Source of the DNA: an uncultured Akkermansia sp.
Lineage (GTDB): Bacteria; Verrucomicrobiota; Verrucomicrobiia; Verrucomicrobiales; Akkermansiaceae
Assembly (NCBI GenBank): GCA_947626635.1
Contig: CANQSY010000008.1
Location: forward strand, 1 to 38,888
Reading direction: 5' to 3'
DNA length: 38,888 nucleotides
A program made the translations under genes and the position numbers. The notes beneath the pieces are model-generated. The model was not told the DNA's origin. It saw nothing but the letters and a program-made list of their open reading frames with translations, and did no database searches. Below are positions 1 to 38,888 of the stretch, one piece after another (position 1 is the first letter of the stretch; every line of letters starts with the position of its first letter).

Positions 1-71
1 AAGCTACACGCCTGATGTACACAAAAGAGGGGGCTTAAATAAGCTTCCAATGTGTCGAAAAATGGGCACCA
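1..71 (+). mobile_element. Right-terminal fragment of an IS3-family-like insertion sequence (non-coding 3' end plus terminal inverted repeat)
   Basis: Positions 1-71 are the near-exact reverse complement (one 1-nt indel) of 38580-38649, which follows the C-terminus of an IS3-type transposase on the minus strand. Terminus reads ...TGTGTCGAAAAATGGGCACCA, ending in CA as expected for IS3-type ends. Confidence 0.7.
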
Positions 72-168
72 GTTTAGAGGAAACAAAAAGCAGAGATTAA
101 TGAGTTTAGAGAAATCGATATATGCACTTGAAGAAGACATCAAGTTATGATACAAGTATCAAACAGAA

Positions 169-208
169 GTGTAACCCATGTTGTGATACAAATGTGTTAC
201 CCATGTTG
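169..208. repeat. Two near-identical 15-bp direct repeats GTGTAACCCATGTTG / GTGTTACCCATGTTG, probably remnant IS end
   Basis: Copies at 169-183 and 194-208, 25 bp apart, one mismatch; resembles multiple terminal repeats of IS21/IS481-type elements (inference). Confidence 0.5.
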
Positions 209-242
209 AGGAACTACCACCCGCCGTCACCCCCCCCCCGTT

Positions 243-2558
243 TTGTTATTAGCTTCATGTGAGCGCTTTATCGCATGTTTGCTCGCTGCCGTGCTGATGG
301 GTTTAGGCATGGCGAGCGGTCAGGAAAAGGACGCGGCGCCGAATCTGCCTCAGCAAGGGGTGGAACTCCTCTTCCCGGCGGGCACGGGGAAGCAGGCAAA
401 GGACGCCAAGCTCAGCAAGGAGCAGAAGAAGGTCGCCTCCCTGCTCCAAAAGCTCAAGGCGATTGAAAAGGGCGGAGATGTCAACGCCGTGGACAAGCAC
501 GGGCAGACCGCCCTCATGCACGCCGCCGCGCAGGGTAATCGTCTCGCTGTATGCTGGCTCGTAGCGAAGGGAGCCGATGCCTCCATCAAAAGCAAGAAGG
601 GCAAGACGGCGGGCAGCGTGGCTCACGGAGATCTGCGCGAATTCCTGACGGCGCTCGAGAAGGAAAAGCAGCCGCTGAGCCGCCAGGAAGCGCGTGACAT
701 GTATACATATCGGGGCATTACTCCGGGCGAAGATATCTTTTACTCAAAAGTGGATGCGATTCTTCCGCTGCGTGGGGCAAAAGCAGAGGATCTCAGCAAG
801 CTGAAAAATGAGGAATGGGGGGTGGGTTGGGGTATGAGGGAACCAATGGAACTTGCCCTGCTTTACCGCATCGGCGCACGAAAGTTCGTTCTCCCGGAGG
901 ACCTCTCCAAGGCGAACGCGGAACTGCTGCAACTCCTCCGCGCGCTCGGGAAAAAAGTGGATGTTGTCGACCCCGGGCTGCAGATGAGGCTCGCGCTTCA
1001 ACTGAAGCAAAAAGCAACCGTACTCGCGCTCCTGAAACAAGATTCGTCTCTGCTCCAAAACCAGGAATTATTTTCTTCCCTCCCCGATGCAAAAATGCTG
1101 CAAGCTCTGCTGGACGCCGGACTGGATGCCAAGGACGAAAGACTCATGGAGGCGGTCATCAAAAAGGGCGACGGGGCCATGCTGCGAACACTCCTCAAGG
1201 CGGGAGCGACCATCCAAGACCCGGACAAAATTCTGGAAAAGGCGACGGAGCAGGCAAGCGCGAGCTTTATCCTCGCTCTCATTGATGCCGGAGCCAAGGC
1301 TGATGTGAACACATTGCCTGTGGAAGTGAGTTCATCCTACAGCACAACGCTGCCATACCAAGTTAATGCAACGCTTCTTCATCGAGCGGCAGACGAGGTT
1401 AACCTTACGGATGTGAAACTGCTCCTCGCCCACGGAGCTAACCCCAACGCACCGGGCAAAAAGGTAAAAGACGATCAAAAAGAACCCTACGGCATGACTC
1501 CGCTGATGGCAGCCGCTAATTCCGCAAGGGGGGAGGAAAATGCTACACATCGCACCGAGATCGTGAAACGGCTGCTGGATGCCGGAGCCGATGTGCACGC
1601 CAAAGATTCTGCGGGGAATGGCGTCATCTATTATGCCGCTTGCGGCGGACTTGGAGCAGGTTTTGACGAAGATTACATTCACCGCGTCAGTGGGAAAATC
1701 GAGGCGGACATCCTGCACATGGTGGAGCTGTTGATCAAGGCGGGAGCGGACGTACCCAAGGACATCCTCGCTCAGGAATGGCTGAGACCGGAGATATCCC
1801 CCGCCGGACGGGAGAAGCTGGCTCTCATGCTGCTCGACGCCGGCGCCGACCCATTGGCAAAAAGTGAAAGCGGGGAAACCACCCTCATGATCAACGGTAT
1901 TTGGGGCGGCAAGATTGCCAAGCGGCTGCTGGACGCCGGAGTGGATCCGACCGTGTGCGTAGAGGAAGAGGACTCCAAGGACTCCGCCATGAGTCTCGCT
2001 ATGGAAGGCGGCGCGGTGGGGGTCGTGAAGCTGCTCAAGGAAAAGGGAATCGACCCCGGTGAACTCCGGGTTGTGGATCCGGAGAAAATCGAGCCGCTGC
2101 TGAAGCTCGGCGCCCGCATCCCCAAGGACATGACCGACCTCCTCCTCGGTGATAAGATGAAGTGCGGTCATGGTGGAAAATCCGCCAGACTCTACGAGGA
2201 TTACGTCGATATTATCCAAATCCTCAAGAAGCACGGTTACAAACCGGAGCTGATGGCGTGGGCAAAAAAAGACCACAGTGACGACGGAAGCTGCAACACC
2301 GAAGCCCTTCGCGCATTTTTCAAAACAGGCGAGAATCCGAATGAGACGGACGAAAACGATAACTCCCTCCTCGGCAACTATATTTCCTCTGCAAAAGAAG
2401 AATGGAGGATCGCCGGCGTGCTGCCCGCTTTTGTTGAAGCCGGAGTTGACTTAAACCACAAGAACAAAGACGGCAAATCCATCTTGCAGCTTGCAAAAGA
2501 GCAAAAGCTGGGGAATAACATCATCCAACTCCTCCAAGAGCACGGCGCGAAGGAGTGA
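243..2558 (+). CDS. Secreted ankyrin-repeat protein (start codon uncertain)
   Basis: 771-aa ORF with repeated ankyrin units (e.g. GQTALMHAAAQGNRLAVCWLVAKGAD, TPLMAAANSARG...RLLDAGADVHAKDSAGNGVIYYAA). Hydrophobic N-terminus FIACLLAAVLMGLGMASG looks like a signal peptide. ORF-track start is TTG directly after a C10 tract. Confidence 0.85.
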   Translation: MLLASCERFIACLLAAVLMGLGMASGQEKDAAPNLPQQGVELLFPAGTGKQAKDAKLSKEQKKVASLLQKLKAIEKGGDVNAVDKHGQTALMHAAAQGNRLAVCWLVAKGADASIKSKKGKTAGSVAHGDLREFLTALEKEKQPLSRQEARDMYTYRGITPGEDIFYSKVDAILPLRGAKAEDLSKLKNEEWGVGWGMREPMELALLYRIGARKFVLPEDLSKANAELLQLLRALGKKVDVVDPGLQMRLALQLKQKATVLALLKQDSSLLQNQELFSSLPDAKMLQALLDAGLDAKDERLMEAVIKKGDGAMLRTLLKAGATIQDPDKILEKATEQASASFILALIDAGAKADVNTLPVEVSSSYSTTLPYQVNATLLHRAADEVNLTDVKLLLAHGANPNAPGKKVKDDQKEPYGMTPLMAAANSARGEENATHRTEIVKRLLDAGADVHAKDSAGNGVIYYAACGGLGAGFDEDYIHRVSGKIEADILHMVELLIKAGADVPKDILAQEWLRPEISPAGREKLALMLLDAGADPLAKSESGETTLMINGIWGGKIAKRLLDAGVDPTVCVEEEDSKDSAMSLAMEGGAVGVVKLLKEKGIDPGELRVVDPEKIEPLLKLGARIPKDMTDLLLGDKMKCGHGGKSARLYEDYVDIIQILKKHGYKPELMAWAKKDHSDDGSCNTEALRAFFKTGENPNETDENDNSLLGNYISSAKEEWRIAGVLPAFVEAGVDLNHKNKDGKSILQLAKEQKLGNNIIQLLQEHGAKE

Positions 2559-2809
2559 GGAGGAGTCAGCCTTTCGTTTCCACGTAGCTGCTCAGCGTTT
2601 TCATGCTGCCCAACAGTCGAATCACAACCCGCAGAGGGTAACTCTATTCATGCTTGTTTACTCATTTTGAGTGATATGCGTCTGATAAAACTCGTCACTT
2701 TTTGAGGCAACGCGATGCCGCGAAAATCTGTCGGAGATTTTACTTGAAAGTGAGAGGAGGAGCGCGTAAGATGAAAGAGCAATAGGAGACACCCCTTTCT
2801 CTCAAACTC

Positions 2810-3952
2810 ATGAAAACTCTCATCAAAAACGCTCATATCATCTCTCCGGGCATTGACATAACAGGCGGCAGTGTGCTGCTGGACGACTCCAAGGTCATTG
2901 CCGTCCTTCAACCGGGCGAAACAGCTGAAGCGGATGTGACACACGACGCCGGCGGTCATATGCTCATGCCGGGCTTTATCGACATTCATTCTCACGGCGC
3001 GGGGGGATGCGACACCTGCGACTGCAAGGTGGAAAGCATCCGCACGATCGCGGACTGCAAACTGAAGGAAGGTGTCACCACCTGGCTCCCCACCACCCTC
3101 ACCCTCGGCACCAATACCTTGGCCGATGTCTGTCGCTGTGTCAAAGAGTACGCCGCTTCTCCCAACGGTTCCAAGACGCCGGGCGTCCACCTTGAGGGTC
3201 CCTACATCAACCCCAAGCAGTGCGGCGCGCAGAACCCCGCCTTTGTGCGGCCGGCGGATATTGAGGAGCTCATGATGCTGCACGCCATCTATCCGGTGCT
3301 CAATATAACCCTTGCGCCGGAAATGCCCGGAGCAATCGACTTCATCGCTCAGGCTACGGCAGAGGGGATCACGTGCTCCGCCGGTCACTCCGCCGCCACC
3401 CACGCCGACTTTATGAAGGCCAAGGCCGCGGGGCTGCGCCGCCTCACCCACTTCTGCAACCAAATGAGCCCGCAGCATCACCGCGAAATCGGACTCGTCG
3501 GCTCCGGGATGCTCGACCCCGATATCCGCATCGAAATCATCTGCGACACGATCCACCTCTGCGCCGACATGCTCAATCTCACCTTCTCTCTCAAGCCCAT
3601 CGACCAGATGATCATGATCACGGATTCGCTGGCGTGCTCATGGATGCCGGATGGTCCCGGTCAGCTTGGCGGTCTGCCCATCATCGTGAAAAATGGGGTA
3701 GCGCGGTTGGAGAGCGGCAACCTCGCCGGCTCGACCCTTCGCTACGCCAAGGGTCTGCGCAATGTACACCGCATCACCGGACAACCCCTCTCCCAACTTG
3801 TCAAAGCTACCTCCCTCAACCAAGCGCTCAGCCTTGGTTTGCCCAATTTGGGTAAGATAGCTCCGGGCTACACGGCCGATCTCGTCCTGCTGGATGACGA
3901 GTTCGAGGTGCTCAAGACCTACATGGATGGCACTGTACGCTACGAAGCCTAA
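2810..3952 (+). CDS. nagA: N-acetylglucosamine-6-phosphate deacetylase
   Basis: MLMPGFIDIHSHGAGG metal-binding amidohydrolase motif, HLEGPYINPKQCGAQNP, CSAGHSAATHADF, THFCNQMSP; full length. Confidence 0.92.
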   Translation: MKTLIKNAHIISPGIDITGGSVLLDDSKVIAVLQPGETAEADVTHDAGGHMLMPGFIDIHSHGAGGCDTCDCKVESIRTIADCKLKEGVTTWLPTTLTLGTNTLADVCRCVKEYAASPNGSKTPGVHLEGPYINPKQCGAQNPAFVRPADIEELMMLHAIYPVLNITLAPEMPGAIDFIAQATAEGITCSAGHSAATHADFMKAKAAGLRRLTHFCNQMSPQHHREIGLVGSGMLDPDIRIEIICDTIHLCADMLNLTFSLKPIDQMIMITDSLACSWMPDGPGQLGGLPIIVKNGVARLESGNLAGSTLRYAKGLRNVHRITGQPLSQLVKATSLNQALSLGLPNLGKIAPGYTADLVLLDDEFEVLKTYMDGTVRYEA

Positions 3953-3987
3953 GGCTCTGCGCCCTCCGCCGCTTTTTCCTACTCGCC

Positions 3988-4737
3988 ATGCTCATCTCCC
4001 CGCTCGCAAAGAAGATCTGCGCTGCACGCGGCATTGATCCCACGCAGCTGCATGGCTCGGGTCCGCGCGGGCGCATCGTGGCGGCGGACCTGGCTGCCGC
4101 CGACTCCGCGCTCAACCGCACCGGGACCACCCTCGCCCTCCGGGAGTCGCACCCCACGCGCGAGCCGAAGGAGGGCTACTTCGTGTACGATGACACGGTT
4201 GACATGGACGCGTTGGCGCAAATCAGCCTTCCTATCGCCGTGCAGTGCGAGAAGCTCCTGGAGGAACGTTATTCTCTCTTTGACTATATCGTGCGGGCCG
4301 TCGTCAAGGCTTGTCTCTCAGCTCCGGAATGGAAAAGAGAAACCGTTGATCTCCTGCTTTTCGAGCACGACGGCGAAAAAATCACCGCCGTCTCGGATGC
4401 CGCCGCCAAATCCATCTACCGCCTCGCTAAGGAAATCGGGAAAATGCCCCCTCCCCCCGACTTTCACCCCCGTATCGTGGTCTGCGACACGCACACCGCC
4501 CGCGCTCGCGTAGCTGATGTTCTCCACACCGACAACCGACCGGACTTCGCCTTCGTTGTGCGCGGCGACTCGTCCAAAGACGACATCCGAGCGGGCGGCG
4601 ACAATCTCTCCTCCTACAACCTCGCCTACACGTTTTACGCCGCAGAGGAGGCTGTCTCCCCGGAGGTCGCCAATCGCATCGCCACAGAACTCCACGCCCT
4701 CCTTTTCTCCCCTGTCCGTCTCCTCCTCATTGCCTAA
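3988..4737 (+). CDS. 2-oxo acid dehydrogenase E2-like protein with N-terminal E3-binding (PSBD) domain and degenerate catalytic domain, no lipoyl domain
   Basis: N-terminus LISPLAKKICAARGIDPTQLHGSGPRGRIVAADL is a canonical peripheral-subunit-binding domain; C-terminus LAYTFYAAEEAVSPEVANRIATELHALLFSPVRLLLI aligns with the E2 C-terminal LSYDHRVVDGA...L..L..P..LLL region. Confidence 0.75.
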   Translation: MLISPLAKKICAARGIDPTQLHGSGPRGRIVAADLAAADSALNRTGTTLALRESHPTREPKEGYFVYDDTVDMDALAQISLPIAVQCEKLLEERYSLFDYIVRAVVKACLSAPEWKRETVDLLLFEHDGEKITAVSDAAAKSIYRLAKEIGKMPPPPDFHPRIVVCDTHTARARVADVLHTDNRPDFAFVVRGDSSKDDIRAGGDNLSSYNLAYTFYAAEEAVSPEVANRIATELHALLFSPVRLLLIA

Positions 4738-4881
4738 TACCGGGAAGCGAACCCATCGGGGCGTGCCTCGGACTCGCCTCGAGCGACTCCTTACTTCATC
4801 GGGGCAAAAGCGTGCCGCTTGGGGCTAACCGGCCTCCCCCGCGCATAGCGCACGCGAAGCGGGCTCGGAAGAGGAATTGGA

Positions 4882-5069
4882 CAAAAGCGCAGCTTTTGCC
4901 CGCAGGGCGGAGGCGCCTCCAGCGCCTATTTACGATTGACGACATACGATTTACGATGTGGAGAATTCGCGCGCTGCGCGCGGTGAGGATTTTATTGGGA
5001 CACGTGTGCGATTTTAGGCTTGAAATTTAAGGGTATAGGGGCTTAAATAGAAGGCGCCCGCGCGGGCGC
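4882..5069. repeat. Cluster of short palindromes in the nuoD upstream intergenic region
   Basis: CAAAAGCgcaGCTTTTG (4882-4898), GGAGGCGCCTCC (4909-4920), CGCGCGCTGCGCGCG (about 4968-4982), GCGCCCGCGCGGGCGC (5054-5069). Confidence 0.7.
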
Positions 5070-5095
5070 GGGGGGAATGAGGCGCAGGAGAGACC

Positions 5096-6340
5096 ATGAA
5101 GACGACCAAGACGATAGATATGCCGGTAGCGACGGAAGCCGGATTGGATTACCTGAGAGATGATGCGGACATGCCGCATGAGCTCATGACACTCAATATG
5201 GGGCCATCGCACCCGGCCACGCACGGTGTGCTGCGTCTCAAACTCGTTGTCGATGGTGAGGAGATCGTGTCGTGCGACCCGGTGATAGGGTATCTGCACC
5301 GCGGGATGGAAAAAATAGCTGAGAATTGCCACTACAACCAATTTGTCGCCTACACGGATCGCTTCGATTACCTCGCCCCCATGAGCAACAACATTGCATA
5401 CGCCTGCGCCGTGGAGAAGCTGCTGGGCTGGGAACTGCCGGAGAGGGGGCAGGCGATACGCGTGCTCTGTGCAGAGCTTTCGCGCATCTCCTCCTATTTC
5501 CTGGGACTGGGGGTGTACGCGATGGACACCGGGGCAATGACGGTCTTCCTGTACTGCTACGAGGAGAAGGAAAAGGTTCACAACTTTTACGAGAAAATAT
5601 GCGGCGCGCGCTTTACCTCCAGCTACACGCGCATCGGCGGCATGACGCGCGACTTGCCCAAGGGTTTTGAAAAGGAGGTCCTGGCCTTCTGTGACTCGGC
5701 GGAAAAGACAGTGGATGAATTAAAGCGCCTTCTGCTGCACAACAAGGTCTTTATCGACCGCCTCGTCGGGGTGGGCGTCATGACGCGCGAGATGGCCTTG
5801 CAGAACGGCATGACCGGTCCCAACTTGCGCGCCAGCGGGGTGAAGCGCGACTTGCGCAAGACCAACCCCTATCTCGGTTACGAGAAGTACGAGTTTGACG
5901 TGCCCGTAGCGCAGGAGGGCGACTGCTACGCCCGCTTCCAACTCCGCTTGGAGGAAATCCTGCAATCGGTCCGCATCATCCGCCAGGTATGCGACACCAT
6001 GCCGAGCGGCCCCATTTGCGTGCAAAATCAATGGGGAGTCCTTCCGCCTAAAGAAGAAGCGCTGCAAGGGATGGAGGAGCTCATCCGCCAGTTTATCGTG
6101 AGCACGCAATGCGTCAACGCCCCGGTAGGACAAGTCTTCTTCGCGGCGGAGAACCCGAAGGGCGAGCTGGGCTTTTTCCTGGATTCGTTAGGGGGAGGCT
6201 TGCCGAACCGACTCAAGATGCGCAGCCCCTCCTTCTGCACCCTCTCCGTCTTACCGGAGCTCCTGCCCGGCCACCTCATCAGCGACATCGGCGCCATCCT
6301 GGGGTCCTTCGATTTCGTGCAGGGCGAATGCGACCGCTAA
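5096..6340 (+). CDS. nuoD: NADH-quinone oxidoreductase subunit D
   Basis: LNMGPSHPATHGVLRLKLVVDGE, GYLHRGMEKIAE, DRFDYLAPMSNNIAYACAVEKLLG; C-terminal DIGAILGSFDFVQGECDR. Confidence 0.96.
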   Translation: MKTTKTIDMPVATEAGLDYLRDDADMPHELMTLNMGPSHPATHGVLRLKLVVDGEEIVSCDPVIGYLHRGMEKIAENCHYNQFVAYTDRFDYLAPMSNNIAYACAVEKLLGWELPERGQAIRVLCAELSRISSYFLGLGVYAMDTGAMTVFLYCYEEKEKVHNFYEKICGARFTSSYTRIGGMTRDLPKGFEKEVLAFCDSAEKTVDELKRLLLHNKVFIDRLVGVGVMTREMALQNGMTGPNLRASGVKRDLRKTNPYLGYEKYEFDVPVAQEGDCYARFQLRLEEILQSVRIIRQVCDTMPSGPICVQNQWGVLPPKEEALQGMEELIRQFIVSTQCVNAPVGQVFFAAENPKGELGFFLDSLGGGLPNRLKMRSPSFCTLSVLPELLPGHLISDIGAILGSFDFVQGECDR

Positions 6341-6368
6341 GCAACCAAAGCTACAACCTGAGAAACAC

Positions 6369-6950
6369 ATGACAGAGCCAACAGATGCCATCAGCGCCCT
6401 TACGGCAAAGCGCCCCTCTCCCGGAGAAAAATACTACCCCCCCTTCAAGCCGACAGCCGAGCTTGAAAAAGAAGCTCAACGGCTCGTGAACATGTACCCG
6501 GAGGGCAAGGAGCAATCCGCCGTGCTCCCCATCATTCACCTGCTCCAGGAAAAATTCGGCTACATCTGCCCGGAGAGCCTGCCATGGATCGCCGAACAGT
6601 GCAAGAGCACGGAAATCCACGTGGCCGGCATCGTCTCGTTCTACCCCGGCATCCATACCCGGTGTCCGGGTAAGTGGCACATCCGCGTCTGCCGGACCAT
6701 TGCCTGCTCGCTCTCCGGCGGCGAGGAGCTGCTCCGCTACATTTGCGAAAAGGTGGGAATCGACCCGGCAGAGCTGGATGGAGCGGAGCCCATGGGGGTG
6801 AGCGCGGATGGCTTGTGGAGCGTTGAACCGGTAGAATGTCTCGCCAACTGCGGCTTCGGTCCCAACATCATGGTCAACGATACCCTCCACTCCCGGATGA
6901 ACAAGGAAAAAGTGGACCAACTGCTGGCCGACTACGCCGCTAAAGCTTGA
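6369..6950 (+). CDS. nuoE: NADH-quinone oxidoreductase subunit E (24 kDa, 2Fe-2S)
   Basis: CRTIACSLSGGEELLRYI ... VECLANCGFGPNIMVND thioredoxin-like 2Fe-2S motifs. Confidence 0.94.
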   Translation: MTEPTDAISALTAKRPSPGEKYYPPFKPTAELEKEAQRLVNMYPEGKEQSAVLPIIHLLQEKFGYICPESLPWIAEQCKSTEIHVAGIVSFYPGIHTRCPGKWHIRVCRTIACSLSGGEELLRYICEKVGIDPAELDGAEPMGVSADGLWSVEPVECLANCGFGPNIMVNDTLHSRMNKEKVDQLLADYAAKA

Positions 6951-6971
6951 TGACAGGAAGGAGCAACCATC

Positions 6972-8381
6972 ATGAGTGACATCCCATACAAACCAGGCCG
7001 CGAACCCCACCCACGCGAAACCCGCCGCATCTTCCGCAACATCGACCGCGTCGGCTATACCCCCGACATCGACTGCTTCCTCAAAGACGGCGGCTACGAC
7101 GTCTTGAAAAAAGCCATCAAGATGGAACCCGCCGCCATCATCGACGAGGTGAAGAAAAGCGGGCTGCGCGGACGCGGCGGCGCCGGTTTCCCCACCGGCG
7201 TGAAATGGACCTTTATCCCCAAGGGCAACACCAAGCCCGTCTATCTCATCTGCAACTGCGACGAATCCGAGCCCGGCACCTTCAAGGACCGCTTCATCGT
7301 CCACCAGGACCCGCACCAGCTGCTGGAGGGGATGATCATCGCCTGCTACGCCGTGCAGGCTCACTACGCCATCATCTACATGCGCGAGGAGTTTCCGGAA
7401 GCAGCAAAGATCATGCTCAAGGCGCTGGCCGACGCTGAGAAACACAACTTCCTCGGAAAAAACATCCTGGGCAGCGGGTACGACCTGCGCATCATTTTGC
7501 ACCGCGGAGCCGGCGCCTACATCTGCGGCGAAGAAACCGGCCTCATCAACTCCATCGAAGGAGTACGCCCCTACCCGCGCATCAAGCCCCCCTTCTTCCC
7601 CGCTGCCATCGGTCTCTACGGCTGCCCCACCATCGTCAACAACGTCGAATCCCTCTGCCAGGTCCGCCAAGTCATCATGCGCGGCGGAGAAGCCTATGCG
7701 GCGGATGGGGCGCAACGCAGCCCCGGCACCCGTATCATCGGCGTTTCCGGCGACGTGAAACGTCCGGGCTACTACGAGATCATCTCCGGCTCCATCACGT
7801 ACGGCGAGCTCCTCTACGACCTCTGCGGCGGTCCGAAGGAGGGACGCACGTTCAAGGCCATCATCCCCGGCGGCGCCAGTGCAAAGGTCATGAGCTGCAC
7901 CGAGGTGCTCAAGGGACGCAACCCCGACGGCAGCGTGCGTAAAATGAGTATCTTTGACGTACCGATGGACCTGGACAGCATCGCGCAGCACGGCTCCATG
8001 AGCGGCTCCGGCGGCGTGATTGTGATGGACGACAGCCGCAGCATGCCGGAAATGCTGCGCAACCTCAACCGCTTCTTCGCATGGGAATCCTGCGGGCAAT
8101 GCACCCCCTGCCGCGAGGGCAATCCCTGGATGCTCAAGCTCAGTGAGCGCATCTGCGCCGGCAAGGCCGCGCCGGAAGACGTCGATCTGCTCAAGAGCGT
8201 GGCCGACAACATCTGCGGACGGACGGTATGCGCCTTCGGCGAGGCTTGCGCATGGCCGGTGCAGGCCTTCACGACGAAGTTCCGCGCTGAATTTTTAGCG
8301 AAGACAAAGCCCATCAACGCGTTGAAACCGCACAACCCGGAGACGGCTGAGGCGCGCAAGTACCTCACCCGCGAACATTAA
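6972..8381 (+). CDS. nuoF: NADH-quinone oxidoreductase subunit F (NADH/FMN-binding)
   Basis: KSGLRGRGGAGFPTGVKWTF, CNCDESEPGTFKDR, GAGAYICGEETGLINSIEG, ESCGQCTPCREG. Confidence 0.97.
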   Translation: MSDIPYKPGREPHPRETRRIFRNIDRVGYTPDIDCFLKDGGYDVLKKAIKMEPAAIIDEVKKSGLRGRGGAGFPTGVKWTFIPKGNTKPVYLICNCDESEPGTFKDRFIVHQDPHQLLEGMIIACYAVQAHYAIIYMREEFPEAAKIMLKALADAEKHNFLGKNILGSGYDLRIILHRGAGAYICGEETGLINSIEGVRPYPRIKPPFFPAAIGLYGCPTIVNNVESLCQVRQVIMRGGEAYAADGAQRSPGTRIIGVSGDVKRPGYYEIISGSITYGELLYDLCGGPKEGRTFKAIIPGGASAKVMSCTEVLKGRNPDGSVRKMSIFDVPMDLDSIAQHGSMSGSGGVIVMDDSRSMPEMLRNLNRFFAWESCGQCTPCREGNPWMLKLSERICAGKAAPEDVDLLKSVADNICGRTVCAFGEACAWPVQAFTTKFRAEFLAKTKPINALKPHNPETAEARKYLTREH

Positions 8382-8402
8382 CCCTCTTCCTTCCAATCGA
8401 GC

Positions 8403-10136
8403 ATGAGTTCACAACAGGAACAACTACCCAAGGACGCCGCCGCTGCCGAAGGCAAGGTGAACGTGCAAATCAACGGCAAGTGGTACCGCTTCCCCAAAGG
8501 AACCCGCATCGCTGACGCCTGCAACAGCGTGGGCGTTCATGTGCCTTGCTTCTGCTACCACCCCAAACTGAGCGTGGCAGGCTCCTGCCGCATGTGCCTC
8601 GTGGAACAAGGTATGCCGCCGCGTCTCGCTCCCGGCGCTACGCCCACTTACAACGACGATGGTTACCAAACGATCCAATGGATGCCCCGCGCCGTCGTTG
8701 CCTGCGCCAACACCGTGGCGGAGAATATGGGGATCCGCACGGATGGACCCGTATGCCGGGATGCACGCCGCGCCGTCCTCGAGTTCCTGCTCACGAATCA
8801 CCCGTTGGACTGCCCCATCTGCGACCAGGCAGGCGAGTGCAAATTGCAGGAATATACGGCCGACTACGGCCAGCCGGTGCATCGTTTTACCGAGGCCAAA
8901 ATCAAAAAGGGCAAAAATCTTTCCATCGGCCCGCGCGTGAATCTGGACCAGGAGCGCTGCGTGCTCTGCCGCCGCTGCGTGCGCTTCATGAAGGAAATCG
9001 TCGGGGAGGAAATTCTCGGTGTGGTGGGACGCGGCGGGCGCAACGCCATTGCCTGCTTCCCCGGCAAAACGCTGGACAGCAACTACTCGATGAACGTGGT
9101 GGACATCTGTCCCGTCGGCGCCATGACCAGCAAGGATTTCCGCTTCAGAATGCGCGTCTGGTTCCTCAAGAGCACACCGACCATTGACGTCAATTGCGGA
9201 ACCGGCACTAATATCTTCGTCTGGTCGCGCGAGCAACAGGTTTACCGCATCACGCCGCGGCAAAATGATGCCGTCAACAGCTGCTGGATGCCGGATAGCC
9301 ACCGACTCAATTACACATACATCAACTCCGAGCAGCGTATCCTTACCCCGCTCGTACGCACCGACGCCGATGCCGAGCAACGCCCCGGCGCCTGGAAACC
9401 GCTGATGAGCAGCGTGGCGGAACAGCTGCGGCGCTGCAACCCCAAGCAAACGGCCATCATCGCCTCCGCGCGCCTCACCAACGAAGAGCTCTATCTCGCC
9501 GGCAACATCGCCCAGCTCCTCGGCATCGTCCAGATCGACATCGTGCCGCGTAACGGCGAATCAGACGGCATGCTCATCAGCGCCGACCGCAACCCCAACA
9601 CCACGGGAGCCCGCCTCATCCTCGGCAAAGACGGCAGTTCGCTGGACGACATCCGCCGCGGCATCAAACTCGGCAAGATCCGCTATCTCATCGTCCTCGG
9701 CGAAGACGTCACCCGGGAAGCAGTCATTCCCGCCGATCACCTCGCCAAGCTCGATTACCTGCTCGTGATCGACCACACGCAGAGCGCGACCACACGCGCC
9801 GCGGACGTTGTTCTGCCCGGGGTTACGTTCGCCGAGAAGTACGGGAGCATGGTGAATGTAACGGGACGTCTTCAACGACTCAATCGGGCTATCGAACCAC
9901 TCGGCGAATCGCGCGCCGACTGGGAAATCCTGCGTTCCCTGCTCAAGGAATGCGGCGGTGACATGTCCCTGCTGACAGCTCGCGCTGACAGCCCCATGGA
10001 AATCCTCGAGGAGATCGCCTCCCAGATCCCGGAGTTCAAGGGAGTAACCTGGGCAGCCGTCGGCAACACCGGCCTGCAAATCATCGACACCGGCGTTTCC
10101 ATCCCCCTGCTCGAGCGCGAACAAGCAAAAAAATAA
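8403..10136 (+). CDS. nuoG: NADH-quinone oxidoreductase subunit G (short form)
   Basis: VHVPCFCYHPKLSVAGSCRMCLVE, HPLDCPICDQAGECKLQ, RCVLCRRCVRFMKEI Fe-S motifs; C-terminal molybdopterin-oxidoreductase-like region shorter than usual. Confidence 0.94.
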   Translation: MSSQQEQLPKDAAAAEGKVNVQINGKWYRFPKGTRIADACNSVGVHVPCFCYHPKLSVAGSCRMCLVEQGMPPRLAPGATPTYNDDGYQTIQWMPRAVVACANTVAENMGIRTDGPVCRDARRAVLEFLLTNHPLDCPICDQAGECKLQEYTADYGQPVHRFTEAKIKKGKNLSIGPRVNLDQERCVLCRRCVRFMKEIVGEEILGVVGRGGRNAIACFPGKTLDSNYSMNVVDICPVGAMTSKDFRFRMRVWFLKSTPTIDVNCGTGTNIFVWSREQQVYRITPRQNDAVNSCWMPDSHRLNYTYINSEQRILTPLVRTDADAEQRPGAWKPLMSSVAEQLRRCNPKQTAIIASARLTNEELYLAGNIAQLLGIVQIDIVPRNGESDGMLISADRNPNTTGARLILGKDGSSLDDIRRGIKLGKIRYLIVLGEDVTREAVIPADHLAKLDYLLVIDHTQSATTRAADVVLPGVTFAEKYGSMVNVTGRLQRLNRAIEPLGESRADWEILRSLLKECGGDMSLLTARADSPMEILEEIASQIPEFKGVTWAAVGNTGLQIIDTGVSIPLLEREQAKK

Positions 10137-10160
10137 CCCCTTCTATCCAACGAACCCAAC

Positions 10161-11423
10161 ATGGACACAATCTTGAAATGGTGCAGCGATGTGCTGAGCA
10201 ACCCGACGTGGTTCTACTTACTCACGACCATCGCCAAACTCGTGCTCGTCTTTGCTGTCATTCTGGCCTTTGTCGTACTTTCCGTTTGGATTGAGCGACG
10301 AGTTGCCGGGTGGATTCAGGACCGACCGGGACCGAACCGCGCGGGGCTGCCGCTTTTCCTGTTCCGGAGGTTCGGCAGCAAGGAAGAGCAACCGCTGAAA
10401 AAACTCCTGCTCTACCTGGGTTGTCCGCCGGACGGTCTCATCGCGCGCCTCTGCCGCTGGCTGCGTCTCGACCGTGAAGTTCCTACCTTCGGGCTCATGC
10501 AGCCCTGTCTGGACGGCGGCAAGCTCTTCCTCAAGCAGGAGATCACGCCCTCCTACGTGCGCAAACTCTACTTCATCCTGGCGCCGATGCTCGTGCTGGG
10601 ACCTCCCTTGGTCTCCGCCGCCGTCATTCCTTTCGCCTCGTGGGTTCAGACGCCTTTCGGCGAGATCAATATGTGCGTGGCCAATCTCAACATCGGTCCG
10701 TTATGGGTCTTTGCCGTTTCCGGGCTGTCGGTGTACGGACTCACTCTGGCGGGGTGGTCATCCAACTCCAAATATCCCTTCCTGGGAGGTTTGCGCGCTA
10801 CGGCGCAGCTCATCTCCTACGAGGTTGCCATGGGGCTGTCCGTGATTCCCCTGCTCATGATGTTCGGCACGCTGAATCTGCAGGAGATCGTGCAGAGCCA
10901 GGCGCAGAACGGCTGGACTCTGCTTCCCTTCTGGGGAGAGGGACTTTCCGTGCAGCGCTGGATTCTCTGCGTCCCCATGCTCATCAGCTTCATCATGTTC
11001 GCTACCTGCATCTTTGCCGAGGCGAACCGCACGCCCTTCGACATGGCGGAATGCGAAACGGACCTGGTCGGCGGATACCACACGGAATACTCATCCATGA
11101 AGTTTGCCTCCTTCTTCATGGGCGAATACGCCGCCATGGTTATCGGCTCCGCCCTTGTCGTCACGCTCTTCCTGGGCGGCTGGTCGATAGGGTTCGGCAT
11201 CGACGAGGCATTGGCGAGCTACAACGAGTGGTTGGCCGTGCTGTGCCAGCTGGTGATCTTTCTGTTCAAGCTGCTCGCTTTCATCTTTTTCTTCGTGTGG
11301 GTACGCTGGACACTGCCGCGCTTCCGTTGGGATCAGGTGATGAAACTCTGCTGGCTCGTCTTTGTCGAGCTCGCTGTGCTCAACATCGCCCTTACCGCCG
11401 TCATCATGTACTTCATCCATTAA
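10161..11423 (+). CDS. nuoH: NADH-quinone oxidoreductase subunit H, with internal insertion
   Basis: WIERRVAGWIQDRPGPNRAG ... FGLMQPCLDGGKLFLKQEITP; EANRTPFDMAECETDLVGGYHTEYSSMKF. Confidence 0.95.
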   Translation: MDTILKWCSDVLSNPTWFYLLTTIAKLVLVFAVILAFVVLSVWIERRVAGWIQDRPGPNRAGLPLFLFRRFGSKEEQPLKKLLLYLGCPPDGLIARLCRWLRLDREVPTFGLMQPCLDGGKLFLKQEITPSYVRKLYFILAPMLVLGPPLVSAAVIPFASWVQTPFGEINMCVANLNIGPLWVFAVSGLSVYGLTLAGWSSNSKYPFLGGLRATAQLISYEVAMGLSVIPLLMMFGTLNLQEIVQSQAQNGWTLLPFWGEGLSVQRWILCVPMLISFIMFATCIFAEANRTPFDMAECETDLVGGYHTEYSSMKFASFFMGEYAAMVIGSALVVTLFLGGWSIGFGIDEALASYNEWLAVLCQLVIFLFKLLAFIFFFVWVRWTLPRFRWDQVMKLCWLVFVELAVLNIALTAVIMYFIH

Positions 11424-11430
11424 ACCGACC

Positions 11431-11997
11431 ATGGCCTACATACCTGTCAAGCGACCGAAGTTCAGCATCCTGGACCGTATCTATGTCGTAGAGCTCGTGA
11501 AAGGGCTCGGTATCACCTTGAAGCACCTCGTCCTCTCGCTGCTCGGGAAAAGCCGCTCCAAAAAAGACTTCAACGGCGCAGGGGTCGGCGCCTGCATGCC
11601 GTTCCCGGAGCAACGCTGGGACTCCCACTTGCCCTCGTACTACCGCGGGGCGCCTTCTCTTGTGCGAGGCGAGGATGGACGTGAACGCTGCGTATCCTGC
11701 CAGCTCTGCGAGTTCATATGTCCGGCGCGAGCTATTCGCGTCGTTCCGGGCAGCGTGGCTCCCGGGGCTACCGCTGCCAAGCAAGAGAAGGCACCGGCGG
11801 AATTCGAGATCGATATGTTGCGCTGCATCTACTGCGGCATGTGCCAGGAAGTTTGCCCGGAGCAAGCGATCTTCCTGAGTCAGCAATACCTCATCACCCT
11901 CACGGACCGCAAGCAGGCTGTCCGCAACAAGGAACAGCTCTATCGCCTCGGCGGTATCCGCAAGGGGCTCATCAACAAATGGAATCAGTATAAATAA
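11431..11997 (+). CDS. nuoI: NADH-quinone oxidoreductase subunit I (2x 4Fe-4S)
   Basis: CVSCQLCEFICPARAI and CIYCGMCQEVCPEQAI; ATG at 11431 preferred over the ORF-track start at 11362, which overlaps nuoH. Confidence 0.94.
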   Translation: MAYIPVKRPKFSILDRIYVVELVKGLGITLKHLVLSLLGKSRSKKDFNGAGVGACMPFPEQRWDSHLPSYYRGAPSLVRGEDGRERCVSCQLCEFICPARAIRVVPGSVAPGATAAKQEKAPAEFEIDMLRCIYCGMCQEVCPEQAIFLSQQYLITLTDRKQAVRNKEQLYRLGGIRKGLINKWNQYK

Positions 11998-12006
11998 TTT
12001 TTTCTT

Positions 12007-12654
12007 ATGAATCCGGCCATATCCGCTCTCCTGTTCTATCTCTTCGCGCTGGCTGCTTTGGTGAGCGCCATCGGGGTCATCGTCCTGCGCAACCCGGTGT
12101 CAAGCGCGCTCAGTTTGGCTCTGTGCTTCGGCTTCGTGGCAGCCATCTTCTTTAACATGGGCGCCGCATTCCTCGGCATCACCCAAATCATCGTCTATGC
12201 CGGCGCCATCCTCGTGCTCTTCCTCTTCATTATCATGATGCTCGATGTGAAGAGTGAAGACCACACGTCCGGGCTCCTTCGCCACAGTGTCGTCGGTGTC
12301 CTCGTAGCCGGTATGCTCGCCGGGATGATCAGCAGCGCCGCCCTCCGCCTCCCGGGCGCCGTGGGGGGCTCCTGTCCCTGGCATGCCTTCACAGAGAGCC
12401 TGTGCAGCGAACTCTGCCCCGCTGCCGCGTCGACTGACCCCTCGGCTTCCGAACTGCAGGCGAGCATCTCCGCCCCGGCTCCGTACGGCGGCGCGCTGCC
12501 CACGCTTGACCCGGCCAAGCGCGGCGCGGATGCCAAACTGCTCGGGCAAAATCTATTTTCCCACTACAACCTCACCCTGGTCATCCTGGGCTTTGCCTTG
12601 CTTGCCGGGTGCGTGGGAGCCGTATCCGTCGGTCGTCGTTTACGCCGTGATTAA
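12007..12654 (+). CDS. nuoJ: NADH-quinone oxidoreductase subunit J
   Basis: Position in operon; RNPVSSALSLALCFGFVAAIFFNMGAAFLGITQIIVYAGAILVLFLFIIMML. Confidence 0.93.
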   Translation: MNPAISALLFYLFALAALVSAIGVIVLRNPVSSALSLALCFGFVAAIFFNMGAAFLGITQIIVYAGAILVLFLFIIMMLDVKSEDHTSGLLRHSVVGVLVAGMLAGMISSAALRLPGAVGGSCPWHAFTESLCSELCPAAASTDPSASELQASISAPAPYGGALPTLDPAKRGADAKLLGQNLFSHYNLTLVILGFALLAGCVGAVSVGRRLRRD

Positions 12655-12678
12655 CCCCTCATCCCCTTTCTCCCCGCT

Positions 12679-12996
12679 ATGACACCGTTATCTCATTACC
12701 TCATCTTCTCGGGCATCCTCTTTGCCATCGGCTTTGCAGGCACCATGATCCGCCGCAATGTCCTGGTTGTGCTCATGTGCCTTGAACTCATGCTCACTGC
12801 CGCCAATGTATCTCTTGTCGGCTTCTCACGCGCCCAGGGGCTGGAGGGCGTTCCCGTCTACGATGCGCAAACGCTCGCCCTTTTCATCATGGCGATCGCG
12901 GCGGCGGAGGTAGCGGTCGGTCTCGCCCTCATCGTCGCCATGTTCCGCGCCCGCCGCGGCGTGGAGAGCTCCTCTCTGAACACCTTGAAAGACTAA
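12679..12996 (+). CDS. nuoK: NADH-quinone oxidoreductase subunit K
   Basis: IRRNVLVVLMCLELMLTAANVSLVGFSR ... FIMAIAAAEVAVGLALIVAMFR. Confidence 0.95.
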   Translation: MTPLSHYLIFSGILFAIGFAGTMIRRNVLVVLMCLELMLTAANVSLVGFSRAQGLEGVPVYDAQTLALFIMAIAAAEVAVGLALIVAMFRARRGVESSSLNTLKD

Positions 12997-13002
12997 CCCA
13001 CC

Positions 13003-14844
13003 ATGTTGCACAATCTCCCTTGGCTCTTCCTCGCGTTGCCGCTGCTTGCAGCAGCTATCGATTGGCTCTTGCTTTTCCGGTCTCCGCGCGCGGCGGCGAC
13101 GGTTTCCATCCTGTCCGTGGTCGCCACCCTTGCCCTCTGCGTGGCCTATCTAGCGGGACTGCAGACCGGTCTGCCGGACGTGTACTCATGGCTTCCCATT
13201 GAGGGATGCGCGATCAACGTGGGCCTGCTCATGGATGCACTCTCCATGAAGATGATGCTCGTCGTCACCGGCATCGGGGCACTGGTGCACATCTTTTCGC
13301 TCGGCTACATGAAGGACGACTCCTCCAACCACAGCCGCTATTTCGCCGGTCTGAGCATTTTCATGTTCAGCATGAGCGCCATCGTTTTGGCGGACAGTTT
13401 GATCATGACCTTCATCGGGTGGGAGATGGTCGGCTTCTCCTCCTACGTGCTCATCGGTCACTGGTACGAGAAGGAAAGCGCCGCCGACGCCGCGAAAAAA
13501 GCCTTCATCACCAACCGCGTGGGAGATTTCGGCTTCCTCATCGGCATCCTGCTCGCCTTGGGTGTCTTCGGATCCCTGCGCTTTGACGCCATGCCCGGAC
13601 ACCTCGCCATCGCCGCCTCCGGTCCCCTGCTCACCACGATGATTCTCTGTCTCTTCTGCGGCGCGATCGGCAAGTCAGCCCAATTCCCGCTGCACGTGTG
13701 GCTACCGGATGCCATGGAAGGTCCTACCCCCGTCTCGGCGCTCATCCACGCAGCAACGATGGTAGCGGCGGGCGTTTATATGCTGGTGCGTTTGCAGGTA
13801 AGCATGGGCACGGACGTGTTCACGGACACCGCCTGCTCCGTCATCGCCGCCGTGGGCGCGCTCACCTCCCTCCTCGCGGCCCTCATGGCCACCCAGCAGG
13901 ACGACCTGAAGCGCGTGCTGGCCTACTCCACTCTTTCACAACTCGGGTACATGGTGATGGCGGCCGGCATGCTCGCCGGGGAAGCCGCCATGTTCCACCT
14001 CTACACGCACGCTTGGTTCAAGGCGCTTCTCTTCCTCGCGGCGGGCGCCCTCATCGTCTGCTGCCACCACGAGCAGGACATCTGGAAACTCGGGGGACTG
14101 CGCAAGAAGATGCCCCTCACTTCCCTCTGCTTCCTTATGGGCACCTGCGCCCTCATTGCCTTCCCGGGTTTCTCCGGCTTCTTCTCCAAGGAGGCCATCC
14201 TGGATGCCGCTTGGCAAACGAGCATGCCCCTCTTCGTCACCGGCGCCGTCGTCGCCGCCCTCACCACGTTCTACATGGTGCGACTCTGCCTCGTTACCTT
14301 CTGCGGCGAGGCGAAGAGCGAGGGCGCGTCTCACGCCCACGAAGCCGGCTCCACGATGCTTATCCCCCTGCTGGTCCTGTCCGTGCTGGCCATTGTCTCC
14401 GGCTATGGGTTCATAGCGGATGAACTGGTACCCTACGCGGGATTCCATGCGGAGGGGGTTGAGGTCGGGGTTCCCTTCTTTGCGGGCCTGCTTGCCCTCG
14501 TGGTCGGGGCCTGGCTCGCCTGGCTCATCTACGGGAAGTCGGCCCACCGGGATCCGCTTGGCGACTACACTCTCGCCCGCATCCTGCGTAACCGCCTTTA
14601 TATCGACGCCTTCTACGATAAGGTGCTGGTGGACGGGGTGCAGAAATGGGGCTCCTACATCATCACCTGCGTGGACGATGGCATTCTGCGCCGCATCATC
14701 GGCCAGGGGCTCGGTCTGCTTACGGCGTGGGTAGGCAAATTGCTCGGCAAAATACAGGGAGGGTCATTGCGGGGGTACGCCATCGTAGGAGGCATCGGCG
14801 TCCTGCTGCTCATCTTCCTGCTCGCCTTCTCCATCAAGCTTTAA
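13003..14844 (+). CDS. nuoL: NADH-quinone oxidoreductase subunit L
   Basis: FIGWEMVGFSSYVLIGHWYEKESAADAAKKAFITNRVGDFGFLIGI; GKSAQFPLHVWLPDAMEGPTPVSALIHAATMVAAGVYM. Confidence 0.97.
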   Translation: MLHNLPWLFLALPLLAAAIDWLLLFRSPRAAATVSILSVVATLALCVAYLAGLQTGLPDVYSWLPIEGCAINVGLLMDALSMKMMLVVTGIGALVHIFSLGYMKDDSSNHSRYFAGLSIFMFSMSAIVLADSLIMTFIGWEMVGFSSYVLIGHWYEKESAADAAKKAFITNRVGDFGFLIGILLALGVFGSLRFDAMPGHLAIAASGPLLTTMILCLFCGAIGKSAQFPLHVWLPDAMEGPTPVSALIHAATMVAAGVYMLVRLQVSMGTDVFTDTACSVIAAVGALTSLLAALMATQQDDLKRVLAYSTLSQLGYMVMAAGMLAGEAAMFHLYTHAWFKALLFLAAGALIVCCHHEQDIWKLGGLRKKMPLTSLCFLMGTCALIAFPGFSGFFSKEAILDAAWQTSMPLFVTGAVVAALTTFYMVRLCLVTFCGEAKSEGASHAHEAGSTMLIPLLVLSVLAIVSGYGFIADELVPYAGFHAEGVEVGVPFFAGLLALVVGAWLAWLIYGKSAHRDPLGDYTLARILRNRLYIDAFYDKVLVDGVQKWGSYIITCVDDGILRRIIGQGLGLLTAWVGKLLGKIQGGSLRGYAIVGGIGVLLLIFLLAFSIKL

Positions 14845-14861
14845 CCTGATCCTTTACTACC

Positions 14862-16331
14862 ATGCTTATCTGGCTTATCCTCATCCCTCTTATCGCAAGT
14901 GCGTGCATCGGCTTCCTGCGCACCCCCGGACGCGCCACGGCTCTTTTGAGCGCCTCGCTCACCCTCATCCTCGGCGTAACCGCCATCCTCATGTATATGT
15001 ACGGAAATGGCATGGACGGCTACAGCGAGATCGGCGGGCTGCAATCGCAGTTTACCCTGGCGCTTCCGCTCAGCAGGATTATGCTCCTGCTCACGGTGAC
15101 GGTCACCTTCGCCGCCATCCTCGGCATGCGCGCCCCATCTCCTCAAGCTGAGCGGAGCTGGGCGATTTCCTCCCTCCTCCTTTCCGCCGGGGCCACCGGA
15201 GCCTTCCTCTCGGACCACGTGATCTCGTTCTACGCCTTTCACGAGCTGGCTCTCATCCCCACCTTCATCATGATCGGCTTCTACGGTCGCGGGGAACGCC
15301 GCACCATTGCCTGGCGTGCCACCATCTACCTCGGTCTCGCCTCCATGGTGCTGCTGGCCGGGTTGGTGTTGCTCTGCTCAGAAATGCACTGCTGGCATTT
15401 CAGCAGCATGCGGCTCTTTGCCGGACAGGTCCCTCACTCCGCTGCGCTGGTAGCCGGACTTCTCCTGGTAGGCTTCGGTACGCTGGTATCGCTCTTCCCC
15501 TTCCACTCGTGGGCTGCTCCGGCGTACGCGAGTGCACCCACCCCCATCGCCATGTTGCACGCCGGCGTGCTCAAAAAATTTGGTCTCTACGGGCTCTTTA
15601 CGATAGCCTGGGGGCTCGGGCCGCTTTGCTTACCGCTCTTCGCCGATTGGATCAATGTGCTGCTCGTCCTGCTGCTCGGCAATATCCTCTGGGTCGGCTA
15701 CGTCACTATCGCCCAATCGCGGCTCGATAACATGCTCGGCAACTCCTCCGTCATGCACATGGGGTATCTCTTCCTCGCCTTTGCCGCCTACGTGGTTTCC
15801 GGAACTTCCAACGCGCTCGCTCTTCAAGGAGCCTCCATCCTCATGCTCGCCCACGGTCTGAGCATCTCCCTGCTCTTCCTGCTCAACGGGCAAATTGAAG
15901 CGCAAACCCGCACACTCGAACTCTCCGCCATGGGAGGGCTGGCTCGCAAACTCCCCCTGCTCGGCTTCCTTTTCGGTCTGGCGGGTATGGCCTCCATCGG
16001 CTTGCCTCTGCTGGCTAACTTCGCCGGTGAGTTCACCATCTTCCTCTCCTGTTTTGCCGACTGGTCGCCGCAAGCTGCCGCGACCGGTTGCGCGGCGGAT
16101 TCCCTCTGCATCTGGGGGCTCGGTCCCGTCCAGGTCACGGTGATCATCGCCCTGTGGGGTCTTGTCATCAGCGCCATCTACATGCTGCGCGCCATCCGAC
16201 GCATCTTCGAGGCCGACCTCTCTCCGGCGGCCGAGCGGGCTACATCCCTCTCCTGGGGAGACATCATTTCCGCCTCCTTCCTGGCCGTCCTTCTCCTCCT
16301 CTTCGGTATAGCTCCCTTCCTCCTCGTCTGA
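14862..16331 (+). CDS. nuoM: NADH-quinone oxidoreductase subunit M
   Basis: FYAFHELALIPTFIMIGFYGRGERRTIAWRATIYL; FPFHSWAAPAYASAPTPIAMLHAGVLKKFGLYGL. Confidence 0.95.
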   Translation: MLIWLILIPLIASACIGFLRTPGRATALLSASLTLILGVTAILMYMYGNGMDGYSEIGGLQSQFTLALPLSRIMLLLTVTVTFAAILGMRAPSPQAERSWAISSLLLSAGATGAFLSDHVISFYAFHELALIPTFIMIGFYGRGERRTIAWRATIYLGLASMVLLAGLVLLCSEMHCWHFSSMRLFAGQVPHSAALVAGLLLVGFGTLVSLFPFHSWAAPAYASAPTPIAMLHAGVLKKFGLYGLFTIAWGLGPLCLPLFADWINVLLVLLLGNILWVGYVTIAQSRLDNMLGNSSVMHMGYLFLAFAAYVVSGTSNALALQGASILMLAHGLSISLLFLLNGQIEAQTRTLELSAMGGLARKLPLLGFLFGLAGMASIGLPLLANFAGEFTIFLSCFADWSPQAAATGCAADSLCIWGLGPVQVTVIIALWGLVISAIYMLRAIRRIFEADLSPAAERATSLSWGDIISASFLAVLLLLFGIAPFLLV

Positions 16332-16353
16332 TTTATTCTACCCATCTTTATTC

Positions 16354-17817
16354 ATGAGCACGTCACATCTCATCTGCGCTCCCTACACGTGGGGGCAATT
16401 CACGCCGGTCATTATCCTGGTGGGGCTGGCACTCGTCCTCCTCATGGCTGACGTATTACTCCCGCGCATCTCAAAGAAGATCTACCCCCTAGTCGGCGCG
16501 GCGGGAGTTCTGCTTGTCGCCTGCGGCATGGTCAACTCCGATGGCTCTCAGCTCTTCGGCATCCTCGCTTGCGCAGCGACAATGGTCTGCCTCCTCATGG
16601 TCTACGACTACCGCTCCGTCGTGTACGCCTCGGTGGGGGGCGGCACGCAAGAGGACGGCGCGGCGGAATTCTCGGCGCTACCCATCCTGGCATGCGCCGG
16701 CATCGTCGCGATTTCGCAGGCTCGTGACCTCGTCATGCTTTTCGTGAGTCTTGAGCTCATCACCCTCTCCTCGTACGCCATGGCCGGCTACTTCCGCCGC
16801 AATCAGGGCTCCATCGAGGCGGGCGTCAAGTACCTCATCCTCGGCGCGGTGAGCACGGGGTTCCTCGTCATGGGCGCCGCCTGGTTCTTCGGCTCCACCG
16901 GGTCCTTCCTTCTGAGCCCCCGTTTTGAATTAGCCGCCCTCTCCAACCCCTACCTCTGCACCGGTTACCTGCTGGCCCTGGCCTTTATCTCGATGGGGGT
17001 CTTCTTTAAGATCGGCGCGGCTCCCATGCACACATGGATACCGGATGTCTATCAAGGCGCACCGACTCCCATCTCCGCCTTCCTCGCCGTGGCCTCCAAG
17101 GTAGGCGGTTTCCTGGCGCTTCTTCTCGTGGTGCTTCCCCTGGTGCAGATTCACTCTATCTCGGGCGGCCTGCTGCACCCCGTGATGCAAACCCTCGCCA
17201 TCGTCGCTGCCGCTACCTTACTGATCGGAAATCTCGGAGCCATCCCTCAGCAGAACATGAAGCGCCTGCTCGGCTACTCCTCTATCGGCCACGCCGGTTT
17301 CATCCTCGTCTTTGCGATCGGTCTGCGCTCCAGCGTCACCCCGAATACCTTTTTCTACCTCGTCGCTTACGCCGCAGCAACCCTGGCGCTCTTCTACGTC
17401 GTCTCGCAGTTGCGCATCTGCCGCGGTCATGAGGAAATCTCCGCCTTTCGCGGTCTCGGGCATACTCACCCCCGCACCTCGTTCCTCATCTCCGTCTCCC
17501 TGGCTTCCCTTGCCGGTGTCCCCCTCACCGCCGGCTTCCTCGCCAAATTCCTCTCCTTCCGTTCTCTGGTGTTCACCATGACGGGACCGGATCAATTGGG
17601 CACGTGGCTGCTGCCGGTGATGGTGGTGTGCGCGGCAGCGGGGTTCTACTACTACTTCAAGGTGATGCGGGCCATGTACTGGGAGACGCCGCAGGACGGA
17701 GACCAACCCGTCACCTTTTCTCCCATCTGCACAGGGGTCCTCACAGCGGCGGCGCTCATCATCCTGCTCCTCGGTACCGTGCCGCTGATCATCCCTGTGT
17801 GGCCGGCTCTCTTTTAA
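16354..17817 (+). CDS. nuoN: NADH-quinone oxidoreductase subunit N
   Basis: LFVSLELITLSSYAMAGYFRRNQGSIEAGVKYLILGA; FFKIGAAPMHTWIPDVYQGAPTPISAFLAVASK. Confidence 0.96.
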   Translation: MSTSHLICAPYTWGQFTPVIILVGLALVLLMADVLLPRISKKIYPLVGAAGVLLVACGMVNSDGSQLFGILACAATMVCLLMVYDYRSVVYASVGGGTQEDGAAEFSALPILACAGIVAISQARDLVMLFVSLELITLSSYAMAGYFRRNQGSIEAGVKYLILGAVSTGFLVMGAAWFFGSTGSFLLSPRFELAALSNPYLCTGYLLALAFISMGVFFKIGAAPMHTWIPDVYQGAPTPISAFLAVASKVGGFLALLLVVLPLVQIHSISGGLLHPVMQTLAIVAAATLLIGNLGAIPQQNMKRLLGYSSIGHAGFILVFAIGLRSSVTPNTFFYLVAYAAATLALFYVVSQLRICRGHEEISAFRGLGHTHPRTSFLISVSLASLAGVPLTAGFLAKFLSFRSLVFTMTGPDQLGTWLLPVMVVCAAAGFYYYFKVMRAMYWETPQDGDQPVTFSPICTGVLTAAALIILLLGTVPLIIPVWPALF

Positions 17818-17840
17818 CACCGCGCATACGAGGTCAAGTG

Positions 17841-19271
17841 ATGCGCTCTCTGCTTTTCCATTTGCGTTGTTGGCTCTTCCTCCTGGGGGCAAGTGTGGCG
17901 GGAGCCTGGCAGCAGGTCCACGAAACCGCGGCGGAGCCTGCGCGCGAGTTCCGTGCCGCCTGGGTCGCTACGGTTTACAATCTCGACTGGCCCTCGGCCG
18001 CCGGACTCCCTGCTGCCCGCCAGCAATCAGAACTGCTCTCTATCCTCAACTCGGCCGTCCGCCTCCGTCTCAATGCCATCATCCTGCAGATCCGCCCCAC
18101 TGCGGATGCCCTCTACCGCTCATCCCTCGAACCCTGGAGTTCCTGGCTGAGCGGTCCCGGCGTCAACCCCGGGTACGACCCCCTCGCCTTCGCCATCGCA
18201 GAGGCCCATCGCCGCGGACTGGAACTCCACGCTTGGTTCAATCCCTTCCGTACCACAATCCACGGCAACCCCGTCGGAGCCGGGCATATCTCCCGCCGCC
18301 GCCCCGATCTCATCAAACGCGCCGGCAGCACCACCTTGCTCAACCCCTCCTCCTCCGCGGCTCAGCAGCATGTCCTGCAGGTCATCATGGACGTCGTTCG
18401 ACGCTATGATATCGACGGTGTGCACCTGGACGACTATTTTTACCCCTACCCGCCGCACCACAATATCGCGGACGGCTTAACGCCCGCGCGCCGGCGCGCA
18501 GCCGTTGATTCATTCGTCCGACGGCTCTACTCATCCGTGAAATCCGCTAAACCCTGGGTCCGCGTGGGCATCAGCCCCTTCGGCGTCTGGAAACCCGGCT
18601 ATCCCGCCGGCGTGCCTGACGGGGTCAATGCCTATGAACAGCTCGCCTGCGATGCCCGTAAATGGTTCGCCAACGGCTGGGTGGATTACCTCTCTCCCCA
18701 ACTCTACTGGCGCATCAACAGTCCCCAAAGCTTCCCTGCCCTCATGCAATGGTGGTCCTCCATCAACCCGCGCCGCCCCGTCTGGCCCGGTATTGCATCC
18801 GCACGCATACTCAGCTCCGAGGACCCTAACCGCCCCGCTTCCGAAATCGGCCACCAGATTGACCTGGCTCGTCAGTTGGCTCGTCAGAGTTCCGGACAAC
18901 TTTTCTGGAGTTGGCGCTCGATTGGGACGAATCGCGGCGGGGTGCAAAAGGAGCTTGCTGCTCGGTATCGTGGTTACGCGGTTCCCCCGGCCATGCCCTG
19001 GTCAGGCACCGCACGTCCCGCCATGCCTATGGCGCAAGCATTGAATACAGCCCGGGGCGTTTCGATTTCCTGGCGGCCGGCAGACGCCAGTGCCCGTAAG
19101 TGGGTTATCCAGGCTCGCCGGGGAACTCAGTGGACAACCCTCTGCATTCTCCCGGGATCCCGTCGGTCGGTGACTCTTCCCGCCTCGATGTTCCAAGGTG
19201 TTACCCGCCTCGCTGTGCGTCCTATCTCCGCCTGCGGCAACAGCGGTTCACCCGCTGTCCTCGCTCCGTAA
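17841..19271 (+). CDS. GHL10 / DUF187 family glycoside-hydrolase-like secreted protein
   Basis: EFRAAWVATVYNLDWPSAAGLP ... NAIILQIRPTADALYRSSLEPWSSWLSG ... YDPLAFAIAEAHRRGLELHAWFNPFRT ... DIDGVHLDDYFYPYP; signal peptide MRSLLFHLRCWLFLLGASVAGAW. ORF-track start at 17604 lies inside nuoN; ATG at 17841 fits better. Confidence 0.88.
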   Translation: MRSLLFHLRCWLFLLGASVAGAWQQVHETAAEPAREFRAAWVATVYNLDWPSAAGLPAARQQSELLSILNSAVRLRLNAIILQIRPTADALYRSSLEPWSSWLSGPGVNPGYDPLAFAIAEAHRRGLELHAWFNPFRTTIHGNPVGAGHISRRRPDLIKRAGSTTLLNPSSSAAQQHVLQVIMDVVRRYDIDGVHLDDYFYPYPPHHNIADGLTPARRRAAVDSFVRRLYSSVKSAKPWVRVGISPFGVWKPGYPAGVPDGVNAYEQLACDARKWFANGWVDYLSPQLYWRINSPQSFPALMQWWSSINPRRPVWPGIASARILSSEDPNRPASEIGHQIDLARQLARQSSGQLFWSWRSIGTNRGGVQKELAARYRGYAVPPAMPWSGTARPAMPMAQALNTARGVSISWRPADASARKWVIQARRGTQWTTLCILPGSRRSVTLPASMFQGVTRLAVRPISACGNSGSPAVLAP

Positions 19272-19388
19272 TGTTGCTTGCGCAGTTTATCTTAAGTATT
19301 TTGAGAGCATCCGGGGTCAGAAATTGATTCTTCACCCCTTGATATCAAGCACGTACTGAAAAACATCGCGACGATTTTCTCTCCGGGC

Positions 19389-19417
19389 TTGTCAATTCCT
19401 CTGGAAATTGCTAAGCT
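19389..19417 (+). promoter_or_regulatory. Sigma70-like promoter TTGTCA-17-TAAGCT upstream of dnaB
   Basis: TTGTCA 19389-19394, 17-bp spacer, TAAGCT 19412-19417, ahead of the dnaB ATG at 19431. Confidence 0.4.
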
Positions 19418-19430
19418 GTGCGCCCGTGGT

Positions 19431-20852
19431 ATGAGCAAGGATGAGAATAGCAAGTCTGATTTTCACAAGGAGATCAATCGAGAGGCACCCGTGGTGATGC
19501 CGCAAGCTCCCGGCATCGAGAAGAGCTTGCTCTCCATGATGGTGGCGGATCCCACCAACATCATCGGGCTCTGCCACGAAGGAGGCATCAACGAGGATTT
19601 CTTCTACATCCCCGCCCACCGCATCCTCTGGAATCTTTTCGATTCCCGCTACGATGATAATAAATCGCTGGACATCACGTCCATTGACCAAGCCCTCTCT
19701 GACGCCGGGCAACTTGAAAGCGTCGGGGGACACGCCGGGCTGATGGACATCCTCACCTACGCCACCTCCACCGCCCTTTTCTCCTCCCATTTTGAAATCC
19801 TCAAGGAAAAATACGTGCGCCGCAGCATGATTCTCGCTGCAAACAAAATTCACGAAACCGCCCACGATGAAGGTCGCGAGGTTACCGAACTGCTTGACTC
19901 CGCTGAGCAAGACGTCATGCAAATTCGCAACAGAACGGCATCCTCCGACAAATGGGACATCAAGCGCGCCATCTCCGAGGCCGTGAGCAACGTGGAACGC
20001 ATGATGAGCAAGGACGGTGCCATTCTCGGTCTCCCAACCGGTTATGACGAACTCGACCTTATGACCAACGGTCTCAAACCGGGAGAACTCTTCGTCATTG
20101 CCGCCCGTCCCTCCATGGGTAAAACTTCTTTCCTCCTCAATGTGGTGGAGCACCTCGTGCTGGACGTCAAAAAACCCGTACTCGTCTTTTCCTGCGAAAT
20201 GCCTTCCGTTCAGCTCGTCGAGCGTCTTCTCTTTGCCAAAAGCGGAGTAAGCAAAAAGGAGGTACGTTCCAAGCAGGGCAAACTCACCAAGGATCAGATG
20301 AATCGCCTGAAAGAAGCAATCAACGCATACAAGGAAAGCCGGTTGATCATCGACGACACGGCCGCCATCTCTATCTCCGAGCTCCGTGCTAAAGCCCGTC
20401 GTATCCGCAAAGAAAACCCCGACCTCTGCGCCATCGGCATCGACTACCTCCAGCTCATGCGCTCTCACACCAAACAGGCCCAAAATAGCCGCGAGCGTGA
20501 AATTGCCGAAATCTCCGGTGGTCTCAAAGGACTCGCAAAGGAGCTCAAACTCCCTATCATCGTGCTTGCCCAACTCAACCGCGGACCGGAAAACCGCACG
20601 GGAAAGAATAAGGGTCTTCCCATGATGAGCGATCTGCGAGAATCCGGCGCCATTGAACAAGATGCCGACATGGTGGGTCTTCTCTATCGTTCCGCCTACT
20701 ACGCAGAGGACGATGAAGAACGAAAAGGTGCCGGGACCGATGCTACGCTCGTACTTGCCAAAAACCGAAACGGTCCTACCGGTGATGTAAAACTCTCCTT
20801 TGAGGCTGAGCTTATGCGCTTCAACCCACGAACCACACATGACGAAGCCTGA
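19431..20852 (+). CDS. dnaB: Replicative DNA helicase DnaB
   Basis: GLPTGYDELDLMTNGLKPGELFVIAARPSMGKTSFLLN Walker A; VFSCEMPSVQLVERLL; CAIGIDYLQLM; LPIIVLAQLNRGPE; SDLRESGAIEQDADMV. Confidence 0.95.
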   Translation: MSKDENSKSDFHKEINREAPVVMPQAPGIEKSLLSMMVADPTNIIGLCHEGGINEDFFYIPAHRILWNLFDSRYDDNKSLDITSIDQALSDAGQLESVGGHAGLMDILTYATSTALFSSHFEILKEKYVRRSMILAANKIHETAHDEGREVTELLDSAEQDVMQIRNRTASSDKWDIKRAISEAVSNVERMMSKDGAILGLPTGYDELDLMTNGLKPGELFVIAARPSMGKTSFLLNVVEHLVLDVKKPVLVFSCEMPSVQLVERLLFAKSGVSKKEVRSKQGKLTKDQMNRLKEAINAYKESRLIIDDTAAISISELRAKARRIRKENPDLCAIGIDYLQLMRSHTKQAQNSREREIAEISGGLKGLAKELKLPIIVLAQLNRGPENRTGKNKGLPMMSDLRESGAIEQDADMVGLLYRSAYYAEDDEERKGAGTDATLVLAKNRNGPTGDVKLSFEAELMRFNPRTTHDEA

Positions 20853-22176
20853 TTCTCCATCCACCGGCACGACTCAACGCCTCGTTGATCTCGACCTCGC
20901 CCACTGCTGGCACCCCTTCACCCCGCAAGCCCTCTGGGGAAAGGAAGCGGAAATCCTCATGATCGAATCCGGCAGCGGCGTCTGGCTCACGGATACCCTC
21001 CGTCGCCGTTACATTGATGGCAACAGCTCCATTTGGGTGAATATCCACGGTCATTCGCATCCGCACATCGTACGCGCTATCCAGCAGCAAGCCGCCACCA
21101 TCTGCCACTCCAGCTACCTCGGCTTTGCTCACCCCCTCGCCTCTCTCCTCGCCGAGCGCCTTGTCTCTCTTTTCCCCGGACGCCCTCTCTCGCGCGTCTT
21201 TTTCTCGGATGATGGTTCCACCGCCATAGAAACGGCTCTCAAGATGGCCTTCCAGAGCTGCTCGCAAACGCCCGGCAAGGAGAAACGTCGCCACTTCATC
21301 GCCTTCTCGAACTGCTACCACGGCGACACCATGGGCGCGGCCTCCCTGGGAGGCGTGAGCACCTTTTTCTCTCGCTTCCGTGGCTTCGGCATGGAGGTGC
21401 GTCACGTGCGCGACATGGAGGATCTGCGCTCCCTGCCGGCAGAGACGATTGAATCCACGGCCGGCATTGTGATTGAGCCGATCATCCAGGGAGTGAACCG
21501 CATGACGCCCTGGCGAGCGGGACTTCTGCGTGAGTTACGCGACTTCTGCACTCATCATGACATCTTCCTCATCTGTGATGAGGTGATGACCGGGTTTGGT
21601 CGCACCGGCAAGATGTTCGCCTGCATGCACGAAGGAGTCACGCCCGACTTCCTATGCTGCGCAAAGGGGCTTACCTCCGGCTACACCCCACTGGCCGCCT
21701 GCCTCACGACGGAAAAGATTTACAACTCCTTCCTCGGTGCCTATAGCGACAACAAGTCCTTCTACTATGGGCACAGCTTTACCGCGCACCCGCTCGGCTG
21801 CGCCGCCGCCCTCGCCTCGCTTGATGTCTTCGAGCAAGAGCACGTCCTGGAGAAGCTCCCTCCTAAAATCGACCTCATGCGCTCGCTTGCCGAGAGTCTC
21901 CACAAACGCAACCTCCATGTCGCCGCGACTCGATCGATCGGACTCATTACCGGCATCGACATCTCCCATGCGGATGGTTCACCTTATGCCCAAGACGACC
22001 GAGCCGGCGAGCGCGCCTGCATCGCCATGCGCAAGCATGGTCTGCTCACTCGTCCCGTCACGCACGATACCATTGTGCTCATGCCCCCGCTCTGCATCTC
22101 CGAGCACGAGCTGCGTCTCGCATTCGACGCTATTGATTCCGGCATTCGCGATGCCTTGCAGGGCGAACTTGAATGA
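20839..22176 (+). CDS. bioA: Adenosylmethionine-8-amino-7-oxononanoate aminotransferase
   Basis: HCWHPFTPQ, DGNSSIWVNIHGHSHPHI, FFSDDGSTAIETALKMA, FLICDEVMTGFGRTGKMFAC, CCAKGLTSGYTPLAACLTTEKIY. ATG at 20839 overlaps dnaB end. Confidence 0.93.
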   Translation: MTKPDSPSTGTTQRLVDLDLAHCWHPFTPQALWGKEAEILMIESGSGVWLTDTLRRRYIDGNSSIWVNIHGHSHPHIVRAIQQQAATICHSSYLGFAHPLASLLAERLVSLFPGRPLSRVFFSDDGSTAIETALKMAFQSCSQTPGKEKRRHFIAFSNCYHGDTMGAASLGGVSTFFSRFRGFGMEVRHVRDMEDLRSLPAETIESTAGIVIEPIIQGVNRMTPWRAGLLRELRDFCTHHDIFLICDEVMTGFGRTGKMFACMHEGVTPDFLCCAKGLTSGYTPLAACLTTEKIYNSFLGAYSDNKSFYYGHSFTAHPLGCAAALASLDVFEQEHVLEKLPPKIDLMRSLAESLHKRNLHVAATRSIGLITGIDISHADGSPYAQDDRAGERACIAMRKHGLLTRPVTHDTIVLMPPLCISEHELRLAFDAIDSGIRDALQGELE

Positions 22177-22192
22177 GTCTTCGACGCCTCTT

Positions 22193-22519
22193 TCAGTCAC
22201 ATTCCGGAGCTTCCTCGTCCACCAACGGCTTGAGGTACCCCGCCGCCTCTTCTCTCCCTTCAGCGTAGTGTTCCTCATCACCGGGCGCGAGCAACGTGAG
22301 CAGGTGCCGAAACTCGCCGGCGTGTTCCTTCTCCTCCTCGGTGATATCTTGCAGCACCTTGCGCGCCATCTCGTTGTCCGTGGACTCTGCCAGCTGCTCA
22401 TAAAGTTGAATTGCCTCAAACTCCGCGGCAATCATGAACCTGATCGCGCGCACCAATTCGCTGTGGCTCAACTTCCGTTCCGCCGCCAGCCCGCTGAATG
22501 TATCTGTAAACTCCGGCAT
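22193..22519 (-). CDS. Ferritin-like / encapsulated-ferritin (EncFtn)-type protein
   Basis: LSHSELVRAIRFMIAAEFEAIQLYEQLAESTDNEMARKVLQDITEEEKEHAGEFRHLLTLL: one E...Y plus EExxH per chain, closely resembling the ferritin-like N-terminal domain fused to archaeal encapsulins. Confidence 0.82.
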   Translation of the reverse strand: MPEFTDTFSGLAAERKLSHSELVRAIRFMIAAEFEAIQLYEQLAESTDNEMARKVLQDITEEEKEHAGEFRHLLTLLAPGDEEHYAEGREEAAGYLKPLVDEEAPECD

Positions 22520-22566
22520 ACTTCTTTTGACTCCCGGACACCCCGACGTCCCTCAAAAACAGCTTT

Positions 22567-22607
22567 CCACGTGTGTCCCAAGGAAATTTCTCCGGACTCA
22601 TTCAACG
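22567..22607 (+). repeat. Copy of dispersed CACGTG-type intergenic repeat
   Basis: CCACGTGTGTCCCAAGGAAATTTCTCCGGACTCATTCAACG, similar to 34003-34045. Confidence 0.6.
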
Positions 22608-22671
22608 CATCCCTTCCATGCGTCCGCGCAGATGTCTCCTATCGTCAATTGGCAATGAACTAACGCCTATC

Positions 22672-22700
22672 TTGACAAATAAGCTCGCGCTGAGTAAACT
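22672..22700 (+). promoter_or_regulatory. Sigma70-like promoter TTGACA-17-TAAACT
   Basis: TTGACA 22672-22677, 17-bp spacer, TAAACT 22695-22700, 27 bp before ORF at 22728. Confidence 0.6.
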
Positions 22701-22727
22701 TTTTTTAACTTCCCTCATGTTAATTCT

Positions 22728-23582
22728 GTGATGAAAATTGCTCCGCACTGGGTACGTCGAAAAGAAGAAATAGCGGGCATGCTCTTTCGCGTAAGAGCGT
22801 ATTCTTTCTCCAGCTCCCACGAAGCGCAGGAACGCATGGAGAAAAAATTGCGTCTGTTGCATGATTTTTTCGGAACAGGCAAACGACACAATCAGCAGGA
22901 TATCGAAAATTTCCGCCTCTTGATTCGTCGCTTAGATGAGCACCAGGACCACGAAGAGTACGCGGTCGTCACAACCGAGGAAATTGTGCGGACTCTGGAC
23001 GAGCAGAATATCATTACTAGAAACCGCTACGGGGCAGAGGTGCTCAATTCGGTCAATACCTGTTTTCTTGACGTGGACGAAAGAAAACCCTCGTTTTTCC
23101 AAAAGTTTTTGGGGCTTATCGGCAAGGCAAAAGATATGCAGGAAATCCTCACCGAGCGGGTGAGAGAGCTGTGCCGACGAGATCCGTCCATGGGCGTACG
23201 CCTCTACCGCACAAGCCATGGCTGGCGTCTCATCGTGGCGGCCGAGGGTCTCTCTCCGTCCTCTCCGAGGATGAATGAACTTTGCAAAATCCTTTCGGTT
23301 GATCCCATGTACGAGCGTCTGTGCGCACGGCAAGACTGCTGGCGCGCGCGTCTCTCTCCCAAACCGCATCGCCTCGGGATGCCGTACCGCTACCCGATGC
23401 CGCAGACTTCTTGGGAACAGACCGAGAAGCTTGAAGATTGGCTGAAAATATACGCACAAAAGTCGTCGTCTCGCGCCGTGTGTCGGCTCATCGAGTGCAT
23501 GGGAGTACCCACTGAGACACCTGTCGTCCGGTTGCATGATGAAGTCACAAAAGCGCTCAAGCTCGATATACCTCTCGCCTGA
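22728..23582 (+). CDS. Uncharacterised protein with a primase-like hhhDhD motif (possible AEP-like fold)
   Basis: SVNTCFLDVDE (hhhDhD), GVRLYRTSHGWRLIVAAEG, SVDPMYERLCARQDCWRARLSPKPHRLG; own promoter-like sequence. Confidence 0.7.
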   Translation: MMKIAPHWVRRKEEIAGMLFRVRAYSFSSSHEAQERMEKKLRLLHDFFGTGKRHNQQDIENFRLLIRRLDEHQDHEEYAVVTTEEIVRTLDEQNIITRNRYGAEVLNSVNTCFLDVDERKPSFFQKFLGLIGKAKDMQEILTERVRELCRRDPSMGVRLYRTSHGWRLIVAAEGLSPSSPRMNELCKILSVDPMYERLCARQDCWRARLSPKPHRLGMPYRYPMPQTSWEQTEKLEDWLKIYAQKSSSRAVCRLIECMGVPTETPVVRLHDEVTKALKLDIPLA

Positions 23583-23670
23583 ATTCGCCTCATCGGCGCG
23601 CTTGCATCCAACTCGTACTTCCCCATGCATTGCTCTTGCTTCTTGGCGGGGGTTGGTGTAAGATAACGCC

Positions 23671-25014
23671 ATGACTCACATAGAGGAATTGACCAAGTTT
23701 TTGAGTATCCCGAGTGTATCCGCCCAACCGGAGCACGCCGCCGATGTTGACCGCTGCGCCGATTATCTCGTGCAGAAATTGAGCTCGCTGGGATTTCGTG
23801 CGAAGAAGCATCTGACGAAGATTCACCCCATCGTGATAGCGCACAGTCCGCACGTGGAGGGCAAGCCCACGGTGCTCATTTACGGACACTATGACGTCAT
23901 GCCGGTGGATCCCCTCAGCGAATGGAAGAGCTCCCCCTTCGCCGCAGAAATACGCGAGGGACGCATCTACGCCCGCGGCGCGAGTGACGACAAGGGTGAG
24001 ATCATGGCGCACATTCTCGGCGCGCAGGAGTTGCTCGAGGAGCAAGGGATCCTGCCGTTGAACGTCACCTACCTCTTTGAGGGCGAGGAGGAGCGCGGCA
24101 GCTACAGTCTGCAGGAATTGATCAAAGATCCCGAGATCCAGAAGGAGCTCGCCTGCGACGTCATCGTCGTGAGCGACACCGGCATGGCCGCGCCGGACGT
24201 TCCCTCCTTTTCCTATGGTCTCAAGGGTATCTGCTGCTTTGAGCTGGAGGTGCACGGACCGAAGATGGACCTCCATTCCGGTATCTTCGGCGGAGCGGTC
24301 GCCAACCCCATCACCGCCCTCTGCGAGATGCTCGCCTCCACCCACGATGAAAACAACCACGTCACCGTGGAAGGATTCTACGACGGCGTCGCCGACATCG
24401 AGGAGTGGGAGAAGGAGAGCTGGAAACGCGTGCCGGGCATGAGCGATGCCGAGCTCGCGGAGCTCACCGGTGTCCCTGCGCTGCGCACAGAAAAAGGCTA
24501 CACGGGGGCTGAGTGCGTGTATGCCCGTCCTACGTTTGAACCCAATGGCATCTTCGGCGGCTACGTAGGGGACAGATCCAAGACTGTCATTCCGACGCAT
24601 GCTCTGGCGAAGATCAGCTGTCGTCTCGTGCCCGGTCAGGACCCCGTGGACATCATGCGCAAGGTAGAAGCTCATTTCAAAAAAGTGTGTCCGCCCGGCG
24701 TCACGATGAAGTTTACCATGCAGCACGCGGGCGACGCCTACATGAGCAACCCTCACTCCCCCTTCGGCAAAGCGGCTCAGAAAGCGCTGCATGATACCTT
24801 TGGCAACCCGCCTGTGCTCGTTCGCGAGGGCGGCTCAATCCCCGTGGTGGCATCCATGTCCAAAATCCTCGGCAAGGACGCGCTCTTTCTCGGTCTCGAC
24901 CTGCCCGATGCCCGCATCCACTCGCCGAATGAAAATATGCGACTGGATATCTTTGAGAAGGGCATCGCTATGGCCAAGTCTCTCCTGCTGCTCATGAGCG
25001 AGGTGAAAGCATGA
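23671..25014 (+). CDS. M20-family metallopeptidase (dipeptidase)
   Basis: TVLIYGHYDVMPVDPLSEWKSSPF, IYARGASDDKGEIMAHI, YLFEGEEERGS, GPKMDLHSGIFGGAVANPITAL. Confidence 0.93.
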   Translation: MTHIEELTKFLSIPSVSAQPEHAADVDRCADYLVQKLSSLGFRAKKHLTKIHPIVIAHSPHVEGKPTVLIYGHYDVMPVDPLSEWKSSPFAAEIREGRIYARGASDDKGEIMAHILGAQELLEEQGILPLNVTYLFEGEEERGSYSLQELIKDPEIQKELACDVIVVSDTGMAAPDVPSFSYGLKGICCFELEVHGPKMDLHSGIFGGAVANPITALCEMLASTHDENNHVTVEGFYDGVADIEEWEKESWKRVPGMSDAELAELTGVPALRTEKGYTGAECVYARPTFEPNGIFGGYVGDRSKTVIPTHALAKISCRLVPGQDPVDIMRKVEAHFKKVCPPGVTMKFTMQHAGDAYMSNPHSPFGKAAQKALHDTFGNPPVLVREGGSIPVVASMSKILGKDALFLGLDLPDARIHSPNENMRLDIFEKGIAMAKSLLLLMSEVKA

Positions 25015-25865
25015 ATGCAGTCGAAATCACCAACGTGCACAAAAGTTTCCCGGGTCCCTGGGGAAAAGTCGGCGCTGTGTACGCGGTGAAAGGGGTCTCG
25101 CTCTCCATTCCTCAGGGCGCGGTTTACGGCCTCATCGGTCCCAACGGCTCCGGCAAAAGCACCATCATGAAAATGCTCGTCGGGCTTCTCTCCCCCCACG
25201 AGGGCTCCTGCAACGTCTTCGGTCGCCCCGCCACTGCCGCCGCCAATCGCCGTGAAATCGGCTTCCTCCCGGAGAATCCCTACTTCTACAAATTCCTCAC
25301 GGGCGAAGAAACCCTCCGCTTCTACGGTCGCCTCTGCGGGCTCGGCGGAAAGAGCCTCCGCTCCCGCGTCCGGGAGCTCCTCGAGCTCGTCGGTCTGCAG
25401 GATGCCGCACGCCGACGCCTCGCCGGCTACTCAAAGGGGATGCTGCAGCGCATCGGTCTCGCCCAGGCTCTCGTGCAGAGCCCCCGCCTCCTCGTTCTCG
25501 ATGAACCCACCGCCGGCGTGGATCCCATCGGCTCACGCGTCATCCGCGACATCATCCTCGACCTCAAATCCCGCGGTCTCACGGTCTTTCTCTGTTCCCA
25601 CCTGCTCGAGCAGGTCCAGGAGGTCTGTGACCGTGTCGGCATCCTCTACCAAGGCTGCCTCATCGCCGAGGGGTCTATTGACGAGCTCACGGACGACCCC
25701 GACCGCACCCAAATCATCCTCTCCGGCGCCTCAGCGGAGCTCCTCGACCGCCTCCGTTCCCTCGCCGGCGATTCTTGGATCTCCTCCTCCCCCCTCCACC
25801 GCTCCCTTGAACAGGTCTTCCTCCGCGGCATCCGCGCCAAAATGGAACAATTCTCCAAGACCTGA
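25011..25865 (+). CDS. ABC transporter ATP-binding protein
   Basis: GLIGPNGSGKSTIMKML Walker A, YSKGMLQRIGLAQALVQSPRLLVLDEPTAGVDP signature and Walker B; ATGA overlap with the upstream peptidase. Confidence 0.94.
   Translation: MNAVEITNVHKSFPGPWGKVGAVYAVKGVSLSIPQGAVYGLIGPNGSGKSTIMKMLVGLLSPHEGSCNVFGRPATAAANRREIGFLPENPYFYKFLTGEETLRFYGRLCGLGGKSLRSRVRELLELVGLQDAARRRLAGYSKGMLQRIGLAQALVQSPRLLVLDEPTAGVDPIGSRVIRDIILDLKSRGLTVFLCSHLLEQVQEVCDRVGILYQGCLIAEGSIDELTDDPDRTQIILSGASAELLDRLRSLAGDSWISSSPLHRSLEQVFLRGIRAKMEQFSKT
25834..25853 (+). repeat. Left copy of 20-bp perfect direct repeat GCGCCAAAATGGAACAATTC
   Basis: Identical to 26951-26970; inside the ABC ATPase C-terminal codons. Confidence 0.95.
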
Positions 25866-25867
25866 CA

Positions 25868-26170
25868 GTGAAAGCTCTCAATCGAGCAACGTGTCTTTAC
25901 GTGGTCAGCATCCTAGCGATGCTCGTCTTATCACACGCGTTATCGCAACTCAGGACGAATATCATAGATGAGATGCCTAGGATAGTTTTGCAGGAATACA
26001 TGGCAAGTCGAGGGAAAATTTGGAGTCTTATATCGTCGAAGGTATTTGTGCAAGACGATGGATTGAATGTGCACGAGTACCGAGTCATGTCCGAGGGAAA
26101 GGAATACACCGTGATAATCCCCATGACCATGTTTTGGTGGATGGTTGACGTAACACCGGAAATGCCATGA
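25868..26170 (+). CDS. Small putative membrane-anchored protein (GTG start)
   Basis: CLYVVSILAMLVLSHAL N-terminal hydrophobic segment; starts 2 nt after ABC ATPase stop; ATGA overlap with next gene. Confidence 0.65.
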   Translation: MKALNRATCLYVVSILAMLVLSHALSQLRTNIIDEMPRIVLQEYMASRGKIWSLISSKVFVQDDGLNVHEYRVMSEGKEYTVIIPMTMFWWMVDVTPEMP

Positions 26171-26439
26171 ATAAGTTGACGGTTACAGCGATCGTGTTGC
26201 CGATTCTAATGGCTCTTCTTCTGGTATCGCGTTGGTATCTTTTCAGGCATTGTTACTTTTTGGAACTCGAGCAACAGCTAAGATGGGTCCAGCTTAGTTT
26301 GCGCGTTTTGTTGTTTGAAATCCCTATGTGTGCCTATGTGTACACTTTAGCTACGCTGATTCCTCGATGGAGGGAGACTTGGCGGGAGCTGTTGCTTATC
26401 ACTTCGCTTTACCTCGTCTTTGTACTAGCGACGATATGA
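26167..26439 (+). CDS. Small putative integral membrane protein
   Basis: Three hydrophobic segments in 90 aa; ATGA overlaps on both sides. Confidence 0.65.
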   Translation: MNKLTVTAIVLPILMALLLVSRWYLFRHCYFLELEQQLRWVQLSLRVLLFEIPMCAYVYTLATLIPRWRETWRELLLITSLYLVFVLATI

Positions 26440-26900
26440 ATGAGAATCAACGAAAATGGATTTACGACAAGACGTGCAGCTTGTCATTCACCGTTTTCCC
26501 GATTGTAACGGGAATCACTTGTTTGGTAGGAAGTCTTCTCCAGCAAATGTCGTGGCTGGATATGTGCGAAGCCATCGAATCGACCATGATAAGTTCATTG
26601 TTTTATTTCTTCCCGGGCGCCTTGCTCGGATATTGGTTGGCAGGTAAGGTTCGTTCCGTAACGTTGAAGGTTATTTTTGCGGCATCCTGCCCGCTGCTTC
26701 CCCTTTTATTGATGATGACCGCAGCATACGTTGTCTGCATGAGTGAGGACATGACACGAAACTTCCACGCATTCCCAGCCGGAAAGTTTGTCCCTATGTT
26801 TCTCCTACCATACTTCCTCGGCATCGCTGTCTATACGGCCCTCATTCACCGCTTGTATAAAAAGATCCCTCTCAATCAGTGTGAATATGCGAACAAGTAG
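26436..26900 (+). CDS. Putative integral membrane protein
   Basis: MNENQRKWIYDKTCSLSFTVFPIVTGITCLVGSLL...; ATG at 26436 overlaps upstream stop (ATGA); preferred over ORF-track start 26328. Confidence 0.65.
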   Translation: MNENQRKWIYDKTCSLSFTVFPIVTGITCLVGSLLQQMSWLDMCEAIESTMISSLFYFFPGALLGYWLAGKVRSVTLKVIFAASCPLLPLLLMMTAAYVVCMSEDMTRNFHAFPAGKFVPMFLLPYFLGIAVYTALIHRLYKKIPLNQCEYANK

Positions 26901-26950
26901 AATACATCATCCGGTTGGGATACTATCCGCCATATCGGTCTCGTCCGGTT

Positions 26951-26970
26951 GCGCCAAAATGGAACAATTC
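26951..26970 (+). repeat. Right copy of 20-bp perfect direct repeat GCGCCAAAATGGAACAATTC
   Basis: Identical to 25834-25853; also encodes AKMEQF followed by RQ-stop. Confidence 0.95.
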
Positions 26971-27033
26971 AGACAATGAAGAGCCCGTACGTCAACTGAC
27001 GGCAGAACCTCATACGACATCACAAGGAAAAAT

Positions 27034-27717
27034 ATGTACAGATTCTTAGCAGAAAGTCCCGCATTTTACTGGTATTACCTTGTCCTATGTCCGTTGATTC
27101 TTTTCGCGGACCTGTTGACCTGCCGAATGAGAGAGAGAGACCTTCTCCTACCGGTGCCTCTCCTTGCTCTGGGCTGTCCCATCGTGACGTACTTTCCTTG
27201 GGTATTCGGTACCTGTTTTCTGGGAGCAATCGGGTGGATATCGGATCGAATGCCGTCATTAGCTGAATCAAGTTGGAGTCCGGTATTCGTCATTTTTATG
27301 GCTCTTCCGATCTTTTTACCCCTATGGAAACGGTCTCGCTTTTACACGGCAGTAGCTCTTCATCGGCTCATGCAAGTAGCTGCCATCGTATGTGTGATTA
27401 TCGGATTGTGTCAGGAGAATGTACCCGGCGCAAGCAATATCATGTTTGCCTTCTCTGTGCTGGGCGGAACTCTTGCAACGGCATTTGGCATTGCAGCGAT
27501 TGTAATAGCGCTTTTCTTGAATCCCGTCATCACGCGGGCCGTCCGGGCAAGGAGGCTCAAGAAGGTGTCACGTTTTCCCTTCATGTCGTTCAAAAAGAGG
27601 ATGCACTACGTCCTGGCTTTGCTCTACATTCTCTTCTTTTGTGCTGCGATATTCACTGCGAAGGAATATGCACGAACAGCTTACAAAGCTGACCGCATCT
27701 CTCAACACGACAAATAA
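27034..27717 (+). CDS. Putative multi-pass membrane protein
   Basis: About six hydrophobic segments in 227 aa; AAGGA ribosome-binding-like sequence upstream. Confidence 0.65.
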   Translation: MYRFLAESPAFYWYYLVLCPLILFADLLTCRMRERDLLLPVPLLALGCPIVTYFPWVFGTCFLGAIGWISDRMPSLAESSWSPVFVIFMALPIFLPLWKRSRFYTAVALHRLMQVAAIVCVIIGLCQENVPGASNIMFAFSVLGGTLATAFGIAAIVIALFLNPVITRAVRARRLKKVSRFPFMSFKKRMHYVLALLYILFFCAAIFTAKEYARTAYKADRISQHDK

Positions 27718-27935
27718 ATTTCAGGCCCCGTTGTTGCATCCGGGTGTTCATACCGTTCGTGCCGGCCTTTTTTACTGTCTCGCCTTCCATCAGGCGAACC
27801 CGATCTTTTGGGCGCGCTAGCAGATTTTTTGCTTTTCACGAGGGGCATAACGTGGTAGAATCCGCCAGCTTGATGGAGGTTTAGGGAAAGTGAGAAGCGA
27901 CCATTTTCCACGAGCTGACAGATCCCACAAAGACT

Positions 27936-29501
27936 ATGGCTATCGACGCAAAATTGCTGGATGACCTTGAGGAGCGCCGCAAGAGAATCATGCTCTCCGG
28001 CGGTCAGGAAAAGATTGACAAACGACACGCCGCCGGTGATCAAACTGCCCGGGAGCGACTTGATTTTCTCTTTGATGCGGGCTCATTCACCGAGTTCGGT
28101 ATGCACACCCGCCACCACTGCCACAATTTCGGTCTCGACAAGAAAGACATTCCCGCTGAGGGCATCGTGGTCGGCGTCGGTCTTGTCAACGGCCACCCGG
28201 TTGCCGCATCTTCCGCCGACTTCATGGCGCAGGGCGGCTCGCTCGGCTACATGCACGCCATGAAGATATGCGATGCGCAGCAGTACGCGCTCAAAGCCGG
28301 CATACCTGTCATCCAGATCAATGATTCCGGCGGTGCGCGCTTACAGGAGGGAGTGGAGGCCCTCTCCGGCTTTGCGCACGTGTTTTCCAACAACGTCGCC
28401 GCGTCCGGGGTGGTGCCGCAGATATCGCTCATTCTCGGTCCTTGCGCAGGGGGCGCAGCTTACTCCCCCGCCCTCACGGATTTCATCATCATCCGACAAG
28501 GCGGCGCCGCCGGCATGTACATCACCGGTCCCAAGGTCATTGAACAGGTAACCTTTGAGCAATGCACCATGGAGGAAATCGGCAGCGCCGCGGTTCACGC
28601 CTCGGTCTCCGGAAACGCGCATTTTGTCGCGCAAAGCGATGAGGATGCCATCAACATCGCCAAACGTCTCCTGACCTACCTCCCTGCCAACAACACGCAG
28701 GAGCCCCCGCACGACCTGGGTACGCCCCTCGACATCGCGGACGACGAAGGCATGAATGACATCATTCCCGGGGACAACAGCACCCCGCTGGATATGCAGA
28801 AAGTGATCGCCCATCTTGTGGATGAGGGGAGTTTCATGGAGGTGCATGCGCAGTTCGCCGGCAACGTGATCGTTGGCTTCGCCCGCATCTGTGGCGTCGT
28901 TGTGGGAATCATCGCTAACCAGCCTGCCGTAAAAGCCGGGTGTCTGGATATTGACGCATCGGACAAGGCGGCGCGCTTCATCCGCTGCTGCGATTCCTTC
29001 AACATCCCCGTGGTGAATCTCGTGGACGTCCCCGGTTTCCTTCCCGGCAAGCAGCAGGAGCGCGGCGGCATCATCCGCCACGGTGCCAAGATGATCTTCG
29101 CTTATTCTTCCGCCACGGTGCCCAAGATCACGGTCATCCTCCGCAAAGCGTACGGCGGAGCCTACATCGCCATGTGCTGCAAGGACCTCGGGGCGGACGC
29201 CGTGTTCGCATGGCCTTGCGCCGAAATAGCCGTCATGGGAGCGCAGGGGGCTATCCCCATCCTCTACGGTCGCGAGTTGAAAGGCATCGAGGATGAAACG
29301 GCTCGCGAGGCTCGACGCGCCGAGCTGTTCAAGGAGTACACCGAAGCCTTCTACAACCCGTACGCCGCCGCCCAGGTAGGCCAAGTGACGGAGGTGATCA
29401 ACCCGAAGGAGACGCGCGCCAAGGTGGCGCTCACCCTGCGGACCCTCCTCAGCAAGCGCGAAACGCGTCCCGCCAAGAAGCACGGCAACATCCCTCTCTG
29501 A
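27936..29501 (+). CDS. mmdA: Acyl-CoA carboxylase / methylmalonyl-CoA decarboxylase carboxyltransferase subunit
   Basis: GGARLQEGVEALSGFAHVFSNNV, GPCAGGAAYSPALTDFIIIRQG, MYITGPKVIEQVTFE, NLVDVPGFLPGKQQERGGIIRHGAKMIFAYSSATVPKITVILRKAYGGAYIAMCCKDLGAD; followed by pump subunits. Confidence 0.9.
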   Translation: MAIDAKLLDDLEERRKRIMLSGGQEKIDKRHAAGDQTARERLDFLFDAGSFTEFGMHTRHHCHNFGLDKKDIPAEGIVVGVGLVNGHPVAASSADFMAQGGSLGYMHAMKICDAQQYALKAGIPVIQINDSGGARLQEGVEALSGFAHVFSNNVAASGVVPQISLILGPCAGGAAYSPALTDFIIIRQGGAAGMYITGPKVIEQVTFEQCTMEEIGSAAVHASVSGNAHFVAQSDEDAINIAKRLLTYLPANNTQEPPHDLGTPLDIADDEGMNDIIPGDNSTPLDMQKVIAHLVDEGSFMEVHAQFAGNVIVGFARICGVVVGIIANQPAVKAGCLDIDASDKAARFIRCCDSFNIPVVNLVDVPGFLPGKQQERGGIIRHGAKMIFAYSSATVPKITVILRKAYGGAYIAMCCKDLGADAVFAWPCAEIAVMGAQGAIPILYGRELKGIEDETAREARRAELFKEYTEAFYNPYAAAQVGQVTEVINPKETRAKVALTLRTLLSKRETRPAKKHGNIPL

Positions 29502-29528
29502 TTTTCTCTTTCCCATCCTTTCCCGACC

Positions 29529-29975
29529 ATGCACGTACCCTTCTTTCCCTTAGCTGCCATCGGCAATCTGGACGCCGAGGCTGTGAGCTACCAGTTCATC
29601 GGCATGCTCGTGGTGTTCTGCTGCCTTGGACTGCTGAGCATCATTCTCACCATCTCCGGCTCTGTGGCCGTGCGGATGGAGGCCAAACGCAACGCCAGGC
29701 AAGCTGCCGCGAAAGCCGCTCTGACCTCCTCTGCCGCGGCGAGCAGTCCGACTCCGAGCGAACCTTCACCCCAGCAGATCGCCGCTCTCGCCGCCGGCAT
29801 TTACAATACAGCCGCCTCCTCCATCACCCCTGAGCTCGTCGCCGCCATCGCCGCCGCCGTCAAATATACCGTCGGTTCCGATGCCCGCATCCTTTCCATC
29901 CAGCCCGTGGACTCCTCCTACGCGCAGAGCGGGCGGAGTTCCATCATGAACTCACACCTCCCCCTGCACGGCTGA
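29529..29975 (+). CDS. OadG-type gamma/delta subunit of sodium-pumping decarboxylase
   Basis: Single TM (FIGMLVVFCCLGLLSIILTISG), Ala/Pro-rich linker, conserved operon position. Confidence 0.75.
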   Translation: MHVPFFPLAAIGNLDAEAVSYQFIGMLVVFCCLGLLSIILTISGSVAVRMEAKRNARQAAAKAALTSSAAASSPTPSEPSPQQIAALAAGIYNTAASSITPELVAAIAAAVKYTVGSDARILSIQPVDSSYAQSGRSSIMNSHLPLHG

Positions 29976-30034
29976 CCCACCCTCTCTCAACAACTTCTCA
30001 TTATTTTCAAACTTAAAACCAACGCACAATCATT

Positions 30035-30430
30035 ATGAAACAGCTCCGTATAACAGTCGCCGGACAGACCTTTGACGTTACCGTTGAAACCGTGGGAGGC
30101 AGCGCTCCCGCCGCCGCACCGGCTCCCGTAGCGCCGGTCCCCGTGGCAGTTCCCGCGCCGGTTGCAGCACCCGCACCCGCAGCTGCCCCCGCACCTGCAG
30201 CCGCGCCCGCCGGTTCCGGAACCCCCATCCCCAGCCCGCTGGCAGGAAAGGTGGTGAGTCTGGACGTCCAACCCGGCGCTGTCGTCAAGGAGGGGGACCA
30301 AGTCCTCACCTTGGAGGCCATGAAGATGAACACGGTGATCTACGCCCCCAAAGCCGGCACCGTGAGTTCTTTCTGTGTGGCTCCCGGCGACACCGTGACG
30401 GAAGGTCAGGCGCTGGCCTACCTCGGCTAA
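30035..30430 (+). CDS. Biotin carrier protein of sodium-pumping decarboxylase
   Basis: Long Ala-Pro linker then PLAGKVVSLDVQPGAVVKEGDQVLTLEAMKMNTVIYAP with biotinylation MKM. Confidence 0.92.
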   Translation: MKQLRITVAGQTFDVTVETVGGSAPAAAPAPVAPVPVAVPAPVAAPAPAAAPAPAAAPAGSGTPIPSPLAGKVVSLDVQPGAVVKEGDQVLTLEAMKMNTVIYAPKAGTVSSFCVAPGDTVTEGQALAYLG

Positions 30431-30499
30431 CTCAATCTTACAGTTTACCGGGCTGATGGTCACACGACCTTCAGTTCCCCTTTTATCTCACCCTCACCT

Positions 30500-31921
30500 A
30501 TGCAGGAACTCCTTCAATCATTCAGCGATTTTATATCCGGAATGGGCATCTTTTCCATGACGTACCAGATGTACATCATGTGGGGCGTGGTTCTCGTGCT
30601 GCTCTTTTTCGGCGTGGTCATGAAGTTCGAGCCCCTCTTGCTCGTCCCCATCGCCTTCGGCGCGCTCATCGCCAATATCCCGGATAACGGCATGGTCATC
30701 ACCCAGGCTCAACGCCAGGTCGTCTCCATCTCGGACAAGAATACCGTCCAAACCAGCGTCATCAAGGATGTCGGTTTCATCTCCGGGACGGTCGCGCCCT
30801 ACAAGGATTCCTCTCCCTCCATGCAGGATACTTCCGCTCTCTCCCCGGAAGAAAAAGCCAAATACGAAGCCGCTATGGCGGAACCCATGCAGGTCGAACC
30901 GCTCGTGGACTCTCAAGGCAAGCCCGTGAAAGGCGCGGTGAAGGTGACCGGACAGACCCCGCAGAAGTTCATGATCATCGGCTTCAACTCCGGACTCTTC
31001 GACTTCCTCGGACAGGGCATCAAGTGCGAAATTTTCCCGGCGCTGATCTTCATGGGTGTCGGCGCGCTCACCGATTTTGGTCCCCTTCTCGCCTCTCCCA
31101 GAGCGCTGCTGCTCGGCGCGGCCGCCCAGGGTGGCGTCGCCTTCACGTTCCTCGCGGCCATGGCCTTGGGCTTCACCAAGGGAGAAGCCTCTGCGATCGG
31201 TATCATCGGCGGAGCTGACGGTCCTACCTCCATCTTCCTCGCCAGCAAACTGGCGCCCCACCTCCTCGGCGCCATCGCCGTTGCAGCCTACACCTACATG
31301 GCGCTCGTGCCGCTCATCCAACCTCCCTTCATGAAGCTCTTCACCACGGAGAAGCAGCGTAAGATCAAGATGAAGAGCCTGCGCCAGGTCTCGCGCGGTG
31401 AGAAACTCTTCTTCTGCTTCGTGGTCACGATCGTCACCATCCTCATCTGTCCGGATGCGGCGCCGCTGCTCGGCATGCTCATGCTCGGCAATTTCCTGCG
31501 CGAATGCAAGGTTACGGAGCGACTCGTCTCCTGTGCCCAAAATGAGCTCATGAATATCACAACCATCCTGCTCGGCGTCTCCGTCGGTCTCACGATGCAG
31601 GGCGGACGCTTCCTCCAGGGAGAAACCCTGCTCATCATCGCTCTGGGTGTGGTTGCCTTCGCCATCGCTACCGTTTGCGGTCTCCTTTGCGCCCAGCTCA
31701 TGAACCTCATCCCCGGCTGGAGCAAGAACCCCATCAACCCGCTTATCGGCTCGGCCGGCGTTTCCGCCGTTCCCATGGCTGCACGCGTCTCCCACACCGT
31801 CGGACAACAGGCCGACCGCACCAACTTCCTGCTCATGCACGCCATGGGTCCCAATGTGGCAGGCGTCATCGGCACGGCTGTTATCGCCGGCTACTACATC
31901 ACCACCCTCAGCGGACACTAA
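30500..31921 (+). CDS. Sodium ion-translocating decarboxylase beta subunit (OadB/MmdB family) with N-terminal-half insertion
   Basis: CEIFPALIFMGVGALTDFGPLLASP, GIIGGADGPTSIFLASKLAP, NPLIGSAGVSAVPMAARVSH. Confidence 0.93.
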   Translation: MQELLQSFSDFISGMGIFSMTYQMYIMWGVVLVLLFFGVVMKFEPLLLVPIAFGALIANIPDNGMVITQAQRQVVSISDKNTVQTSVIKDVGFISGTVAPYKDSSPSMQDTSALSPEEKAKYEAAMAEPMQVEPLVDSQGKPVKGAVKVTGQTPQKFMIIGFNSGLFDFLGQGIKCEIFPALIFMGVGALTDFGPLLASPRALLLGAAAQGGVAFTFLAAMALGFTKGEASAIGIIGGADGPTSIFLASKLAPHLLGAIAVAAYTYMALVPLIQPPFMKLFTTEKQRKIKMKSLRQVSRGEKLFFCFVVTIVTILICPDAAPLLGMLMLGNFLRECKVTERLVSCAQNELMNITTILLGVSVGLTMQGGRFLQGETLLIIALGVVAFAIATVCGLLCAQLMNLIPGWSKNPINPLIGSAGVSAVPMAARVSHTVGQQADRTNFLLMHAMGPNVAGVIGTAVIAGYYITTLSGH

Positions 31922-32172
31922 AAAATCGCTACCGTGTCCCGCCTCCCGAGCAACCACTGGGGGACACCGGTTGGGAATTGCGGGGAGAACACGTCCCGCT
32001 ACGGTTGAGTTTTCACCGTTCCGTTACACGCGTTTTTTCAAAATTCCGCTCCGCCAAGATACTCGTAGCGCGCAAATTCCCCCCAATCGTTATCCGTGAA
32101 GGAGCAACGGGTATGTTCCTCTTTCCTACCTGATTTTGAGGGGAACGCGGGGAGGGGAGTGTCTATAAAAGC

Positions 32173-32448
32173 ATGAGAAAAATATCGAAAGTGATCATGC
32201 TATTGTTGGCTGCTCTGATGGCCCCTTGGGAAGCGGCGCAGGCGGTGTCAGTGACCATCGGCAACGACCGCGACCGGGATCATCGCGCTGAAATGCGCCG
32301 CCGCGAAGAACGACGCGACGACGCCCGCTACCACCGCGACCGTGACCGACACCGCAGAGACCGCGATCGACGTCATGGCGATGATGATAATATGCGTCGC
32401 TTTATCCGCAACGTCACCGGCGACTCCAACCGTCCTCGCCGCAGGTGA
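32173..32448 (+). CDS. Small secreted Arg/Asp/His-rich protein
   Basis: Signal peptide MRKISKVIMLLLAALMAPWEAAQA followed by IGNDRDRDHRAEMRRREERRDDARYHRDRDRHRRDRDRRHGDDD. Confidence 0.6.
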   Translation: MRKISKVIMLLLAALMAPWEAAQAVSVTIGNDRDRDHRAEMRRREERRDDARYHRDRDRHRRDRDRRHGDDDNMRRFIRNVTGDSNRPRRR

Positions 32449-32454
32449 CCATCA

Positions 32455-33327
32455 TCAGCGCCTGCTGGATTTGACAACAATGGTGGCAAGGACGAGGGCA
32501 AAACCCACCCATTGTCCGGGCAAAATCGACTCAGAGTAGACGAGCCAGCCGAGGAGTACAGCCTCTGTGGGTTCCAAGCAGGAAATAATGCCGAACTCAA
32601 GCGAGTTGAGACGGCGCATCGCATAAGCGACAAGCGCAAGCACGCCTACACCCTGAAGCACCCCTATACCTACTAGCCACAACCAGCCGGTCGCTGCCCC
32701 TTCCAGCGGCTGCGCGATGCAGAGCAACGGCGGCAAAAGCGCAAGGGTGCCGGCAGCCGCCTGCCAATACACGCGCCGCAGCGTGCTCACCTCCGCAGAC
32801 ATGCAGCGGTTGAGCACGAGATAGAAGGAGTAAAAAATACCGCAGAGGATGCCGTAGAGCAGTCCGAGAGCTTCCTCTCCCTCCCCATGCTCCGCACCCG
32901 AAAAATAGGAGACAAGGATGATTCCTATGCTGGCCGTGCAGAGAAGCATCACATCCCGCCGCGGCGGCAGGTGTCGCCGGAACAGCGATTCCCACACCGC
33001 TGAGAGCATGGGACCGGAAGCCGGCAGAAGCGCCGCTATACCTGCCGTGGTGTGACGTATGGCCAAATAATAAAACAAGATGCACAACCCTATGCTCACG
33101 CCGGAAACAAATGCAGCGGGAGAAAAACGCAGCGTCATCCCATGACGGTACCTCAGCCACGCCGCCACCAGCCCGATCAGCACAAAACCGACACTGAACC
33201 GCGCAAACGAGCATAGCTGCGCGCTGCACCCGGACTCTCGCACAAAGACACACAGCGACCCCATCAGCATAGCCGCTACCATCGCCGCCACCAATGCGCG
33301 CGCGTGAGTTGTCGCGTCGGGTTGCAT
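32455..33327 (-). CDS. EamA/DMT-family transporter
   Basis: Ten hydrophobic segments; two-repeat EamA pattern (RHTTAGIAALLPASGPMLSAVWESLFRRHLPPRRD; LEFGIISCLEPTEAVLLGWLVYSESILPGQWVGFALVL). Confidence 0.85.
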   Translation of the reverse strand: MQPDATTHARALVAAMVAAMLMGSLCVFVRESGCSAQLCSFARFSVGFVLIGLVAAWLRYRHGMTLRFSPAAFVSGVSIGLCILFYYLAIRHTTAGIAALLPASGPMLSAVWESLFRRHLPPRRDVMLLCTASIGIILVSYFSGAEHGEGEEALGLLYGILCGIFYSFYLVLNRCMSAEVSTLRRVYWQAAAGTLALLPPLLCIAQPLEGAATGWLWLVGIGVLQGVGVLALVAYAMRRLNSLEFGIISCLEPTEAVLLGWLVYSESILPGQWVGFALVLATIVVKSSRR

Positions 33328-33339
33328 CGTCTCCGCTTC

Positions 33340-33960
33340 CTACGAGCGCGCTTCATCCGCGCGCAGTGCGTCCACACAAATCGCACTCCATGTTTCCAAC
33401 CGATCGTAAAGAGGACCGCCAAGCTCTTCCAAGGTATGGAAACCCAGGTCCGCAAGAGCTTTTTCATTCGGAGCTACCTCCTCGGTGTCCAGCTCGAAAA
33501 GGTGCACGATACCCAGGTGCACACTGCCGACCTCATTCGTATCATCGTTGATGACGGCGTAGAGGTGCTGAACAGCCGTGCCGGAGAACGTAATTTCCTC
33601 GCGAATTTCGCGTTCCATTCCGGCGAGATAGGTCGTTATGCTGTCGGTGAGACCGTCAATAGGGTTGATATGGCCGCCGATGCCGAGGGATATCTTGTTG
33701 TGGAGACGTGTTTCGCCGCCCTTGGGTGTGCGAGAGTATGCGAGGACACGTCCATTGTGCCGAAATATGGCGTACGCGATGATCTGCTTGAAGGAGGGAT
33801 CTCCCTCCGCCGCATCACGATCCATATACCTTGCCACCTCGGGCCGCAGAAAGGCCTCTAAATAGTCTTGAGGATTGCGTCTCACTCCGTAAAAATCCCC
33901 CACCTCTTCAAATACCGCGCGAGGCACGACCAATACCTGCTCTCCATTGTAGCGTGACAT
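33340..33960 (-). CDS. NUDIX-like hydrolase / phosphoesterase
   Basis: IIAYAIFRHNGRVLAYSRTPKGGETRLHNKISLGIGGHINPIDG ... EREIREEI Nudix-box-like pattern. Confidence 0.75.
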   Translation of the reverse strand: MSRYNGEQVLVVPRAVFEEVGDFYGVRRNPQDYLEAFLRPEVARYMDRDAAEGDPSFKQIIAYAIFRHNGRVLAYSRTPKGGETRLHNKISLGIGGHINPIDGLTDSITTYLAGMEREIREEITFSGTAVQHLYAVINDDTNEVGSVHLGIVHLFELDTEEVAPNEKALADLGFHTLEELGGPLYDRLETWSAICVDALRADEARS

Positions 33961-34002
33961 GCGCAGAGTCTAACACATCCCAACCGCATTGGCAAGCCCC
34001 GG

Positions 34003-34045
34003 ACCACACGTGTCCCCATAAAATCTTCTCCGGGCTCATTCAACC
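34003..34045 (+). repeat. Copy of dispersed CACGTG-type intergenic repeat
   Basis: ACCACACGTGTCCCCATAAAATCTTCTCCGGGCTCATTCAACC; aligns with 22567-22607 and the reverse complement of 4981-5010. Confidence 0.6.
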
Positions 34046-34308
34046 CTTTCCCCGCGCGATTTCTATGAACGAAGGAACTAAGGCTGTGAGTCTGGCTTTG
34101 CCTAACACCCTCCCCTTTCCAGCTGCCCCACAGGCGTAGCATTGTCCTTATGAGAGAGGTCCAATAAAAATGAGAATGCCCCAAAAATTCCGCTTCGCAC
34201 TGTCTTAACTCGTCGGCCGCCTCCGTCCGTAGGGCTTGTTTTTTTCTGGGACGGATGTGGTCCCGTCCACGAAGATATTTTGCCATTGCAGGTCGCTTGC
34301 AAAAAAGG

Positions 34309-34336
34309 TTGATTTTGTTAAGAAGCAGGGTATACT
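34309..34336 (+). promoter_or_regulatory. Sigma70-like promoter TTGATT-16-TATACT upstream of the ABC-F gene
   Basis: TTGATT 34309-34314, TATACT 34331-34336, ATG at 34352. Confidence 0.5.
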
Positions 34337-34351
34337 GACGCTTCAAAGGCT

Positions 34352-35956
34352 ATGCTCACCATCAAAAATCTCTCTAAGGCGCACGCGGGACGCACCCTGT
34401 TCAGCGGCACGGAACTGGTCGTCAACTGGGGAGAAAGAATTGCCCTCGTGGGACCTAACGGCGCCGGTAAATCGACCCTCTTCCGCATGATTCTCGGCGA
34501 GGACGCCCCGGACGAGGGAGAAATCCAACGCGATGAGTACGCCACCATAGGTTACCTGCCTCAGGAGGCAGGCGATCCCTCAGACCGGTCGATCCTCGAA
34601 ATCGCCATGAGCATCACACCGGAAATGCGTGTAGCCATCCGCACAATCATGGAATGCGAGGCCAAGGGAGATCACTCCGGCGCAGCTTATGCCCACGCCA
34701 TCGATACGTACACGGCACACGACGGCTATCAACTGGAGCCTAAAGCCAAGCGGATTCTCAAGGGGCTGGCGTTTAAGGATAGTGACTTCGCGAGACCGGC
34801 TCGCGAGATGAGCGGGGGATGGGTCATGCGAGCGCATCTTGCGCAACTCCTCGTAGCGGAACCGGACCTCCTGATGCTCGACGAACCAACGAACCACCTG
34901 GATTTGATGAGCTTGCTGTGGCTGCGCAGGTATTTGAGAAATTACCCCGGAGCGATCCTCATGATCTCCCACGACCGCGATTTCATGGACGAACTGGTCG
35001 AGGCTATATACGACATTGAGAATGCGCAACTCGTGCGTTACACGGGGAATTACTCCACCTTCCTCAAACTGAAAGAACAACGATATGCCATTCTGCTGGC
35101 GGCCTGGCGCAACCAGCAGCGCGAAATCGCCCATATCGAGGCCTTTGTGAACCGATTCCGCTCCGTAGCTTCCAAAGCCGCACAAGTGCAAAGCAGGGTT
35201 AAACAACTTGAAAAAATCCAACGGATTGAAAAACCTCGTCCGGCCCGCAAGACCTTCAAATTTATCTTCCCACAACCTCCGCGCAGTACGCAACGCGTCA
35301 TTGAGCTTGAACATGTCTCGCAGTCATACGATGACCACGAGGTGTACAGGGATCTCAATCTCCTCGTCGAACGCGGTCAGCGAATCGTCCTTGTCGGTCC
35401 GAACGGAGCCGGCAAGTCCACTCTCCTCAAAATTCTTGCCGGCGTGGTTCCCATTCGTTCAGGGAAACGCATCGTGGGGACCACGACGCGAATCGGCTAC
35501 TTCTCGCAAATGCGCTCCGAAAACCTTACTCCCCATTATACCGTGCTGGAGGAAATCATGAAGGCTGACCCCGAGCTGCGAGAAGAAGAGGCTCGCGGAG
35601 TGCTCGGTTCCTTTCTTTTCCGCCGTCTCGACGTCGAGAAACGCGTCGAGGTCCTTTCAGGAGGCGAAAAGTCGCGGCTCAGTCTCGTCAAATTCCTCGT
35701 CAATCCGCCCAATCTCCTCCTCATGGATGAACCGACGACCCACCTCGATCTCATGAGCGTAGAGGCACTCTCTCAGGCGCTCATGCGCTATGAGGGCACC
35801 CTCGTCTTCATCTCGCACGATGTCCATTTCATCCGCTCTCTGGCTGAAAAAACTCTCCACATCAATCAGGGTGTCCTCACCCCTTACGCCGGAGGCTACG
35901 ATTATTACCTGGAAAAATCAGGGCTCCTGAATGCCGACCTCGCTATGGACCTCTGA
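34352..35956 (+). CDS. ABC-F family ATP-binding protein
   Basis: Two ABC domains (GPNGAGKSTLFRMI / GPNGAGKSTLLKIL; LLMLDEPTNHLDL / LLLMDEPTTHLDL), no TM, linker between domains. Confidence 0.94.
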   Translation: MLTIKNLSKAHAGRTLFSGTELVVNWGERIALVGPNGAGKSTLFRMILGEDAPDEGEIQRDEYATIGYLPQEAGDPSDRSILEIAMSITPEMRVAIRTIMECEAKGDHSGAAYAHAIDTYTAHDGYQLEPKAKRILKGLAFKDSDFARPAREMSGGWVMRAHLAQLLVAEPDLLMLDEPTNHLDLMSLLWLRRYLRNYPGAILMISHDRDFMDELVEAIYDIENAQLVRYTGNYSTFLKLKEQRYAILLAAWRNQQREIAHIEAFVNRFRSVASKAAQVQSRVKQLEKIQRIEKPRPARKTFKFIFPQPPRSTQRVIELEHVSQSYDDHEVYRDLNLLVERGQRIVLVGPNGAGKSTLLKILAGVVPIRSGKRIVGTTTRIGYFSQMRSENLTPHYTVLEEIMKADPELREEEARGVLGSFLFRRLDVEKRVEVLSGGEKSRLSLVKFLVNPPNLLLMDEPTTHLDLMSVEALSQALMRYEGTLVFISHDVHFIRSLAEKTLHINQGVLTPYAGGYDYYLEKSGLLNADLAMDL

Positions 35957-36084
35957 CCTTTTCTCCGACGCCAAGCGCGGCTCCGACATGACCGTCCCCG
36001 TCCCTTCGGCGGGACTCTCCTCCATCGCTGAGACAGCGCGGGATGGCTGTGTGCGCCGTTTCACGTCCAACCACGAGGCAATGC

Positions 36085-37506
36085 TCATTCGGCGGTGTTA
36101 GGGTCGGTCGAAGAAGGTTGCGGAGAACCATCGGAACCGGCGCTGGGAGCCGCCTGGTTCTGAGAACGTTTTATGGCATTGATAATACGCGTATAACGTT
36201 GAGCGTAGGCAGAGTCTGTGCAGCGATCGCGTATCATGCAGGCAACTTCTTCTGCCGACTTCTGCTCGCGACAGGTCTGTGCATTCGGGTCAGCCCCAAG
36301 CTTAAGCATGATATCAACCGCAATTTCCTGCCCGTTGGCCACAACATGGTTCAGTGCCACATCCCGCTCCCGGACGTGCCCAAGCTCTACCATGTAACTC
36401 ACCGCCTTCGGATCAGATGCAGCCGGAACGACCTCGGCGGGATTTTGCGGCTGGTTGATATCGAGTCCTTTTTCGACGAGGAGGGGGAAGGCGTAGGGGG
36501 CGCATATTCCTCCGATACGGTAGGCAAGGGAGTAGCCCATGTCATCCCAAATTTTGAGATCGGCGCCGCTGTTGCCAATGAACTCGAGAGCTCTCAACAT
36601 ACGCTTCTCACAACGCATCAACTTGTTTGCAGGGGGGAGCAAGTCATTCTGGGGATAATACGCAGTACCTCCCTTTTTTGCAAAAGCTTTCCGCATCGTC
36701 TTACAGAGTTTGTCGCGCTTGCGTTTCGCCTTTTTTCGCGCCTGCGGGTCGTTTTTCCCTTTCTCTTCGGCTTCGGTATCGAGACGGGGCAGTTCCAGCA
36801 TATCCCACTCCGGATGGGCGTATTCCTCATTGAGTCGGAGCTGGCGCTCGGAGGCCTCCCCTGACCTGGTAATGGAAAGGGAGTTAATAATTGCTAGGTT
36901 GCCGTTGGCGGAAGGATCAGCTCCATGGTCGATAAGCAACTGAGCAGTTTCAAAATCTCCGCTGCTCACAGCCAGGGAAAGAGCGGAGCGAGCAGCGCCA
37001 CCCGGATGCGTCCCGGCATAGGTCACATTCAAGTCGGCGCCATCTGCAATCAATTGTCGAACACGTGCCATCTCCTTGCTCGTGAGGTGCACCTCCCTGC
37101 TGTTGACGCTAGGCGCTGCTGTACCGTAGTCCTCTCTTCCAAGATACCACCGGTAGCAATATCGCACAAGTTCAATTCCTAGCTCTTTCGCCACGTCATC
37201 ACCCGGATCCTTTATTGTGATGTCGGGCTTTCTTTTGTCGAAGGGTGACTTGTTACGCCATGGAAGCTTGGCTATCTCTTTGCGGGTGGAAATCATGCCG
37301 AGTGTGTGCGCCTCAAGGATCCACTTGCGAGCCTGCGAATCATTCTTTGCCACTCCGTCGCCCTCCGTGTACGCTTTATAGAGCTTGTAGCATGCCTCAG
37401 CATCCTTGTTCGGATTTTCGTAAAGAGTCTTAAACTCCGCCTCCGTCATTCCCCCGCTCATAGCCGCACTGCCCAGGACCAAAAGAAAGAAAAGAAACCT
37501 CTTCAT
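36085..37506 (-). CDS. Secreted ankyrin-repeat protein with Sel1-like N-terminal region
   Basis: Signal peptide MKRFLFFLLVLGSAAMSGG; ankyrin unit ARSALSLAVSSGDFETAQLLIDHGADPSANGNLAIINSL; CYKLYKAYTEGDGVAKNDSQARKWILEAHTLG Sel1-like. Confidence 0.82.
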   Translation of the reverse strand: MKRFLFFLLVLGSAAMSGGMTEAEFKTLYENPNKDAEACYKLYKAYTEGDGVAKNDSQARKWILEAHTLGMISTRKEIAKLPWRNKSPFDKRKPDITIKDPGDDVAKELGIELVRYCYRWYLGREDYGTAAPSVNSREVHLTSKEMARVRQLIADGADLNVTYAGTHPGGAARSALSLAVSSGDFETAQLLIDHGADPSANGNLAIINSLSITRSGEASERQLRLNEEYAHPEWDMLELPRLDTEAEEKGKNDPQARKKAKRKRDKLCKTMRKAFAKKGGTAYYPQNDLLPPANKLMRCEKRMLRALEFIGNSGADLKIWDDMGYSLAYRIGGICAPYAFPLLVEKGLDINQPQNPAEVVPAASDPKAVSYMVELGHVRERDVALNHVVANGQEIAVDIMLKLGADPNAQTCREQKSAEEVACMIRDRCTDSAYAQRYTRIINAIKRSQNQAAPSAGSDGSPQPSSTDPNTAE

Positions 37507-37782
37507 CCTGCCATTCTACACGTTCGTTGCTGCCTTTCAAGGCGATTCTTTCAATTTATCCCTGTACGCACACATCTGTCCCAAGAAAAGAAGCAACCCA
37601 ACACGTGTCCATCAGCGCCTATCGTACAATAACCCATTAGTAATTGACGATTTAGGATAAACCACATGACGTCGCAGCGTCGCCGAGACGGGCGGCGCAT
37701 ATCGACTCATTCATGGCGGGAGCGCACGGCACAGCACTTGCTTTCTCGATATTCCGCTGATCAATTTTCCGCCGGTTTAGTC

Positions 37783-37810
37783 TTGCAATCCTGCCGTGGC
37801 ATGATAGAAT
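37783..37810 (+). promoter_or_regulatory. Sigma70-like promoter TTGCAA-16-TAGAAT for tRNA-Val
   Basis: TTGCAA 37783-37788, TAGAAT 37805-37810, 11 nt between -10 and tRNA start. Confidence 0.55.
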
Positions 37811-37821
37811 GCCCCCAACAA

Positions 37822-37893
37822 GCACGGGTAGCTCAGTGGTAGAGCGGCTGTTTTACACGCAGTTGGTCAGGGGTTCGAGTCCCTTCCCGTGTA
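37822..37893 (+). tRNA. tRNA-Val (anticodon TAC at 37854-37856)
   Basis: Cloverleaf readable: GCACGGG/CCCGTGT acceptor, TAGCTCAGTGGTAGAGC D-arm, GCTGT-TTTACAC-GCAGT anticodon arm, AGGGGTTCGAGTCCCTT T-arm; CCA not encoded. Confidence 0.9.
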
Positions 37894-37976
37894 GTGAGGG
37901 GCGGGGGAGGTGTTCCGCCCGGACAGGGAGAGCGAGGACCCCGTGGTTTCCCTGCGGGAGGAGATTCCGTGATTTA

Positions 37977-38012
37977 CGCTCTTCGTATAATTTTCGCTCT
38001 TCGTATAATTTT
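37977..38012 (+). repeat. Two tandem copies of 18-bp CGCTCTTCGTATAATTTT
   Basis: Direct reading: cgctcttcgtataatttt repeated twice downstream of the tRNA. Confidence 0.85.
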
Positions 38013-38017
38013 GTGGA

Positions 38018-38579
38018 ATGACTCCACAAAGCAATTCTACAAAGTCGGCAAAATACCCAGTATTTGACAAAAAAAATTCAATAACCCTAAAAAAAGACTT
38101 GGGCATGGAGGAGATTTCTCCTACCATACCCAGTATTATGTACTTGAAGTACCTGCATTTTAGGCGTTCGTCTCATTCCTGTCAAGGGAAAATTCAATAT
38201 GCTCTCTATCAAGATAATCTAGAGGATATTCAATGTCCTCATTGTAAGAGCAAAAACTACTACCGGCACGGCTTCTGCTACCGCAAGGCTCTGCTGGCCA
38301 ATCATGAAAATACTCTGCGGCGCGTTCGTATACAAGTCCAACGATACCGCTGTAAGGATTGCGGCAAGACCTACGTGATGGGGTGTGAAAAGATCGGACT
38401 GCGTAAATACCAACGCCGCAATGAGCGCTGCAATAAGCTCATGCTTCAAGACTGCGCTGACGGTCAAACCAACAAGTGCATCGCTAGACGCTATGGCGTA
38501 TGCGAAAGCACCGTAGAGCATCAATTGCATCGTACAACTCAAGAGCTTGTTAAACAGCAACTCAACTACCCTCTTAAAC
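38018..38579 (+). pseudogene. ISL3-like transposase N-terminal part, interrupted by an IS3-family-like element
   Basis: Zinc-finger N-terminus CPHCKSKNYYRHGFCYRKALLANHENTLRRVRIQVQRYRCKDCGKTYV and HTH-like CIARRYGVCESTVEHQLHR; reading frame runs into IS terminus at 38580. Confidence 0.7.
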
Positions 38580-38888
38580 TGGTGCCCATTTTTCGACACA
38601 TTGGAAGCTTATTTAAGCCCCCTTTTTGTGTACATCAGGCGTGTAGCTTCCTTATATCATTCGATAACCTCGGAGGTCAATCCTTTTTTGGCGCGATTTT
38701 GTAGCGTAGGCGCTGCGACCCGAGCGCAGCGAGGGCGCGGCGCGTAGCTCCGCAAGCTGCGCCGGAGCAAAAAAATCACGCCAAAAATTCGCCGCCATCG
38801 GGGACTCGGCAGTCTCCCGGTACATCTCAGGACTCCGGTAACCCAACGCCGAGTGCGGCCGTTCTTTGTTGTAGTATCCCAGCCATTC
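38580..38888 (-). mobile_element. IS3-family-like insertion sequence, 3' end (continues beyond window)
   Basis: Minus-strand protein ending EWLGYYNKERPHSALGYRSPEMYRETAESPMAANFW...: RPHSALGYRSP is typical of IS3-group transposase C-termini; terminus TGGTGCCCATTTTTCGACACA. Confidence 0.8.

Follow-up and report, generated by a model that had tools for sequence, protein, structure and literature searches.

A conserved and probably inactive derivative of the pyruvate dehydrogenase E2 in Akkermansia, a candidate docking adaptor

The window analysed here, a stretch of 38,888 nucleotides from an uncultured Akkermansia sp., encodes downstream of nagA a protein that resembles the acyltransferase (E2) subunit of a 2-oxoacid dehydrogenase complex and yet appears unable to act as one, raising the question of where such a protein comes from and what it does. 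Its features are collected in Table 1. The earlier note on this DNA had described an ORF that opens directly with a peripheral-subunit-binding domain (PSBD) and has no lipoyl domain, and this is borne out: the PSBD, at 42.7 bits against a Pfam E3_binding cut-off of 23.7 (45.6 bits in a whole-genome scan), is the only Pfam domain of the window protein, with no match to a lipoyl domain or to the acyltransferase family PF00198, and no lipoyl remnant is present upstream of the gene in any of the three frames. A PDB sequence search with the protein retrieves the PSBD of pyruvate dehydrogenase (PDH) E2, together with a second, weak match to part of the E2 core.

Table 1. Features of the pseudo-E2 locus (positions in the window; E2p, E2 of pyruvate dehydrogenase)
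Feature	Position	Strand	Remarks
nagA (by eye), conserved upstream neighbour	2810..3952	+	Ends 35 bp before the pseudo-E2 gene
Pseudo-E2 gene (PSBD and apparently inactivated acyltransferase-fold core)	3988..4737	+	249 aa, ATG start, ORF
PSBD, residues 2-35	3991..4092	+	Pfam PF02817, E 6.3e-11
Low-confidence linker from PSBD to core, residues 36-57	4093..4158	+	AlphaFold pLDDT <50 for residues 40-51
Apparently inactivated E2 acyltransferase-fold core, residues 58-249	4159..4734	+	Alignment to sister-genus E2p; Foldseek
New helix motif S-x-P-I-A-x-Q-C, residues 80-87	4225..4248	+	Conserved in family, absent from E2p
Cys166-Asp167, replacing catalytic-loop Ser-Asn of E2p	4483..4488	+	Alignment
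Degenerate active-site segment AAEEAVSP (E2p: DHRVVDG)	4639..4662	+	Alignment
nuoD (by eye), chance downstream neighbour	5096..6340	+	Adjacency in the window alone

Alignment of the pseudo-E2 family (51 sequences, alignment A2) with ten active E2p of sister genera confirms the earlier reading that the His and the Asp-Gly of the active site have been replaced. The catalytic His column holds Glu in the window protein and Thr, Ala or a gap elsewhere in the family, the catalytic Asp column is mostly Pro or Ser, and the Gly that follows is Glu, Ala or Pro; the Ser-Asn of the catalytic loop, found in 10/10 E2p, is Cys-Asp in 51/51 pseudo-E2 sequences. The core can be aligned with that of sister-genus E2p but is without the MRRIIADRL segment as well as Ser-Asn and DHRVVDG, and orthologues reach only 14.6-18.5 bits with PF00198, below its cut-off of 23. 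Of the marks of an active dihydrolipoamide acyltransferase E2, the window protein shows the E2-core fold (see below) but no HxxxDG motif, no PF00198 score at or above the cut-off and no lipoyl domain with its lysine. The family is thus predicted to be catalytically inactive, and the family-wide loss of His, Asp and Ser-Asn supports this well. The new conserved Cys-Asp in place of Ser-Asn could be taken to mean that the protein is still an acyltransferase whose active site has moved, but this is highly improbable, given that the segment corresponding to HRxxDG contains no conserved His or Asp, that the VGVSVAVAVDDGLVTP strand region of E2p is deleted in the pseudo-E2 alignment, and that the Cys166 position is Ala (Ala-Asp) in genome G144. 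The core has also acquired a motif of its own, S-x-P-I-A-x-Q-C, where E2p have R-x-Q-[IV]-N-x-Q-A; it is kept in 30/30 of an unbiased ortholog set, on which its conservation was counted because the ortholog search patterns overlap two motifs, and is missing solely from the G071/G153 lineage. Orthologues were recovered from contigs with an alignment as query, the single window protein giving none.

The predicted structure is that of an E2 core. The AlphaFold model (pLDDT 80, pTM 0.72), built for the window protein from 51 sequences, has its best Foldseek matches in the PDB among E2 cores, with E down to 3e-10 and a TM-score of about 0.5, and these include the models 6h60 and 7r5m of human and fungal E3-binding protein (E3BP); a score of that size means that the fold is correct while the geometry is not close. 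The model of the A. muciniphila form agrees with that of the window protein in the core, although its lipoyl part is of low confidence because just four sequences cover it.

The origin of the family is indicated by its phylogeny. An IQ-TREE analysis places the pseudo-E2 family as monophyletic (support 100) and sister to the E2p of Akkermansiaceae (99), with the functional E2s of Akkermansia itself falling apart from it. Sister genera encode a strongly matching PDH E1a (253-280 bits), and no PDH-type E1a was found in the Akkermansia searched (59 genomes plus G100, G191, G224 and G227). What Akkermansia retains is a different type of E1a-E1b-E2 set, to which the A. muciniphila clade adds 2-oxoglutarate dehydrogenase. 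From the sister position and the missing PDH-type E1a we conclude that pseudo-E2 is an orphaned, inactivated E2p, and we are almost certain that it is a constrained, inactive derivative of that enzyme. The E2p of sister genera are its closest relatives by tree and alignable core, and share their order of lipoyl domain, PSBD and core (PF00198 in E2p) with the pseudo-E2 of A. muciniphila; they differ in being active, with DHRVVDG, Ser-Asn and, in several loci read, pdhA-pdhB neighbours, none of which pseudo-E2 has.

Full-length relatives are confined to Akkermansia in a protein search of 195 genomes of the family Akkermansiaceae, the matches elsewhere being PSBD portions of longer ORFs, of which those inspected are full-length E2s. 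Within the genus a profile search finds orthologues in 63/76 species genomes, including A. muciniphila and A. glycaniphila. Reading frames are open across the genus, dN/dS between close ortholog pairs of different species is 0.02-0.14, and constraint acts on the PSBD and, slightly more strongly, on the core. That active site, lipoyl lysine and then the whole lipoyl domain disappeared step by step, and that the gene itself is gone from several genomes, would suit a functionless remnant or a decaying piece of a split E2, but we hold this to be most unlikely: the dN/dS values contradict it, the frames are open, and newly gained, near-invariant residues (S-x-P-I-A-x-Q-C and Cys-Asp) point to a selected function rather than to erosion. 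The same dN/dS values, with the absence of a lipoyl ORF upstream, led us to reject the decaying split E2 that the earlier note had weighed, and its description of a catalytically dead, repurposed E2-like protein is upheld by the residue losses, the E2-core fold, purifying selection and genus-wide conservation. The G071/G153 lineage (L143 and L145), whose core has drifted the most, departs from this pattern of constraint: its core is diverging fast and the PIAVQC motif is gone, with a PSBD that remains near consensus.

The absence of a lipoyl domain is not general to the family. Orthologues in A. muciniphila have an apparently intact one with an ETDKA motif (64 bits in Pfam); in G144 (L071) the motif reads QTEYA, the lipoyl Lys being replaced by Tyr, and this domain appears to be an intermediate in the loss of lipoylation; A. 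glycaniphila, G128 and the clade of the window have no lipoyl domain. As these last group together on an rpoB tree, the domain was probably lost once. In G147 (L136/L022) a lipoyl part lies upstream, apparently in another frame, which may reflect either a genuine frameshift or a fault in the assembly. The lipoyl motif of the A. muciniphila pseudo-E2 (L141:9716-9950) reads IETDKA, a motif common to many bacteria, and presumably resembles the corresponding motif of mammalian PDC-E2, which is the autoantigen in primary biliary cholangitis.

The genomic position offers a possible clue to function. The earlier note had placed the gene between nagA and nuoD, away from E1 and E3 genes. The first neighbour is fixed: in 58/58 loci that extend far enough (a count that includes a few genomes twice), nagA immediately precedes the gene in the same orientation, at a gap of 15-332 bp; the second is without meaning, nuoD being found beside the gene at 0/61 other loci, and a link to the nuo operon was accordingly discarded. 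A simple consensus scan finds no promoter-like site between nagA and the pseudo-E2 gene, and the two are probably co-transcribed. No E1 or E3 gene occurs among the window ORFs examined, as had been noted; in the window genome, contig C54 carries E1a-E1b-E2 and contig C2 carries Lpd, and the pseudo-E2 gene shows linkage to nagA and none to E1, E2 or E3 genes. Farther upstream of nagA, a 771-aa ORF (positions 243-2558) has ankyrin-like repeats by eye.

This linkage underlies the main rival to the reading that we favour below. Pseudo-E2 could be a pseudoenzyme that is expressed together with nagA and has been repurposed for amino-sugar catabolism, with a remodelled pocket (Cys166-Asp167 and the S-x-P-I-A-x-Q-C helix) that binds a new ligand or partner and a PSBD that serves some other use or self-association. 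Besides the invariant neighbour, it has in its favour that near-invariant rather than random residues have taken the place of the former active site, that the core is constrained like the PSBD, and that some genomes have a 2-oxoacid dehydrogenase complex without pseudo-E2. We nevertheless consider it rather unlikely, since the family as a whole has retained the PSBD motif and, within it, two of the three basic hot spots, since the G071/G153 lineage lost the new motifs yet kept the PSBD, and since pseudo-E2 is absent wherever that complex is absent.

The last point rests on the distribution of the remaining complex. The window genome encodes a single E1a, a single real E2 and a single Lpd. Across the genus, pseudo-E2 is present in 63/68 genomes with an E1ab-E2 complex and in 0/8 without (Fisher 7e-8, phylogeny ignored), and among genomes at least 90% complete in 49/52 and 0/4, respectively (Fisher 1e-4, phylogeny again ignored); genome incompleteness alone would lead one to expect 0.56 joint absences. 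Complex-less genomes retain Lpd and mostly the glycine-cleavage H protein (GcvH), but not pseudo-E2. The co-loss rests on one clade of four and four incomplete MAGs, one of which (G216) is unplaced on the rpoB tree. The clade (G185, G187, G191 and G195) has no E1a or E2 of any kind but keeps GcvH, as well as Lpd in the three members searched for it (G185, G187 and G195). Its sister on the rpoB tree, G124, has lost pseudo-E2 and kept the complex, so that in this clade pseudo-E2 was apparently lost before the complex. Two near-complete genomes at least, G100 and G124 (99% complete), have the complex without pseudo-E2, which shows that pseudo-E2 is dispensable there and not indispensable to the complex. 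The association is real in the data and of moderate strength. Pseudo-E2 shows no association with GcvH (p = 1), and a link to glycine cleavage was dropped for that reason.

The sequence of the PSBD is compatible with either E3 or E1 as partner. The domain is better recognized in pseudo-E2 (mostly 38-56 bits) than in the real E2 of the same genomes (mostly 24-34 bits), which carries its own PSBD. Two basic hot spots, Lys or Arg at position 9 and Arg or Lys at position 29, are kept in 51/51 sequences, whereas the third is relaxed (Ala in 18, Glu in one and Gln in one of the 51); this third position we take to be the equivalent of the main E3-contact Arg of characterized PSBDs. The nearest PSBD sequences in the PDB to that of the window are those of mammalian E2p, not E3BP, and the window has Lys-Lys at the two corresponding positions. 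The PSBD of mammalian E2p is of the E1-binding type. These similarities, and the lack of selectivity of bacterial PSBDs between E1 and E3 (PMC10156792), would allow an adaptor whose PSBD recruits E1a-E1b, so that the remaining complex carries more E1; this is improbable, because the PDH-type E1 with which the domain co-evolved is gone, so that it would have to dock a foreign E1, while a single Lpd serves the whole genome. E3 is the more likely partner on these grounds. The E3-recruiting scaffold suggested in the earlier note is a plausible candidate role: a PSBD that is the best-recognized domain and the co-occurrence with the complex speak for it, and the unconserved E3-contact position, the resemblance to mammalian E2p and the ability of PSBDs to bind either subunit speak against.

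The reading that we favour is that pseudo-E2 is a PSBD docking adaptor for the remaining 2-oxoacid dehydrogenase complex. The ancestor of Akkermansia would have lost the PDH E1 subunits and retained the E2p gene beside nagA; the acyltransferase site of the retained protein would then have been dismantled and, in the lineage of the window, the lipoyl domain lost as well. We infer that the PSBD would hold a peripheral subunit, most likely E3 (Lpd) and possibly E1, and that the core or its surface would attach pseudo-E2 to the one remaining E1a-E1b-E2 complex. Strong selection and a retained partner-docking domain despite lost catalysis make an adaptor probable, and we give the mechanism as a whole an even chance. 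The more specific proposal is a bacterial analogue of E3BP that arose independently of the eukaryotic protein, when E2p became inactive once the PDH E1 had been lost, and that brings Lpd to a different 2-oxoacid dehydrogenase complex, doing so in the lineage of the window without a lipoyl domain; it is put forward tentatively, as somewhat doubtful.

Like eukaryotic E3BP (PDHX, protein X), pseudo-E2 derives from an E2, is apparently inactive and combines a PSBD with an E2-fold core, in A. muciniphila in the full lipoyl-PSBD-core order, and judged from its residues it has the inactive acetyltransferase-homologous core by which E3BP is defined (PMC10156792). It differs in being bacterial and in deriving from Akkermansiaceae E2p, and in the window it also has no lipoyl domain, its binding of E3 and attachment to a core being predictions. 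E3BP is part of the pyruvate dehydrogenase complex, whereas these genomes encode another E1ab-E2 complex and no PDH-type E1a for pseudo-E2 to serve. The sister relationship to Akkermansiaceae E2p (99%), in a tree built without eukaryotic E3BP, argues for a separate origin, and with E3 specificity putative and no PDH-type E1a in the genome we do not class the protein as an E3BP. E3BP is regarded as a eukaryotic gene, the E1 and E3 of bacterial complexes sharing one PSBD on E2 (PMC10156792, 2023), and neither a bacterial counterpart nor the pseudo-E2 gene turned up in the literature searched, which did not extend to subscription papers and preprints. If the proposed role is correct, a genus-wide bacterial pseudo-E2 adaptor would mean that the invention represented by E3BP had been made independently in bacteria, and the surviving forms (lipoyl domain intact, lysine lost, domain lost) would provide a natural series bearing on why cores lose catalysis. 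The presence of the gene in A. muciniphila makes direct testing possible, and metabolic models would be misled if pseudo-E2 were annotated as 'E3-binding' or as an E2.

KGD4/MRPS36 is non-catalytic and joins E3 to an E2 core whose E2 has no PSBD. It resembles the proposed role in being a non-catalytic E3 adaptor, but is an unrelated small protein with neither PSBD nor E2 fold; it serves as E3 adaptor in the 2-oxoglutarate dehydrogenase of eukaryotes (PMC9974300). A link of pseudo-E2 to 2-oxoglutarate dehydrogenase through a PSBD-less SucB was considered and is not general; PF00198 matches in the window genome are limited to its E1ab-E2 complex, and sister genera combine PSBD-less SucB with an intact E2p. 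In the SucB (E2o) ORFs of Akkermansiaceae that were read, including that of A. muciniphila (L277-L282, L036, L045 and L037), no PSBD is seen by eye, and the lipoyl domain or domains and core follow the layout of eukaryotic E2o.
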